From: an uncultured Bacteroidota bacterium
GTDB lineage: Bacteria; Bacteroidota; Rhodothermia; Rhodothermales; Salinibacteraceae
Assembly (NCBI GenBank): GCA_937127285.1
Contig: CAKZLV010000054.1
Coordinates: 1 to 63,976, forward strand
Length of the DNA: 63,976 nucleotides
Reading direction: 5' to 3'
Made by a program: the position numbers and the translations under genes
The notes under the pieces: generated by a model
Told to the model about the DNA's origin: nothing
What the model saw: only the letters and a program-made list of their open reading frames with translations
Databases searched by the model: none
Shown: positions 1-63,976 of the stretch, piece by piece
Numbering within the stretch: position 1 is the first letter of the stretch
How the letters are laid out: the number at the start of each line of letters is the position of its first letter

Positions 1-36
1 CCGAGCCTCCGCCCGGTCGAACACGCCGTCGTCTTT

Positions 37-81
37 CAGGTCAATGAGTGACAGGTCAATGAGTGACAGGTCAATGAGTGA
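37..81. repeat. 15-bp direct tandem repeat, three perfect copies
   Basis: The unit CAGGTCAATGAGTGA occurs three times in a row without mismatch. The length is a multiple of three, so a forward frame reads it as repeated MSDRS peptides, but nothing else suggests that frame is translated. It belongs to the general class of short spacer repeats seen all over this window. Confidence 0.9.
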
Positions 82-350
82 GAACTGTTTGGCGGACGGT
101 CTGCGGTCCCCCGGGATGCGTCGTCGCCCTGCTCAGAGCGGTGCGGCGTCGCAGGTCGTGCCCCCTTCGATCACGGCGCTTCGCTCGGCTCGGCGTCGCA
201 TCCCCTCCGCAACGGGTTCTGAGGGGCACGTTCTTCGAAGAGCGCCCCGCCTTCCGAGCGTCGTCGCAGCCCCGATGCTGCACGAACCCCGATGCACGAG
301 CCGACGAGATCGTCGCGACGGCGACCGGCGTCCACATTCGGCCGGATAAC

Positions 351-392
351 CTTTACCGGGTAAACTTTACTGGGTAAACTTTACCGGGTAAA
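351..392. promoter_or_regulatory. Three tandem 13-bp palindromes, operator-like
   Basis: The palindrome TTTACCGGGTAAA (perfect apart from its single central base) is present at 352-364 and 380-392, and a one-mismatch copy TTTACTGGGTAAA lies at 366-378. The period is 14 bp. The array ends 73 bp before the CsgG-like start codon, a suitable place for a repressor or activator of that gene. The symmetry suggests a homodimeric DNA-binding protein. The alternative is that this is another of the short tandem duplications that fill spacers here and that its symmetry is accidental. No regulator gene is adjacent. Confidence 0.5.
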
Positions 393-465
393 CTTGGCAG
401 GGGCCTTGCGCGGGTAGGAATCGACGGGTTGACACCATCCCACATACCACGGCCTACGACGTCTT

Positions 466-1539
466 ATGCAGACATCTCCTACACGTGCTCGCCGGCTCGG
501 CAGATCGGTTCTCCTCATCGCCGCTCTCTGGGTGGGAGGGCTCCTTGCGCCGGCTCCGGCCGCCGCCCAGCAGTCGACGCTGAACGAAGCGAAAGACAAA
601 TACAAGTTTGCCGACTACGAGGCGGCCGTCACCCTCTTTTCGGACGTTGCGCAGAACGAGCAGGCTCCGGAAGAGATGCGGCGGACGGCCCTTCGCTACC
701 TCGGGCGCGCCTACATCGCCCAGAACCAGACCGACCAGGCGAAGCAAGCCATCGAGAACCTCGTGACGATGGAGCCGCCGATCGCGAAGTTGGACCCAGA
801 CGTCGAGCCTCCGCCCATCATGGATCTCTACTACCAGGTTCGCAAAGAGGTGGAGGGAGGGTATGCGGTGAAGCAGCAGGATCCTGGCCTGCAAACGCTT
901 GCTGTTATGGACTTTACCAATAACTCGATCGGTGACCGCGAGCGCTGGGATGGGCTGCGCAAAGGGCTTCCGTCCCTGATGATCAATCGCCTGAATGGCG
1001 GCACGGACCTGAGGGTGATCGAGCGCGAGCGCATCGAATGGCTGCTAAACGAACTGGAGCTGCAGAAGAAAGCGGATGTCGTCGACCAGTCGACGGCGGT
1101 GCGAACGGGGAAGCTGCTGGGGGCCAACGCGGTGGTCTTTGGCAGCTACATCGTTCACGACGACGAGATGCTGGTGCAGGCTCGGGTTGTGAAGGTGGAA
1201 ACCGGCGAAGTGTTGCTCGGGGAACAAGTCAACGGAAGCCCGGACGACTTCGCCACGCTCGTTCGCGACCTGAGCCGAGAGGTGACGCGCTCCCTTAACG
1301 TGGAGCTAGAGGAAACCCAGACCGGGATGTCGGAGACGAAGTCGCTCGATGCTATGATGGCCTATTCCGACGGCCTGGCTCTGCTGGAGGATGGAGAGTA
1401 CCGGGCCGCCTACGAGAAATTTCTTCAGGCCCTCGACTATGATTCCGGCTTCAAAAAGGCGGAGCGGAAGGCCCGGAGCCTCAAACCGATGCTGGCGACG
1501 GCGGACGTGAAGGGCGCGCTGCAGGACCGGGACGACTAA
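466..1539 (+). CDS. CsgG/FlgO-like secreted TPR protein
   Basis: The 357-residue product starts with a clear signal peptide (hydrophobic residues about 14-35, ending AAAQQ). Residues about 37-125 form a TPR-like helical region with repeated small-residue/aromatic spacing. Residues about 143-275 look like the CsgG/FlgO nucleotide-sugar-like fold: LAVMDFTNNS, then LRVIERERIEWLLNELEL, GKLLGANAVVFGSYI, and a strand with VKVETGEVL. A last TPR-like pair follows at about 298-345. CsgG proteins form outer-membrane secretion pores for curli; FlgO-like relatives and many Bacteroidota homologues sit in the envelope without a curli operon. No curli genes are nearby and there is no lipobox cysteine, so a general envelope role is all I infer. 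Three palindromes lie upstream, and a decayed C-terminal copy follows the stop. Confidence 0.8.
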   Translation: MQTSPTRARRLGRSVLLIAALWVGGLLAPAPAAAQQSTLNEAKDKYKFADYEAAVTLFSDVAQNEQAPEEMRRTALRYLGRAYIAQNQTDQAKQAIENLVTMEPPIAKLDPDVEPPPIMDLYYQVRKEVEGGYAVKQQDPGLQTLAVMDFTNNSIGDRERWDGLRKGLPSLMINRLNGGTDLRVIERERIEWLLNELELQKKADVVDQSTAVRTGKLLGANAVVFGSYIVHDDEMLVQARVVKVETGEVLLGEQVNGSPDDFATLVRDLSREVTRSLNVELEETQTGMSETKSLDAMMAYSDGLALLEDGEYRAAYEKFLQALDYDSGFKKAERKARSLKPMLATADVKGALQDRDD

Positions 1540-1911
1540 GAAGCCGCAACGGGTCGGCCAAGGTGCCGCCGCACGCCCGATCGGCTGGTCTCCTTGCTGA
1601 GCCGGGCGGCCATCGATATCGCCACCGCCATCGGGGCCAGCCTGACCCCGGCCGAGCGCGATGCAATCAACCGGACGTCTGCTGTGCGTTTGGCCGCGAT
1701 CCGGGCGTATGGGCGTGGCCCAACGGCCGAAGACCGGGGGCATTTTGACCGGGCGGTGTCGCAGTACCGCCGGGCGCGGTCGCTCGATCCTTCCTTTCAG
1801 GCTCCTGACCGCGCCCTGGAGCGCGCCCGGAGTCTGCGCCGGGCGGCCGGTTCGCGGAAGGCCGTGCGGCGGCGGAGGACCCGGGGCGGGTCGGCACGGC
1901 CGGGACGGTGA
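1540..1911 (+). pseudogene. Remnant of a second CsgG-like C-terminus, in frame after the stop
   Basis: Directly after the TAA of the CsgG-like gene the same frame stays open for about 124 codons. From about 1579 the reading runs DRLVSLLSRAAIDIATAIG, then AAIRAYGRG, an alpha-helical TPR-like stretch and RARSLDPSF, and ends with an arginine-rich tail. This lines up segment by segment with residues about 260-335 of the upstream protein (DDFATLVRDLSREVTRSLN, MMAYSDGLALLEDGEYRAA, LQALDYDSGF). It has no CsgG domain and no good start. I read it as the 3' end of a tandem paralogue left after a deletion, or the ancestral 3' end of this gene cut off by a new stop. A TTG at 1594 could in principle start a 105-residue protein. 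Confidence 0.55.
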
Positions 1912-2221
1912 GGGGGCCGGCACTGGAGGCCAAAGCGGCGGGGAGCTCCCCCGGTGCTGTCGATGTTCTCTTGTGGTCGTTAAAGTTGGACGGAGATCCG
2001 ATCTGATTGAGCCGAAATGCCACGTAGACTTTACGTTGGGTGGTTCGTAGCCGTATGTTCACATCGTGGCAAATCGGTGGGCGTTCTCGGACGAAGAGTT
2101 TACTTCTTCTTCAAGGGTTGAGCCATCGATCTGCATCAATTGTAACGTATCTTGAACTCGATTCTCATCCCGATCTGCCCGGTGATCGTCCGGGTCGCTC
2201 ACCGCTGAACGCCGCGTAGGT
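1912..2221. other. Intergenic region, likely promoter of the respiratory operon
   Basis: Nothing coding is seen. The stretch is more AT-rich than its surroundings between about 1975 and 2165, which fits a promoter region for actA. I see no convincing match to the Bacteroidota -33/-7 consensus (TTG and TAnnTTTG); the nearest is TTGTAACGTATCTTG at about 2139-2153. Confidence 0.4.
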
Positions 2222-2875
2222 ATGCCGCAGATATTTCCGAAAAAGGCCAACGCCCTGCCGCTCCTCTCGATAGGCGGCGCACTTGTGGGCGGGGTCCTGT
2301 TGATTTTCCTCGTCTGGTACTACTTTTCCCCCGAGTTCACCGTGGTCGGGTATCAACCCGAACAGCCGGTGCCGTACAGCCACCAACTGCATGCCGGTCA
2401 GTTGGGGATGGACTGCCGCTACTGCCACAACTGGGTCGAAAACTCCAAGCACGCCAACGTCCCGCCGACGCAGACGTGCATGAACTGCCACAACCAGATC
2501 AAGACCCAGTCGCCCAAACTCGTCGAGGTGCGCGAGAGCTGGGCGAAAGACCAGCCGATCGAGTGGGTGAAGGTGCATCACCTGCCCGACTACGCGCATT
2601 TCAGCCACGCCGCCCACGTAAAAAGCGGCGTCGGGTGTGAGACCTGTCACGGGCGCATCGACAAGATGGGCGAGGAGGGCGTCTACCAGGCCGAGCCGCT
2701 GTCGATGGGCTGGTGCCTGGAGTGTCACCGCCAGCCGGAGCTCTACCTGCGCCCGAACGAAGAGGTGACGACGATGGGGTACGTGCAGCCGGCCGACTTC
2801 GTCGATCGCAATCTGGAGCGCATCCGGGCTGAGGGCATCCAGCCGCCCACCAACTGTTCGGCCTGCCACTACTAG
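2222..2875 (+). CDS. actA: Alternative complex III pentahaem cytochrome c subunit ActA
   Basis: The 217-residue product has one N-terminal membrane helix (about residues 11-33) that is not obviously cleaved, followed by a periplasmic domain with five CxxCH haem c sites at C65, C86, C139, C165 and C212. Five haems and this length match the ActA subunit of the alternative complex III of Rhodothermus marinus and Flavobacterium. ACIII oxidises menaquinol and reduces a periplasmic c-type cytochrome or an attached oxidase; ActA is part of the electron wire. It is the first gene of a + strand operon actABCDEF and is separated from actB by 178 bp containing a long imperfect hairpin. Haem attachment must rely on a cytochrome c maturation system outside the window. 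Confidence 0.95.
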   Translation: MPQIFPKKANALPLLSIGGALVGGVLLIFLVWYYFSPEFTVVGYQPEQPVPYSHQLHAGQLGMDCRYCHNWVENSKHANVPPTQTCMNCHNQIKTQSPKLVEVRESWAKDQPIEWVKVHHLPDYAHFSHAAHVKSGVGCETCHGRIDKMGEEGVYQAEPLSMGWCLECHRQPELYLRPNEEVTTMGYVQPADFVDRNLERIRAEGIQPPTNCSACHY

Positions 2876-2946
2876 CCCACTCCGGGCCCACTCCGGGCCC
2901 TGCGAGCGGGCCCCCACACGTCCACCACGAGCCCACCACGAATCCC

Positions 2947-3040
2947 GTCGATTGTCGAAGGTCGAGTGTCGGATGCAGCGAGAGAACAGGGGGACGTCGG
3001 CACTTGGCACGCATTCGGCATTCGAAACTCGAAATTCGAC
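2947..3040. repeat. Imperfect inverted repeat with heptamer arms between actA and actB
   Basis: Two 29-bp arms (2947-2975 and 3012-3040) are inverted imperfect copies of each other, with about two thirds of positions matching, separated by 36 bp. Each arm is itself built from degenerate 7-bp units (ATTGTCG, AAGGTCG, AGTGTCG on the left; CATTCGG, CATTCGA, AACTCGA, AATTCGA on the right). In an actAB transcript it could fold into a long hairpin ending 14 bp before the actB start. Directly before it, at 2877-2899, CCCACTCCGGG is repeated twice. Confidence 0.6.
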
Positions 3041-3053
3041 ACGGTAGCAGAGT

Positions 3054-6491
<3,438 letters not shown>

Positions 6492-6540
6492 CCGCCCTCG
6501 CCCCGCGCCGCGTGCTGCGCCCCCTCCCGGACCGTGCGGC

Positions 6541-6615
6541 ACCGGCGAACCGCCCCGTGGCCACCCCCCCCGTGGCGAATCACCCCTTGGCCAATTGCGC
6601 CCTGGCGAATCACCC
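6541..6615. repeat. 15-bp tandem repeat, five degenerate copies, before actC
   Basis: Units at 6541, 6556, 6571, 6586 and 6601 all follow the pattern (C/A)(C/G/T)TGGC(G/C)AA(T/C)... with CC at the end; the third and fifth differ at only two positions (CGTGGCGAATCACCC and CCTGGCGAATCACCC). The array lies just after the actB stop and stops 3 bp before the first plausible actC start codon. It makes upstream GTG starts for actC look artificial, because a longer frame simply translates the repeat. Confidence 0.8.
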
Positions 6616-6638
6616 TTTTGAACGCAAGCAACAGTCCC

Positions 6639-8159
6639 GTGGCGAACTCTGACGATACATCCACGGCTACGACCGACCCGACGCCTGACGGCGCCGACTT
6701 CCACGATCGGGAACCCCTGATTAAGGGCAATCTCTCGTTCCACGACGTGACGGAGATTGTAGCCAAGCACACCGAGAAGCAAACGCCGCTGGCGTGGTAC
6801 CTGGCCTTTACGGTGGCCTCGTCGATGGCCCTGATGCTGGTGCTGATGCTGGCCTATCAGGTGTGGAACGGCGTCGGCGTGTGGGGCAACAACCAGCCGG
6901 TCGGCTGGGGCTGGCCCATCGTCAACTTTGTCTTCTGGGTGGGGATCGGTCACGCCGGGACGCTCATTTCGGCGATTCTCTTCCTCTTCCGGCAGCGGTG
7001 GCGAACCTCCATCAACCGCGCGGCGGAGGCGATGACGCTCTTTGCCGTCATGTGCGCCCTCATCTTTCCCACCTTCCACGTCGGCCGCGTGTGGGCGATC
7101 TACTGGACGCTGCCCATCCCGAATCAGATGGAGATGTGGCCGCAGTTCAAGAGCCCGCTGCTGTGGGACGTCTTCGCGGTGTCGAGCTACTTCCTGGTGT
7201 CGCTCGTCTTCTGGTACATCGGCCTCGTGCCCGACCTCGCCACGCTGCGCGACCGCACGAACAAGTTCTTCCGGCAGAAGGTGCTGGCTTTCTTCTCGCT
7301 CGGCTGGACGGGCGCGAACCGCCACTGGCGCAACTACGAAAAGGCCTACTTGCTGCTCGCCGGCCTCGCCACGCCGCTCGTCCTGTCGGTCCACTCCGTC
7401 GTCTCGTTCGACTTCGCCGTGTCCGTCCTTCCCGGCTGGCACACGACCATCTTTCCGCCTTACTTCGTGGCCGGGGCCATCTTCTCCGGCTTCGCGATGG
7501 TGGTGACGCTGATGGTGATTGCCCGCAAGATCTACGGGCTCGAAAACCTCATCACGATCGACCACCTGGAGAAGATGAACATCATCATCCTGGTGACCGG
7601 CACGATCGTGGGCTTCGCCTACATCACGGAGTTCTTCATGGCGTGGTACTCGGGCGTTGAGTACGAGCAGTACGCCTTCCTCAACCGCGCCTTCGGGCCC
7701 TACGCCTGGGCGTACTGGATCATGATGTCCTGCAACCTGATCTCGCCGCAGCTCTTCTGGTCGAAGAAGCTGCGCCGGTCCATCCCGGTGATGTTCACCC
7801 TCTCCATCGTGGTGAACATCGGGATGTGGTTTGAGCGCTTCGTGATTACGATCACGTCGCTGCACCGCGACTTCCTGCCCAGTTCCTGGGGCTACTTCGA
7901 GCCGACCTGGGTCGACATCCTCACCTTCGTGGGCTCGTTCGGGCTGTTCTTTACGCTCTTCCTGCTCTTCCTGCGCTTCGTGCCGATGGTCGCCATCGCC
8001 GAGGTGAAGGGCGTCATGCCCGAGGCCGACCCGCACTTCTACGAGGAGGGCGACGGCCGCCCGGCCGGTGCCAACGTGCCGTACATCCAGCCGGCCGAAG
8101 AAGCAAGCGACCGCCCCGAAACCGGCGAGACGCGCCGCGGCACCGAGCCCACGGGATAG
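6639..8159 (+). CDS. actC: Alternative complex III quinone-binding membrane subunit ActC (NrfD-like)
   Basis: The protein is an NrfD/PsrC-family membrane subunit with about ten transmembrane helices from roughly residue 50 to 450, beginning [19 protein letters not shown] and including the helix [19 protein letters not shown]. ActC and ActF are the two quinol-site membrane subunits of ACIII. I chose GTG 6639 (VANSDDTST...), giving 506 residues; TTG 6618 is an equal alternative, while earlier GTG codons would translate the tandem repeat. The cytoplasmic leader [13 protein letters not shown] is typical of ActC. The gene follows actB by 147 bp and precedes actD by 87 bp. Confidence 0.93.
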
Positions 8160-8246
8160 GCTCCCGCACACAACCTCCGCCCTCCGGAGGGGACTCCCTT
8201 TTTCCCCTCCGGACGAACCGCTAACGGGATTGCTTCCCTCTCTGCC

Positions 8247-8852
8247 ATGCTTGACGAACTGACGACCGAAGTAAAGGCCTCGATGGGCATCTACGAGAGC
8301 GATGCCGAGCAGGTATACGGCCTGCTGGCGGAGTTCTCCAACCCCGGCGAACTGATGCACGCCGCCGAGGCCACGCGCGAAAAGGGCTACCGCCACTTCG
8401 ATGCCCACAGCCCCTTTCCCATCCACGGAATGGACCGCGCGATGGGGTTGGGCAATTCGAAAGTCGGCTTCTTTGCCTTCGGCGGCGGGGTGACCGGGCT
8501 TGCCACCGGCTACCTGCTGCAGTGGTGGACCTCGGCGGTCGATTACCCGATCAACATCAGCGGGAAGCCGTTCTTTGCCGTCGAGCCGTCTGTGCCCATT
8601 ATGTTCGAGCTCACCATTCTTTTTGCGGCGTTCGGCGCCGTGGCCGGGATGCTCGCGCTCAACGGCCTGCCGCGCCCGTACAACCCGCTCTTTTACTCCG
8701 ATCGCTTCCGCCGCGCCACCGACGACGGCTTCTTCCTGCACGTCGCCGCCAGCGACCCGCAGTTCGACCCCGAGACGACCGCTCAGGACCTCCGAGAGCT
8801 GGGGGCTCGGCACGTCGAGCTCGTTCAGGACGACGGAAGTGCCGAGGTGTAA
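8247..8852 (+). CDS. actD: Alternative complex III membrane subunit ActD (DUF3341)
   Basis: The 201-residue product has the ActD layout: a soluble ferredoxin-like N-domain (residues about 13-70, MGIYESDAEQVYGLLAEF, then YRHFDAHSPFPIHGMDRAMG), two membrane helices at about 73-95 and 115-138, and a short C-domain with RATDDGFFLHV. The sequence of the first domain, including the PFPIHGMD motif, is characteristic of the DUF3341 subunit that sits beside ActC. It has no cofactor ligands and is thought to be structural, possibly in proton transfer. Confidence 0.93.
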   Translation: MLDELTTEVKASMGIYESDAEQVYGLLAEFSNPGELMHAAEATREKGYRHFDAHSPFPIHGMDRAMGLGNSKVGFFAFGGGVTGLATGYLLQWWTSAVDYPINISGKPFFAVEPSVPIMFELTILFAAFGAVAGMLALNGLPRPYNPLFYSDRFRRATDDGFFLHVAASDPQFDPETTAQDLRELGARHVELVQDDGSAEV

Positions 8853-8937
8853 CGGCCGGCGGCCCCCGACACCCGCCCGACCCGCGATCCCGGCGCCTCG
8901 CGCCGGTCGACGTTCCTCTTGAGACCTGCTTGATCCG

Positions 8938-9600
8938 ATGCGTACGTACCTTCTTCTCCCTCTTCTCGCCACCGCCCTCCTGCTGGCCGGGTGTCGCGGG
9001 CATCGGTCCGGCAACGAGCCGTTCCACCCGAACCCGAACATGGACTTTCAGGAGAAATTCCAGGCGCAGGAGGCCAACCCCCTCTTCGCCGACAACGCCG
9101 CGATGCGCAAGCCGGTCTCCGGCACCGTAGCCCGCGGGCTCCTGAAAGAAGACACCCAGCTCTACACGGGCCGAACGGACGCGGGCGAGTACGTCGACCA
9201 GATCCCCGTGCCGGTGTCCCGCGCCTTCCTCGAGCGCGGACAAGAGCGGTACAACATCTACTGTGCCGTCTGTCATGGCCGCACGGGAGGCGGGAACGGA
9301 GTCATCATGCGCGGAGACTACGGCTACACCCCGGCCACCAGCTACCACAGCGATCGCATTCGCAACGTCACGGACGGGTACATCTACGACGTGATCGCCA
9401 ACGGCATCCGCAACATGCCGGGCTACTCCCAGCAGATCCCCGTCAAGGATCGCTGGGCGATCGTTGCCTACGTGCGCGCCCTGCAGCGCAGCCAGAACGC
9501 CGACGAGACCGATGTGCCGCAGGACGTGCTGACGGACTTCCAGCAGGGGCGCAGCGCCAACATGGAGGGCCAGCGCACCGGAACGGGCACCACGCCGTAG
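8938..9600 (+). CDS. actE: Alternative complex III monohaem lipoprotein cytochrome c subunit ActE
   Basis: The 220-residue product begins with a lipoprotein signal (LLLAGC, acylated cysteine 19) and carries a single haem c site, C109-AV-C112-H113, in the usual cytochrome c fold with a candidate distal methionine in NMPGYSQ. ActE is the membrane-anchored monohaem cytochrome of ACIII that is positioned to deliver electrons to the terminal oxidase or to a soluble cytochrome. It lies between actD and actF in the operon. Confidence 0.94.
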   Translation: MRTYLLLPLLATALLLAGCRGHRSGNEPFHPNPNMDFQEKFQAQEANPLFADNAAMRKPVSGTVARGLLKEDTQLYTGRTDAGEYVDQIPVPVSRAFLERGQERYNIYCAVCHGRTGGGNGVIMRGDYGYTPATSYHSDRIRNVTDGYIYDVIANGIRNMPGYSQQIPVKDRWAIVAYVRALQRSQNADETDVPQDVLTDFQQGRSANMEGQRTGTGTTP

Positions 9601-9715
9601 GCGGGCGCGGGCCGCCGCCTCGCGAATCCGGCCGGCGCCTCCCGGCCCCGCCCGGTGGCCCGACGCCACCCCTCCTCTTCAACGAGCCATCACCGCACCA
9701 CGCCACCGACCTCTC

Positions 9716-10990
9716 ATGGCCGACTCTGTAGACCGAAATAGCATCTTGGGCTGGCTCGTCGACCCGCTGTCTTCCACGCGCGCGTCGGCCGAGGCCGCCT
9801 TTCAGTTCACCGCCGACCGTCGCGCCTGGCTGGCACCGGTCGGGATCGGCATTGCGCTGCTCGCCATCAGCGCGGTCGGCTCCGTGCTCGATCCGAAACA
9901 GTTCTTCTTCTCCTACCTGACGGGCTGGTCCTTCCTGCTCACCACCGCCGTCGGGGGTCTCTTCTTTTTGTTCTTTCAGCACCTCACCAAGGCGGCCTGG
10001 AGCGTGACGACGCGCCGGATCAACGAAGCGCTCGTATGGGCCTTCCCGCTGCTGGCCCTGCTCGGCATCCCGATTCTCTTCGGGATGCACGACCTCTACC
10101 ACTGGACGCACGCCGAACTGTACGACCCGAGCAGCCCGCAGTACGACGAAATCCTGGCCGGCAAACGGTCGTACCTCAACACGCCGTTCTGGGCGATCCG
10201 CATGGTGCTGTACTTCGCACTGTGGACGTTCATCTCCTACCGGCTCTACACTCTCTCCGTCCGAATGGACGTGGAGGGACCTGGGGAGGCCGGCGACGGC
10301 ATCCCGGCCCAGCTGCGCAGCACGAGCGCCTGGGGCCTGCCCCTCTCGGCGGTGGCGACGGCCTTCTGCAGCTACGACGTGTTGATGTCGACCGACCCGC
10401 ACTGGTTCTCGACCATCTTCGGCATCTACTTCTTCTCCGGCGGCATCCTGGCGGCCGTCTCGGCAATCGCTCTCTTCGCCCTGCTGCTTCAGCAAACGGG
10501 GGGCATGCTCCAGGGAGCAGTCACCGCCGAGCACTACCAGGACCTCGGCAAGTTCATGTTCGGCTTCGTGGTCTTCTGGGCCTACATCGCCTTCTCGCAG
10601 TACATGCTGTACTGGTACGGCGGCATCCCCGAGGAGATCGTCTGGTACCAGCACCGCCTCGAAGGAGCCTGGGCCTGGCACAGCGCCCTGCTCCTGGTGA
10701 TGCACTTCATCGTCCCCTTCCTCATCCTCCTGCCTCGCTTCACGAAACGGTCGACGCCCATCCTCGGAGTCATGGCCGTGTGGCTCATCGGCATGCACTG
10801 GTTCGACATCCACTGGATCGTCCGACCCGTCATGAGCGACGCCGCCACCTTCCACTGGCTCGACTTTACCACCTGGTTGGGACTGACGGGGGTCTTCGGC
10901 GGCTTCGTGATGTACCGCCTGCGCCGCCACGCCCTCGTGCCGCAACAAGACCCGTACCTGGCCGACTCGCTGCACTTCGAAAACACCTAG
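9716..10990 (+). CDS. actF: Alternative complex III membrane subunit ActF
   Basis: The 424-residue polytopic protein has about ten membrane helices and matches ActF, the second quinol-type membrane subunit of ACIII that is distantly related to ActC. Visible marks include the helix starting WLAPVGIGIALLAISAVGS, the segment WSFLLTTAVGGLFFLFFQH, the loop ALLGIPILFGMHDLYHWTH, and the late YMLYWYGGIPEEIVWYQHR. It is the last act gene; the next gene, an Fn3-TM protein, starts 194 bp later on the same strand. Confidence 0.93.
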   Translation: MADSVDRNSILGWLVDPLSSTRASAEAAFQFTADRRAWLAPVGIGIALLAISAVGSVLDPKQFFFSYLTGWSFLLTTAVGGLFFLFFQHLTKAAWSVTTRRINEALVWAFPLLALLGIPILFGMHDLYHWTHAELYDPSSPQYDEILAGKRSYLNTPFWAIRMVLYFALWTFISYRLYTLSVRMDVEGPGEAGDGIPAQLRSTSAWGLPLSAVATAFCSYDVLMSTDPHWFSTIFGIYFFSGGILAAVSAIALFALLLQQTGGMLQGAVTAEHYQDLGKFMFGFVVFWAYIAFSQYMLYWYGGIPEEIVWYQHRLEGAWAWHSALLLVMHFIVPFLILLPRFTKRSTPILGVMAVWLIGMHWFDIHWIVRPVMSDAATFHWLDFTTWLGLTGVFGGFVMYRLRRHALVPQQDPYLADSLHFENT

Positions 10991-11184
10991 ACCCCGCCGG
11001 GCCCACCCCCGCTCTCCCCGGGCAGACGGGCTCGGCGACGCGGCGCATCCGGCCCCCACCGGTCGAGCCCCGACCAACCTCCGGGGGCCGCCCCCGTTTC
11101 ACTTTCGTTGAATTTCACGCGTAGAGGCAACCTCCCGGTCGTCCCCCTGCGTACAGGTACGGCACAGGGATAACTTTAGGATCT

Positions 11185-11970
11185 ATGGACAACACGGACA
11201 CCGACATTGCCGCTCCGGCTTCGCCCGTTCTCAAAACCCCGCGCGAAGCGGCCGTCGTGAACGGCGAAGAGGTCACGTTCGCGTGGCAATCCGTCGACGA
11301 CGCCACCTCGTACGTCCTGCAGGTCGCTCGCACCGCGACGTTCGACGACCTCGTGTTCGAAGAAGACCTGGGAGACAAAACGGCGGTCACCGTTGCGGAT
11401 CTGTTTCCTACGGACAACCGGACGTTTTTCTGGCGCGTGATCGCGCTGAACGAGGCCGGCAACAGCGGCGGCGGCTCCGTGGAGAGCTTCATCGCCACCA
11501 CTCCAGAGAAGGCCGATCAGCACCGGGCCGGCCCGCAGGTGGCGGAAGAGATGGGACCGGTCACCGAACTGGTGCGAGCCGCCGGCGAGGGCATCTCCGC
11601 CCAGATGCTGGAGACGGAGAGTCGCTTCGAGAAGGAAAAAGAGCAGGGCGTCGCCTACGAAGGCATCGCCAGCGGACAGATCATGGCCATCACCCTCTCG
11701 ATCCTGATCGTCGTGGGGGTTGCCGTGGTGATCGTCTTCGTCCTTACCACGCAGCGCGCCAGCATCGCCCAGGACGAAGCAGCCGGTGCCGGCGGCTCGG
11801 CGGATCTGCAGGAGGAGGAAATCGAGGCCGCCCGGGAGCTGGAGCGATACGAGATGCTCGACGAAGAAGAAGGCGTGTATCGAATCCCGATCGATCGGGC
11901 CATGGACATCATCGCCACCGAAGAGTACCAGCGCCAACAGCAAGAACCGGACACCGCACAAACGCCATAG
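11185..11970 (+). CDS. Fn3-domain single-pass membrane protein of the respiratory operon
   Basis: No characterised homologue is known to me. The 261-residue product has no signal peptide. Residues about 17-107 look like a fibronectin type III domain (SPVLKTPREAAVVNGEEVTF, then TSYVLQVA..., FFWRVIALNEAGNS, S-V-E-S-F). A charged helix follows (115-160), then one membrane helix (about 166-187, ITLSILIVVGVAVVIVFVL), and a soluble tail with ELERYEMLDEEEGVYRIPID and RAMDIIATEEYQ. From memory, a C-terminal VYRIPIDRAM-type motif recurs in otherwise unrelated small proteins encoded beside ACIII and cytochrome oxidase genes in several phyla. Position between actF and SCO1 suggests an assembly or linking role for the ACIII-caa3 system; that is inference. 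Confidence 0.7.
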   Translation: MDNTDTDIAAPASPVLKTPREAAVVNGEEVTFAWQSVDDATSYVLQVARTATFDDLVFEEDLGDKTAVTVADLFPTDNRTFFWRVIALNEAGNSGGGSVESFIATTPEKADQHRAGPQVAEEMGPVTELVRAAGEGISAQMLETESRFEKEKEQGVAYEGIASGQIMAITLSILIVVGVAVVIVFVLTTQRASIAQDEAAGAGGSADLQEEEIEAARELERYEMLDEEEGVYRIPIDRAMDIIATEEYQRQQQEPDTAQTP

Positions 11971-12124
11971 CACGCCGTTCGGCCGCCGGCTCCCCCGTGT
12001 CGAGGTCCTCCGCGGGCGCGACGGCGCCGCCCCGGTCCCGCCCGGCCGTCGGGCGGCGTCCGAGCACCCGTCGGATCTCCACGACCCTGCGAGGAACGGG
12101 TCCGCATTCCGAACCGATGCCGCC

Positions 12125-12997
12125 ATGTATCGCCGCTTCCTGTACCTTGCCCTTGTCGCTTCTCTCGCCGGCAGCGCGGTCCTCCCCGATGCCGCCGCCC
12201 AGCGCAGCGGCCAGTCGCGCAAAGAGTTTGAGGGCGTGGGCGTAGAGCGCCACCTCGGCGATTCGGTCCCGACGGACCTGACGTTCCGGAACGCGGACGG
12301 CGAGCCCGTCTCGCTCGGCCGGTACTTCGACGGCGAAACGCCCGTGGTGCTGAACCTCGTGTACCACGACTGCCCCATGCTGTGCGGACTGATGCTGAGC
12401 GGGATTACCACCACGATGCAGACCCTGTCCTGGACGCCGGGACAGGAGTATCGGGTCCTCACCGTCAGCTTCAATCCGCGGGAGACGCCGGAACGGGCCC
12501 GCAAACAAAAGGACACGTACGTGAAGCGCTTCGGCCGCCCCGAAGCCGCCGCCGGCTGGCACTTCCTGACCGGAAGCGAGGCCTCCATTCGTGCGCTCAC
12601 CGATGCGGTGGGCTTTCAGTACCGCTGGATTGCCGACGAGCAGGAGTATGCCCATCCCACCACGATCATCTTTCTGAGCGGATCCGGCACCGTCACGCGG
12701 TACATCTACGGGATGGAGCTTCCAAAGGGAGACTTTCGCAAGGCCCTCGTGGAGGCCTCCAACGGGACGGTCGGCAACCCCGTCGACCAGATTGCAATGT
12801 ACTGCTTTCAGTTCGACCCGAAGAAAAATACGTACACGGCCAATGCGTTTAACATCATGAAGTTGGGAAGTGCGGTCACGGTCCTTATCTTGGGCGTGTC
12901 GCTCTTCGTGCTGTGGCGTCGCGAACGCGACGACCTGGAGACGAGCCAGAGGAGCACAGCCGAAAGCCGAAAAGAGGGACCGCCGGAGCCGGCGTAA
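12125..12997 (+). CDS. SCO1/SenC-type copper chaperone for cytochrome oxidase
   Basis: The 290-residue product has a signal peptide (residues 1-25), a thioredoxin-like SCO domain and a C-terminal membrane helix (about 250-270, AVTVLILGVSLFVLW). The copper ligands are visible as the CxxxC pair in YHDCPMLCGLM and the distal histidine in EYAHPTTIIFL. SCO proteins deliver copper to, or reduce, the CuA site of subunit II, whose gene follows directly. The C-terminal rather than N-terminal main anchor is common in Bacteroidota SCO proteins. I chose ATG 12125 because the signal peptide begins there; the frame is open further upstream but reads as low-complexity spacer. Confidence 0.92.
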   Translation: MYRRFLYLALVASLAGSAVLPDAAAQRSGQSRKEFEGVGVERHLGDSVPTDLTFRNADGEPVSLGRYFDGETPVVLNLVYHDCPMLCGLMLSGITTTMQTLSWTPGQEYRVLTVSFNPRETPERARKQKDTYVKRFGRPEAAAGWHFLTGSEASIRALTDAVGFQYRWIADEQEYAHPTTIIFLSGSGTVTRYIYGMELPKGDFRKALVEASNGTVGNPVDQIAMYCFQFDPKKNTYTANAFNIMKLGSAVTVLILGVSLFVLWRRERDDLETSQRSTAESRKEGPPEPA

Positions 12998-13127
12998 CGC
13001 CTCCTTGCACCCGTGCCCGCCGATGGGGCAGCAGCGCGTCGCAGCGGGCGCTCGGACAAGGCGTTGCGCGCCCGCGTCCGCTCGGGTTCCTCTCGCCCCG
13101 CCCGTTCGCGCTTCTCCGACCTTCTGC

Positions 13128-13181
13128 GCATCCCCGTACCCCTCCGCATCCCCGTACCCCTCTGCTTCTCCGTACCTCTCC
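13128..13181. repeat. 18-bp tandem repeat, three copies, upstream of cox2
   Basis: The unit GCATCCCCGTACCCCTCC occurs at 13128, with one mismatch at 13146 and with more mismatches at 13164; a partial fourth copy begins at 13182. It fills the spacer between the SCO1-like gene and cox2 and explains why an open frame extends far upstream of the true cox2 start. Confidence 0.85.
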
Positions 13182-13252
13182 GCTTCCCCGGCCGACGCCC
13201 GGTGCAGAGCGCCGGAAGCGGCGCACCGAGTATTCACCAAGTCCACCCGACC

Positions 13253-14215
13253 ATGGGCGATTCAGGCACTTTTTGGTTACCCGAGCAGGCCTCGACGATT
13301 GCGTCGCAGGTCGACGGGCTCTTCTATTTTGTCACCTGGGTCAGCGCCATCCTCTTCGTCGGGGTGGTGGCGGCGATGCTGTACTTTGCGTACCGCTACC
13401 GCCGAACGCACCCCAGCGAGCGACCGACGCCGGTGAAAGAGAGCAAGCTCCTGGAGATCTCCTGGATCGTCGTGCCCACGATTCTGGTGCTGCTGGTCTT
13501 CAACTGGGGCTTCAAAACCTTCATCGAGATGAACGTGGCGCCGCCCGATGCCTACGAGATCCGGGCGGAGGCCAAGAAGTGGAGCTGGCTGTTCACCTAC
13601 CCGAACGGCACGCAGTCCGACACCCTCTACGTGCCGGAAGGGCAGCCGGTAAAGATGACGATGAGCAGTCAGGACGTCATCCACAGCTTCTTCATCCCGG
13701 CCTTTCGGGTGAAGCACGACGTCCTGCCGAATCGCTACTCCTCCGTCTGGTTCGAGGCCACCAAGACGGGCACGTTCGACCTGTTCTGCACCGAGTACTG
13801 CGGAACCGGCCACTCCGATATGATCACCCAGACGAAGGTGGTGTCGCAGTCGGAGTTCGACGAGTGGGTCGAGTCCGGCGGCGGCGCCAAAGACCTGCCG
13901 CTCCCCGAACTCGGCAAGCGCCTGTATTCGCAGCAGGGCTGCCAAGCCTGTCACAGCATCGACGGATCTTCCATGGTGGGTCCGACGTGGCAAAACCTGT
14001 ACGGAAAAACCGGGCATGAAATGGAGGACGGAGCGACCGTGACGGCCGACGAAAACTACCTGCGCGAGGCCATCCTGGAGCCCGGCGCTCAGATCGTGGC
14101 CGGCTACCAGAACGTCATGCCCGCCTCCTACTCGAACTTGTCCGAGCGACAGCTCACCGCGCTGATCGCCTACATGAAAGAACTGAGCACCAACGAGGCG
14201 CCTTCCGGCGACTAG
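13253..14215 (+). CDS. caa3-type cytochrome c oxidase subunit II
   Basis: The 320-residue product has two N-terminal membrane helices (about 25-48 and 68-90), a cupredoxin domain with the CuA ligands H144, C179, C183, H187 and M190 (CTEYCGTGHSDM), and a fused cytochrome c domain with C230-QA-C233-H234 and a distal methionine in NVMPASY. The fused haem makes this a caa3 oxidase that can take electrons directly from ACIII. It has no cleavable signal peptide. ATG 13253 gives the canonical start; an upstream extension would only translate the tandem repeat. Confidence 0.95.
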   Translation: MGDSGTFWLPEQASTIASQVDGLFYFVTWVSAILFVGVVAAMLYFAYRYRRTHPSERPTPVKESKLLEISWIVVPTILVLLVFNWGFKTFIEMNVAPPDAYEIRAEAKKWSWLFTYPNGTQSDTLYVPEGQPVKMTMSSQDVIHSFFIPAFRVKHDVLPNRYSSVWFEATKTGTFDLFCTEYCGTGHSDMITQTKVVSQSEFDEWVESGGGAKDLPLPELGKRLYSQQGCQACHSIDGSSMVGPTWQNLYGKTGHEMEDGATVTADENYLREAILEPGAQIVAGYQNVMPASYSNLSERQLTALIAYMKELSTNEAPSGD

Positions 14216-14250
14216 CTCGCGCCGGGTGTTCACGGCGCCCCTCCGGCCCT

Positions 14251-14286
14251 CATCCACCGGCCCCATCCACCGGCCCTCATCACCGG
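14251..14286. repeat. 13-14-bp tandem repeat between cox2 and cox1
   Basis: CATCCACCGGCCC at 14251, CATCCACCGGCCCT at 14264 and a partial CATCACCGG at 14278 form a short direct repeat in the 118-bp cox2-cox1 spacer. Confidence 0.75.
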
Positions 14287-14333
14287 GCTTCCCGACACCG
14301 CCCTGACCGACACCACACCGTCCCGAGGATCCC

Positions 14334-16082
14334 ATGAGTACAGATGCTTCCGCCGCCGCGGTGCATGCGCCCGAGGAAGGCGCGCACGGCGAAGACGAGA
14401 ACTACCTCAATCATGAAACCGGGCTGTGGTCGTGGCTGACAACGCGCGACCACAAACGCATCGGCATCATGTACTGCCTCTCGCTCGCCGTGGTGTTCTT
14501 CGCGGCGGGCATGCTCGCGATGGCCATCCGCGCCGAGCTGATCGCGCCGGGCCAGACCGTCATGGATGCAGACACCTACAACCAGGTGTTCACCATGCAC
14601 GGCATCATGATGGTCTTCCTCTTCCTCGTGCCGTCGATCCCCGCCATCCTGGGGAACTTCGTGCTGCCCCTCCAGATCGGGGCGAAGGACGTGGCCTTTC
14701 CGAGGCTCAACCTGGCCAGCTGGTACGTCTACATGGCCGGGGCGATCATGACGATCGTGGCGCTGGTCACCGGCGGCGTGGATACCGGATGGACCTTCTA
14801 CACGCCCTACTCCTCGTCGACGGGCGGCGGCATCCTGTGGATGACGGCGGCGATCTTCGTGGCGGGCTTCGCGTCGATTTTCACCGGCATCAACTTCATC
14901 GTCACGATCCACAAGATGCGGGCGCCGGGCATGACCTGGAACCGCCTGCCCCTCTTCATTTGGGGCCTCTACGCAACGTCGATCGTGCAGGTGCTGGCCA
15001 CGCCCGTGATCGGGATTACGATGCTCTTGCTCATCCTGGAGCAGAGTCTCGGCATCGGCATCTTCGACCCGGCCCTGGGGGGAGACCCGATCCTCTTCCA
15101 GCACTTCTTCTGGTTCTACAGCCACCCGGCGGTCTACATCATGATCCTGCCGGCGTTCGGCATCCTGAGCGAGCTGATCGCCACGTTCAGCCGCCAGCGC
15201 ATCTTCGGCTACCGGGCCATCGCTCTGTCGTCGGTGGCGATTTCGCTGCTCGGCTTCATGGTGTGGGGCCACCACATGTTCGTCTCCGGGCAGTCGGCCG
15301 TGTCCTCGATCATCTTCTCGCTGATCACCTACCTGATCGGCATTCCGTCGGGGATTAAGGTCTTCAACTGGGTGGCCACGATGTACAAGGGCTCCATCTG
15401 GCTGCAGACGCCGATGCTCTACGCTCTCAGCTTCCTCTTCCTGTTCACGATCGGCGGGTTCACCGGCATCATGGTGGGCGTGCTGGCGGTGGACGTCCAC
15501 CTGCACGATACCTACTACGTCGTCGCCCACTTTCACTACGTGATGATGGGCGGCTCGGTGATGGCGCTGCTCGGCGGCATGCACTACTGGTGGCCGAAGA
15601 TGACGGGGAAGATGTACAACGAGACGCTCGGCAAGATTGCCGTCGCCCTCATCTTCATCGGCTTCAACCTGACCTTCTTCACCCAGTTCATCCTGGGCGC
15701 GCAGGGCATGCCGCGACGCTATTACGACTACGTCGAGAAGTACGCCCCGCTGCACGAGCTGTCTACCTACGGCTCCTGGGTGCTCGGCCTCGGCCTCTTC
15801 CTCGTCCTCGGCTACGCCATCCACTCGCTGTACTGGGGGAAGAAGGCGCCGGCCAACCCGTGGGCGGCGGCCACGCTCGAGTGGACGAACGTCGCCGCCC
15901 TGCCGGATCCGCACAACTTCCTCCGCACGCCGCTCGTCACCCGCGGCCCGTACGACTTCCACCTGGCCGACGAGGTCTTCGGCGGCGGGGACGGCGTCGG
16001 GGACGGCCGGGCAGCGACCGCCGGTACGCTCGAAGCGCCGAAGCCCGCTCCCAGCGCGCCGGAACCGCAGGAGTCGCACTGA
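14334..16082 (+). CDS. Cytochrome c oxidase subunit I, A2-type haem-copper oxidase
   Basis: The 582-residue protein has twelve membrane helices and all haem-copper ligands: the low-spin haem histidine in TMHGIMM, the CuB pair in WGHHMFVSG, and the two haem histidines in VVAHFHYV. The active-site loop reads [14 protein letters not shown]. The usual glutamate of GHPEVY is alanine, and a Tyr-Ser pair (Y262-S263) stands just before the CuB histidine H264. That YS pattern defines the A2 subfamily described for R. marinus caa3 oxidase, where the pair replaces the glutamate of the D proton channel. The N-terminal 25 residues are acidic and soluble. Cox1 follows cox2 by 118 bp. Confidence 0.96.
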
Positions 16083-16166
16083 CCCATCGCGACGGCGCTG
16101 GTCGGCCTCTCGGCGGCCGGGCCGGTGCCCCGAAGATCTCCCCTCCGAATTTTCCGCTCCCTTCCC

Positions 16167-16862
16167 ATGGCTACGGACACCGCCACCGCTCCGGCGACGA
16201 CCGAGACCGATCACGACCACCCGGCGCATCTCGAGCACCATTTCGTTTCGACCGAGCAGCAGTTCGATTCGGCGAAGCTCGGGATGTGGCTGTTCCTCAT
16301 CACCGAGATCCTTCTGTTCGCCGGGATGTTCGTCGCCTACGCGGTCTACCGCCAGTGGCACCCGGAGGCGTTCCTGGAGGCGAGCGTGACGCTCGATCAG
16401 TTTCTCGGCACCGTCAACACGATTGTGCTGCTCACGTCGTCGCTGACGGTGGCGCTCTCGATCCACTACATCCAGAAAGACGAGCAGTCGAAGAGCTTCT
16501 GGAGCTTGATCGCGACGCTGGCGCTCGCCGGCGTTTTCCTGGTGATCAAGTATTTCGAGTACACCGCGAAGTTCGAGCACGGCATCTACCCCGGGGCCCT
16601 CTTCGATCCGCACGGCGCCAAGTACGAACCCCTCGCCAACATTCCCTACGTGGCGCAGTTCTTTAGCATCTACTTCGTGATGACCGGTATTCACGGCGTT
16701 CACGTGGTGGTCGGGATGGGGATCATCGCATGGATCGCCAGCCGGGTGTACCGGGGGCACTTCGGCAGCGACTACTTCACTCACGTCGAGTTGACAGGAC
16801 TGTACTGGCACCTGGTCGACATCATCTGGATCTTCCTCTACCCGATGCTCTACCTGGTGTAA
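16167..16862 (+). CDS. Cytochrome c oxidase subunit III
   Basis: The 231-residue product has about five membrane helices and the family marks MWLFLITEILLFAGMFVAY and HGVHVVVGMG plus the final WHLVDIIWIFLYP. The N-terminus is His/Asp-rich and soluble (DHDHPAHLEHH). Subunit III stabilises subunit I in the membrane and lines an oxygen path. ATG 16167 is chosen; the frame opens 14 codons earlier with no sign of conservation. Confidence 0.94.
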   Translation: MATDTATAPATTETDHDHPAHLEHHFVSTEQQFDSAKLGMWLFLITEILLFAGMFVAYAVYRQWHPEAFLEASVTLDQFLGTVNTIVLLTSSLTVALSIHYIQKDEQSKSFWSLIATLALAGVFLVIKYFEYTAKFEHGIYPGALFDPHGAKYEPLANIPYVAQFFSIYFVMTGIHGVHVVVGMGIIAWIASRVYRGHFGSDYFTHVELTGLYWHLVDIIWIFLYPMLYLV

Positions 16863-16927
16863 CCGGCTTTTTGGCCGCGCGCTGATCCTGTCGCCCTCAC
16901 CGGTCCGCTTGCAACCCGCCTCCGTTT

Positions 16928-17401
16928 ATGTCTCAAGGCCATCACATCATTCCGCAACGCGTTCTCCTGGGCGTCTTCGGGAGCCTCATCGTGCTCACCG
17001 GGGTGACCTACGGGCTCGCCCAAATCAACCTCGGCGTCCTCGAGGTGCCGGTGGCGCTCGCCATCGCCAGCACGAAGGCGGTGCTTGTCGTGATGTACTT
17101 CATGGCGCTGAAGTACGACAACCCCGTCAACACGCTCACCTTCGCCGTAGGGGTGATCTTCGTCGGCATCTTTATCACGTTCACGCTCTTCGATACCGCG
17201 TTCCGCGGAGACATTGGCAACGTGAGCGAACAGACCGTCCGCGAGATTCAGCGTGAGGAAGAAGAATTGCAGCGGCGGCAGGAGGCGCTCACCCCCGAGC
17301 AACTGCGCGTTGCACCGGCCGACTTCGAGAATGCAGAGCCCGACCCGGAGGCCGGCACCGGGGCGGACGCGGACAGGGGTGGATCGTCCGGCGGATCGTA
17401 A
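16928..17401 (+). CDS. Cytochrome c oxidase subunit IV (prokaryotic COX4 type)
   Basis: The 157-residue product has three membrane helices (about 12-31, 38-58 and 68-88), as in the small prokaryotic COX IV proteins, and then a soluble tail of about 65 residues: a charged helix (REIQREEEELQRRQEAL) and a Gly/Ala/Asp-rich end. The tail is longer than usual for the family. It is the last obvious gene of the respiratory operon, 65 bp after cox3; a 658-bp gap follows. Confidence 0.88.
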   Translation: MSQGHHIIPQRVLLGVFGSLIVLTGVTYGLAQINLGVLEVPVALAIASTKAVLVVMYFMALKYDNPVNTLTFAVGVIFVGIFITFTLFDTAFRGDIGNVSEQTVREIQREEEELQRRQEALTPEQLRVAPADFENAEPDPEAGTGADADRGGSSGGS

Positions 17402-18059
17402 CCCCCGCACCGCGGGGCGGACGCCGCTCGTCGTCCCGATGGAGGACCGCAACCGGAGAGGCCCAACCCGATCTGCGGCACCGGCACTTCCCGGAGCGTC
17501 GTGCGGGCGAGCCCCCCCGGCCTCCTGCCGGGAGCCGCGGAGAGACGGCGGCATAAACGGATTGTAACGGATCAAAGGCCGGTTCATCCAAGTTTGTGTT
17601 ATGCATCCGTGAAAGAAATGGAAGCGCATCCACCGCACGGTCGCTGTCGGAGGCGCGCCGCTCGGGCAGGCGCTGACGACACGGACAGATGGGGCCGGCA
17701 CAGATGGGGGCGGGCGGCGAACGTCCGGCCCAGAGGCTGGCGACAAAACAGAGTGGGGACGCTGCGACGCCGGCTCGTGGAACGGCAACGGGCTCGTGAG
17801 CCGGCAGCGGCATCTTCCCTGCTGGTTTGCGTCCCGTCTGCCCATGCGGCGCGTTGCGCCGTGCCGCACGCCCATGCACGCCCATGCACGGCTGCACAGG
17901 TGCTGTCTGCGGGTGCCATTTGTTCGCGCAGCCGCCGGGGCAGGGACAGGTGGCCGACGGACGCCGGTTGGTTCGGCGCTTCGATGCCGTCGGTTCAGCC
18001 TGCAGGATGGATGCGATACACGTGGGTAGACTCATGTAGATCTGACGCGATCACACCCC
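17402..18059. other. Intergenic region after the respiratory operon
   Basis: No coding region is supported: open frames here are rich in Arg, Cys and Ala and unlike the acidic proteins around. Short direct repeats are present, for example CCCATGCACG twice at 17871-17890 and CAGATGGGG twice near 17690-17712. An AT-richer patch at about 17560-17610 may hold a promoter. No clear terminator hairpin with a T run was seen after cox4. Confidence 0.5.
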
Positions 18060-18362
18060 ATGCTTCTTCTCTTCGCCACCCTCATCGGTCCGATTCTCTT
18101 CTTCCTCTTCGTCTGGGTGGTGGCGACGGCATACCGTCTCTACTTTCCGGAACAGCCGCTTCCGTACGAAAAAGACCCGGTCGTCGTCCGGGAGAAAGCA
18201 ACGGCCAGTGGAGAAAGCGTTCCGGTCGGCCTTCGGGAGATTCGGGCCGATCAGCGCCGGTACCAGCGGCAGAAAGCGCCGGAGTCGTACCACTATGCGT
18301 GGGGCGGGTCGGACGGCTTTCCGGAGGGATGGCGCGAAGATCTGTGGCGTCGCCGCAACTGA
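18060..18362 (+). CDS. Small single-pass membrane protein, unknown
   Basis: The 100-residue product is not a family I recognise. It has one N-terminal membrane helix (about residues 2-26, MLLLFATLIGPILFFLFVWV) and a basic, aromatic soluble part with LREIRADQRRYQRQKAPE and WGGSDGFPEGWREDLWRRR. Codon use and base composition match the real genes nearby, and the ATG is well placed. It lies on the same strand as the respiratory genes but 658 bp after cox4, so membership of that operon is uncertain. Confidence 0.65.
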   Translation: MLLLFATLIGPILFFLFVWVVATAYRLYFPEQPLPYEKDPVVVREKATASGESVPVGLREIRADQRRYQRQKAPESYHYAWGGSDGFPEGWREDLWRRRN

Positions 18363-18413
18363 GCGGGTGAACGAGCGCATCCGCTCCCCGCAGGCGGCTG
18401 GCGGGTCCGATCG

Positions 18414-19025
18414 CTAGGCCGGCAGCTGGTCGTTCAGGTACGCGAGGAGGCAGTCGGCAATGCGCTGCTGCGCCGCCGCGCGATCCTTCTGAAACGACTC
18501 ATTCTCTTCACCGGCGTGGGCGGTTACCGCCTTGGCGATGTGGCAGGATACGCCGTGCTGGGCGGCAACGTAGGCGAGGGCGTACCCGCTGGAGTCGTTC
18601 ACGTCCGCGATCCGTTGCCAGTACGACCGGTCCTCCGAATCTTGCACGACGTGATCCTGCGTCACCAGAATGCCCTGCGTGTCCGTCTCAAATGGCACCT
18701 CCAGCGGCATTTGCGGGTAGGAAGGAGCCGACAGTTCGATGCGGTCGCCCTCCAGCACGGCCGTGACGCCGACGAGCGCCCCGATGTCGATGTCCTTCGT
18801 CAGCGCGGTACAGGTTCCGGCATGTACGAGGGCCGTTACGTTGTGGTCGCGGCAGACTCGCTCGGCATGCAGCGTCGATCGAACCTTTCCCGTGCCCGAG
18901 ACGCTGACAAGCACGTGGTCGTCATGAAGCGGAGCGTCCGGGCCGAGGTCCGAGAAGCGGCCGTCCGCATACGTATCGACGAAGGGATGGGCTTCTTCCG
19001 TAGTTGTAAACACGAGACCGATCAT
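18414..19025 (-). CDS. Nucleoside phosphorylase-superfamily protein, MTA/SAH-nucleosidase-like
   Basis: The 203-residue product resembles the short PNP/UDP phosphorylase superfamily: IGLVFTTTEEA at the start (the general-acid glutamate position of MTA/SAH nucleosidase), then VLVSVSGTGKV, ALVHAGTCTAL and YALAYVAAQHGV. Two hallmark sites of true MTA/SAH nucleosidases are changed: the Met-Glu ribose motif reads NDSSGYALA and the catalytic aspartate motif reads KAVTAHAG. It may therefore act on another nucleoside (futalosine hydrolase is one option) or have lost activity. It runs convergently to the upstream small gene and divergently from metF, 107 bp away, a neighbour that fits methyl-cycle chemistry. 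Start ATG 19025 removes a basic leader. Confidence 0.65.
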   Translation of the reverse strand: MIGLVFTTTEEAHPFVDTYADGRFSDLGPDAPLHDDHVLVSVSGTGKVRSTLHAERVCRDHNVTALVHAGTCTALTKDIDIGALVGVTAVLEGDRIELSAPSYPQMPLEVPFETDTQGILVTQDHVVQDSEDRSYWQRIADVNDSSGYALAYVAAQHGVSCHIAKAVTAHAGEENESFQKDRAAAQQRIADCLLAYLNDQLPA

Positions 19026-19132
19026 CGAACACCGAGATCCGGGGAAGGTACGAGGGCATAGGCGGTAGGGCATCCGATGCCAACTAAGCATGTAGCCAAC
19101 CCAATTTCACCCAGGCCAAGTCCATTCACCGG

Positions 19133-20089
19133 ATGAAAGTTACCGAGCACCTCGACCGCGCTTCCGAGCCCCTCATCTCGTACGAAATCATCCCCCCGAA
19201 GCGAGGCGGATCGGCCGAGCAGATGCTGGAGGTGGTCGAAGAGTTGATGCCCTTCGATCCCCCGTTTATCGACGTCACGAGTCACTCGGCGCAGGTAACC
19301 TACAATCAGAAAGACGACGGATCCTGGAAGCGGGTGATCAAACGGAAGCGGCCGGGAACGCTCGGTCTCTGCGCCGCCATCGAGGCGCGGTTTGGCATCG
19401 ACACCGTGCCGCACCTCCTGTGCAACGGCTTCACCCGAGAAGAGACGGAGGATGCGCTCATCGAGCTCAACTATCTCGGGATTGACAACGTCCTGGCGAT
19501 TCGGGGCGATGACAAGGGCTACGAGAAGCCGCTTCCCGACAACCGCTCGCGCAACGAATACGCCGTCGACCTCGTCCAGCAGGTAGACGACATGAACGAC
19601 GGGGTCTACCTGGAAGATCTCATGGATGCGGAGCCGACGGACTTTTGCATCGGCGTCGGCGGATATCCGGAGAAGCACTTCCAGGCGCCGAACCTGACGT
19701 GGGACATCATGCGCCTGAAGCAAAAGGTGGAGGCGGGGGCGGACTACGTCGTCACGCAGATGTTCTTCAACAACGACTACTTCTTCCGCTTCGTCGAGCA
19801 GTGCCGCGAAGTGGGCATCGACGTCCCGATCATCCCGGGGTTGAAGATCATCACCGGCAAGCACCACCTGCAGACGCTTCCCTCGTTCTTCCACACGGAC
19901 ATTCCGGAGGCGCTGGCTGCCGAGATCGATGCCGCCGACCCGGAGCACGTCGAAGACATCGGCGTGGAGTGGGCCCGGCAGCAGGCCGAAGAACTCATGC
20001 GCGAAGGCGTTCCGTGCGTCCACTTCTACATCATGTCCAGCGCCGACACGGTCACGAAGGTCGTCGAGCCGATGCGCGAGATGGCCTAA
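19133..20089 (+). CDS. metF: Methylenetetrahydrofolate reductase
   Basis: The 318-residue protein is a full-length MetF TIM-barrel flavoprotein: SYEIIPPKRGG at the start, DVTSHSAQVTYNQ, LCNGFTREETEDALIEL, VLAIRGDD, FCIGVGGYPEKH, GADYVVTQMFFNNDYFFRF and IIPGLKIITGKHH. It reduces 5,10-methylene-THF to 5-methyl-THF for methionine synthesis in the cytoplasm. The SYEIIPPK variant of the usual SFEFFPPK is normal for Bacteroidota. The stop codon is followed one base later by a MITE-like repeat whose end forms a hairpin. Confidence 0.95.
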   Translation: MKVTEHLDRASEPLISYEIIPPKRGGSAEQMLEVVEELMPFDPPFIDVTSHSAQVTYNQKDDGSWKRVIKRKRPGTLGLCAAIEARFGIDTVPHLLCNGFTREETEDALIELNYLGIDNVLAIRGDDKGYEKPLPDNRSRNEYAVDLVQQVDDMNDGVYLEDLMDAEPTDFCIGVGGYPEKHFQAPNLTWDIMRLKQKVEAGADYVVTQMFFNNDYFFRFVEQCREVGIDVPIIPGLKIITGKHHLQTLPSFFHTDIPEALAAEIDAADPEHVEDIGVEWARQQAEELMREGVPCVHFYIMSSADTVTKVVEPMREMA

Positions 20090-20090
20090 C

Positions 20091-20215
20091 CCGAATTCTG
20101 AAGCAGAATTCGGGGTTGTGGGGGTTGGATGAGAGCGAGGATGGAGAGACGGAGGCACAACACGCGTATCCATCCCTTCGATGTTTACACCCGGACGGAG
20201 CGTGCGGAGTTCGGA
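20091..20215 (+). repeat. MITE-like interspersed element, copy 1
   Basis: The element starts CCGAATTCTG one base after the metF stop and ends CGGAGTTCGGA; the ends are about 10-bp inverted repeats. The left end is itself a perfect hairpin, CCGAATTCTG-AAG-CAGAATTCGG (20091-20113). The whole block is similar to the reverse complement of 34821-34963, with shared blocks such as GACGGA(G/A)GCACAACACG and CCCGGACGGAGC(G/A)TGCGG. It encodes nothing and could act as a terminator or transcript end. Confidence 0.75.
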
Positions 20216-20266
20216 CAATCGCAGTCCGACGCACGAGGCGAAGAAGAACGGACGGCGTTTCAATGG

Positions 20267-20309
20267 AAAACGCTCGGAGACGGACGGTGCGTCCGCTCCG
20301 AGCGTTTTT
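20267..20309. terminator. Bidirectional rho-independent terminator between metF and hpf
   Basis: AAAACGCTCGGAG (20267-20279) pairs with CTCCGAGCGTTTT (20296-20308), a 13-bp perfect stem with a 16-nt loop, followed by T on the + strand and preceded by A on the other. It sits between two convergent genes, metF (+) and hpf (-), and can serve both. Confidence 0.85.
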
Positions 20310-20353
20310 GTCGTTTGGGCATGGAGGCGTGGAAATTCCGCCCCACTCCGTTT

Positions 20354-20671
20354 CTAATGCGCGTCCTTGTCCGTGCTCCGCAGCTGCGACTTATACTTTT
20401 CGAGCTGACGCCGCAGCGCGTTGACGCACTTGTTGATGGCGGTGTCGTACGTCTCGCCGTTGTCGGTGGCCGAGAGGCGCTTCTGGTAGACGTCGATGTT
20501 GATCTCGGCCGTCTTGTTCTCGGCCGGCGAGTTGTCCTTGCTCAGGATCACGTGTGCGCTCACGATCCCGTCGTAGAAGCGCTCGAGTTTCTGCGTCCGG
20601 TCCACGGCGTACTGCCGTACGCGGTCGCTGATGTCTACATGACGAGCGGTTACCTGAATGTCTTCATCCAT
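20354..20671 (-). CDS. hpf: Short-form ribosome hibernation promoting factor
   Basis: The 105-residue product is the HPF/YfiA S30AE domain alone: IQVTARHVDISDRVRQYAV, then a helix LERFYDGIVSAHVILSKD, the strand AEINIDVYQKRLSA and a second helix YDTAINKCVNALRRQLEKY. It binds the decoding centre of the 30S subunit in stationary phase. It has no long C-terminal dimerisation domain, so 100S dimers would need a partner; an RMF-like protein is encoded at 29950-30204. Start ATG 20671 gives the standard N-terminus; the longer frame is not conserved-looking. Confidence 0.93.
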   Translation of the reverse strand: MDEDIQVTARHVDISDRVRQYAVDRTQKLERFYDGIVSAHVILSKDNSPAENKTAEINIDVYQKRLSATDNGETYDTAINKCVNALRRQLEKYKSQLRSTDKDAH

Positions 20672-21074
20672 GGGTCTGTTCGATGGGTTGTCTGGTTCCG
20701 GCGGCGGGGTCGGCCGCGGGGTCACCGCGCGGGATCGGCGGAGCCGTTCGAGAATCCGCCCTCCCGGTACACCGGCCGGAAAAGCGAGCGATGAAAGAGT
20801 CCAGTTGAAAGAACGAGCGTGCGGAGGCGCGTCCGACGACGGCGTAGATCGAGGCTGCCGTCCGAACCCGCCGTCCTCACCGCCCGAGAACGCCGAACCC
20901 AAGAAAAGGGGTTCCGTCATCTGTTAGCATACCGTTACGAGACAGGCCGTCCGTTGCTCCGATGCCGTCCATCTTTCGGATCTTCGCCTCGGTCGCCCCG
21001 ATGCACTTTTTCGGTGCGAGCCGGGCACCGATGCATGCATCGAGCTTGGGGGCGGCTGGGAGCCGGTTCCCGCC
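20672..21074. other. Intergenic region between ybeY and hpf
   Basis: No gene is seen. The most AT-rich point is at 20922-20942, where the - strand reads CGTAACGGTATGCTAAC; a closely similar string occurs upstream of the RMF-like gene near 30779-30796. It is a candidate promoter or operator for hpf, about 250 bp upstream of its start. Confidence 0.4.
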
Positions 21075-21593
21075 TCAGTCGGACGGAAACGCTGCCAGGT
21101 AGCGGTCTTCCAGCCGGTGCATGGTGCGGTTGGCGTCCTTCGTCTTGTCGGTGTAACCGAGGAGGTGCAGCACACCGTGGACGATGTAGCGGCATACCTC
21201 CTCTTCCAGGGAGGCCCCGAACTCATCGTGTCGTTCCGCGGCTGTTTCGACATCGACGTAGACTTCGCCCTCGACGAGAGGCGGCGGGGGCGGGTCGGCG
21301 TCGGCGGGCTCCGGCGGACTGGCCGGCTCCGAGAAGCTGAAGGCGAGGACGTCCGTGTTGTAGTCGTGCTCGAGATAGTCTCGGTTGAGAGAGCGAACGG
21401 TTTCGTGGCCGGCCAGAACCAGGCTCACGTGGCGAAGCCGGCCGTCCTCGGCGTCCACGACGAAGCGAACGAGATCCGCCAGGGTGTCGGAGGAGAGACC
21501 CCCGGTGTCGTCGGGGGCAAGGGACGGAGAGACCTCGATGTGGACGTCGTCGGCGTACGGAGAAATATCGTCGGCGTACGAGGGAGAATCCAT
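21075..21593 (-). CDS. ybeY: Endoribonuclease YbeY (16S rRNA 3'-end maturation)
   Basis: The 172-residue product is YbeY, a zinc hydrolase for 16S rRNA 3' processing and ribosome quality control. It shows LADLVRFVVDAED, LNRDYLEHDYNTDVLAFSF, the strand GEVYVDVETA and the metal motif VHGVLHLLGYTDKTKD. The canonical third histidine (GYDH) is absent; the GY(K/T)DKT variant is, as I recall, usual in Bacteroidota. An insert of about 20 residues rich in Pro, Ala and Asp (PPEPADADPPPPP) lies between VLAFSF and the next strand, longer than in most YbeY proteins. ATG 21593 is chosen over an Arg-rich extension. Confidence 0.88.
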   Translation of the reverse strand: MDSPSYADDISPYADDVHIEVSPSLAPDDTGGLSSDTLADLVRFVVDAEDGRLRHVSLVLAGHETVRSLNRDYLEHDYNTDVLAFSFSEPASPPEPADADPPPPPLVEGEVYVDVETAAERHDEFGASLEEEVCRYIVHGVLHLLGYTDKTKDANRTMHRLEDRYLAAFPSD

Positions 21594-21778
21594 GCGGGCG
21601 TAGAAGTCGAGGCGAATGCGAGAGGAGTGTCGAAGCGCGGTCGTCGCCGTACAGCTGGAAGCGGTTTCAGAACGAGTCGCCGGCCGGAGCCCCCGGTCCC
21701 ACCGCCGGTCGAGCCGTCTCACCGCCGGTTGGGGGGCGGGGGAAGAGGTGGGGGCGACGGGCCCCGGCCAACGGCCAA

Positions 21779-22195
21779 TCAGAACGAGGCCGTGGATGGA
21801 TCGGTGCCGGTATCGGGCGAGAGGTTGGAACCGCGGTCTTCGCTGTCCCGGTCCTCACTGTCCCGGTCCTGCGCGGGGAGGTCGGGCGTGCGCTCACTGA
21901 CATCCGGTGAGTCGGTGTCTTCGGGCAGCGGCTCCGACGTCGATTCCGGCTCCGGAGCGGAGGATTCTTCCTCCTCCGGCAGCACGTTGAGGGCGTGGAG
22001 GCCTTTCGGCCCGTCTTCCATCTCGAACTGCACCGTCTGGCCCGTTCGCAGCGTCTTGAAGTCGTCCTCCGACTGAATCTGCGAGTAGTGGACGAACACA
22101 TCGTCCCCTCCCTCCGGGTGGTTGATGAATCCGTAGCCTTTCTTGGCGTCGAACCACTTCACGGTGCTGTGGTGCGCGTGCTCTGGTGTGGACAT
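21779..22195 (-). CDS. Cold-shock domain protein with long acidic tail
   Basis: The 138-residue product begins with a cold-shock OB-fold (residues about 9-75) with the RNA-binding motifs [12 protein letters not shown] and DVFVHYSQI, then a tail of about 60 acidic/Pro/Ser residues with a short direct repeat ([15 protein letters not shown]). The fold binds single-stranded RNA or DNA and melts RNA structure. The tail is not part of the usual 66-70-residue CspA family; acidic extensions may reflect a high-salt cytoplasm. Start ATG 22195 ([15 protein letters not shown]) is chosen because upstream residues are not conserved. Confidence 0.9.
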
Positions 22196-22861
22196 GGGTC
22201 GTCTCCTGGTTGACAAACCGGCCGGCGGTGCCTCCGGGTGGCGCAGCGTCGTAAAACGCCGTCGCGGCCCGGGGGCGTGCGAGCGCGTGCTGCCGGAGCA
22301 ACGACCCAAACCGGAAAACCCGACATCCACACACGCATCCCGGCAAGGGTGCCGACGCCGGGACCGCTGTCATCGGGCGCCGGTCGTCAGCCGATAGGAT
22401 GCACCTCGTGGGACAGATCCTCCCGTGGCAAGGATCGGCAGCTGGTGGCAGCAGCGCATCCGATGCGGACGGGATTCATCATGTACACGACCAATCTCCG
22501 AAGCCGCCGCATCACCGAGGAGCACTACGGTACATGACGGATGTAGTAGAATATAGACCGGGATCTCGCTCCTGTCAAGGAAATGTGTAGATTTAATGGA
22601 GCAAAAGGTAAGATGCCCTCGCGGGCGGCCCAGCCGCGTCGGCGCGGGCACCGGTGGGCCTCTGCGGTGCGGATGGGCCGCGGTCGAACCGCCGCTTACC
22701 GAAGCTCCCTGCCTCCCGCTGCTCCGTACCGGGCACCTCTCAACCGAAGACGCTCCGCAGGACGATCTCGTCTGAGGAGGGTCCCGTCCGAGGGAGGCCC
22801 CGTCTAAGGAGCATCCTCTCACGGTGGCATGTGCTGGGGGCGACGTCCGGGGCGTGCGGCG
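22196..22861. other. Intergenic region between the cold-shock gene and the DUF2723 gene
   Basis: No coding region or clear terminator is visible. The part near 22520-22620 is AT-richer than its surroundings. The first part, upstream of the cold-shock gene, could hold a long leader, as csp genes often have, but no conserved structure was recognised. Confidence 0.4.
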
Positions 22862-25852
22862 TCAGTTGGACGACGGCGGGGCGCCGCCGGCTGGGGGCCC
22901 GCTCTGCGGCTGCGAGCCGCCCGACGCGCCGGGCGACGGAGACGCAGGCGAGTTCGAAGGTTGTTGGGGCGGACCGAGAAGGTCGGGCTGGGTCGTATCG
23001 GAGCCGGTGGCCAGGCCGAACTGCTGCCGCACCCGGTTCGGCACGGGGAAGGGAGCGTCGGCGAGGATCCGGTCGATCTTGCGGTCGAAGGTGTCCAGGG
23101 TCTGCGCGTTGCTGGAGGTCAGGTACGAACGGAGGAGGCCTGCGTATTGCAGCGCGTAGCCGAAGTTGCGGCGTCCCCGGGCGGTTCGAAGCTCGTGGAG
23201 GACGAGGGGTTGCGCCTGCTTCATGATAGACGCCGCCCGCTCGGTGTTGCCCGTGGCCTCGAAGGCCCTCGCCGTCAGCAGATACGTCTGCATGTCGGCG
23301 GGAATGGTGGAGAACGGGACGTCTTCGACGAACTGCGTCATCAAGGAGTCGGCCGTTTGCACCCGGCCGCGAGCGGCCAGTTGCTCGGCGGCCTGCGAGA
23401 AGTTGAGACGGTAGCCGTCGATCATCTTCCGGGCGTTCTCGTCGAAGTAGACGTCCGGATCCCGCAGGTTGGTAAACCGAAAGTCGCTCATGCGGTCGAC
23501 CGTCAGCCCGGGTACCACGCGTCCGAACCGCTCGTCATGGCGAACCGGGACGACCCGATAGGCCTGGCCCTCCAGCTGGAAGTAGTCTTGCAGGTCCAGC
23601 TGTCCGGACTGGGCGACGGTCACGGCAAAGTAGACGGGCCGCTTCCAGCCGTCGCGCGCGTTGGCACGAAGGATGTTGTAGGCCACCTGGTCGGCCACCT
23701 GAAGCATGCGGCGGTCCTTTGCGAACGGACGCCCGGACAACTTCCACGACATCGGGCTCTCGATCTGGAGGCTGTCTGGAGAGGAGGGGGGGAGGTAGAC
23801 CTCCGAGGTGCGTTTCAGGGCGGAGCGACTCACCGGCAGCTGCACCTGCCGCGGCTGGAACGGGATCGGTCGGAGCTGATCCACCTGGTCGTCGCTCTCG
23901 TACGTCATGGGGATCGGCTCCGACGCGTAGGCCTGCTCGTTGCGCAGCTGCTTGATGTACCACTTCGTGTTCAGGAGGGACAGGTTGACGACGCGAACGT
24001 CCGTTCGCACCCCCTCCACCTCCTGAAGATACCAGAGGGGGTAGGTGTCGTTGTCGCCGTTCGTAAAGATGATCCCGTCTTCGGCGACGCTGTTGAGCAT
24101 GTTGTAGGCATAGTCGCGGGCCACGTAGCGGCCGGATCGGTCGTGGTCGTCGTAGTTCTCGGCGGTCATCCATCCGGGAACGACGGCGAGCAGCAGGGCG
24201 GCCGTGCCGACGAGCGGGATCGTTTGGGCGAGGCCCTGCATCGAGTCGCGGATCGACTCGTAAACCATCTGGATGATGCCGCCGGCCCCGATCCCGACCC
24301 ACAGGCTGAAGGCGAAGAAGCTGGCGACGTAGGAATAGTCGCGCTCGCGCGGCTGCATCGGCGTCTGGTTCAGGTAGACGATGATCCCGATGCCCGTCAC
24401 GAGAAACAGGATGAAGACGCTAAAGGCGCGGCGCCAGTCGCGGCTGAAGTGGTAGAACGCCCCGAACAGGCCGAGGAGAAGCGGCAGGGCGAAGTAGACG
24501 TTGCGTCCGGCCTGTTCGCTCGGCGTCTGAAAGGAGGTGGACGAGGGGGGGTCGAGCACCGGGATGCCGGTGATGGCATCGGCCCCCTGCCGGTCCGACG
24601 CCTTCCCCGCGAAGTTCCACAGAAAGTACCGGACGTACATGTGGCCGATCTGGTAGTCGAGGAAGAACTCCAGATCCGAGTCGTAGCGCTCGTACACCTT
24701 CCAGTGCTGCGGGTCGATCGAGTGGCGACGCGGGAACCACGTCTCCTCGCCCTCCTGTGCCCGGGGCACCTCTCCGGTCTGGTCGTTATACGTCACGCCC
24801 TTGAGCAGCGGCGTCGACCCGTACTGCTCGCGCTGCATGTAGGAGATGAACGACTCCACCGTGTCCGGGTCGTTCAGGTCGATGTTCGGCTCCGTGGCGC
24901 TGCGGACGAAGATGAGGGCGTAGGAGGAGAAGCCGATCAAGACGACGGCGGTGCAGAGGACGGCGAGGTTGGCCGCCTTCCACCCGCGCTTGTGGGTGGC
25001 GTAGATGGCGTACACCAGGAGGCCCGACAGCCCCAGCACGGTCGCGAAGGGGGCACCGGTGGCGTCGAACAGTTCGGGAATGCCGAGAATGATGCCCGGG
25101 TAGATGGCGAAGAAGAGAAGGGCGGAGAGGACGCCAGTGGCTACGATGCCCTGCCACCGCTTCCGCGCCGACCACTCGGTCCGATCAAACTCGGTGAAGA
25201 AGACGATCAGGGCGATGAAGAAGAAGGCGAGCAGGTTGAGCAGGTGAACCCCGATCGCGAGGCCGAACAGGTAGGCGATGAGGACGAGGTAGCGGTTGGC
25301 GTCCAGGCTGAACAGGTGGCGGCCGCTGCCCCGCAGGGTTTGCTCTTCGAGGCGCGCCTCTTCGCTCCAAACCATGATCAGCCACACGACCGCGGCCGTG
25401 AAGAACATGGACAGCGCGTAGACCTCGGCCTCCACGGCGTTGAACCAGAAGGAGTCCGTCGCCGCGAAGGTGAGCGCGCCGACGACGCCGCTGGCGAGGG
25501 CGATCACGTGGTGCGACGTCGTCCGCTCCCCGCCTTCCGGCTGCCAGCGCCGCACCAGGCGCACGATGATGAGGTGGGTAAACAGAACGACCCCGGCACT
25601 GGCGAGCACCGAGATCATGTTCACCGCCAGCGCGACCGTTTCCTCTGACGGCGCCAGCATCGAGAAGAGCCGCCCCACCAGCATGTAAAACGGCGCCCCC
25701 GGCGGGTGCATCACCTGCAGTTTGTACACGCTGGCGATGAACTCCCCCGCATCCCAGAAAGAAACCGTCGGGGCCACGGTGAGAACGTACAGCACCAGGC
25801 TCCACGCAAACACGAGCCCGGCGACAATGCGATCGATTCTCTTCTGAGACAT
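22862..25852 (-). CDS. DUF2723 membrane glycosyltransferase-like protein (TMEM260 type)
   Basis: The 996-residue protein has about ten or more membrane helices in its first 470 residues and a large soluble C-terminal half. The N-terminus (RIVAGLVFAWSLVLYVLT, then SFWDAGEFIASVYKLQVMHP and PGAPFYMLVGRLFSM) carries the conserved Asp-Ala-Gly-Glu luminal loop of the DUF2723 family, related to protein O-mannosyltransferases; human TMEM260 is a member. C-terminal marks are IFTNGDNDTYPLWYLQEVEG and VRVVNLSLLNTKWYIKQL. The substrate in Bacteroidota is not known to me; O-glycosylation of exported proteins is the likely role. The last 50 residues are Pro/Gly/Ser-rich. Its start is 110 bp upstream of the stop of the next - strand gene. 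Confidence 0.88.
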   Translation of the reverse strand: MSQKRIDRIVAGLVFAWSLVLYVLTVAPTVSFWDAGEFIASVYKLQVMHPPGAPFYMLVGRLFSMLAPSEETVALAVNMISVLASAGVVLFTHLIIVRLVRRWQPEGGERTTSHHVIALASGVVGALTFAATDSFWFNAVEAEVYALSMFFTAAVVWLIMVWSEEARLEEQTLRGSGRHLFSLDANRYLVLIAYLFGLAIGVHLLNLLAFFFIALIVFFTEFDRTEWSARKRWQGIVATGVLSALLFFAIYPGIILGIPELFDATGAPFATVLGLSGLLVYAIYATHKRGWKAANLAVLCTAVVLIGFSSYALIFVRSATEPNIDLNDPDTVESFISYMQREQYGSTPLLKGVTYNDQTGEVPRAQEGEETWFPRRHSIDPQHWKVYERYDSDLEFFLDYQIGHMYVRYFLWNFAGKASDRQGADAITGIPVLDPPSSTSFQTPSEQAGRNVYFALPLLLGLFGAFYHFSRDWRRAFSVFILFLVTGIGIIVYLNQTPMQPRERDYSYVASFFAFSLWVGIGAGGIIQMVYESIRDSMQGLAQTIPLVGTAALLLAVVPGWMTAENYDDHDRSGRYVARDYAYNMLNSVAEDGIIFTNGDNDTYPLWYLQEVEGVRTDVRVVNLSLLNTKWYIKQLRNEQAYASEPIPMTYESDDQVDQLRPIPFQPRQVQLPVSRSALKRTSEVYLPPSSPDSLQIESPMSWKLSGRPFAKDRRMLQVADQVAYNILRANARDGWKRPVYFAVTVAQSGQLDLQDYFQLEGQAYRVVPVRHDERFGRVVPGLTVDRMSDFRFTNLRDPDVYFDENARKMIDGYRLNFSQAAEQLAARGRVQTADSLMTQFVEDVPFSTIPADMQTYLLTARAFEATGNTERAASIMKQAQPLVLHELRTARGRRNFGYALQYAGLLRSYLTSSNAQTLDTFDRKIDRILADAPFPVPNRVRQQFGLATGSDTTQPDLLGPPQQPSNSPASPSPGASGGSQPQSGPPAGGAPPSSN

Positions 25853-25962
25853 GCTGACGAAGCGGTGAATCCGAAAGCAAGCGGGAGGGAGCGGCGGAGG
25901 GAGCGAACGAGCGACGGCCGTTCATCTCAACGTCCCGCCGTTGTGCCGGGCGCAGGCCGGGC

Positions 25963-26649
25963 CTACCAGTCCTTTTGCGTCGCGTCGAGGAGCGCCTGAA
26001 TCGTTTTCATCTCCATCTCTCCGTAGTTCATCGCAAAGGCTAGCTCGCCGCGGTTGTGGAAGATCCAGGTGGAGGGCGTCCAGGTTACCGGAATGCCGAG
26101 AAAGGTCTTCCGGCGATTGGCTTCCTGGTCGCTCGGTCCCAGATCCGGCTGTTGCAGCGTGACGATCCGGTCCGTCGGCAGGTCGTACCGGTTTAGGAGG
26201 GAAGACCCCGGCTCGGCGTCGTTCCAAATGTTGACGAAGACGAACGATACGTCGGGGTTGTTCTGAACGAGGCGGGACCATCCCGACTCCAGTTCGCTCT
26301 TGGCGTTCGGACACCAGGGAGCCCAGAAGTGAACGACGTGCACGCCGTCCTGCCCGATCCGTTCCTGCACGCGAGACTCCGCGCTTGTCTTCGGCGTCAC
26401 CTCGACGGCCGGCCGGTCGCTGGCTACCGGAACGCGGTACGCCTCCGGGGCACCGCCGGAGGCGGCCTGTGCCGCTTCTGCGTCCGCCGTCTCGGACCCG
26501 CCGGTGGAGGCCAGGTTCAGCGCGCCGGCCTGACAGGCGGAATCGTCCGCTGCACGGTCGTTTTGTGCCGACGCCGGCAGAGAGACGACGGCCGAGAGGG
26601 CGGCCGCCATGAACACAAAGAGCAAACGAGAAAACGAGGAGCCGTTCAC
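25963..26649 (-). CDS. Periplasmic TlpA/thioredoxin-like protein with a single-cysteine active site
   Basis: The 228-residue product has a signal peptide (residues 1-28, ending LPASAQ), a low-complexity linker and a thioredoxin fold from about residue 88: VHVVHFWAPWCPNAKSELE, FVFVNIWNDAEP, VTWTPSTWIFHNRGEL. The position of the second active-site cysteine is alanine (C113-P-N-A116), so the protein cannot make the normal CxxC disulfide; the cis-proline region is TWTPST. A single extra cysteine is at 39. It may be a monothiol or chaperone-type TlpA. I chose GTG 26649 because it gives a full signal peptide; ATG 26610 would truncate it. Confidence 0.8.
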   Translation of the reverse strand: MNGSSFSRLLFVFMAAALSAVVSLPASAQNDRAADDSACQAGALNLASTGGSETADAEAAQAASGGAPEAYRVPVASDRPAVEVTPKTSAESRVQERIGQDGVHVVHFWAPWCPNAKSELESGWSRLVQNNPDVSFVFVNIWNDAEPGSSLLNRYDLPTDRIVTLQQPDLGPSDQEANRRKTFLGIPVTWTPSTWIFHNRGELAFAMNYGEMEMKTIQALLDATQKDW

Positions 26650-27073
26650 GAATCTGCGGAGACTGGTGGGGAAGGAAGAGCGACAGGAGGGCCGGAAGGC
26701 CGGGCGTGGATGCGACGCAGGGCAACCGGGCGTCGGTTCCGCTCCACGGGGAAGCGGTTCGTCCGTGCCGATTCGTCCGTGCCGAAGGTTCCGGCTGCAC
26801 CCCGGCCGGGCAGCGCCCCCGACCGGCAGAGCCCCCGACCGGCAGAGAACCCGCAGCCGGACCGTCTCGTGCAGCTTCGATGCCGCCGGCCCGGGCGCGG
26901 GGTGGGGCGGTTCACACCGGATGCCGGAGGGAGAAAGAGCCGTTCCAGTACACGCGTCGGCATCGGCGAGCCCGGCATCCGCGAATTGGGCATCTGCACG
27001 TCCGACTTCTGCGAACTCGATACCCGCGAACCGGACACGCGAAGCCAGAGGCAGGATCGGCCGTCCGCCCCAA
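26650..27073. other. Intergenic region with two short direct repeats
   Basis: No gene is supported. TTCGTCCGTGCCGA is repeated at 26758 and 26772, and CCCCCGACCGGCAGAG at 26815 and 26831. From about 26955 to 27050 a looser repeat reads on the - strand like a pentapeptide repeat (FAEVG, ADAQF, ADAGL), but it has no proper gene context. Confidence 0.55.
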
Positions 27074-27745
27074 TCAGTCGTCCGACCCGCCGACCACGAA
27101 CACGAACTCTCCCCGGATCGAGTCAAGCGCTGCAAAATACGAACGGACTTCTTCGAGCGTTCCGTATCGGACCTCTTCGAATTTCTTTGAAAGTTCCCGG
27201 GCTGCCGCCGCCGGGCGTTCGGCGCCGAACGCCTCGATGAAGTCGTCGAGGGTTCGGAGGACCCGGTAGGGAGCCTCGTAGAAGACCATGGTGCGCGGTT
27301 CTTCCGACAGGGCGGCGAGGCGGGTCTGCCGACCCTTTTTCTTCGGCAGAAACCCCTCGAAGACGAACCGATCCGAGGGCAAGCCGCTGGCGGTGAGGGC
27401 GGGAATGAGCGCCGTCGGGCCGGGGAGGGCGGTCACGTCGAGGTCGGCCCGTCGGGCCTCGCGAACGAGATAGAAGCCGGGATCGCTGATTCCGGGCGTC
27501 CCGGCGTCGGAGATCAGCGCGATGGTCTGACCGGCGCGCAGCCGGGCGATCAACTCGGTCGACTTGTCGCGCTCGTTGTGTTCATGATACGACGTTGTGG
27601 CCGTGTCGATATTGTAGTGCGAGAGAAGTACCCCCGACGTCCGGGTGTCTTCACAGGCAATGAGGTCGGCCTCCCGAAGAATGCGGACGGCTCGGTACGT
27701 GATGTCCTCCAGGTTCCCGATGGGGGTAGGGACGAGATACAGCAC
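27074..27745 (-). CDS. rsmI: 16S rRNA (cytidine1402-2'-O)-methyltransferase RsmI
   Basis: The 223-residue product is RsmI, which 2'-O-methylates C1402 in the decoding centre. Family motifs are complete: LYLVPTPIGNLEDIT, ADLIACEDTRTS, LISDAGTPGISDPGFYLVR, PGPTALIPALTASGLP and FEGFLPKKKGRQ. A GTG start at 27745 places VLYLVPTPIGN at the N-terminus as in homologues; the frame stays open far upstream, but there it is antisense to LptF/G and not coding. The next - strand gene upstream (LptF/G) ends 128 bp before. Confidence 0.94.
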   Translation of the reverse strand: MLYLVPTPIGNLEDITYRAVRILREADLIACEDTRTSGVLLSHYNIDTATTSYHEHNERDKSTELIARLRAGQTIALISDAGTPGISDPGFYLVREARRADLDVTALPGPTALIPALTASGLPSDRFVFEGFLPKKKGRQTRLAALSEEPRTMVFYEAPYRVLRTLDDFIEAFGAERPAAAARELSKKFEEVRYGTLEEVRSYFAALDSIRGEFVFVVGGSDD

Positions 27746-27816
27746 CGGCGAGGGGGAAGATTGGAGAAAACAATACGACAGGGAGCAATCCGACTTTGGA
27801 GCCGACCCACGAGCCG

Positions 27817-27852
27817 GCCCGCACACCGTCTCGCACACCGGCCCGCACACCG
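27817..27852. repeat. 12-bp tandem repeat between rsmI and LptF/G
   Basis: GCCCGCACACCG at 27817 and 27841, with TCTCGCACACCG between at 27829. Confidence 0.8.
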
Positions 27853-27873
27853 GGGGCGAAGGCGGCGGAGACA

Positions 27874-29532
27874 TCACGACCTCGGTGCGTCTGCATCCGC
27901 GCTGGAGGGAGACGAGCCGCGGGCTTCCGGGGGCGGCTCGCCGTCGCCGGAGGGATCGGACGGAGGGGCGGGCGGATTGTGGGCGGAGGGGGGAGCCGCA
28001 TCGGCATCCGCCGAGGCAGACGGGCTCGCCCCGTCGAGGGCGGCGTTCTCGTCCGGCCCGGACGACGAGGACGACCCTCCGATCCGTTCGTGAATCCACT
28101 GCCAGGCGCGGTGGCGCAGGGGGGGTGTGGCTCGTAAGTCCTTGACGACGTACACGACCAGCCACGCGCCGCCGACGATGGAGAGCACGTTGGCAATCCA
28201 CATGCCCACCCAGGGGGGCAGCAGTCCCCGGTCGGCGAGCTTTTCGCCCTGGACGAGCGTAATCCAGTAGAACATAAAGATGCCGAGGGCAATGGCACCG
28301 ATCGTCGCCAGCCCGCCGCGACGGATGCTCAACCCGAGCGGCGCCCCGATGAGCATAAACACCACGCAGGCGATGGCGATCGAGAACTTCTTGTAGATCT
28401 CGACCCGGTAGCGCTGTACGCGCTTCTGCTTCCAACTGATGGTGCGCTCTGCGCTGCTCAGGCCGCTTTTCGCCGAACGGAGGGCCTGAATGGCCTCCGA
28501 GGCAGCCGCCCGTTGTTCGCGGCCGCTGAGGCCGGTGAGCGCAACGTAGGGGCGGGTGAGGCCGGCGTCCGCCCCGTTGCCTGCCCGGGCGGCGCCGGGG
28601 TTGGCGGCCGGAGACAGTCGCGGCGGCCGGTCCGCTGCCTCCGGCACGTCCGTATGCTGCACAAGGTCCTGATAGAGAGCGTGCGCCTGTGCGTCCACCT
28701 CGGCCTCCAGCGAGTCCACGACGTCGATCATCGTCCACGTCCGCATCGTGCGGTCGGAGCGGGCGCCGTCGCGAGGGGTGCTGCGCTCGAAGACGAACTC
28801 GCTGAGGTCGAGCCGCAGCTCGTGGCGAGAGAACCGGAGGTGCTCGTAGCGCCCGTCCTCCCGCGGCGAGGCGGCGGGAAGGCGGCGATGCATCTCCCCG
28901 TTGAAGAGCTCCAGGGTGAGGGTGCGCCGGCCGTCGGATGGGGCGATGCGACCGCTGTCGGCGCGAATGAGTGCCTGGCGGTTGCGTCCCTCCGTGTAGT
29001 CGTAGATGGTGACGTCGTGCAACCGGTTCGTTCCCTCCGGTCGGTCGCGGACGAGGATGCTGTAATCGTCGATCCCGCTGTAGAAGACACCCGGTTGCAG
29101 GTCGAACCCGGGCCGCTTCGACCGGATATCGCTCCACAGATAACGCGCCCGGTGGTTCGCTTCCGGAAGCATCACGTTGTTGAAGTACAACATTCCGCCC
29201 GTGACCAGGAGGGCCGCAATCATCGACGGCCAGACGAGCTGCGCGAAAGAAATCCCGGTGCTCTTGATGACGGCGTAGTACTGCGACTCTGCCAGCCCGC
29301 CGAACGTCATGAGGGCGGCCAGCAGAACGGACATGGGGACCGCCAAGACGAGCATGTACGCCAGGTTGTAGACGATCAGCTCGACGATGACGAGGAGGGG
29401 GATGCCCTTTCCGGCGATCTCCGGCAGCCAGCGGATCAAGAACTGCATCAGCAGCAGAAACATGAGCGTCCCCAACCACCCGAAAAACGGGCCGGGGAGC
29501 CGGCGCAAAATGATCCAGTGGAGGCGCTTCAT
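27874..29532 (-). CDS. LptF/LptG family permease (lipopolysaccharide export)
   Basis: The 552-residue protein has the YjgP/YjgQ layout: three or more N-terminal helices (about 12-130), a long periplasmic jellyroll (about 135-330, with VLRPE-like contacts replaced by local sequence such as GVFYSGIDDYSILVRDRPEG), then three C-terminal helices (about 385-480, FSIAIACVVFMLIGAPLGLS, RRGGLATIGAIALGIFMFYW). These permeases extract LPS from the inner membrane with LptB. The hydrophilic C-terminus, about 65 residues of Ser/Asp/Ala/Pro, is an extra. Bacteroidota usually have one or two such genes apart; I cannot say which of LptF or LptG this is. Start ATG 29532. Confidence 0.88.
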   Translation of the reverse strand: MKRLHWIILRRLPGPFFGWLGTLMFLLLMQFLIRWLPEIAGKGIPLLVIVELIVYNLAYMLVLAVPMSVLLAALMTFGGLAESQYYAVIKSTGISFAQLVWPSMIAALLVTGGMLYFNNVMLPEANHRARYLWSDIRSKRPGFDLQPGVFYSGIDDYSILVRDRPEGTNRLHDVTIYDYTEGRNRQALIRADSGRIAPSDGRRTLTLELFNGEMHRRLPAASPREDGRYEHLRFSRHELRLDLSEFVFERSTPRDGARSDRTMRTWTMIDVVDSLEAEVDAQAHALYQDLVQHTDVPEAADRPPRLSPAANPGAARAGNGADAGLTRPYVALTGLSGREQRAAASEAIQALRSAKSGLSSAERTISWKQKRVQRYRVEIYKKFSIAIACVVFMLIGAPLGLSIRRGGLATIGAIALGIFMFYWITLVQGEKLADRGLLPPWVGMWIANVLSIVGGAWLVVYVVKDLRATPPLRHRAWQWIHERIGGSSSSSGPDENAALDGASPSASADADAAPPSAHNPPAPPSDPSGDGEPPPEARGSSPSSADADAPRS

Positions 29533-29949
29533 GGAGGTCCCTGGACGAAGGGTCACTCAACGGACGGATGCCACCGGCCGACATGCCTAATCGGCCCGGT
29601 TCGACGAGAGGGTCGCCCCCTCGTGCCGCAGGGGTCGAGACGGAGGAGGGGCTGCGGGGAGGGCAAACCGACAGCGTCCCGGTAAACCGGCGAGGCGGGG
29701 GCCTGTTCGAGCCGGGACGCCGTCGCGATCCGACGCCAACCAAAAAAAACAACTCCCCGCCCGGTGGCCGGACGGGGAAGCAGAAGCGACGGGCAAAATG
29801 GACACCGAGGTGGGGACGGACCGTGCCGACTCGCGTGACAGCAAACGACGCGACGCCGACCGGGGCACCGAGACCCGGGGGCTAACCGTTGCGGTTCCAA
29901 GCTGCTCCCGGCCCCCTCCGACTGCCCCGGCATCCTTCAGCACCGGCAC
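29533..29949. other. Intergenic region holding a - strand terminator
   Basis: No gene is seen. The stretch contains the terminator of the RMF-like gene at 29742-29777 and presumably the promoter of LptF/G near its left end; no promoter consensus stands out. Confidence 0.5.
29742..29777 (-). terminator. Rho-independent terminator downstream of the RMF-like gene
   Basis: On the - strand CCCCGTCCGG (29777-29768) pairs with CCGGGCGGGG (29764-29755) around a 3-nt loop and is followed by AGTTG and a run of eight T (29749-29742). It lies 173 bp beyond the stop of the RMF-like gene. Confidence 0.85.
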
Positions 29950-30204
29950 CTACCCACCCAGGTGATCGCTCCGAATGCGGTGCGCGATCACCTTCGGCGA
30001 CATGCTCATCTTTTCGATCTGTCCTGCGGCCGCTTCGTCTTTGTCTTCCCCCTCGTCATACCCTGCCTCCCAGGTATACCATCGCGTGGTCCCCCACTTG
30101 TAGGGATTGCTGGTTCGGTTTTCCCCGTTGCATCCTGCTTTGTATCCTTCGATCACGATGTCTGCAAGTTCGTCAGAATCGCTGCTGACGCCTGGCTCGG
30201 CCAT
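29950..30204 (-). CDS. RMF/CrpP-fold small protein (ribosome modulation factor-like)
   Basis: The 84-residue product carries, at residues 19-53, the pattern EGYKAGCNGENRTSNPYKW then RWYTWEAGYDEG. This follows the ribosome modulation factor/CrpP domain (RGYQAG..G.....CPY.....R..W..GW..A in E. coli RMF): two short helices joined by the NPY turn, with the conserved Gly-Tyr, Ala-Gly, Pro-Tyr and Trp-x2-Gly. RMF makes inactive 70S/100S ribosomes with short HPF in gammaproteobacteria. An acidic linker and basic end (HRIRSDH) follow the domain. The gene is monocistronic with its own terminator. Function as a hibernation factor is inferred; CrpP-type or unknown roles are possible. Confidence 0.72.
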   Translation of the reverse strand: MAEPGVSSDSDELADIVIEGYKAGCNGENRTSNPYKWGTTRWYTWEAGYDEGEDKDEAAAGQIEKMSMSPKVIAHRIRSDHLGG

Positions 30205-31376
30205 AGGGTCGGTCGGGTTGGTTGTGAATGAGGAAGAGCAAACGAACGAAACGCAGTGAACGAAACGCGATGGCGCGCGACGCGAACGCGCACGTCGGGT
30301 GCGGACGAACGACGAGCGGAGAGGGCCGCCCGGAAGAGGCCCGGCCCGTCCCGGCACGTGGCCTCGGATCCTGAAGGCCCGTCTCTAGTGGCAACCGCCG
30401 CGAAGACCGCTCGTCCAGTTCTCCGAGGCTCCGGATCTCCGAGGCTTCATCGCCTCCGGGATCTGATCTTATCCGGGATTCTCAACTCTTCAGGATTTCA
30501 CAGTACGACACTACCGAACATCCGTACAATCCGGCACCGGTGATCGTCTGTCCGTTGCAGCGGCGCCTCTGTGCCCGGAAGGCCACGTCGTGGCTTGTGG
30601 AGCGGGGCTTTCCTTGACGCCGGCAGCCGGATGTACGCGAGATCGCTGCCGCCCCCCGGCCCGCAATGGGGGGGGATGACGCGAGTTCGCAGGAGGCGAA
30701 AAGCGACATCCCGCAAACAGGAGGAGCCCGTATAGGCGGTGGCGTGCCGGGACCAAAACGATTTCGGACCGTCTCGTCTTAGCATTTCGTTAACGAATAC
30801 GACCTGAACACGTTCAACGGGTAGGTAGGGGTACGGTTGCGCTCTGGAAGAACCCGGGCGGTGCGATGGCCGCGATGTCCAGCGGTTACAGGATCATTAC
30901 GTGTGGAGGGTCGGGTGGAGAGAGCCGGGTTGATGACAGCCGGCCTCCCGGCTTGCCTTGCGCAGCGATCCGACCACTTTCGGTGGGTACTGTCCGCCGG
31001 TCGGCGCGATGTGAAACCCTCCACAAAAGAATCGGAAAAGCTTGTTGTAAGGGCTTTCGGATCGTGCGAAGGGGACTGCGGGTCGGAAACCCACCCCGTA
31101 GCAGGCGTACACACGACCGGATAACGCGCACGTTATGAAGTTGCTCTCCCTACCCCCACCCACCCGATCTTGATCTCCCTCGCTCCGCCACCGACGAGGG
31201 CCTGAATTGACGGGGTCGATGATCAGCTCAGATGCCGTGTTACTATTTCCGCGAACCGTGCGTCTATATCACTGGGGAAGTTCGTCTCGACCATTTTGGG
31301 GTCGAGAAGTCGCGGACCACTGGCTCTGCGCATCTTCCCTCTGCACGTACCCTTCTGCACATGCTCTAAGTTTTCT
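30205..31376. other. 1.17-kb gap without a recognised gene
   Basis: All frames were read; short frames exist on both strands but none has a recognisable domain, acidic bias or good start. Composition is lower in GC than the flanking genes from about 30480 onward. A perfect 12-bp palindrome TTCGTTAACGAA lies at 30786-30797, next to TTAGCAT (30779-30785). The right end is AT-rich (for example TAAGTTTT at 31367-31374, two bases before the next start codon), so promoters in both directions may lie here. Degraded genes or an unrecognised RNA cannot be excluded. Confidence 0.5.
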
Positions 31377-32690
31377 ATGCCCATGCCCGACCGATACCCG
31401 ACGGATGAAGCTGCGAGGCACGACGACGCACTCGAGGGCACGGCCCGCGACGAACCGTCAATCTTTGAAAAGTGCCACCGCTTCTTCGACGCGTCGGGCG
31501 ACTATGCGAAGGTCAAGAAGGCAGACCTCTACCCCTACTTCCGACCCATCGAAAAGAACGAAGGGTCGACCGCCATCATGAACGGCAACGAGATCGTGAT
31601 GGCCGGGTCCAACAACTACCTCGGCCTGACGGCCGATCCCCGTGTGAAGGAGGCCGCACAGCACGCCGTGGAGAAATACGGCACCGGATGCACCGGCAGC
31701 CGGTTCCTGAACGGAACCCTCGATTTGCACCTCCAGCTCGAAGAGCGCCTTGCCGAATTCATGGGCAAGGAGAAGGCCGTTGTATTCTCTACGGGTTATA
31801 TGACCAACGAGGGGGTCCTGGAGGCCGTCGCCGGTCGCAACGACATTATTTTCTCCGACAAAGACAACCACGCGTGCATCAACAGTGGGACGCGGGTGAG
31901 CCTCGCGGAAACCCGCCGCTACCGCCACAACGACATGGAGCACCTGGACGAGATGCTCGCCCGGGCGGACGATGATCAGCCGAATGCTGGCAAGATTATC
32001 GCCACGGACGGCGTCTTCTCGATGAGCGGCAAGATCGCGCAGGTGCCCGACCTGCTGGAGGTGGCCGACCGGCACAACGCCGCCCTGATGCTCGACGACG
32101 CTCACGCCATCGGGGTCATCGGGCCGGGCGGTACGGGATCGGCGGCGACGTACGGCCTGAAAGACCAGGTCGACATCATCACCGGTACGTTCTCGAAATC
32201 CTTCTCGTCGCTGGGCGGGTTCGCCGTCGGCGACCGCGACGTCATCGAGTACATCCGGCATGAAGCGTCGACGCACGTCTTCTCCGCCTCGATGCCGCCG
32301 GCCAACGTGGCGACCGTCCTGAAGTGCCTGGACATCCTCGAGCAGGAGCCGGAGCGCCTGGAGCGCCTCTGGGAGATTTCGTCCTACATGCGAGACGGCT
32401 TCCGGGATCTCGGCTTCGACGTCTGGGACAGTGAAACGCCCATCATCCCGGTCGTCGTCGGCGACATGGAGACGTGCTTCCGCTTCTGGCGCAGCTTGAT
32501 CGAAGAAGGCGTGTTCGTAAACGCCGTCGTGCCTCCGGCCGTGCCGCAGGGACAGGCGCTCATGCGGACCTCCTACATGGCGACCCACACCGACGAGGAA
32601 CTCGACCATATCCTGGAAGCCTTCCACAAGGTCGGCACGAAGCTGGGCGTGATCGGTCAGAACGGCCACACCCATCAAGCAGCGGCGTAA
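31377..32690 (+). CDS. Alpha-oxoamine synthase: serine palmitoyltransferase-like
   Basis: The 437-residue PLP enzyme belongs to the AONS family. Marks are NNYLGLTADPRVKEAA, YGTGCTGSRFLNGT, VVFSTGYMTNEG, DKDNHACINSG, LMLDDAHAIGVIGPGGTG and the PLP lysine in GTFSKSFSSLGG (K274). The N-terminal segment PSIFEKCHRFFDASGDYAKV and overall length favour serine palmitoyltransferase over the shorter 8-amino-7-oxononanoate or 2-amino-3-ketobutyrate synthases. In Salinibacter relatives a homologue that condenses cysteate with fatty acyl thioester makes sulfonolipids, so the amino acid substrate is open. A GNAT-like gene follows, with a hairpin terminator between. Start ATG 31377; MPMPD. Confidence 0.87.
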   Translation: MPMPDRYPTDEAARHDDALEGTARDEPSIFEKCHRFFDASGDYAKVKKADLYPYFRPIEKNEGSTAIMNGNEIVMAGSNNYLGLTADPRVKEAAQHAVEKYGTGCTGSRFLNGTLDLHLQLEERLAEFMGKEKAVVFSTGYMTNEGVLEAVAGRNDIIFSDKDNHACINSGTRVSLAETRRYRHNDMEHLDEMLARADDDQPNAGKIIATDGVFSMSGKIAQVPDLLEVADRHNAALMLDDAHAIGVIGPGGTGSAATYGLKDQVDIITGTFSKSFSSLGGFAVGDRDVIEYIRHEASTHVFSASMPPANVATVLKCLDILEQEPERLERLWEISSYMRDGFRDLGFDVWDSETPIIPVVVGDMETCFRFWRSLIEEGVFVNAVVPPAVPQGQALMRTSYMATHTDEELDHILEAFHKVGTKLGVIGQNGHTHQAAA

Positions 32691-32736
32691 GAGGCTGCCC
32701 GGACGGCGAGGCGACCCTGCCTACGCCCTCACCCTT

Positions 32737-32775
32737 CGACACCGCCCCTCGATATCGCCCCTCGACACCGCGCCC
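32737..32775. repeat. 13-bp tandem repeat downstream of the SPT-like gene
   Basis: CGACACCGCCCCT at 32737, CGATATCGCCCCT at 32750 and CGACACCGCGCCC at 32763. Confidence 0.75.
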
Positions 32776-32829
32776 GGTATCTCCCACCGACTCGACGCCG
32801 GCCGGCTCGATCACCCCCTCCCTACACGC

Positions 32830-32863
32830 AGAGGCTACCGTTCGTCCCGGCGGTAGCCTCTTT
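32830..32863 (+). terminator. Hairpin terminator or attenuator between SPT-like and GNAT-like genes
   Basis: AGAGGCTACCG (32830-32840) pairs perfectly with CGGTAGCCTCT (32851-32861), an 11-bp stem with a 10-nt loop, followed by TT(CGG). The T run is short, so read-through into the next gene, 25 bp downstream, is likely; it could set the ratio of the two transcripts. Confidence 0.65.
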
Positions 32864-32888
32864 CGGTTGCGCCGAGCGCTCCGTCTCT

Positions 32889-34052
32889 ATGATGCCCTCT
32901 ACCACTGCTTCCTCAATCACCGTTCATCCCGTATCCGGACGGCGGGAGCGGCAGCGCTTCATCGACGTCCCGTACGAGTTTTACCCGTCTCGCTACCCGC
33001 AGTGGGTGCCTCCCCTGCGGCGCGACGAGAAGAAAACCCTCGACCCCGGCACGAACGCCTTCTTCGAACACGGCGACATCCAGCTGTTCCTCGCCGAAAA
33101 CGAAGCCGGTGCCGTCGTCGGGCGCGTGGCGGGCATCGTCAACGGGATGCACCTCGACACCCACGACGACGACACCGGCTTCTTCGGCTTCTTCGAGTGC
33201 ATCGAGGACTACGACGTGGCCGCCGCCCTTCTCGACGCCGCCACGGCCTGGCTCCAGGATCAGGGGCTGGATCGGGTCCGCGGCCCCGCCAACCCTTCGC
33301 TGAACGATACGGCCGGCCTGCTCGTCGACGGCTTCGACCGCGAGCCCTCCATCTTGATGCCCTACAACCCGCCGTACTACGAGGACTTCCTCACGCGGTA
33401 CGGGTTCGAGCGCGTCATGACCATGTGGGCCTACTACGTTCACAAAAAGTACGTCGAGTACGACCGCCTGCGCCGGGGGGCCAATCTCGTCAAGCGCCGC
33501 ACGCCCGGCCTCGACATCCGGTCGCTCGACATGAGTCGGTTTGCCGAAGAGGCCCGGACGATCCTCGACATCTACAACGACGCGTGGTCCGACAACTGGG
33601 GCCACGTGCCGATGACGGACCGGGAGTTCGAGCAGCTCGCGGACGAGATGAAGCAGATCGTCGAGCCCGAGATGGTGTTCTTGATCGAACACGAGGGCGA
33701 GCCCGTGGCGTTCTCGATCACCCTCCCGAACATCAACCAGGCCCTGAAGCACGTTCCGGACGGCCGCCTGTTTCCGCTCGGCCTCCCGAAGCTCCTGTTG
33801 CACGCAACGTACAGCGTGTACGAATGCCGGATGCCCCTCATGGGCGTTCGGCCCGCGTATCAAGGGAAGGGGCTGGATGCGCTGCTCGTTCTCGAAACGA
33901 TCGAAAGCGGGCCGCCGAACGGTTTCGATGCCTGCGAAATGAGCTGGGTCCTCGACACGAACGATCGCCTCAAAAACCACATCGAGAGCCTCGGCGCCGT
34001 CGTCGATAAGGAATACGCCCTGTTCGAACTCCCGATGTCGGCCGCCGGCTGA
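32889..34052 (+). CDS. GNAT-superfamily acyltransferase-like protein, candidate ceramide synthase
   Basis: The 387-residue product looks like two GNAT-type halves. The first (about 10-170) has the segment FIDVPYEFYPSRYPQWVPPL, GRVAGIVNGMHL, FGFFECIEDYDVAAALL and RGPANPSLNDTAGLL; the second (about 215-385) has DIYNDAWSDNWGHVPMTDRE, FLIEHEGEPVAFSITLPNIN and a MPLMGVRPAYQGKGLDALL acyl-CoA-binding loop. This family is common in Bacteroidota. The bacterial ceramide synthase of Caulobacter is, as I recall, an N-acyltransferase of a similar kind. Being next to an SPT-like gene makes N-acylation of a sphingoid or capnoid base a testable role; that is inference, not shown by the sequence. Confidence 0.65.
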   Translation: MMPSTTASSITVHPVSGRRERQRFIDVPYEFYPSRYPQWVPPLRRDEKKTLDPGTNAFFEHGDIQLFLAENEAGAVVGRVAGIVNGMHLDTHDDDTGFFGFFECIEDYDVAAALLDAATAWLQDQGLDRVRGPANPSLNDTAGLLVDGFDREPSILMPYNPPYYEDFLTRYGFERVMTMWAYYVHKKYVEYDRLRRGANLVKRRTPGLDIRSLDMSRFAEEARTILDIYNDAWSDNWGHVPMTDREFEQLADEMKQIVEPEMVFLIEHEGEPVAFSITLPNINQALKHVPDGRLFPLGLPKLLLHATYSVYECRMPLMGVRPAYQGKGLDALLVLETIESGPPNGFDACEMSWVLDTNDRLKNHIESLGAVVDKEYALFELPMSAAG

Positions 34053-34106
34053 CGCCACCCGCCCGTTTCTCCGACGCGCATTTTTCGAATCACCCGCCCC
34101 GCCCCT

Positions 34107-34820
34107 GTGGACGCCATTCAGTTCGTCTATTTCGACCTCGACGACACCCTTCTGGATCATCAGCACGCCGAGCGGGAGGCGCTGGCCGACGTCCGACGTC
34201 GCTACCTGGAGGTGTTCGGGACGCTCTCCGTCGACGAGCTGCAGGCGCGCTACCACGCCATCAACAGCCCCCTGTGGCGCCGGTATGCCGACGGCGAAAT
34301 CGATAAGCAGACGGTGAAGCGCGCCCGCTTCGAGCGTCTCGTCCGGGACGTCGGGGCCGATCACGCCGACGCCCGGTTGATCGGGCGCTACTACCTGCAG
34401 CGCTACGCCGAGCACTGGGCGTTCGTCGACGGGGCGCGCGAGGCTTACACGACCGTTGCCGACCGGCGACCCGTCGGGATCCTGACGAACGGCTTTGCCG
34501 AGGTGCAGGCCAAGAAACTCGATCGCTTTCCGTTCCTCGGCGACCGGGCCGATCAGGTCGTCGTCAGCGAAGAGGTGGGCGTGATGAAGCCGGACCCGGA
34601 CATCTTTGCCCACGCGACGCAACAGGCCGGCGTGGACGCCGACGAGATTCTGTACGTGGGCGACTCGCGCCGGTCCGACATCGACGGGGGACGCCGGGCG
34701 GGCTGGACGACGGCCTGGTTTGCCCGCAACGGAGAAGACACGGGCGACGTCGAGGACGATGTGTTCGTCTTCGACGACTGGTCGGCGTTCCTCGCGCGCC
34801 TGCGGGGAGAAGAGGCGTAA
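34107..34820 (+). CDS. HAD-superfamily phosphatase, YjjG-like 5'-nucleotidase
   Basis: The 237-residue product is a HAD subfamily I hydrolase with motif I DLDDTLLDH, a helical cap (about 20-95), motif II ILTNGF, motif III lysine in VGVMKPDPDIF and motif IV YVGDSRRSDIDGG. Length and the GILTNG, KPDPxIF set match YjjG/YfnB-type nucleotidases, which remove phosphate from pyrimidine nucleotides or house-clean non-canonical ones. GTG 34107 is the only reasonable start, 54 bp after the GNAT-like gene. Its TAA is immediately followed by copy 2 of the MITE-like element. Confidence 0.85.
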   Translation: MDAIQFVYFDLDDTLLDHQHAEREALADVRRRYLEVFGTLSVDELQARYHAINSPLWRRYADGEIDKQTVKRARFERLVRDVGADHADARLIGRYYLQRYAEHWAFVDGAREAYTTVADRRPVGILTNGFAEVQAKKLDRFPFLGDRADQVVVSEEVGVMKPDPDIFAHATQQAGVDADEILYVGDSRRSDIDGGRRAGWTTAWFARNGEDTGDVEDDVFVFDDWSAFLARLRGEEA

Positions 34821-34963
34821 TCCGAACTCCGCATGCTCCGTCCGGGGGTGGACACTGGAAGGATGGATGGATGAAGGAGGGATGTGTGGACGTGTTGTGC
34901 TTCCGTCCCTCCACCCCGCCACCCGTTCTCCCATCTACCCCCGAACTCTGCTTCCGGATTCGG
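34821..34963 (-). repeat. MITE-like interspersed element, copy 2
   Basis: The + strand reads TCCGAACTCCG at the left end and CCGGATTCGG at the right end, imperfect inverted repeats of each other. The reverse complement is similar to 20091-20215 over its whole length, with matching left hairpin (CCGAATCCGG...), GACGGAAGCACAACACG and CCCGGACGGAGCATGCGG; the middle differs by insertions. The element begins at the base after the stop codon of the HAD gene. Confidence 0.75.
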
Positions 34964-35020
34964 TATAACGCTTCCCGAACACGGTCTCAGCCCACCGCTG
35001 GCAGGAAGTGGGGGCGGTCG

Positions 35021-35650
35021 CTATCCAATCACCGACCCGATTTGCCGGAGGAAGACCGTCACCGACCGCGGGTCGAGGAGGATCGTCAGCAGGACGCCGC
35101 CTACCGCGCCGCCCAGGTGTGCTTCGTGGGCGATGCCCCCGGCCACGCCGTCGCGGCCCTGCCGCAGGGCGTAGATGGATCCGACGACGTACAGGACGGC
35201 AAAGAGAATCGCCGGCATCGGAATGATAAACATGATGCCGAGCATGGCGAAGGGGGCGTAGAGGACGAAGGCGAACACGACGCCGCTTACGGCCCCGGAG
35301 GCGCCGACCGCCGAATACCCGGGTTCGTCGCGGTTCAGCGCGAAGGTCAGGCCGTGGGCTGCCAACTCGGATCCGAAGTAGAGGATCAAAAAGCCGGCCG
35401 GGCCCAGCACACTCTCCAGCTCGGGCCCGAAGAAAAACAGCGTGAACATGTTGAATGCCAGGTGCCCCGTGCCCACGTGGACGAATCCGGCGGTGAGAAA
35501 CCGGTAGTACTCGCCCTCTTCCCAGATGCGGCGGGGCTGAAAGGAGAGTTCGGCCAGCATCGACCGGTCTCCGGAGAGCGCATAAAAACTCACCCCCACG
35601 TTGAGAAGAAGGAGGGCGAGCGTGATCGGCGCTTGAAACAGAGCGTCCAT
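35021..35650 (-). CDS. Rhomboid family intramembrane serine protease
   Basis: The 209-residue protein has six membrane helices and a complete catalytic set: asparagine N67 in HLAFNMFTLFFFG, serine S118 in GASGAVSG and histidine H178 in HEAHLGG. The L1 loop residues (YYRFLTAGFVHVGTGHLAFN) are typical of bacterial rhomboids. It cleaves substrate transmembrane segments inside the inner membrane; the substrate is unknown. The C-terminus LTILLDPRSVTVFLRQIG continues as the last helix. It lies 100 bp downstream of purQ on the same strand. Confidence 0.92.
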   Translation of the reverse strand: MDALFQAPITLALLLLNVGVSFYALSGDRSMLAELSFQPRRIWEEGEYYRFLTAGFVHVGTGHLAFNMFTLFFFGPELESVLGPAGFLILYFGSELAAHGLTFALNRDEPGYSAVGASGAVSGVVFAFVLYAPFAMLGIMFIIPMPAILFAVLYVVGSIYALRQGRDGVAGGIAHEAHLGGAVGGVLLTILLDPRSVTVFLRQIGSVIG

Positions 35651-35750
35651 CGAGCAGAGAGAGGAGGATCGTGAGGGGAGGCGGGCAGGGGCTGCCTGCC
35701 ACCGGCGAGAGACCGCGCGCCGAGCCGCGTTCGGCGGCCGAGACGCACGT

Positions 35751-36452
35751 CTACGCCGCGACGGCCGACCGGTGCTCGATCATCGACTCGAAGATGAGCC
35801 GGCCGTCGTCCGAGCCGAGCAGGTCTTCCACGCAGCGCTCGGGGTGGGGCATGACGCCGCACACGTTGCCGGCCTCGTTCACGATGCCCGCGATGTTGTT
35901 GACGGACCCGTTCGGATTGGCGGCCGGCGAGACGGTGCCGCCGGCGTCGGCGTACCGGAAGACGACCCGGTCGGTTGCCTCCAGTTCCTCCAGTACGTCT
36001 TCGTCGGCGTAGTAGCGCCCCTCGCCGTGGGCGACCGGAAATTGAACGACATCGCCCGTCTGCCCCCGCTGGGTGAACGGTGTGGCGTCGTTCTCAACCC
36101 GGAGGTGGACGTGTTTGCAGGTGAAGCGCAGTGACTCGTTGCGCATTAGCGTGCCGGGAAGCAGGCCGGCTTCACAGAGAATCTGAAAGCCGTTGCAGAT
36201 CCCGAGGACGAGACCGCCGTCTTCGGCGAAGCGGACCACGTCCTGCATAATGGGGGAAAACTGCGCGACGGCGCCGGAGCGCAGGTAGTCGCCGTACGAG
36301 AACCCCCCGGGCACGATGACGGCGTCTACATTCCCGACCTCCTCTTCCTGATGCCAGATAAACCGGGCGTCCTGCTCCAAAACGTGCTTGGTGGCATGGT
36401 AGGCATCGTGGTCACAGTTGGACCCGGGGAAGACGACGACTCCGAATGTCAT
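35751..36452 (-). CDS. purQ: Phosphoribosylformylglycinamidine synthase glutaminase subunit
   Basis: The 233-residue product is PurQ, a class I glutamine amidotransferase for step four of purine synthesis. Marks are [27 protein letters not shown], the nucleophile C86 in [33 protein letters not shown] and MPHPERCVE. It pairs with PurS and PurL, which are not in the window. It is a stand-alone subunit as in Bacillus and many Bacteroidota. Start ATG 36452 matches homologues ([10 protein letters not shown]). Confidence 0.94.
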
Positions 36453-36534
36453 GAACAGGGAGGGGGTAGGGGAAGGAGAAAACGAAGGGGGACGCGGCGC
36501 GCTCCTGCGGCGGCCCCGTCCCCGAAGGGAGCGG

Positions 36535-38076
36535 CTACGATGTCGAGGGCTGCACGTAATCGAGCCAGGAGGAGCCGTCAACGTAGTCTTCGATCGCGCC
36601 GGGGAGGGAGAAGTCGCGATAGGACGTCAGCATTCCGTCGACACGCGACCGGAAGGCGTCCAGGCAGTTGGCAACCAGGTCGCTGCGGAAGCCCCGGTCG
36701 CCGAGTTCGATGACCATTTCCATCGTCAGCACCCGGCCGAGGATGCGCCCGAGATCGACCATCTTCCGCTGCGGAAGCGAAAAGTCGACCTCAAAGTCGA
36801 GCGTGTCTTCGAAGTAGTCGACTGCGCGGTGGGAGAGGTCTTGAGACTTCAAGAACTCGTACAGGTTCGTCTCCTTTGCCTGGCGCATCGACTTGAGCAC
36901 CGACTCGGTGATTTGCTGGTACAGCACGTCGTTCGAGCCCTCAAAGATCTGGAACGGGCGGCTATCCACGACGCTGCGCCCGGCGACGTGGTCGAGGCGG
37001 TAGCCCTTTCCGCCGGTGAGTTGGAGCAAAGATTGCGAGGCGTTCTGCATCAGGTCGGTCACGACCGACTTGATCGTGTTGGCCTCCAGCGCTTTGCCGG
37101 CGAGGTTTTCGTCGAGGTTCGCGTTCTCGCTGGTGTGCAGGCACATGGCCGAGCACGCCGTGTAGGCCGCCTGGATGTGGGCGATCCGCCGCTTTACCTG
37201 GTCGTACCGGATGAGCGGCTTCCCGCCGACGACGCGTTCGCGCGCGTGCTGAATCGCCTCGTCGAGCAGGCGCTTCAGAAAACCCATTCCCATGCCCGGA
37301 AACTCGATCCGGCTGCGGTGCAGGGTGTCGAGCATCATCTTGATGCCGGTGCTCTCCGGCTGCAGCCGGTGTTCTTCCGGCACGTCGATGTCGACCCGGT
37401 TCCGGCCGTAGGGGATCATGTACAGGCCGAGGTTCTCGTAGAACTCCTCGACCTCCACCATCTGCTCCGGGCGGTTCATGTCGGCAACGAAGAAGTCGAT
37501 GTCCCGGCCGAGGTCGCCGTTCTTGCCCTGCCGGCGCGCGGTGATCAGCCAGAAGTCCGCCCAGCCGGTCAGACCGGCCCAGTGCTTCGTGCCCTCGACG
37601 TGGTAGCCGTCGTCCGTCTCGGTGTACGACGTCTCCATGTGAAGGGCGTCGGTTCCGTAGGCCGGCTCGGTGATCATGAGCCCGCCCATGTTCTTCTCTT
37701 CGATGAAGCGCTCGAAGACCGAACTCTTGATCGCGTCGTGGCCGTACTTCGTGAGCGGCTGCAGAAACAGCGCGCCGTTGATCCCCAGCGTCAGCGACAG
37801 AGCCAGAGATTCGTACGACGCCGTTGCCAGAATCGACTGGCACTCATGTACGTGACCGCCGCGGCCCCCGTACTCCTCCGGGATGAAAACCGACAGCGGC
37901 GTGAGGGACTGTACCTCCCGCATCATGAACGGGGGCAGACCGCGCTTGGCGCTGTGGCGATTGTAGTCGGTGCGTTTGTTGAATACGGTGTCGAGCTTCT
38001 CCGCAAATGCGTCGCGAAATGTTTGGAAATCAACCGACGCGCCGAGTTCCTCGGACACATACGAGGCGATGCTCAT
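36535..38076 (-). CDS. Acyl-CoA dehydrogenase family flavoprotein
   Basis: The 513-residue protein is an ACAD-fold flavoenzyme. Marks are [51 protein letters not shown] with the FAD strand, [21 protein letters not shown], and the C-terminal segment [19 protein letters not shown] with [13 protein letters not shown], where the glutamate position of the catalytic base region is found. The C-terminal 90 residues are longer than in classical 380-residue ACADs. Acyl chain specificity cannot be read from sequence. It begins the - strand run acyl-CoA dehydrogenase, purQ, rhomboid. Confidence 0.88.
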
Positions 38077-38357
38077 GGGTGCGGTGGGTTACGCGGAATA
38101 CCTTCGAGAACTTCAGAACGTGCGGCCCGGCAACGGAATCACCAGGCTCTTCACCCTCGCGTAACGGACGAGGGGGGAAAAAGATCAAAACGGCTCGGCA
38201 AACGGACAAACGAAACCGTAATATCGGTCGGTGCTGATCCTACCGGTGTCCCGACGCGATTCGGGAGGCCGGTGCTCTGGGAAGCTGGTGCTCTGGGAGG
38301 TCGGTGCGTCGGGTCGGATCGAGAATCGACCGCGGACGATCGATCCCGCCTCCCGGG

Positions 38358-39308
38358 TCACGAATGATCGGCCGGCTTTTCGAACACAAGAAAGTGCTGG
38401 CGGGGAAGCATGTCTCGTGTGGCGACCCAGTCGAGCCCCACCGCCTTCATTTCCTTTTTCGCCTGCGCCTCGCTCATCTTGTGGAGACGCTTGATCGGGA
38501 CGCTCGGGTCCTCCTTCCGATATTCGACGAGATAAACGCGTCCTCCGGGAACGAGGGCGTCGGCGAGGTTCTGCATCATCTCCCGCGGATGAGAGAATTC
38601 GTGGTAGGCGTCCACCATGAGTGCCGCGTCCACTGAGTCGCTGGGAAGGGACGGATCGGTAATGCTGCCCCGTACGAGGGTCACGTTGTCCCGTCCTTCC
38701 CGCTGTTTGCGAGCGCGCATCTTGTCCAGCATCTCCGGCTGGATGTCGACGGCAAACACCCGCCCCTCCGGAACGCGCGGCGCAATCCGAAAGGTAAAGT
38801 ATCCGGTTCCGGCTCCGATGTCGGCCACCACGTCGCCCAGGGCGAGGTTCATGCTGTCCACGACGAGGTCGGGGCGTTCCTTCTCGTCGCGGGCCGCTCG
38901 CTCCAGCCAGGCGGCACCGCGATGGCCCATCACCTTGGAGATCTCCCGGCCCATGTACACCTTCCCGATTCCGTTCCGGCTGGGCGAGACCCGGGTGTAG
39001 ACACCGGAGGTGTCGGCCGTGTCGGCAGCCGCGGTGCGTGGGCCGGCGGCGGACGCGTCGGTTCGCGCGTCCGCGCCGCATCCGACCGCGAGCAGCGCGA
39101 CCGCAAGCAGGAGCGCGGGAACGACTCGCCCCGCCCGTTCGAGAGTCCCCGGGCTCTTCCGCGACCCGTCGCCGGCGGGCGGCCGAAGCGAGCCCGGCGG
39201 GTCGGAACGGGACGCCGCAGCGGAGGATGAGCCGGCGTCGGCGTCGCTGACCCCGCTGTCGGGATATGGACGCCAGAACGGTTGCAGGGGATGGTCCGAT
39301 TGAAGCAT
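38358..39308 (-). CDS. SAM-dependent methyltransferase with a membrane anchor or lipobox
   Basis: The 316-residue product has a class I methyltransferase domain at about 125-315: ADIGAGTGYFTFRIAP (motif I), VFAVDIQPEMLDKM, DNVTLVRGSITDPSLP, ALMVDAYHEFSHP and LVPGGRVYLVEYRKED. In front of it, residues about 64-80 form a hydrophobic segment ending LLAVGCGA, a lipobox-like site. The 60 residues before that are Pro/Ser-rich with no obvious start closer to the hydrophobic segment, so the signal would be unusually far in. The family of exported methyltransferase-like proteins exists in other bacteria, with unknown substrate. Whether it is a lipoprotein or a cytoplasmic-side anchored enzyme is open. 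Confidence 0.75.
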   Translation of the reverse strand: MLQSDHPLQPFWRPYPDSGVSDADAGSSSAAASRSDPPGSLRPPAGDGSRKSPGTLERAGRVVPALLLAVALLAVGCGADARTDASAAGPRTAAADTADTSGVYTRVSPSRNGIGKVYMGREISKVMGHRGAAWLERAARDEKERPDLVVDSMNLALGDVVADIGAGTGYFTFRIAPRVPEGRVFAVDIQPEMLDKMRARKQREGRDNVTLVRGSITDPSLPSDSVDAALMVDAYHEFSHPREMMQNLADALVPGGRVYLVEYRKEDPSVPIKRLHKMSEAQAKKEMKAVGLDWVATRDMLPRQHFLVFEKPADHS

Positions 39309-39896
39309 GACGGAGACGGGAACGTGGGAACGGCGGAAAACAGCCGAGCGAAGTGTGGCAGAGTATTTGGTGTATCGTAACGCGACGCATCCCCCTCCAG
39401 GTTCAGGGACTGTCTGAACGTTGATACCTGGGGCTAGGCACCGGACCGTTTCGACATCGACCGCTTGTGCGTGCAAACCATCCCCTCGGCCGTCCTCCCG
39501 GACTCCAATCCCGGACGGGAATTCGCCGTGCTCATTGCAGGATCTCCTCGCTCTGGATCTTCTCGTTCAGGACGTCAGGAGGGAACGGAGATCCCTCGCT
39601 CTGGACGTGGACAAACGGTTCGGCAGCTACCGTCCGGTAGCCGGGCCCGAGGGTTGAATCGGGGGGGAGATCCCAGCCGGGCAGCGCACGTGCGGGCAAG
39701 CGCCAACCAGCAAGCGCCAACCAGCAAGTGCCAGACAACCGTGGGGCAACTGCTGGGCCTGGAGTGAAGCCGGCCGGTCCGGTGCAGCCAGCGGCGCTCG
39801 GCGGAGACGAGAGGCCCCGGCCCGCCTCTCATTTGTCCCTCTGGCACAGGCCCCTTTCCTTGCTTTTGCGCCTATTTCCACCACTCACGTCCGGAT
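39309..39896. other. Intergenic region between divergent genes
   Basis: No gene is seen. A 14-bp direct repeat (CAAGCGCCAACCAG at 39697 and 39711, partial at 39725) lies in the middle. The region must hold the promoters of the methyltransferase gene (-) and the GldJ/GldK-like gene (+). An AT-richer patch at about 39360-39385 is the best candidate for the former. Confidence 0.5.
39697..39735. repeat. 14-bp tandem repeat
   Basis: Two perfect copies of CAAGCGCCAACCAG at 39697-39724 and a third degenerate copy CAAGTGCCAGA. Confidence 0.8.
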
Positions 39897-41147
39897 ATGG
39901 ATTGGTTCCATCTTTCCGTCCTCTCCCGGCTGCGCGATCCCGCGTCCACCGGCTGCCCTCCCAGGGGCCCGGCGGCGAACGGAACGCGGCGGTGGCTTGC
40001 AGGACTGTGTCTTCTCGCGATTCCGCTACTCGTTTCTGCCTGCGGGGGGACGGGGGCGGCGACGGAAGGTGAGCCGACCGCGTCCCGCGACACGGCGGCT
40101 GCGGAAGGGCGCCGGATGGAGGGCGGCTGGGGCAAGCAGGCGCGCCGGCCGGGTCAGGAGGTCGGATCTCCCTTCAAGGACCCGACCGAACTCACCCCCG
40201 ACCAGCGCCCCGAGTCCTACACGCGGTCGTACAACCGAGACTCCCTCAAGGGCACGCAACCTCTCGTCATCCCGCGCGCCGGCCGGATGCCGTTCGACGA
40301 TCCGGGTGCGTCTCCCATCAGCGGCAGCGTGCGGGTCACGGACGACGGACGCATGGTTCGCCTTCCGGCGGGAACGTTTCTGATGGGGCTGACCGACGAA
40401 GATCCGTTCGACATGCAGAATGCCGGGCGCATTCGCGTCTCGATGTCTCCGTTCTACCTCGACCGGTTCGAGGTGACCAACGCCGAGTACCGTGCCTACC
40501 TCGACTCGCTGGACCGGTCGACCCGCCGGCAGCGTCGCCCCGACTCCACCGTTTGGGAGTCGCAACAGGCGGGAATCACGTGGCAGAACTACTTCTACAG
40601 CAACACCTACGCCGATCATCCCGTTGTAGCCATCACCTGGAATCAGGCACGGGCCTACTGCCAGTGGGAGCGAAAGCGACTGCCCACCGAGGCGGAATGG
40701 GAGTACGCCGCCCGGTCGGGCGAGATCGGGGGCATCTATCCCTGGGCCGGCTTCAATCCGCAGACGCGCTCCGGACGGTATCTTGCCAACTACGACCCCG
40801 GGCGTGCCGGGCAGGACGCGGACGGGCATGCTTTTACCGCACCGGTGGGCTCCTATCCGCCCAGCACGTGGGGGCTCCACGACATGTCAGGCAACGTAGC
40901 GGAATGGGTGGCAGACACCTACACGTCGACCTACGCGCAGCACAGCGACCTCAACCCGTACTGGCAGGAGGCCAATGAACCGCGACACGTCGTCCGCGGC
41001 GGGTCCTGGTCGTCGAATGCCTTCCGCATCGGCGTCGGGTTTCGCGACTACGAGGCGGCAACCAATGCGTCTTTGCAGATCGGATTCCGCTGTGCCGTCG
41101 ACCCCGGTCGGTTCCCGAAGCGTCGCCCGGCCGCCGCCCAACCCTAA
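39897..41147 (+). CDS. FGE-sulfatase-domain lipoprotein, GldJ/GldK-like
   Basis: The 416-residue product has a lipoprotein signal late in a long N-region (hydrophobic 34-48, LLVSAC, cysteine 49), a low-complexity linker to about residue 150, and a formylglycine-generating-enzyme-like domain: VRLPAGTFLMGLTDEDPF, MSPFYLDRFEVTNAEYRAY, HPVVAITWNQARAYCQWER, RLPTEAEWEYAARSGE, TWGLHDMSGNVAEWVAD, HVVRGGSW and IGFRCA. GldJ and GldK of the type IX secretion system are lipoproteins of this fold without FGE activity, and the DSTVW..YFYSNTYADHP segment resembles them. It could instead be an unrelated SUMF1-type lipoprotein; no other T9SS gene is in the window. Confidence 0.75.
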   Translation: MDWFHLSVLSRLRDPASTGCPPRGPAANGTRRWLAGLCLLAIPLLVSACGGTGAATEGEPTASRDTAAAEGRRMEGGWGKQARRPGQEVGSPFKDPTELTPDQRPESYTRSYNRDSLKGTQPLVIPRAGRMPFDDPGASPISGSVRVTDDGRMVRLPAGTFLMGLTDEDPFDMQNAGRIRVSMSPFYLDRFEVTNAEYRAYLDSLDRSTRRQRRPDSTVWESQQAGITWQNYFYSNTYADHPVVAITWNQARAYCQWERKRLPTEAEWEYAARSGEIGGIYPWAGFNPQTRSGRYLANYDPGRAGQDADGHAFTAPVGSYPPSTWGLHDMSGNVAEWVADTYTSTYAQHSDLNPYWQEANEPRHVVRGGSWSSNAFRIGVGFRDYEAATNASLQIGFRCAVDPGRFPKRRPAAAQP

Positions 41148-41344
41148 CGCACTCCTACCGTCCGGATGGCGGTCGTTATGCCCGAGAGGGGATGCCAGAA
41201 GGGCGAGACTGGGCGTCGACCGCTCCGGCATGCCGAGCCTCCAGCGCGGTGAGCAAAGACGCGGTGAGCGGAAACAGGGTGAGATTAGAAGTACGGGTGC
41301 AGGCGGTCGTGGGCCGCGGGCTTTACGCCCATCTCCGCCGTGTT

Positions 41345-41641
41345 CTACTCTCCCGGATAGGGCACCTTGCTGACGCTTACCGGCAGCGTTAGCTGCTCGT
41401 CGACCGTCTCCAAGCGAACGGTGACGGTGGCCGGCTCGACGTCCATGAGCGCGTGCCGAAGGTCTTCGGCAAAGTCCGTGGCGTCCGGCTTCAAGGTAAG
41501 GTGTAGAGAGTACCCCTTCGGGTGATCGACGTCGTCGCCCGGGTGCGGCGTGGGACTCACGACGCCGTCGTCCAGCGCGTCGGTCACATCGATCGCCGTG
41601 TCTGCGCCGGGTCGTTTCCAGGTTATCGACTGAATGTGCAT
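41345..41641 (-). CDS. Small conserved-looking protein, unknown
   Basis: The 98-residue product is not recognised. It is acidic, beta-rich and ends in a strand-turn-strand pattern (TVTVRLETVDEQLTLPVSVSK). MHIQSITWKRPGADTAIDVT at the start and YSLHLTLKPDATDFAEDLRH in the middle look like a compact domain. Its composition matches real genes here, which supports it. It is divergent from the next gene with 63 bp between starts. Confidence 0.6.
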   Translation of the reverse strand: MHIQSITWKRPGADTAIDVTDALDDGVVSPTPHPGDDVDHPKGYSLHLTLKPDATDFAEDLRHALMDVEPATVTVRLETVDEQLTLPVSVSKVPYPGE

Positions 41642-41704
41642 GAGCAGGAAGGGAGAGAGGAAAGGAATCCGTCAGAAGGCCGAATGCGCATGCGAGCCGT
41701 ATCC

Positions 41705-42259
41705 ATGAGTTCCTTACAGCAGCTTCGCGACGAATGGCGGGAGCAGCTTCGGGAGGCGAGTGAGCAGGCCACCCGGCGGGTGGCCGACATGGACATCGCC
41801 AACCTGAGGGCGCTCCGGGCGACCATCCGAGAGGAGAAAGACGATGTCCGCAAGCGCCTTCCGGGGCCGGGGGCCGTTGCCGTCGCCGAGCCGATGACCG
41901 CCGACGAGCAGGCCCGGCACGTTCGCGACGCCCTTCTTCATGCCGCCCTGCAGGTGCGTGAACAGATCGTCACCCACGAACTTCGGCGTCGGGCACGGGG
42001 GCCTGCGGGCGTCGAGGAAGACCTCGCCGTTCCGGAAACGACCCGCCGTCTTGCGCGCCTTGCCTGGGACGTCATGGGGCGGGCCGAGGTGAAAACCGTC
42101 GAAGACGTCTTTCGCGAGGTGGCTGCCCGGGCAGATACGGAGAGCCACCTGACGGTCGTCGAAACCTGGCTGACGACAAGAAACCCGCACTATACGGAAG
42201 CGGCGGATACAGCGTCTTGGGCCGATCTTCGACGGGCGGTGCTGCTGGCGCGTGTGTAA
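41705..42259 (+). CDS. Unknown helical protein
   Basis: The 184-residue product is predicted mostly alpha-helical, with an N-terminal coiled-coil-like part (LQQLRDEWREQLREASEQAT, DIANLRALRATIREEKDDVR) and a C-terminal globular-looking part with HLTVVETWLTTRNPHY. No signal peptide or membrane helix is seen. I recognise no family. ATG 41705 is one of three close starts (41684 and 41690 are in frame). Confidence 0.6.
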   Translation: MSSLQQLRDEWREQLREASEQATRRVADMDIANLRALRATIREEKDDVRKRLPGPGAVAVAEPMTADEQARHVRDALLHAALQVREQIVTHELRRRARGPAGVEEDLAVPETTRRLARLAWDVMGRAEVKTVEDVFREVAARADTESHLTVVETWLTTRNPHYTEAADTASWADLRRAVLLARV

Positions 42260-42346
42260 GTACCCCACGGGTAGCACCTCACGAGTAGCACTCCGTTGTA
42301 GGATCTTACGGGTATCCGGGATGCCCCGAGACACGCCGGGACACCC

Positions 42347-42382
42347 CGGGACACCGCTATCCGCCGGGACACCGCTATCCGC
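42347..42382. repeat. 18-bp perfect tandem duplication
   Basis: CGGGACACCGCTATCCGC twice with no mismatch; a shorter CCGGGACAC precedes it twice. Confidence 0.9.
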
Positions 42383-42415
42383 CGGTTTGCAGGGACGGAC
42401 CGATCCGCCCCAGGA

Positions 42416-42454
42416 CCTCGACATGCGGCCTCGACATGCGGCCTCCACATGCGG
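42416..42454. repeat. 13-bp tandem repeat, three copies
   Basis: CCTCGACATGCGG twice and CCTCCACATGCGG once, end to end. Confidence 0.9.
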
Positions 42455-42567
42455 CCTCACGAGAGGCCGGTCCCGCAGGTCGACTGGCTGCTTCGGGCCC
42501 GATGGCCGAGACACAAGTTATCAGAGGTCCGCGGTCCGTTTCCTGTCCAGAATCGATTTCCTGTATC

Positions 42568-43101
42568 CTAGAACGGAAGTTCGTCGTCGGGTTCGAATGT
42601 TTCGTCGTCGGCCGAGGCGGACTCGGACGCGCGCTGACCGCGGGAGGGACTGCCCGCTCCGTCCGGTTTCTGACCGCGCTTCGGCGCGCCCCCCTGCCGG
42701 CGCTGGTCGAAGCTGTCCTCGCGCGTCTGGTCGAAGCTGCCGTCGCCGCCGGCCGGTGCCCGGTCGGTGGCCCGGTCCAGAAACATCACTTCCTGCGCTT
42801 TGACCTCGGTGGTGTAGCGCGTGTTGCCGTCGCGGTCTTCCCACGACCGGGTCTGCAGCTTCCCTTCGAAGAAGACCTGCGAGCCCTTCGAAAGATACTC
42901 GTCGCAGATCTCCGCCAGCCGAGCCCAGGCCACGACGTTGTGCCACTCCGTCTTGTCGACCTGGTTGCCATCGCGGTCCGTATAGGACTCGTTGGTGGCG
43001 AGGCGCATGTTGCAGACGGCCGTCCCGCTGCCGGTGTATCGCAGCTCGGGATCTTGGCCGAGATTGCCGATCAAAATGACTTTGTTCACTCCGCGTGCCA
43101 T
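42568..43101 (-). CDS. ssb: Single-stranded DNA-binding protein
   Basis: The 177-residue product is SSB: an OB fold at 1-110 ([51 protein letters not shown]), a disordered Gly/Gln/Ser linker, and the acidic tip DDELPF that recruits replication and repair partners. It binds ssDNA as a tetramer. The start ATG 43101 gives [10 protein letters not shown], standard for Bacteroidota SSB. The gene is alone in its direction, with a 998-bp gap upstream. Confidence 0.95.
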
Positions 43102-44099
43102 AACGATACCCTCTTCGTTGGAGAATGATAGGAAAGCCGGTGCCGAGGCGGGTTGAGGATCGACGGGGCACCCTCTGCCCGGTGCCACCCCTGCCCGATG
43201 CTGTGCGCGCTCACATGCGCGCCCACGAGCCCATGGGCTCCGGCAGAGGCAGACATCGCCCCACAGATCGCTTGTATGGGCGAATGCCTCAAAATGTCCG
43301 GCCCGGTGGCGGGCCGCACCGGCTGAAGGCTCTCGCCTCCGGTCGACGCCGGCCTGTGTCTTCAAGACACATGGGTCGGCGAGATATAACGTCGCCCCCG
43401 ACCTGCCCGCGATTTTTTTGCTCGCGCAGCTCGTCCCGTTGAATGCTTGTTGAATGCTTCGGGTGGGGCGGATCGAGGCGACGGAATGGGATGCCGGGAT
43501 GCAATGGGCGGCCGGGACGGCAGGAGAGGGATTGGAGGGGGCGGCCGGTTCGCCCCCGGCGACGGGCAGAAAAAACCGAGTAGACATAAGAAAACCGGGT
43601 AGGTACGTTCACCCAAGGACGTACCCACCCGGCACCATGCGGAGGCCCCGCAATGGCTGTATGCACCACAGAGCAGTCTTGTAAAAAGAGGCATCCAAGA
43701 CTGCACCTTCTAGAGGAAACAACGTACGTGCCACAGCCGGCCGACCGACTCAAAGCCCGCCGTACCGCCGATGCGTGGCGGCTGGAGACGGGGTTCCCGG
43801 ATGCCGTCGTAGGCTCTAGCATACAGGTCTGTACAACAGAGCGGACAGGCGGGGCTGCATCGGCGACCCGTGGGTTTCCGCTCTCACCCGTGGTCTTGCA
43901 TGAAACCTCTCGTGTCGATACCATTCACCCGTACACACATACCGATCCCCGCAGCCGATACGCCAGCCCGTTGATCCCCGGTGAATTGACCCGCGTACCC
44001 GTCGCAGCGGAGAGATGCCGGAAACCGCGGGGACGGGCGTCCGGTACAGCCCTCCGGTGCGCCCACGGGTCCCTTGTATCCAATCCAGTCCTGCTTTTC
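43102..44099. other. 1-kb gap with hairpin cluster and possible small RNA
   Basis: Open frames exist, but they are Cys/Arg/Ser-rich and unlike the genes around, so I call none. The middle (43570-43704) has three successive hairpins and is listed as a candidate - strand RNA. Smaller features: TGAATGCTT twice at 43440-43458, and TACAGGTCTGTA at 43821-43832. The SSB promoter should be near 43102-43200. Confidence 0.5.
43578..43704 (-). ncRNA. Candidate structured small RNA ending in a terminator
   Basis: Read on the - strand, the region contains hairpin 1 (GCAGTCTTG at 43704-43696 pairing with CAAGACTGC at 43681-43673), hairpin 2 (TTGCGG pairing with CCGCA around 43655-43640), and hairpin 3 (CCGGGTGGGTACGT at 43632-43619 pairing with ACGTACCTACCCGG at 43608-43595 with one mismatch), followed at once by TTTTC. 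This layout looks like a short RNA of about 130-150 nt with an intrinsic terminator. No coding frame explains it and I do not recognise an RNA family (not tmRNA, RNase P or SRP RNA by eye). Confidence 0.35.
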
Positions 44100-44453
44100 A
44101 TGAACGACGACATGCGCAACCGCCCCGCACACGTCGGTATCTGGAGCGCACTCGCCGGTGGAGCCGTCGGATTTGCGCTCGGGATGGTGTTCGCCCCCAA
44201 CCGCGGCCCCGACACCCGGCGCCGCCTGGCCTACCAGCTCGAGCGAACGCTCGGCCAGGCCCGGGCGCTCATCCGCCGCTTCTCCGCAACGAGCGTCGAC
44301 AGTGAGGCGCGCCAGACGCGCGACGCCCTCGTGGCCGACGCCCAGGCCCGTGCCGACCACATCCGCGACGACATCGACGCCCTGCTCGACGAGCTCCGCC
44401 AGAAGAGCTCCACCTCCGGCGCTTCGACCGAGCCGTCGACGGACGATCGCTAG
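44100..44453 (+). CDS. YtxH-like membrane-anchored helical protein
   Basis: The 117-residue product has a short N-terminal membrane segment (about 13-31, IWSALAGGAVGFALGMVFAP) followed by NRGPDTRRRL and a long amphipathic helix (RTLGQARALIRRF, ALVADAQARADHIRDDIDAL). This is the layout of YtxH-type stress proteins (GxxxGxxxGxxxAP..G...R). The function is unknown in general; induction in stress is known for some relatives. A gene start at MNDDMRN (44100) or MRN (44112) is possible. Confidence 0.75.
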   Translation: MNDDMRNRPAHVGIWSALAGGAVGFALGMVFAPNRGPDTRRRLAYQLERTLGQARALIRRFSATSVDSEARQTRDALVADAQARADHIRDDIDALLDELRQKSSTSGASTEPSTDDR

Positions 44454-44756
44454 CGCGCTCGCTTCGTCCTCTCGTCCTCTCCGCCTGCTTCGGGCTGGAC
44501 GCACCGTTCCGGAGCCGCACGCGCCGCTCCCCGCCGTCCGACTCCGCTCGTGCCGACTCTGCTCGTGTCGGCTCCGTTTCCACAGGATCCGGGCCCTGCT
44601 CGGTCCGTTCCGCGCGGGTTGTCGAATGAACCGGCGTCGGGGCGTGCACCGGCTCCGCCTCGCCGGCCTGCCGCCCCCGCGACGTGCGGAGACGGTCTGG
44701 CCGGCATCGACTTCTTCGACCTGCTCTTCTCTCCCGACTGATTCCGCCTCGCCTAC
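44454..44756. other. Intergenic region with a 15-bp repeat
   Basis: GACTCCGCTCGTGCC (44540) and GACTCTGCTCGTGTC (44555) form a degenerate tandem repeat, with a partial third. Otherwise nothing was recognised. Confidence 0.6.
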
Positions 44757-45578
44757 ATGCCCAACCTCACGGTTCTCCTTTCCCCCGCCGAACGCAAACA
44801 GCCGGGGGGCAACCCGTTTGCACCGGATATGTTCGACTACCGAACGTCCGGTACGTTCAACTACTACGACGAACTGAATCCGGAGCGGCGGACCGTCATC
44901 GACCGGCTGCAAGAGGTCATCGATGCGGAAGAGGAAGAGGTCATCGGGGAGATCCTGGGGATGGAGGGTCCGGAGCTTCAAGAGGCCATCCAGGTCGACT
45001 CCGAAATCTACGACGCACCGCTGATGTCGGCCCTGGATCGCTACAGTCCGGGCGTGATGTACGCCGCCATGGACTTTGCCAATCTGCCCACGGGAGCCCA
45101 GCGCCGGCTCCTGGAGAACGGCGTCATTCTGTCCGGCCTCTTCGGCCTCCTGCGACCCGACGACCTCATCCCGAACTACCAGCTGGGCATGGACGCGGAG
45201 ATCCCGGGAATCGGTCCGGTGGCAGAATATTGGAACGACTCCATCAGCGAAATCCTCAACAACAACCTGGAGGATCGCTGGGTCTGGGACCTGCTTCCGG
45301 AGGTGCACCGCGGCGCCTGGACCGACGAGCACGCCTACGAGGCGCGCGTCGAGGTCGCGTTCCAGCGGGTGGAAGACGGAGAACGAGTAGACGTAACGGG
45401 GCAAGACCTCGACGTTCAACGCGGCCAGTTGGTCAACTACCTCGTCCGCGAAACCGCCGAGGACCTGGACGAGCTGGCCGAGTGGGAAGAGCACCCGGAC
45501 GGGTACGTCTTCGACGAGGCGTCCACCACCTACGACGACGAGACGCGAACGTGGACCGTCGTCATGGTTCGCGAGTAG
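44757..45578 (+). CDS. yaaA: Peroxide stress protein YaaA (DUF328/UPF0246)
   Basis: The 273-residue product shows the YaaA pattern: LTVLLSPAERKQPGG at the start, DAPLMSALDRYSPGVMYAAM, LENGVILSGLFGLLRPDDLI, PNYQLGMDAEIPGIGPVAEY and EVHRGAWTDEHAYEARVEVA. In E. coli YaaA lowers free iron during peroxide stress and binds DNA. Compared with E. coli (258 residues) it is slightly longer and more acidic. The next gene, udk, is 343 bp away on the same strand. Confidence 0.9.
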   Translation: MPNLTVLLSPAERKQPGGNPFAPDMFDYRTSGTFNYYDELNPERRTVIDRLQEVIDAEEEEVIGEILGMEGPELQEAIQVDSEIYDAPLMSALDRYSPGVMYAAMDFANLPTGAQRRLLENGVILSGLFGLLRPDDLIPNYQLGMDAEIPGIGPVAEYWNDSISEILNNNLEDRWVWDLLPEVHRGAWTDEHAYEARVEVAFQRVEDGERVDVTGQDLDVQRGQLVNYLVRETAEDLDELAEWEEHPDGYVFDEASTTYDDETRTWTVVMVRE

Positions 45579-45921
45579 CTGCGGGTCGCAGGATGGGCCG
45601 CAGTGCGAGTCGCATGGTTCGCGGGCGGCACAGACCTCAAATCGAGGCGGTCGGAACGGGAGACGGAGGCCCCGCGCACCGTCCGCGACTCCGCGTACCG
45701 TCCGCCGGCCGCCCCGTGCGGACCACACGAAGGCGGATGAACGTGGGGGAAGCCGGCCGGGAGCGGACCGGACGCTCCCGTCTCCCTCGTCGGATTTGCG
45801 CTCGCGTCTCCGGCCCGTCTCTGCACCGCCGGGGGAGGGGCGCCGCCATCTCTCTGCGCGTCCGCGATCCTCTGCGCGTCCTCGACACGCACTCCCGCCA
45901 CGCATCACCGACGAAGGCACG
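45579..45921. other. Intergenic region upstream of udk
   Basis: No gene is seen. Degenerate repeats occur, for example CCTCTGCGCGTCC twice near 45855-45885 and a CCGCG(A/T)(C/A)(C/T)...CCGTCC pattern near 45675-45710. Confidence 0.5.
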
Positions 45922-46611
45922 ATGGAACCGCCAGTGATCATCGGCATTGCGGGCGGCTCGGGGTCCGGCAAAACGACCGTCCTGCGCCGCATCGTCGGAG
46001 CGCTCGACTCCGACCGGATTGCCGTGTTGGACCACGACGCCTACTACGAAGACCTGTCCCACCTTCCTCCGGACGAGCGCTCCGCGTTCAACTTCGACCA
46101 TCCCGATGCGCTCGAAACGGACCTGCTGCGCCGTCATCTCGACCGCCTCGTGCAGGGGCAGGCCATCGAAAAGCCGGTCTATGATTTCACCACTCACACC
46201 CGGGCCGACGAGACGGAAACCGTCGAGCCCTGCTCCGTCATCATCCTGGAGGGCATTCTCATCCTGGCGGAGCCGATTCTGGAAGAGGTGATGGACATCA
46301 AGATCTACGTCGATGCGGCGGACGACATCCGCCTCATGCGCCGGATTCGGCGCGACATCCAGGAGCGCGACCGGAGCATCGAGGGCGTTCTTCACCAGTA
46401 CGAGCGAACGGTCCGCCCGATGCATCTTGAGTTTGTCGAGCCGTCGAAGCGGAATGCCGACGTCATTATTCCCCGCGGTGGGCACAATCACGTCGCCATC
46501 GAAATGGTGCTTGCACGCATCGAAACCCTTCTCTCCGGCGACGATGTCGGCGACGATCTTCCGGGCGTGAACCCGCCGCCCCGTCTCTCCCAACAGAGCA
46601 GGGCGTCGTAG
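45922..46611 (+). CDS. udk: Uridine kinase
   Basis: The 229-residue product has the P-loop GGSGSGKTT (11-19), the substrate-binding DHDAYYEDLSHLPPDE, NFDHPDAL, PVYDFTTHTR, the lid region RLMRRIRRDIQERDRS and EPSKRNADVIIPRGGHN. These are the marks of bacterial uridine/cytidine kinase, the pyrimidine salvage enzyme. It is of normal length (about 215-230). A 15-bp repeat follows the stop directly. Confidence 0.94.
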   Translation: MEPPVIIGIAGGSGSGKTTVLRRIVGALDSDRIAVLDHDAYYEDLSHLPPDERSAFNFDHPDALETDLLRRHLDRLVQGQAIEKPVYDFTTHTRADETETVEPCSVIILEGILILAEPILEEVMDIKIYVDAADDIRLMRRIRRDIQERDRSIEGVLHQYERTVRPMHLEFVEPSKRNADVIIPRGGHNHVAIEMVLARIETLLSGDDVGDDLPGVNPPPRLSQQSRAS

Positions 46612-46615
46612 CTCT

Positions 46616-46687
46616 CTGGCGTGGGGCTTCCTGGCGCGGGGCTTCCTGCCGCGGGGCTTCCTGGCGTGGGGCTTCCTGGCGCGGGGC
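46616..46687. repeat. 15-bp tandem repeat, nearly five copies, after udk
   Basis: The unit CTGGCG(T/C)GGGGCTTC occurs at 46616, 46631, 46646 (CTGCCG), 46661 and, partly, 46676. The spacer between the convergent udk and menB genes consists of little else, and no terminator was recognised there. Confidence 0.9.
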
Positions 46688-46756
46688 CATGCCCGCGTCC
46701 GAGCAGACGTCCCCGTCCCTCTGCGGATGGCGGCCGATGGAGAATCCGCCCTCGGA

Positions 46757-47650
46757 TCAGTAGTGCCAGGGCACGTCCGACCAATCGGGCGGACGGTCTT
46801 CCAGAAAGGCGTCTCGCCCCTCTTCCGCCTCTTCCGTCCCGTAGGCGAGCCGCGTCGCCTCGCCGGCAAAGATCTGCTGCCCCACCATCCCGTCGTCCAC
46901 CATGTTGAAGGCGTACTTCAGCATGCGGATGGCCGTGGGACTTTTCTGGTTGATTGTCGCCGCCCACGCAAGCGCGGTGCGCTCCAGGTCGTCGTGCGGC
47001 ACGACGTCGTTCACCATGCCCATCTCTTCCGCCTCGTCGGCCGAGTAGTTCTTACCGAGGAAGAAAATCTCGCGGGCTTTTTTCTGCCCGACCTGTCGGG
47101 CGAGAAGGGCGGATCCGAATCCGCCGTCGAAGCTCGCCACGTCCGGGTCCGTCTGCTTGAAGACGGCGTGTTCGGCGCTGGCGAGCGTCAGGTCGCAGAC
47201 GACGTGCAGGCTGTGCCCGCCCCCCACCGCCCATCCCGGAACGACGGCCACCACCACCTTGGGCATAAAGCGGATCAGGCGCTGCACCTCCAGAATGTGC
47301 AGCCGGCCGAGCCGAGCCGGGTCTCGCTCTCCGCCCTCGTCGGCATACTCGTATCCGTCCGTGCCGCGGATGCGCTGGTCGCCGCCGGAGGAAAACGCCC
47401 ACTTGCCGTGCTTGTCGGACGGGCCGTTCCCGGTGAGCAGGACGCAGCCTACATCCGACGTCTGGCGGGCGTGGTCGAGTGCTTGATAGAGCTCATCCAC
47501 CGTCTGCGGCCGGAAGGCATTCAGCACCTCCGGCCGGTCGAAGGCGATGCGGACGGTCCCATGCTCGGCCGCCCGGTGATAGGTGATATCGCGAAAGTCG
47601 AACGCCTCGATCGACGTCCAGGCGTCCGGGTCGAACAGCTCAGAAACCAC
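46757..47650 (-). CDS. menB: 1,4-dihydroxy-2-naphthoyl-CoA synthase
   Basis: The 297-residue product is MenB, the crotonase-fold enzyme closing the second ring in menaquinone synthesis. Marks are DITYHRAAEHGTVRIAFDRP, LNAFRPQTVDELYQAL, the oxyanion segment FSSGGDQRIRG, PGWAVGGGHSLHVVCDLTLA, SFDGGFGSALLARQVGQKKA and EDRPPDWSD. The specific SGGDQ and SFDGG motifs separate MenB from other crotonases. Menaquinol is the substrate of the ACIII at 2-11 kb. GTG 47650 is the best start. Confidence 0.94.
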   Translation of the reverse strand: MVSELFDPDAWTSIEAFDFRDITYHRAAEHGTVRIAFDRPEVLNAFRPQTVDELYQALDHARQTSDVGCVLLTGNGPSDKHGKWAFSSGGDQRIRGTDGYEYADEGGERDPARLGRLHILEVQRLIRFMPKVVVAVVPGWAVGGGHSLHVVCDLTLASAEHAVFKQTDPDVASFDGGFGSALLARQVGQKKAREIFFLGKNYSADEAEEMGMVNDVVPHDDLERTALAWAATINQKSPTAIRMLKYAFNMVDDGMVGQQIFAGEATRLAYGTEEAEEGRDAFLEDRPPDWSDVPWHY

Positions 47651-47736
47651 AGGTGCAGAGGCAGAGAAGTGAGGGCAGCGACGTGCAGAGGAGGAAGCGG
47701 CCGCTCCCACCAGGAGGCGGTGAGGCGGTGGGGCGC

Positions 47737-47777
47737 GGGCCGGTATAAAGGGCCGGTACAAAAGGGCCGGTACAGAA
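47737..47777. repeat. 13-14-bp tandem repeat between menB and divIVA
   Basis: GGGCCGGTATAAA (47737), GGGCCGGTACAAAA (47750) and GGGCCGGTACAGAA (47764). Confidence 0.85.
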
Positions 47778-47816
47778 GAGCGGGCACAGGGGCCGACGCA
47801 GAAGAGACGGTGCGCA

Positions 47817-50138
47817 TTAATCCATGTCCTCGAGGATGCTCCAGATCTTTTCGATCTCCTCGGTGGACGCCTCTTCGTCCGGATCCGCGCTCTTTCTCGA
47901 CTTCTTTTTCTTGGTGGGATTTTTCTTGGTGCGATCGGAGGCGTCGGATTCCGTCTCGTGCCCATCCGATGCGTCCTCGCGCGCCTTCTGCTCCGACTTC
48001 TGGCGCTGGACGTCCCGCTTGATGGCCTCGAACTGGGTATCCGGTTCGTCGGCAGACTCCGCCGGCTCCTCCGCTGCGGCGTCTGCCGCCGGGGCGTCGG
48101 ACGTCTCATCGGAGGGGACTGCCTCCGCGGCCTCGGGGTCGGAGGTACTGCCGGGTGCTTCTTCCTTGTCCGGGGGTGCTGGGAAGAGGGATTGCATCGC
48201 CTGTTCCAGATCGTCCTTCTCGTCGCCGTCGTCCTCCTTCGTGAGGGAGAACCCGGCGTCGTCGCTCCGCGAATCCGGCTCCTCAACCGGGGGCTCCGCA
48301 GCATCGGTCGCAGCGGTCGGCGGAGCGTCTGCGTCGCCCGAACGAGGGATGCCGGTGTCCTGCGGGTCGGGAGGGGTCGGAGAGGCAGAATCGCCGACCG
48401 GGTCGGGGTCTGTCCCCGAACCCGGTTCCCCCTCTGCTTCTGCGGCGGGGGACTCGACTTCTGCAGAGGGCGGCTCAACCTCTGCCGGCTCGTCGCGCGA
48501 TTCGTTCCGGTCGTCGCCTGCATCGGCCGGCCCGAAGGCGGAGGCAAAGTCGATGTCGTCGACGTCTTCCGTCTCCGCGGGCTCCGTCTCTGCGTCGCCC
48601 CGGGCGGTGCCTGCCGGGGGAGGGGCGGCTTCCGAAGTCGATTCGGCGGTCGACACCGGAGCGTCCCCCTCCGAGGAGGAAGATTCGTCGGTCGGGGCAT
48701 CGCCGGAAGAGGCGGGCGGCGTCTCGCCGACGGGGGGCTGCATCTCGGCCGTCTCCGCCGGTTCGTCCGCAGGCGGTTCCGACGCCGGCTTGTTGTCGAA
48801 GAAGGAGAAGTCATCGTCCGGCCCCTCAACCGCCTCTTCCGCGGGATCCGCATCCGAGAAGGCGTCGTCGTCCAGGACGCCGGCGAGCGAGTCCTGCAGG
48901 TCGGCGAACTCTTTCTCGAAGTCGTCGGCTTCGCGGCCCGCGTCGCGGTCGTCGGCTGCCCCCTCTTCCGGTGCGTCTTCGGCGCGACGCTCCTCCGCGT
49001 CGGTCGGCTCGGCAGGGGCTGCGGCTTCTTCCTCTTCGGGCTGCGTGATCTCGTCGGTGACGTCTTCCATGATGCCGGACGAGAAGTCGAGCGTGTCCGG
49101 CTCGTCGGCCGGTGCGTTCTCGGTTGACGTATTCTCGGAGGGGACGTGACGGGTCGGGGGATCCACCGTTTCGTCCGGGTCGGCGTCGGGGGCCGGCTCC
49201 CGGAACGTCGGCGGCTGCATCTCTTGCGTTGATTTCTGCGGGGGCGGAGACTCGGCCGATGGAGAGACCGGCGTGGGGGAGGCCGACGAGACGTCCGGAG
49301 ACGGCCCCGAGGACGCGCTCGATGGCGTGGGGGCGTCCGGGGCGGGAGCCGGCTCCTCCGCAGGTTCGGGCGCTGCCTGGGCGTCATCGGCCTGCCGATT
49401 CGGCGGAGACGAAGCGGCTTCGCGCTCCGCCTTCTCTTCGGCAGCGACGTCCTGCACGGCCGAAGCGACGGCCGCCGATGTGGGCTCCGCGCTCGGGTCC
49501 GCCTCCGACGCCGAATCGGCGTCGCCCGGCGAGGGGGGCAACGCGGAGCGGTTTGCGTCCGTTTGTTCGGAGACGTCCCTCGGCTCCGGCGCGTCCGACG
49601 GCGGTTGCCGATCGGCCGGTCGCGGCGAGGGGTCGGGAGGCGACGAGAGCTCGGAGGCGGTGCTGGAGCGGGCGGAGGGCGACGGGGCGTCCTCGCCCTC
49701 GAAGTTCTCGAGGATCTCCAGTTCGGAATGGAGGAAGCCGCGCAGGCGGGCGACGACGGTGCGGCGGCGGGAGCGGATCTCTTCGGATTCAGCCTCGAGG
49801 CGGGCGCGCCGCTCCTCGGCCTCCTGCTTCACCTCGCGCGCCTCCGCCCGGGCCTCCTGGACGATCGTCTCCGCCTTCTCCCGCGCGTTCTCGATCTTCT
49901 CTTCGGCGTTGCGGCGGGTTTGCTCCAGGGCTTCCTGAAGGGCTTCTTCCACCCGCTTGTAGTGCTCCATCTGGTTCTGGAGCTCTTCCACCTTGTCCTC
50001 GAGGCGGCGGTTCTCGTCCCGCATCTCCTCCCACTGCGTGGCCACCATGTCGAGGAAGGTTTCCACCTCGTCGGTGCTGTAGCCGCGCAGGCTGCGTTCG
50101 AACTCCTGTTTCCGAATGTCGAGCGGCGTAAGCTTCAT
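47817..50138 (-). CDS. DivIVA-domain protein with a roughly 600-residue acidic disordered tail
   Basis: The first 60 residues are a DivIVA domain (LTPLDIRKQEFERSLRGYST, EVETFLDMVATQWEEM), followed by a coiled coil to about residue 135 (DENRRLEDKVEELQNQMEHY and on). The family is usually 150-350 residues; here about 600 residues of Pro/Ala/Glu/Asp/Ser-rich sequence follow, broken by short hydrophobic islands (LDFSSGIMEDV, EFADLQDSLAGVLDD, DDFSFFDNK, DIDFASAFG, LEQAMQSLF), then a Lys cluster (KKNPTKKKKSRK) and a final helix EEIEKIWSILEDMD. DivIVA proteins sense membrane curvature and mark poles or septa. The yggS gene upstream mirrors the ylmE-divIVA neighbourhood of Gram-positives. Codon pattern is the same as the neighbours. 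Confidence 0.87.
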   Translation of the reverse strand: MKLTPLDIRKQEFERSLRGYSTDEVETFLDMVATQWEEMRDENRRLEDKVEELQNQMEHYKRVEEALQEALEQTRRNAEEKIENAREKAETIVQEARAEAREVKQEAEERRARLEAESEEIRSRRRTVVARLRGFLHSELEILENFEGEDAPSPSARSSTASELSSPPDPSPRPADRQPPSDAPEPRDVSEQTDANRSALPPSPGDADSASEADPSAEPTSAAVASAVQDVAAEEKAEREAASSPPNRQADDAQAAPEPAEEPAPAPDAPTPSSASSGPSPDVSSASPTPVSPSAESPPPQKSTQEMQPPTFREPAPDADPDETVDPPTRHVPSENTSTENAPADEPDTLDFSSGIMEDVTDEITQPEEEEAAAPAEPTDAEERRAEDAPEEGAADDRDAGREADDFEKEFADLQDSLAGVLDDDAFSDADPAEEAVEGPDDDFSFFDNKPASEPPADEPAETAEMQPPVGETPPASSGDAPTDESSSSEGDAPVSTAESTSEAAPPPAGTARGDAETEPAETEDVDDIDFASAFGPADAGDDRNESRDEPAEVEPPSAEVESPAAEAEGEPGSGTDPDPVGDSASPTPPDPQDTGIPRSGDADAPPTAATDAAEPPVEEPDSRSDDAGFSLTKEDDGDEKDDLEQAMQSLFPAPPDKEEAPGSTSDPEAAEAVPSDETSDAPAADAAAEEPAESADEPDTQFEAIKRDVQRQKSEQKAREDASDGHETESDASDRTKKNPTKKKKSRKSADPDEEASTEEIEKIWSILEDMD

Positions 50139-50631
50139 GGCAGTCGCGTTGAGTCAAGCAGCAGTGAGCCGGCAGAAGAGAGGGGCGGGTCGGCCGTCGA
50201 ACTGGCCGGGGCTGCGACGAGGCCGATCCCGACCTGGAAGGGGAAAGCAGGCACGAAATTGTCAGGCTGCGGCACCGGCCGAAGAAAGCCCAGGCCGAAG
50301 AGAAACCGCGCCGAAGAGAGGGCGCGCGGCGACAGCACGGCCTCCTTTCGCGACCCGCGGCACGGCCTGTCGCCGGGAACCCGGTGACCGCACCTGTATC
50401 AGAGACGCAACGATCACGCCACACTGATGAACGGTTCTCTCCACACTACGAAACCCGGGGGGTTCGGGCAACACGGAAGCGGGCGAGGTTCCTCATTCTT
50501 TTTTATTTCACAAAGCCGTCTGCCCCCTGTTTCATCCCGTCTGGAGATTCTCGTCTTCCGAACCCGGATGTCGACCTTGAACCGGCCGGGGCGGGGGGCG
50601 AAGCGAGACCGGTCGAGCGACCGAGGAACGC
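50139..50631. other. Intergenic region between yggS and divIVA
   Basis: No gene is seen. An AT-rich island, with a run of T at about 50496-50503, lies near the middle and could be a terminator-like or promoter element. No repeat like those elsewhere was recognised. Confidence 0.45.
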
Positions 50632-51399
50632 TCAGTCATAGTCGCGGGGACCGAAGATGGCGCTACCTATCCGCACCATCGTGCTCCCTTCCTCGACGGC
50701 GATTTCGAAGTCGCCGCTCATCCCGATCGACAGTTCGGCCATGTCGACCTGCGGGTTGGAGGAGGCATCGTAGGTATCGAAGAGTGCCCGCGCCGTCTGG
50801 AACTGCTCGCGGACGACATCGCGGTCGTCGGGGTCTTCGATGAACGACGCCATGGCCATCAAGCCGCGCACGTCCAGCCGCTCGTACTCGGCCATCCGGT
50901 CGAGAAAGGGATGCACCTCCTCGGGCGACAGTCCGTACTTCTGGTCCTGGCCGGTGATGTTGACCTGCACGAGGCAAGGGATCGCGCGGTCATTGTATCC
51001 GGCTCGTTTGTTCAGTTCGTCGGCCACGCGCTCGTTGTCGAGGGCGTCGAACCAGTCGGCATGACGGGCCACGAACTTGGCCTTGTTCGTCTGCAGGTGG
51101 CCGACCATGTGCCACCGCACGTCGCCCCCCTCGTTCGCGCCGGGGCGGGCCTTGGCCTTGTCGCGCAGTTGCCGCGCCCGGTTTTCTCCGAAGTGGGTGA
51201 GGCCGGCCTGCGTGCCGGATTCGATGGCGGACATCGGGAAGGTTTTCGATACGGCAACGATCGTCAGGTCGCTGCTGTCTCGGCCGGCGCGCTGGCAGGC
51301 CTGTTCGATGCGCTCGCGCACGTCGGCGACGCGGTCGGCCACTGCCTCCGCGCGGGTTTGCTCGACGACCTCCGGCGTAGCCTCCGGAATTTTGTTCAT
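50632..51399 (-). CDS. PLP homeostasis protein YggS/PROSC family
   Basis: The 255-residue product is a single-domain alanine-racemase-like TIM barrel with PLP lysine in VAVSKTFPM, then [63 protein letters not shown] and [20 protein letters not shown]. YggS keeps free PLP balanced and has no known enzymatic product. It lies just upstream of divIVA and a few genes from pdxA, which makes PLP. ATG 51399 is preferred over GTG 51405. Confidence 0.93.
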
Positions 51400-51645
51400 C
51401 GGCACAGGGAAATGGAGAGAGAATCAGAGCGTCGGCTATGGTATCGACTGGAAAGAGCGGATGATCCCGCTCCCGCCCGCGGCCCGGCTCTGCGTCGGCC
51501 CTCACCGAGCCCGCGCCGCTGCACACGACACGACCTCCTGCCGCCGGATGGCCACGCGGATGCGGATAGGCCGGCAAACCGCCCAAGAGTCCCCGTCCTT
51601 TCGTAGAGTCCCCGTCCTTTCGTGCGTCTTTTCCTGCGGGGAGGG

Positions 51646-52368
51646 TTAAATCGACGGGTTCCCCTCCGTCCGCACCTTGTTGCGGAAGTAGGCTTCCAGG
51701 TCGTCGAGGGTGTCTGGGTCCGTCGGGGCGTCGCGGACGATCGACCCCTCTTCCAGGATGGCGATCCGGTCGCAGAGGGCGGCGACGTGGTCGAGGTCGT
51801 GGCTGGAAACCACCACCGTGGCATCGGACGGCCGGGCGGAGAGATGATCCTTTAGCCAGATCTGCGATCGGGGGTCGAGGCTGGCAAACGGCTCGTCGAA
51901 AACGAGCAGATCCGGGTCGGGAAGGAGAGCGGCAACGATGCCGGCTTTGTTTCGGTTGCCCTGCGAGAGGTCCCGGATGTACTTCGTGGTCTCTCCGACC
52001 GGCTCATCGGTGTAAAAGTCGGAATAGGCCTCCAGGCGGCGGTCGATCTCCTCGTCCGAGAGGTCGTAGGTCGACCCGACGAAGTGCCAGTACTCGTCGG
52101 GCGTGAGGAAGTCGATCAGGACCCGCTCGCCGAGGAACGAGCCGGTGTCTTTCTTCCAGGCCACGGTTTCGGAGACGGACGCGCCGTTCAGGGCAACGCT
52201 CCCGTCGTCCGCTTCGATCAGGTCAAGCAGGAGGCGGAGGAAGGTAGTTTTGCCGGCTCCGTTGTTGCCAACGAGGCCGAAGACCGTTCCCGAGCGAACG
52301 GTCAGGTCGGAAATCGACAGGTCGAACGCGTCGTAGCTCTTGTGCAGCGATCGGGCCGTAATCGTCAT
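51646..52368 (-). CDS. ABC transporter ATP-binding protein, orphan
   Basis: The 240-residue product is an ABC ATPase with Walker A GLVGNNGAGKTTFLRLLL, the signature LSQGNRNKAGIVAALL, Walker B LLVFDEPFASLDP and the H-loop VVSSHDLDHVAALCD. The signature LSQGN is slightly unusual. No permease gene lies next to it: pdxA is upstream and yggS downstream. The partner may be encoded elsewhere; in Bacteroidota this ATPase type often works with a multi-pass DUF5687-like permease. Confidence 0.9.
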   Translation of the reverse strand: MTITARSLHKSYDAFDLSISDLTVRSGTVFGLVGNNGAGKTTFLRLLLDLIEADDGSVALNGASVSETVAWKKDTGSFLGERVLIDFLTPDEYWHFVGSTYDLSDEEIDRRLEAYSDFYTDEPVGETTKYIRDLSQGNRNKAGIVAALLPDPDLLVFDEPFASLDPRSQIWLKDHLSARPSDATVVVSSHDLDHVAALCDRIAILEEGSIVRDAPTDPDTLDDLEAYFRNKVRTEGNPSI

Positions 52369-52464
52369 CGGAGAGAACCATTCGCGCGAACGGAGAAGGG
52401 GAGAACCGGACGGGGAACCGGACGGAGAGGCCCAGGAGGCTGCGGGCGTCGCGTCGCAGGCCCC

Positions 52465-52535
52465 GACCCGCGGTTCCCGACCCGCGGTGGGAGGCTCGAC
52501 CCGCGGTTGGGGGCTCGACCCGCGGTGGGGATCTG
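52465..52535. repeat. GACCCGCGGT-based tandem repeat, four copies
   Basis: GACCCGCGGT occurs at 52465, 52479, 52498 and 52517; the last three are spaced 19 bp. It lies in the pdxA-ABC spacer. Confidence 0.8.
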
Positions 52536-52547
52536 AGACCGTCGGGA

Positions 52548-53615
52548 TCAGGCGGTCTCGCCGTGCGGGTTGCGATGCCGGGCAACGGCGACGGCCACCT
52601 CGATGGCGCTGCGCATGCTGCCGGGCAGCGCCATCCCCTTGCCGGCGATTCCGTAGGCCGTTCCGTGATCCGGGGAGGTGCGTACGATGGGGAGGCCGGC
52701 GGTGTAGTTGACGCCGTGATCGAAGGCGAGCGCCTTAAACGGGACGAGCCCCTGGTCGTGATACATGGCGAGGACGGCGTCGTAGCCCTGATCGAGTTGC
52801 GTGGCGAAGAAGCCATCCGCCGGCAGCGGGCCCTCGACGCTCATTCCCTCCCCGCGGGCGGCGTCGATGCTGGGGCTGATGATCGCGTCTTCTTCGCGGC
52901 CCAGCACGCCGCCGTCGCCGGCGTGCGGGTTGAGGCCGAGGACGCCGATCGTCGGATCCTCGATGGCGAAATCGGTGGTGAGCGCGTCGTGAATGACGCG
53001 CAGTTTTTCGAGGATGGCCGCCTGCGTGATGCCGTCCGCCACCTGCGCGAGCGGGACGTGTCCGGTGACGAGGCCGACGCGCAGGCCGCCCGCGACCATC
53101 ATCATCGTGGTCTTCTCCGCCCCCGTCCGGTCGGCGATAAACTCGGTGTGGCCGGGCACGTCGTAGCCCGCCTGCTGGATCGCGTCCTTCGAAATCGGGG
53201 CAGTGACCATGGCGTCGACCCGGTCGTCCGCGCACAGGTCGACGGCCGTCTCGACGGCGCGCATCGACAGGCGGCCGCCGTCGGGGGTGATGGCGCCGAA
53301 CGAAACGGGAGGCGCGTCCGTCCGGGCAACGTCCAGGACGGCCACCTTCCCGGCCGGAACGTGTTCGGGAACCTCGTCGACGACGTGAATCTCCAGGTCG
53401 GAGAACCCGAGGATATCGGCGTGTACGCGCAGAACGTGGGCAGAACCGATGACGACCGGCGTCATCGCCGGCATCAACTCCGGGTCGTCGAGGCTTTTGA
53501 GGACGACCTCCGGGCCGATGCCGTTCGGGTCGCCGAGGGTGATGGCTACGCGGGTGGGTTCCCCGTCGGACGTGGGTGGGTCGGGGCGCTGAAAGGTAGG
53601 ACGCTGGATGGGCAT
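52548..53615 (-). CDS. pdxA: 4-hydroxythreonine-4-phosphate dehydrogenase
   Basis: The 355-residue product is PdxA for vitamin B6 synthesis. Marks are VAITLGDPNGIGPEVVLKSL, VTAPISKDAIQQAGYDVPGH (substrate and metal His), TEFIAD, LGLNPHAGDGGVLGREE, ADGFFATQLDQGYDAVLAMY and HDQGLVPFKALAFDHGVNYT with the metal-site His. The N-terminal 20 residues are an extra tail. With yggS close by, this part of the window carries B6 metabolism. Confidence 0.94.
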   Translation of the reverse strand: MPIQRPTFQRPDPPTSDGEPTRVAITLGDPNGIGPEVVLKSLDDPELMPAMTPVVIGSAHVLRVHADILGFSDLEIHVVDEVPEHVPAGKVAVLDVARTDAPPVSFGAITPDGGRLSMRAVETAVDLCADDRVDAMVTAPISKDAIQQAGYDVPGHTEFIADRTGAEKTTMMMVAGGLRVGLVTGHVPLAQVADGITQAAILEKLRVIHDALTTDFAIEDPTIGVLGLNPHAGDGGVLGREEDAIISPSIDAARGEGMSVEGPLPADGFFATQLDQGYDAVLAMYHDQGLVPFKALAFDHGVNYTAGLPIVRTSPDHGTAYGIAGKGMALPGSMRSAIEVAVAVARHRNPHGETA

Positions 53616-53800
53616 GGGAGGTCGATCCGGGGCGGCGGGCTGGATGATCGAGACAGCGAAGAGGAAGAGCGGCTGAGCGGGATGCGTGAAGCTGTGCCCT
53701 AAACGGACTATATCTACCGAAAGGTCGTGCCCGGTGATTCGGTGCGTCGCCCCGTGACGGGGCGGGCGGCGTTCCGGATCCGGTTCTGCCGGGTGTTCTC

Positions 53801-53833
53801 GAACGGATCGCGAACGGATCGCGAACGGATCTT
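53801..53833. repeat. 11-bp tandem repeat near the pepA stop
   Basis: GAACGGATCGC twice at 53801 and 53812, then GAACGGATCTT at 53823. Confidence 0.9.
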
Positions 53834-53878
53834 GAAGAGACAGGCAGCGCCGCCCGGGACGGGTGCGGGTTCGGTCGA

Positions 53879-55390
53879 TTACGAATCGCGGTTCTGTCGG
53901 ATGGTCACGGCGTCGTTCAGGTAGGTGAGAAGCAGGCGCACGCCAAAGCCGGTGCCGCCTTCGGGCCGGTACGGCTTCGGCTGGGTCAAGAACGCGGGGC
54001 CGGCGATGTCCAGGTGCAGCCAGGGCGCCTCGCCCGTAAAGTGCTCCAGAAACTTCCCGGCGGTGATGGCGCCGGCTTCCGAGCCGCCGACGTTCTTCAG
54101 GTCGGCCACCGAGCTGTCCAGGTGCTGTTTGTACGCGTCGTACATCGGGAGGGGGTGCACGCGGTCGCCGGATCGTTCGCCGGCGCGCTGGATGGCGTAG
54201 AGTCGTTCGGCGGCATCCTCGGTTTCGCTCGTCATGACGGCTGCGGCGTCGGCGCCCAGCGCAACCACCTGCGAACCGGTGAGGGTGGCCAGGTCGATGA
54301 CGAGGCGGGGATCGAGCGACTGCGCGTACGAGAGGGCATCGGCCAGAAGGAGGCGTCCTTCCGCGTCGGTGTTCATCACCTCGACTGTGGCACCGGAGTG
54401 GATCTGAATCACATCCCCGGGAACGTACGCTTTGTTGCCCGGGCGATTGTCCGACGCCGGGATGAGCCCCACCACGTGCAGGGGCACGTTCAGGTCGGCG
54501 AGGGCCTCGAAGGCCCCCACGACGGCCGCGGCCCCGCCCATGTCCGCCTTCATCATGTCCATCGACCCTTTGGTGTCCTTCAGCGACAGGCCGCCGGTGT
54601 CGAAAACGACGCCTTTGCCCGCCAGGACGATGGGGCGGGTGTTGACGGCGTGGTCGGGCCGCCAGGTCAAAAGGGAGAACGTCGGCGGCTCGAAACTCCC
54701 CCGGTTCACGGCCAGAAGGCCGCCGAACCCCTCCTCGCGGATGCGGTCTTCGCCCCAGGTGTCGACGTCGTATCCGTGCCGGTCGCCGGATTCCCGGATG
54801 GTGGCGGCGAACTGACGCGCCGTCTTGTCGTGCGGCGACGTGTTGACCAGGTCGCGCGCGGTGCAGGTTGCGCGGGCCAGGGCGGTGCCGGTATCGATTC
54901 CGTCCCGAACGGCGGCGCGGTCGACGTCGCCCGCGACGTGGAGGAGGATCGACTCCAGGTCCGGGGCGTCATCGTCCGTTCGGTATCGCCGGTACCGGTA
55001 GCCGCCCAGGATGAGGCCTTCGACGAGGGCCTGTGCGATGATGCCGTCGTTGAGGTCTGCCGGCGGAACGATGCAGGCGACGGAGGCGGCGGTGCGATCG
55101 ATGGCCGCCTGCGCCCCGGCCGCGGCTCCCTGCCGCAGACGCTCGCGGTCGAGCTCCGCCGGGTCGCCGAGGCCGACGAGGGCGATGCGCGGGACGGCGT
55201 CCGCTTCCGGATACACCAGCACCGAGGTTCCGGTCTCCCCGTCGAAGTCCTCAACGGCGCGGCGCAGTGAGTCTCCGAGGGGGCGAGCGAGGGCCTCGAC
55301 CCGGGGCGCGGCGGGGCGAGACGAGAGCGGGAGGACGAGAAGGTCGACCTCGAGATCGGCGAGGGCGTCGGTGGTGGCGGCGACGGTCAT
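53879..55390 (-). CDS. pepA: Leucyl aminopeptidase (M17 family)
   Basis: The 503-residue product is a cytosol aminopeptidase. The N-domain (1-170) is variable; the C-terminal catalytic domain shows DLVNTSPHDKTARQFA, VLAGKGVVFDTGGLSLKD, DMMKADMGGAAAVVGA, VVGLIPASDNRPGNKAYVPG, the metal motif NTDAEGRLLLADAL and LATLTGSQVVALG. It removes N-terminal residues from peptides as a dimanganese/dizinc hexamer. ATG 55390 fits homologues; the upstream 33-residue frame is not convincing. Confidence 0.93.
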   Translation of the reverse strand: MTVAATTDALADLEVDLLVLPLSSRPAAPRVEALARPLGDSLRRAVEDFDGETGTSVLVYPEADAVPRIALVGLGDPAELDRERLRQGAAAGAQAAIDRTAASVACIVPPADLNDGIIAQALVEGLILGGYRYRRYRTDDDAPDLESILLHVAGDVDRAAVRDGIDTGTALARATCTARDLVNTSPHDKTARQFAATIRESGDRHGYDVDTWGEDRIREEGFGGLLAVNRGSFEPPTFSLLTWRPDHAVNTRPIVLAGKGVVFDTGGLSLKDTKGSMDMMKADMGGAAAVVGAFEALADLNVPLHVVGLIPASDNRPGNKAYVPGDVIQIHSGATVEVMNTDAEGRLLLADALSYAQSLDPRLVIDLATLTGSQVVALGADAAAVMTSETEDAAERLYAIQRAGERSGDRVHPLPMYDAYKQHLDSSVADLKNVGGSEAGAITAGKFLEHFTGEAPWLHLDIAGPAFLTQPKPYRPEGGTGFGVRLLLTYLNDAVTIRQNRDS

Positions 55391-55848
55391 GGAGAAGGTG
55401 GGGTGGCGGACATCCAGTGGAAGAACCTCGTGCGTGATACGCACGGACCGGTTCAGGTTTTCACGGTCGGCCGTCGAGCGGTCGGGCAAGCCGCACCCGC
55501 CCGGCCCGCTCCGCCGCAGGCAGACGACGGATCCCTGCGGGTGTAAATCTCCGTAAATGGCCCGGAGACGAGAGGAGAAGGCAGGCCCTGGGGCATCACT
55601 TGCGTGCGCCGCCCGGTACGACCTGCGTGTACGCGAACCGCGGCGGCGCGCCGGAGACCTCGCACGCGCACCCGCCCCACGCGCACCCCACAGGCACGCG
55701 CTGTTAGAGCTATTAGAGACGCAACAGCCCCGGATTCGCAGCGGCTGGCAGGCAGGGCCGGAATCGGCCGCCCTCCGTTCCGCATCCGCCCAGCCCGTGC
55801 TCTTCTCGCCTTTTTCTCGCCCCTTCCTCTCTCAACGCGACGCCTCCC
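55391..55848. other. Intergenic region between divergent genes
   Basis: No gene is seen. The stretch holds promoters for pepA (-) and for the next + strand gene. A local repeat TTAGAG(C/A)(T/G)A occurs at about 55703-55720. Confidence 0.4.
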
Positions 55849-56397
55849 ATGGCCTTACGACGAAGCGAGACCTTCACCACCCCGAACGGCCACGTCATCC
55901 CGCTGGACGCGGCGGCGACGGTGTTTCCGCACGGATCCACCGTTGGAACCGTCCTGGCGCCGCCGGAACTGGCCTGGGAAGACATCGATCGGTTTTACAC
56001 CCAGCCCATTCAGTGCGGGGTGTATACCGAGAACGACGTTCCGCTCCTCGTTCTTCACGTTGTGGGCGAGTGGACGGAGGTGGCAGCCCTGAATACGCGC
56101 CTCTTCGACGACGACACGCTGGAGCCTCTTCTGCACCGGGGGACGTTCGCAGGACGCGACACGGTTCCGTTCTTTCTGGTTTCGAGAGAGGACGGAAAGA
56201 CCATGGCCGAGCGAGCGATGCTGATGCCCTCGCGAATGACCGAGTCCCTCGCCCGAGCCGCCGAGCGCCAGCACCGGCGCTTCATCAGCCGATCCTCCGT
56301 CGAACGGGCCGTCCGGTCGGTTCGCGATGCCTACTCCACCGCCGACCTCATGCAGAAGGCAGGCATCCAACCCCTGGCCCCGGCATCGTTCGGGTAG
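55849..56397 (+). CDS. Unknown cytoplasmic protein
   Basis: The 182-residue product is not recognised. It has no signal peptide or membrane helix. It reads as alpha/beta with VPLLVLHVVGEWTEVAAL, DTVPFFLVSREDGKTMAERA and a basic helical C-terminus (SLARAAERQHRRFISRSSVE). ATG 55849 follows a spacer and the base composition is normal for this window. It lies directly upstream of the heptamer array. Confidence 0.6.
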   Translation: MALRRSETFTTPNGHVIPLDAAATVFPHGSTVGTVLAPPELAWEDIDRFYTQPIQCGVYTENDVPLLVLHVVGEWTEVAALNTRLFDDDTLEPLLHRGTFAGRDTVPFFLVSREDGKTMAERAMLMPSRMTESLARAAERQHRRFISRSSVERAVRSVRDAYSTADLMQKAGIQPLAPASFG

Positions 56398-56421
56398 AGG
56401 GAGAAGGATGGATCGCTCCCG

Positions 56422-56547
56422 TTGGTCGCTGGGTGTTGGGTACTGGGTACTGGGTATTGGGTACTGGGTATTGGGTACTGGGTACTGGGTATTGGGTACT
56501 GGGTATTGGTCATTGGTCACTGGTCATTGGGCATTGGGCTCTGGGTA
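56422..56547. repeat. Heptanucleotide array, 18 units
   Basis: Eighteen consecutive 7-bp units of the form (T/C)TGG(G/T)(T/C)(A/G), mostly TTGGGTA and CTGGGTA, with TTGGTCA/CTGGTCA near the right end. Translated frames give the WVLGTGYW type of periodic peptide that is often mis-annotated as protein. The arrangement resembles the short tandemly repeated repetitive (STRR) heptamers known from cyanobacteria. Confidence 0.95.
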
Positions 56548-56559
56548 GTGGTTTTTGAC

Positions 56560-56700
56560 GCGGTGCCGTTCATCCATCCCCACCCCCCGTCCTCCTTCCA
56601 CCCGTCTCCGAAGCGTCCGAAGCCCCCACAGCGTCCAAAGCCCCCACAGCGTCCAAAGCCCCCACGCCCACACGCTCCCACGCTCCCACGCCCCCCCGCT
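56560..56700. repeat. Conserved core plus CCCCCAC minisatellite, left member of inverted pair
   Basis: Positions 56560-56581 are an exact inverted match (22 bp) to 60364-60385. Then follow GCGTCC(G/A)AAGCCCCCAC(A) units at about 56614, 56632 and 56650 and CACGCTCC-type units to about 56700, matching in inverted order the CGTGGGGGCTTGG units at 60300-60350. Confidence 0.85.
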
Positions 56701-56795
56701 CCCACGTCTTTCCCAATCTTCAACCTTCCCTTTTCTATTTCGACGGTGCGCCTGTTACCTTGCCTTTTGCTCAGTTCCCTTTTCATGATTCCCCG

Positions 56796-58829
56796 ATGCT
56801 TATGAACGGGCGTTTCCGTGTTGTCCTGGCTTTTCTGACCGGTGTTCTCCTTCTCGCGTCCCTGCGCCCCGGGCCGCTGCAGGCGCAGGAGGTTCCGGAG
56901 CACAACCTGGAGTCGTTCGAACCGCTGGACCTTCCGGACCCGAACGAGTTTCGGGCCGGAGACGGGCGGCCGGGGAACGAGTACTGGCAAAACGCCGCCG
57001 ACTACCAGATCGATGTGAAGCTGGACACGGCGTCGAACACGCTGTCGGGCCAGCAGTCGATCACCTACACGAACCGCGCCCCGCAGGACCTCGACCGGCT
57101 CTGGGTGCAGCTGGAGCAGAACTACTTCCGCCCCGACAGCCGGGGGGCGCGCGTGGTGCCGTCCGACGCCCGCTTCAGCGGGTTCTTCGAAGGGGCCGGC
57201 TACGACATCTCCGACGTCCAGCTCCGGCGCGACGGCGAGACGATCGATCCGTCGTTTGACGTGGAGGGGACGCGCATGCTCGTCGAACTGGCCGAGCCGC
57301 TGGCGGCGAACGGAGGAACCCTGACGCTCACCCTCGACTGGTCGTTCGAGATTCCGAAGTACGGGGCCGACCGGCACGGGCGACTCGACGTCGACGAGGG
57401 GACCGTGTACCAGCTGGCGCAGTGGTACCCGCGGATGTACGTGTACGACGACGTGAACGGGTGGAACCCGCTGCCCTACCTCGGGCAGGGCGAGTACTAC
57501 CTCGAGTACGGCACCTTTGAGGTCAACATTACCGTGCCGCGCAGCCACATCGTGGCGGCGACCGGCCGGCTGCAGAATCCGGAGGAGGTGCTGACCGAGA
57601 CGCAGCGTGAGCGTCTCGACGAGGCGCGCGGCAGCCGCGAGACGGTCCACATCATCACCGAAGAGGAGGCCGGCACCGGCGCGACGCGCCCGGACGGCGA
57701 CGGCCCCGTTACCTGGCGCTACGAGGCCGAGAAGGTTCGGGACTTCTCCTGGGCGTCCTCGCAGGCCTTCATCTGGGACGCGGCCGATGCCGAGGTGGAG
57801 GGCCAGGAGGTTCTTGCCCAGTCCTTCTATCCGCAGGAAGGGATCGGGTCCGATCAGAACCCGGGCTGGGAAAAGTCGACCGAGTACGTGCAGCACAGCG
57901 TTGAATTCTACTCCGACACCTACGCCCCCTACCCCTATCCGAACGCGATCAACGTTGCCGGCATCGTCGGCGGGATGGAGTATCCGCAGATCATGTTCTG
58001 CTCGTACGAGGCCCGGGGTCGGGGCCTCTTCGGCGTCACCGACCACGAGTTCGGCCACACCTGGTTTCCGATGGTCGTCGGGACGGACGAGCGCCGCTGG
58101 GTGTGGATGGATGAGGGCCTGAACACGTTCATGAACCAGTACTCGGCCCTTGCCTACTACGGCGACGGCAACGTGCCGCCGCGCCGCGCCCTCCAGAACC
58201 TCTCCCGGGTCACGGCCAGCACGATGAAATCGCCGATGGGCGATCAGCCGATCATGATTTATGCCGATCACATGCGCGATCAGGCCCTCGGCTTCCTCGC
58301 CTACCGCAAGCCGGCCAACGGCCTGATGCTGCTGCGCGAGTACGTCGTCGGTCCCGAGCGCTTCGACGCCGCCTTCACCGCCTTCATCGACCGGTGGGCG
58401 TACAAGCACCCGAAGCCGGCCGACTTCTTCCGCACGATCGAAGACGTGACGGGAGAGGACCTCGACTGGTTCTGGCGGTCCTGGTTCTACGAGACGGACG
58501 TGGTCGATCACGCCGTTGCCAGCGTGCAGACGCGCGCAGATAGTTCCACCACGGTCACCGTCAAGCAAAACGGAGACCTCATGCTCCCGATCACCGCCCA
58601 GATGACCTTTGCCGACGGCTCGACGGAGACGCGCCGCGTTCCCGCCGAAGCCTTCTTCACCCAAGACACCCACGACCTGACGGTAGCGGAAGGACGCACG
58701 GTCGAACGCGTCGTGCTCGACCCCCAGCAGATCCTTCCCGATGTCAACCGCCAGGATAACACGTGGTCGGCGTCCGACGCAGACTCCGACTCCGGCGGCA
58801 CCCCCGCGGGCGACACGTCGCAGCGATAG
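56796..58829 (+). CDS. M1 family zinc metallopeptidase, secreted
   Basis: The 677-residue product has a signal peptide (residues 1-29, LQAQE) and an M1 aminopeptidase fold: N-terminal beta domain (55-250), the substrate gate [10 protein letters not shown], the zinc site HEFGH (H417, H421) with E440 in WMDEGLN, and a helical C-domain. The GGMEYP variant of GAMEN is usual in this Bacteroidota subgroup. After about residue 610 comes a beta-rich part and a Ser/Asp-rich end. It works in the periplasm, or outside the cell, on peptides. A strong terminator follows. Start ATG 56796 (MLMNGRF) or 56802. Confidence 0.92.
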
Positions 58830-58852
58830 CGGCTTCCGCCTCCCCCCCGTAC

Positions 58853-58897
58853 GAAAGGACACCCGCACCAGTCGGCTGCCGGGTGTCCTTTCTGTTT
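58853..58897 (+). terminator. Rho-independent terminator after the M1 peptidase gene
   Basis: GAAAGGACACCCG (58853-58865) pairs perfectly with CGGGTGTCCTTTC (58880-58892), a 13-bp stem, followed by TGTTTGGG. The following CTGTTTGGGA repeats (three copies to 58926) make up most of the rest of the spacer. Confidence 0.8.
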
Positions 58898-59009
58898 GGG
58901 ATCTGTCTGTTTGGGACCTGTTTGGGAGCCGCCTGGTCATCCGCCGGCGGCTTCCGGGGGCGCTGGCCTTCCTCCTCGTGTTTCCCGTTCGATAACCGAG
59001 ACTGTCTTC

Positions 59010-60299
59010 ATGCCCTTCTCGCTCGCCCTTCTCCGCGGCCTCCTCGGTCTGGCGGTGTTTGTGGGCATCGCCGTGGTGTTCTCGACCAATCGGAAGGCCA
59101 TCGACTGGAAGCTCGTCGGGGCGGGGATCGGGCTGCAGATTGTCTTCGCGCTTCTGGTGCTGAAGACAGGACCCGGCGAGATCGTCTTCGACACTCTGGC
59201 CGGCGGATTCCAGGAACTGCTCGAGTTTACGTACGAGGGGACGAAGTTCATCTTCGGCGAGCTCGGCAACCCCGAGAAGGGCAACAACTTCGCCTTTCAG
59301 GTTCTGCCCACCATCGTCTTCTTCGCCTCGCTGATGAGCGTGCTCTACTTCCTGGGCGTCGTCCAGCCGCTCGTGAAGGGAATGGGCTGGCTGATGCAGA
59401 AGACGCTGGGGATCTCCGGGGCGGAGTCGCTTTCCTCCGCCGCAAACGTGTTCATCGGACAGACCGAGGCGCCGCTCGTCGTCGAACCGTACGTCGAGCA
59501 GATGACGCGGAGTGAGTTGATGACGCTCATGGCCGGGGGCATGGCTACCATCGCCGGCGGCGTGCTGGCGGCATACATCAGCTTTCTCGGTGGCGATTCG
59601 GAGGCAAGCCAGGTTCTCTTTGCCAAGCACCTGCTTTCCGCGTCGATCATGAGCGCTCCGGCCGCGATCGTAACGGCGAAGATCCTCGTCCCCGAGACGG
59701 AAGAGCCCAAGACGCGCGGCGAAACGACGATGAACGTCGAGAAGGAGGACGACAACGTCATCGAGGCCGCTGCCAGCGGAGCCAGTGAGGGCCTCACGCT
59801 GGCGCTGAACGTGGGGGCGATGCTCCTCGCCTTTATCGCGCTCATCGCCGTTATCAACTGGGTGCTGGGCGGGGTCGGGTCTTTGACCGGCCTGAACGCC
59901 GCCGTGGCGGAGGCCTCCGACGGTCGGTTCGAGGGACTGACGCTGCAGGCCGTCTTCGGATTCGTTTTTGCCCCGCTCGCGTGGGCGATGGGGGTCGAGG
60001 CGGCCGACATCCTCAGCTTCGGCACCCTCCTCGGCGAAAAGGTGGCGGTGAACGAGTTCGTGGCCTACGCGTCGCTGCGAGACCTGAAAGACACGATGAG
60101 CGAACGGTCGGTCATTATCGGCACGTACGCCCTCTGTGGGTTTGCCAACTTCTCTTCGATCGCCATTCAGATCGGCGGCATCGGCGGCATCGCCCCGTCG
60201 CGCCGGAGCGAGATCGCCGCCCTGGGACTGCGGGCCGTCCTGGGCGGGGCCCTGGCCTCCTGGATGACAGCCTCCATCGCCGGCGTGCTGGTGGCGTAG
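59010..60299 (+). CDS. Concentrative nucleoside transporter (CNT/NupC family)
   Basis: The 429-residue protein has about ten membrane helices in the CNT arrangement: STNRKAIDWKLVGAGIGLQI, EKGNNFAFQVLPTIVFFASL, the nucleoside-binding GQTEAPLVVEPYVEQMTRSE, MATIAGGVLAAYISFLG, VAVNEFVAYASL and CGFANFSSIAIQIGGIGGIA. It imports nucleosides with sodium or protons. The substrate signature GQTEAPL matches NupC-type permeases. ATG 59010; a longer frame reads through the spacer repeats. With the M1 peptidase it forms the segment framed by inverted repeats. Confidence 0.92.
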   Translation: MPFSLALLRGLLGLAVFVGIAVVFSTNRKAIDWKLVGAGIGLQIVFALLVLKTGPGEIVFDTLAGGFQELLEFTYEGTKFIFGELGNPEKGNNFAFQVLPTIVFFASLMSVLYFLGVVQPLVKGMGWLMQKTLGISGAESLSSAANVFIGQTEAPLVVEPYVEQMTRSELMTLMAGGMATIAGGVLAAYISFLGGDSEASQVLFAKHLLSASIMSAPAAIVTAKILVPETEEPKTRGETTMNVEKEDDNVIEAAASGASEGLTLALNVGAMLLAFIALIAVINWVLGGVGSLTGLNAAVAEASDGRFEGLTLQAVFGFVFAPLAWAMGVEAADILSFGTLLGEKVAVNEFVAYASLRDLKDTMSERSVIIGTYALCGFANFSSIAIQIGGIGGIAPSRRSEIAALGLRAVLGGALASWMTASIAGVLVA

Positions 60300-60446
60300 G
60301 GGGAGCGTGGGGGCTTGGGAGCGTGGGGGCTGGGGACGCTTGGAGGCTGGGTGTGGGGGAAGGGGGGATGGATGAACGGCACCGCACCAAAAACCAGTAC
60401 CCAGTATCCAATGACCAGTGACCAATGACCAGTGACCAACACCCAA
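60300..60446. repeat. Inverted counterpart of the composite repeat at 56.4-56.7 kb
   Basis: Beginning right after the transporter stop: CGTGGGGGCTTGGGAG-type minisatellite (60306-60350), the 22-bp core (60364-60385), then about eight degenerate heptamers on the - strand (60394-60446: CTGGGTA, TTGGTCA, CTGGTCA). The order mirrors the left copy, with the minisatellite on the gene side and the heptamers outside. Confidence 0.9.
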
Positions 60447-60519
60447 TCCCCCAAACGAAAACGCCCCCGACGCGGGGAGCGCCGGAGGCGGGGAGGGGCG
60501 GAAGCGGGGAGGGCGGAGG

Positions 60520-61263
60520 CTATTGCGGGGCCGGGAAATTGATCGAGAAGCGGACCCAGGAATCCACCGGCTGCCACTCGCGGTCGACCTGTACGTAGGC
60601 CGGGTTCCACCGCCGCTTCGTGGCTCCTTTCATGGCGATGGCATTCAGGGTCGGGTGCGTGCCCTCGATGACTTCGATCGCGTTGGGCACGCCCGTGACT
60701 TCTCCGTTTTCCTCCTGCGTCGCCAGGTGAACCTGCAGTTCGACGCGGCCGCTGGCCTCTTCGGTCCGCAGGCTCTCCGGATACGCCATCTGCACGTCCG
60801 ACTTCGTCGGCTGCGGCTCGCGGAAGACCTTGTTGATGGCCTTGTAGGCCTTGTTCTTGTACTCGTTCTCGGTTTCCATCTTCAGGCGTCCCTCTTCGGT
60901 CACGATGTCCCCGTTCAGGTCCACCTGCCGCAGCGAGTCGACCGCCCGGGCCTCAAAGAGCGAGTCGACCACTTCCGGGTTGTTGCGGTAGAGCTTGATG
61001 AGGCTGCGCTTGATCGCGTTGTTGAACTGCTCCTGCGTCAGGCCGGTCTGGGTGACGCTCAGCTCCTCCTGCGCGAACCCCATCTCCTGGAGCGTCCCCA
61101 GGTTGCGAAAGGCCGTTGCGGTGTCTACCTCCGCCTTCCACCAGCGGGTCTCGGAGGTCTGCCAGCCGGAGGGCGCCTCGGCAGGGTTGCCGCCGGACGA
61201 GCAGCCGGCCAGGACGACGAGAAGGGCAGCGAGCGTGGATGCAATCCAACGCGTGGGAGACAT
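60520..61263 (-). CDS. Lipoprotein with TonB C-terminal-like domain
   Basis: The 247-residue product is a lipoprotein (LVVLAGCSSG, cysteine 21). Residues 150-247 resemble a TonB C-terminal domain: YPESLRTEEASGRVELQVHL, GVPNAIEVIEGTHPTLNAIA and RRWNPAYVQVDREWQPVDSW, with the RxxxxP-type basic pattern and final FSINFPAPQ. The middle is helical with a YKNKAYKAINKVF stretch. Such stand-alone lipoproteins are common in Bacteroidota; they may link to outer-membrane transport but have no TM helix for energy coupling. Confidence 0.75.
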   Translation of the reverse strand: MSPTRWIASTLAALLVVLAGCSSGGNPAEAPSGWQTSETRWWKAEVDTATAFRNLGTLQEMGFAQEELSVTQTGLTQEQFNNAIKRSLIKLYRNNPEVVDSLFEARAVDSLRQVDLNGDIVTEEGRLKMETENEYKNKAYKAINKVFREPQPTKSDVQMAYPESLRTEEASGRVELQVHLATQEENGEVTGVPNAIEVIEGTHPTLNAIAMKGATKRRWNPAYVQVDREWQPVDSWVRFSINFPAPQ

Positions 61264-61639
61264 GGACGGGAAGAATTAATGAGCAGGGGATGAGACTCCA
61301 CAGAAATCAAGTCAGTCCGACGTAACGACGAGCCCGTGCCGAGTTCCCTGGTGCGCGGCTCGGCACGCGAAACTTAAGGTTGCGTCGTCTCACCGGTTCG
61401 GGCAATCCCGCGCCCCGATTCTGCGCCCCGACCCTACGCCCCGCCTCGTCCTCTCAGCCGCGGGTTGAGGGCATCGCCCAGAGCGTTGCTCTCCGTTTCT
61501 GGAAGGGAAAATTCTCCGGAAAGAAAAGGCTCCGGAAAGAAAAGGCTCGGAAAGAAAAGGCTCTCTGGTTGCTCGTCTTGGTGTTCGTCTACCTGCGACG
61601 GGGGCATCGAACCAAGATGGTCCCCATGGCGCGCTCCGG
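61264..61639. other. Intergenic region with a 16-bp repeat
   Basis: No gene is seen. The tandem repeat at 61515-61561 is listed separately. The stretch to its left should contain the promoter of the TonB-like lipoprotein gene, and the sequence just before 61640 is the 3' side of the L,D-transpeptidase gene. Confidence 0.5.
61515..61561. repeat. 16-bp tandem repeat, three copies
   Basis: TCCGGAAAGAAAAGGC at 61515 and 61531 and TCGGAAAGAAAAGGC (one base shorter) at 61547. It is unusually A-rich for this genome; on the - strand it reads as T-rich blocks. Confidence 0.9.
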
Positions 61640-62485
61640 CTATTCAACGAGGACCGGCGTCCCGACCTCGGCCCACCACCAGAGGGCATCCATGTCGCGG
61701 TTGCGGAGCGCGACGCAGCCCTGGGTCCAGTTCGTGGCGGCCCCGGTTCCGTCGCCGTGAATCTCGATCCAACCGCCCAGGTCGGTATTCATGGGCGGCA
61801 TCTCGAACGCCCTCTGCGCCTCCACGATTTGCTCGTACTCCCCCCGCGAGATGAGGCCGCGCCGGAGCCCGCGGTAGGCGTCCTCGGCCGTGGGATAGTT
61901 CAGCACGAGGGCTTTGTGGAACTGGCTGTTCGGGTTGCGACGCACGACGTAAAAGGTGCCCTCCGGCGTGCGCCAGTGGTCGCGCTCGCGGGTGCTGCCC
62001 CGCTGCTGCTTGTCCGAAAACGCGTTGTACCCGAAGTCGGCCTTGAAGGTGCGCGCCAGCGTGGGGCCGCGGTACACGTAGACGCGCCGATCGGCCTTGG
62101 AGACGCGAATCCAGACGTTCGAAATCGTGTGGCGGGGCAGATAGCCCGTGCGCCCGGCATCGGTTTGCACCCGGCACCAGGCGCCCGGGCACTCCAGCCG
62201 AGTAACCGGCGTGCGAACCGCCAGCCGGCCGACCGGAGCGGTGGAATCGGGGCGGTTGTACAGCATCGCATCCTCGCCGGAGACGTAGAACAGATCGGCG
62301 TCCTCGGGCGCGCGCAGGGCCCGGGAGGGCCGTTCGGACGCCGGGGCGCTGCCGCGCGCAGCGGTCGTGTCTGTGTCGATCGTCGGGACGGACGCCGGAG
62401 ACCGGACGGCCGACTGGGCGTAGCCGTCACCGGGAAGCAGCAGCAGTCCGACGGTGAGAACAGCGAGCATCCGGACGAGGCGCAT
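61640..62485 (-). CDS. SH3-like and L,D-transpeptidase (YkuD) domain protein
   Basis: The 281-residue product has a signal peptide (residues 1-24), an SH3-type bacterial domain (about 65-120, AMLYNRPDSTAPVGRL..., WCRVQTDAGRTGYLP) and a YkuD catalytic domain (about 125-281) with VSKADRRVYVYRGPTLARTF, RTPEGTFYVVRRNPNSQFHK, WIEIHGDGTG and the active-site NWTQGCVALRNRDMD. It forms 3-3 cross-links or attaches proteins to peptidoglycan in the periplasm. GDGTG and QGCVALRN fit the HG...SxGC(I/V)R pattern. Confidence 0.93.
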   Translation of the reverse strand: MRLVRMLAVLTVGLLLLPGDGYAQSAVRSPASVPTIDTDTTAARGSAPASERPSRALRAPEDADLFYVSGEDAMLYNRPDSTAPVGRLAVRTPVTRLECPGAWCRVQTDAGRTGYLPRHTISNVWIRVSKADRRVYVYRGPTLARTFKADFGYNAFSDKQQRGSTRERDHWRTPEGTFYVVRRNPNSQFHKALVLNYPTAEDAYRGLRRGLISRGEYEQIVEAQRAFEMPPMNTDLGGWIEIHGDGTGAATNWTQGCVALRNRDMDALWWWAEVGTPVLVE

Positions 62486-62637
62486 GAGAAGCGGTCGGGC
62501 AGTCGGTGGGAGAGGAGGGCGCGTCTCGGGAGCGCGTCGTTGAGGCTTTGGCGAAACGGTGCATCCGGTGCCGGAGAGCGAACGGACAAACTTCGGGCCG
62601 TCGCCGGCAGCGGCGGATCCGGTCGAGGGACGCGGGC

Positions 62638-63396
62638 TCACGCCGATCGCCCGTTCTTCTCGAGGCACCAGCGGTACGCCTCGAGCGTCCCTTCCATCAC
62701 GGTTCCGTTCGTTACGTGATCGACCCGGTCGAGCACGACGCCGTGCGCGTTGGCGGGGGCGAACGAAGCGCCCACGGCCAGAAGCGCCTCGAGGTCGGCA
62801 TCGGTGTCGCCGATGTAGGCCATCTCCGAAAGGTCGAGGCCGTATTCCTGCGCCAGCCACTCCAGGCCGTTCCGCTTGGTGATGCCGGGCGGAACGACGT
62901 CGACGGAGTTGTCGGTTGCGTAGACCTCCAGGTCCGGCACGTTCTCGTCGACGAAGGTTTCGGTGCGCGGACGCAGGGCGCGGATCTCGTCGGGGTCGGG
63001 CGTGACCACCCCGGCCTGCGTTCGCTTGGCGTGGTCGAGCGACAGCTTCGTGTCCGGGATGCAGTCGGTCAAGAACCAGTGCCGCACCTCCTCCAGTTCG
63101 GCTTCGATTTCGGGTGTGAGGACCGGGTTCCAGGTGGTTTGCGCCGCCACCGGATCGAAGAGACCGCCGCCGCTCTCGAAGAGAACCGGCACGGTGAGGC
63201 CCAGCGCCTGGGTGACGGATTCGACGTAGGCGTAGGCGCGCCCGGAGCAGATGGAGACGGCCGGGACGCGGTCGACCGACCCGGGGGTGGATGCGTCGCG
63301 CGCATACCGCCGCAGGGTCGAGAAGCCGTCCAGGTCGTAGGCTTCGTACGGCAGAGACAAGCAGCCGTCGATGTCGGTAACGAAAAGCTTGATCAC
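62638..63396 (-). CDS. HAD-superfamily hydrolase, Cof-like phosphatase
   Basis: The 252-residue product is a HAD subfamily IIB phosphatase: motif I FVTDIDGCLSLP, motif II SICSGRAYAYVESV, cap domain about 85-180, motif IV YIGDTDADLEALLAVGASFA with FAPANAHGVV. The GTG start at 63396 puts VIKLFVTDIDG at the N-terminus, as usual. Members include phosphoglycolate and sugar phosphatases; the substrate is not readable from sequence. It is 43 bp downstream of fabI on the same strand. Confidence 0.85.
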   Translation of the reverse strand: MIKLFVTDIDGCLSLPYEAYDLDGFSTLRRYARDASTPGSVDRVPAVSICSGRAYAYVESVTQALGLTVPVLFESGGGLFDPVAAQTTWNPVLTPEIEAELEEVRHWFLTDCIPDTKLSLDHAKRTQAGVVTPDPDEIRALRPRTETFVDENVPDLEVYATDNSVDVVPPGITKRNGLEWLAQEYGLDLSEMAYIGDTDADLEALLAVGASFAPANAHGVVLDRVDHVTNGTVMEGTLEAYRWCLEKNGRSA

Positions 63397-63439
63397 GGGG
63401 GCAGGAGATGTCGGCAGAGAACGTCGGGCGGGGAGGCGG

Positions 63440-63976
63440 CTACTCGTCGTCCGGGTCCCTCTTTCCACCGTCCGCCGTTTCCTCCATGGCTTCGACGATG
63501 GCGTCGGAGATCCCCATGGAGGCAAAGCCGCCGTCGTGGTAGAGCGTCTGCATGGTCACCATGCGGGTGTAGTCGCTCAGGAGCGTCACCGCATAGTCGG
63601 AGCAGGAGGCGGCGTCGGCATTTCCGAGGGGCGAGACGCGGTCGGCGAACTCGTACATGGCGTTGAAGCCGTCGATCCCGGACCCGGCCGTCGTCTTGGT
63701 CGGGCTCTGCGAGATGGCATTGATCCGGATGCCGCGGTCGCCGAGCCGGTAGCCGAAAGCGCGCGTGATGCTTTCCAAAAGAGCCTTCGCGTCGCCCATC
63801 TCCGAGTACTTCGAGAAGATGCGCTTCGCGCCGATGTAGGAGAGGGAAAGGATGGACCCGCCGTCGGCAATGGCGTCGGTCGAGAGGGCGTGGTGGACGA
63901 TTCGATGGAGGCTGATGGCGGAGATGTCGAGCGTCTTCTTGTACCAGTCGTAGTTGAGATCCTGGTACGGCACGTC
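63440..63976 (-). CDS. fabI: Enoyl-[acyl-carrier-protein] reductase, C-terminal part (partial)
   Basis: Only the 3' 179 codons are inside the window; the start lies beyond the right edge. Visible family marks are the SxSYIGAKRIFSKYSEMG region with the catalytic Tyr-x6-Lys (YSEMGDAK), ALLESITRAFGYRLGDRGIR, INAISQSPTKTTAGSGI and VTMQTLYHDGG. FabI is the NADH-dependent last step of fatty acid elongation and the triclosan target. The end is acidic (KRDPDDE). The identity is clear despite truncation. Confidence 0.92.
   Translation of the reverse strand, partial: DVPYQDLNYDWYKKTLDISAISLHRIVHHALSTDAIADGGSILSLSYIGAKRIFSKYSEMGDAKALLESITRAFGYRLGDRGIRINAISQSPTKTTAGSGIDGFNAMYEFADRVSPLGNADAASCSDYAVTLLSDYTRMVTMQTLYHDGGFASMGISDAIVEAMEETADGGKRDPDDE

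Follow-up and report, generated by a model that had tools for sequence, protein, structure and literature searches.

Mirrored composite tandem arrays around an M1 peptidase-nucleoside transporter gene pair belong to a dispersed intergenic array family in a Salinibacter relative

The M1-CNT locus and its mirrored spacers

The window, i.e., the whole 63,976-nt stretch of DNA analysed here, belongs to a draft genome of a salt-loving relative of Salinibacter (Salinibacter/Salinivenus group). Near its right end, a gene encoding an M1-family metallopeptidase (56760-58829, forward strand, likely start at 56802; PF01433) is followed by a gene encoding a concentrative nucleoside transporter, CNT (59010-60299, forward strand; PF07662, PF01773, PF07670). 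A TonB_C-like gene (60520-61263, reverse strand), whose domain match lies below the Pfam cut-off, is convergent with cnt and opens the conserved right flank of the pair. In the M1-CNT spacer, a hairpin with a T-rich tract (GGACACCCG...CGGGTGTCC TTTCTGTTTG; 58845-58895) was recognized by eye, although the terminator scan did not list it; it suggests that M1 may have a terminator of its own and that M1 and CNT may not form one operon.

We found that both spacers bordering the gene pair carry a heptamer array, a core and a C-rich minisatellite in mirrored order, as the first-pass annotation had described. On the left side, the heptamer array (56429-56551, forward strand) consists of about 17 units, TGGGTAY followed by TGGTCAY/TGGGCAT, and the 5' end of its G-rich strand lies 32-40 nt past the stop codon of the open reading frame at 55849-56397. 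It is followed by the left core (56552-56587, forward strand; GGTTTTTGACGCGGTGCCGTTCATCCATCCCC) and by a C-rich minisatellite (56607-56706, forward strand) built of the units GCGTCCAAAGCCCCCAC / GCTCCCAC, the G-rich strand of which is the reverse one and is directed away from the M1 start, which lies at a distance of 54 nt. On the right side, the C-rich minisatellite (60300-60351, reverse strand) comes first, its G-rich forward strand starting immediately 3' of the CNT stop codon, followed by the mirror copy of the left core (60362-60392, reverse strand) and by about 8 heptamer units (60393-60451, reverse strand; TGGTCAY, TGGATAC and TGGGTAC), whose G-rich strand is directed away from the TonB-like gene. 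A terminator-like hairpin with a T-tract (60462-60490, reverse strand) separates these heptamers from the 3' end of that gene.

The best arm pair (56489-56588 versus 60357-60456) spans 100 nt with 82% complementarity; no longer inverted repeat occurs in the window. The longest exact stretches between the arms amount to 24 bp in the heptamers (TGGTCATTGGTCACTGGTCATTGG) and 22 bp in the core, so that the identical core of the earlier description was borne out by sequence comparison. The arrays differ in size, with 14 strict heptamer units on the left and 6 on the right, and the minisatellite units differ as well.

Gene order in relatives

The M1-CNT order is found with identical orientation in every relative in which both genes were detected, and the right flank after cnt, which comprises the convergent TonB-like gene and the genes encoding an L,D-transpeptidase (LDT) and a HAD protein, is kept in nine of them. 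The left junction, in turn, represents a synteny break. Upstream of M1 we found here a small orphan ORF and LAP-pdxA, compared with a helicase gene of the UvrD/PcrA type (a name given on sequence grounds rather than through a family search) in eight relatives; in G004, a genome of the sister genus g5, LAP lies 335 kb away from M1-CNT. A close ortholog of the helicase, which would have marked the partner in a putative rearrangement mediated by the arrays, is absent from the 88%-complete draft. The orphan ORF bordering the break (55849-56397, 182 aa) gave no match in Pfam, and none of the orthologous loci retrieved contains a homolog of it.

A private core within a genome-wide array family

A search of the 3.85-Mb draft with a 20-bp core pattern (≤3 mismatches) returned exactly two sites, both at M1-CNT, with 0 control matches; as the draft is 88% complete and many of its contigs break off within arrays, it may lack additional copies of the core. 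The core pair was not found in any of 113 other genomes of the order, which gave isolated 2-mismatch matches only, nor did the core match IMG/VR viral contigs, the left element plasmids, or the window any Rfam entry. Being private to these two sites, the core identifies the M1-CNT mirror pair as a real local inverted copy.

The arrays, on the other hand, are anything but private. The left arm used as a BLAST query hit 51 places in the draft, and the heptamer pattern matched 464 times compared with 9 times for a reversed control. Together with the minisatellites, with units of 8-18 bp, the heptamer arrays form a large genus-specific intergenic family dispersed throughout the genome. The ends of contigs C25, C135, C122, C265, C106, C7 and others fall inside arrays; the family therefore probably limits the assembly, and its copies are undercounted. 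Unlinked elements also have cores in common (34 bp between contigs C364 and C10, 21 bp between C215 and C52, and 20 bp between C364 and C25), which implies that cores are copied from spacer to spacer throughout the family, and not just at M1-CNT.

Contig C364 also carries a second mirror pair of heptamer-core-minisatellite elements (contig positions 15294-19129), which are 3.6 kb apart and frame two genes; their cores share at most 13 bp. We considered a general rule of paired elements with a shared core and rejected it on this example, since 13 bp is all that the two cores have in common and one resembles cores of other contigs more than it does its partner. As for a link with transposition, a single Y1_Tnp gene (135 aa, contig C282) was found in the genome, and its 3.4-kb locus contains no arrays, i.e., it shows no association of the REP/RAYT type.

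The G-rich strand leads away from the gene edge

The arrays and genes were mapped on 47 stretches of the genome, which represent the better-matching or first-listed arrays; genes were called with our own codon-bias script, and gene starts that ran into an array were cut back. Of 57 arrays, 48 had the G-rich strand's 5' end closer to a gene than its 3' end (p = 1.5e-7; arrays within one spacer are not fully independent), as did 32 of 37 when heptamers were taken alone (p = 7e-6). The median distance to the gene was 23 nt at the 5' end of the G-strand versus 159 nt at its 3' end, and all four M1-CNT arrays fit this outward rule (40/226, 54/225, 4/190 and 82/98 nt). In a separate count, 27 arrays started ≤40 nt after a stop codon in the sense orientation, versus 1 in the opposite sense.

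Wherever a heptamer array and a minisatellite are no more than 260 bp apart, the heptamers come first on the same strand (17/17 cases). As it is the opposite strand of the minisatellite that is rich in G, the two G-rich strands face each other, and the facing partners are in all 17 cases two different unit types. Neighbouring heptamer arrays no more than 6 kb apart (13 pairs) were facing in four cases, facing away in two and running in the same direction in seven. Under the outward rule, only a few arrangements can arise around a gene block, a mirrored order being one of them.

Heptamers of sister genera and quadruplex motifs

In the family comparison, the heptamer pattern had 375 matches in the genome of the window; 26 further genomes of the family had none, and G036, a distant genome of the same order that carries TGGGTAC arrays, had 15. 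The two genomes of the sister genus g5 possess a different heptamer, GGGTTCA (83 and 35 matches), with 0 matches in the window's genome. The outward rule holds there too, for 14 of 16 GGGTTCA arrays sampled in G004 (p = 0.004), as it does for all five TGGGTAC arrays of G036. In G004, the cnt ortholog is followed directly after its stop codon by a GGGTTCA array (contig C2, locus L213, 3216-3292), where the window's genome has its G-rich minisatellite.

We tentatively propose, as a possibility that we consider rather doubtful at present, that the unit has been replaced wholesale between the sister genera (TSGGTAY versus GGGTTCA, which are mutually exclusive) with position and polarity kept. This would imply selection or a directional mechanism acting on the outward-reading G-rich strand, e.g., a transcription boundary or an R-loop/G4 barrier, in addition to a copying process that also carries adjoining core DNA from one spacer to another.

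The left heptamers and both minisatellites at M1-CNT contain a canonical G3 quadruplex motif. In the genome sample, the motif was present in 16 of 32 minisatellites and in 7 of 54 heptamer arrays; most of the latter lack it because many of their units are TCGG. Whole spacers folded as RNA no better than their shuffled versions (z of +2.3, -1.3 and -0.8). With so few G3 motifs and no gain in RNA folding, a structural role is unsupported as a general property of the family.

Origin of the mirrored arms

The first-pass annotation had offered three explanations for the mirrored arms: an invertible 3.6-kb segment, a transposed cassette, or an inverted duplication of an intergenic element family. 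The last of these fits best, as the arms combine membership of a dispersed family with a private mirrored core. We consider it probable, at roughly 70%, that the M1-CNT arms are two members of the dispersed gene-edge array family between which one stretch was copied in inverted orientation. This reading builds on the array dispersal, the polarity rule, the private shared core and the conserved gene order observed above. Each spacer would have a heptamer array that begins beside one of its two genes and a minisatellite, with the opposite strand rich in G, that begins beside the other, so that the G-rich strands of both lead outward from the genes and a non-repetitive core is left in between. 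Such outward polarity would yield the heptamer-core-minisatellite order and make mirror arrangements common. The heptamer end together with the core, about 100 nt, would then have been copied inverted from the spacer on one side of M1-CNT to that on the other, most likely via array-seeded recombination or template switching, and other cores would have been copied likewise between unlinked spacers. The arrays themselves may grow by slippage, and the G-rich strand past gene ends could act as a G-quadruplex or a transcription boundary.

A less probable explanation, though the best placed of the competing ones, is that the arrays were gained separately on the two sides and that the likeness of the cores stems from gene conversion seeded by the arrays rather than from duplication of a whole element. 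The strong difference in array length and the different minisatellite units are consistent with it, as is the concentration of identity in the core and the adjoining heptamers; yet an inverted duplication followed by array growth would leave the same trace, which makes the two hard to tell apart. We regard it as improbable that the left arm is an assembly artefact, i.e., that two contigs were joined through a shared heptamer and the left synteny break was created in this way. The draft consists of 370 contigs, several with ends inside arrays, and the break coincides with the heptamer array; however, the left minisatellite and core, which match the right core, adjoin M1 without interruption, so that the pair would survive a misjoin in the heptamers.

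Compared with the dispersed-family reading, a reversible switch, in which recombination between the inverted arms flips M1-CNT and alters its expression context, appears very unlikely. The M1-CNT locus shares with phase-variation segments a frame of inverted repeats, in this case of about 100 nt with identical stretches of 22-24 bp. In contrast to such segments, its arms are imperfect, with perfect homology being short, and no recombinase was found among the ten flanking genes scanned. Moreover, M1 and CNT have kept their ancestral orientation with respect to the TonB-LDT-HAD flank, itself conserved, relatives devoid of the arms have the same M1-CNT orientation, and both are ordinary household genes, unlikely as targets of phase variation. 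The inversion claim is thus left without positive support. Least likely of all is that the elements are the ends of a composite mobile unit that brought M1-CNT here: the rearranged left junction and the remote position of LAP in G004 speak for it, but the gene pair is ancestral throughout the family and present at the orthologous position in relatives, the right flank is conserved in nine of them with only the left junction rearranged, the arms belong to a family scattered around unrelated genes, and the one Y1 transposase found has no arrays nearby, and hence we discard the cassette claim. From the comparison of sequences, the M1-CNT block can be regarded as an ancestral resident, neither a cassette nor a segment shown to invert.

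Relation to known intergenic heptamers

Cyanobacterial STRR sequences are short tandemly repeated repetitive heptamers, degenerate and present at many intergenic sites; they resemble the arrays described here as tandem intergenic heptamers, but differ in phylum and units. The TAACTGA repeats of Beggiatoaceae are likewise lineage-specific, abundant intergenic heptamers, reported in some Bacteroidetes too (PMC4679880), yet they are not G-rich and are located just upstream of start codons in the sense orientation. The closest parallel is provided by the G4-forming heptamers GGGAATC and GGGGA(C/T)T of Xanthomonas and Nostoc, found 0-50 bp after stop codons on the coding strand or before start codons on the non-coding one; each Xanthomonas genome has 70-75 pairs of arrays that face each other (Rehm et al., 2015; PMC4692102). 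Both systems comprise dispersed intergenic arrays of G-rich 7-bp units (G3N4) with an outward G-rich strand and facing pairs. In contrast to Xanthomonas and Nostoc, the units here are TGGGTAY and GGGTTCA, the facing partner is a different array of longer period, cores are copied between spacers, and most arrays lack the canonical G3 motif. Judged on sequence, the geometry is already known from the 2015 work (PMC4692102), and the units, the composite nature and the core copying are what sets the arrays described here apart.

Finding the same polarity in another phylum separates sequence from geometry, as G-richness, position and strand are kept while the letters are not. The orthologous cnt 3' ends, with different G-rich units in the two sister genera, provide one case of geometry kept. 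We see the quick heptamer change between sister genera with retained polarity as the interesting part; any role of the arrays is putative, and the Xanthomonas/Nostoc study likewise arrived at no function for such gene-edge heptamers and did not settle their role (PMC4692102). Mechanisms such as slippage bias near transcript ends, termination or R-loops become testable by comparison.

A further inverted repeat in the window

A second inverted pair in the window (20168-20215 and 34821-34868) spans 48 nt with 83% complementarity, extending to about 100 nt at looser similarity. One copy follows an ORF whose end is at 20089, and the other comes directly after the stop codon of a HAD-like ORF (34820). 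In the latter, the sense strand is G-rich and the GGATGGATGGATG units resemble part of the M1-CNT core.
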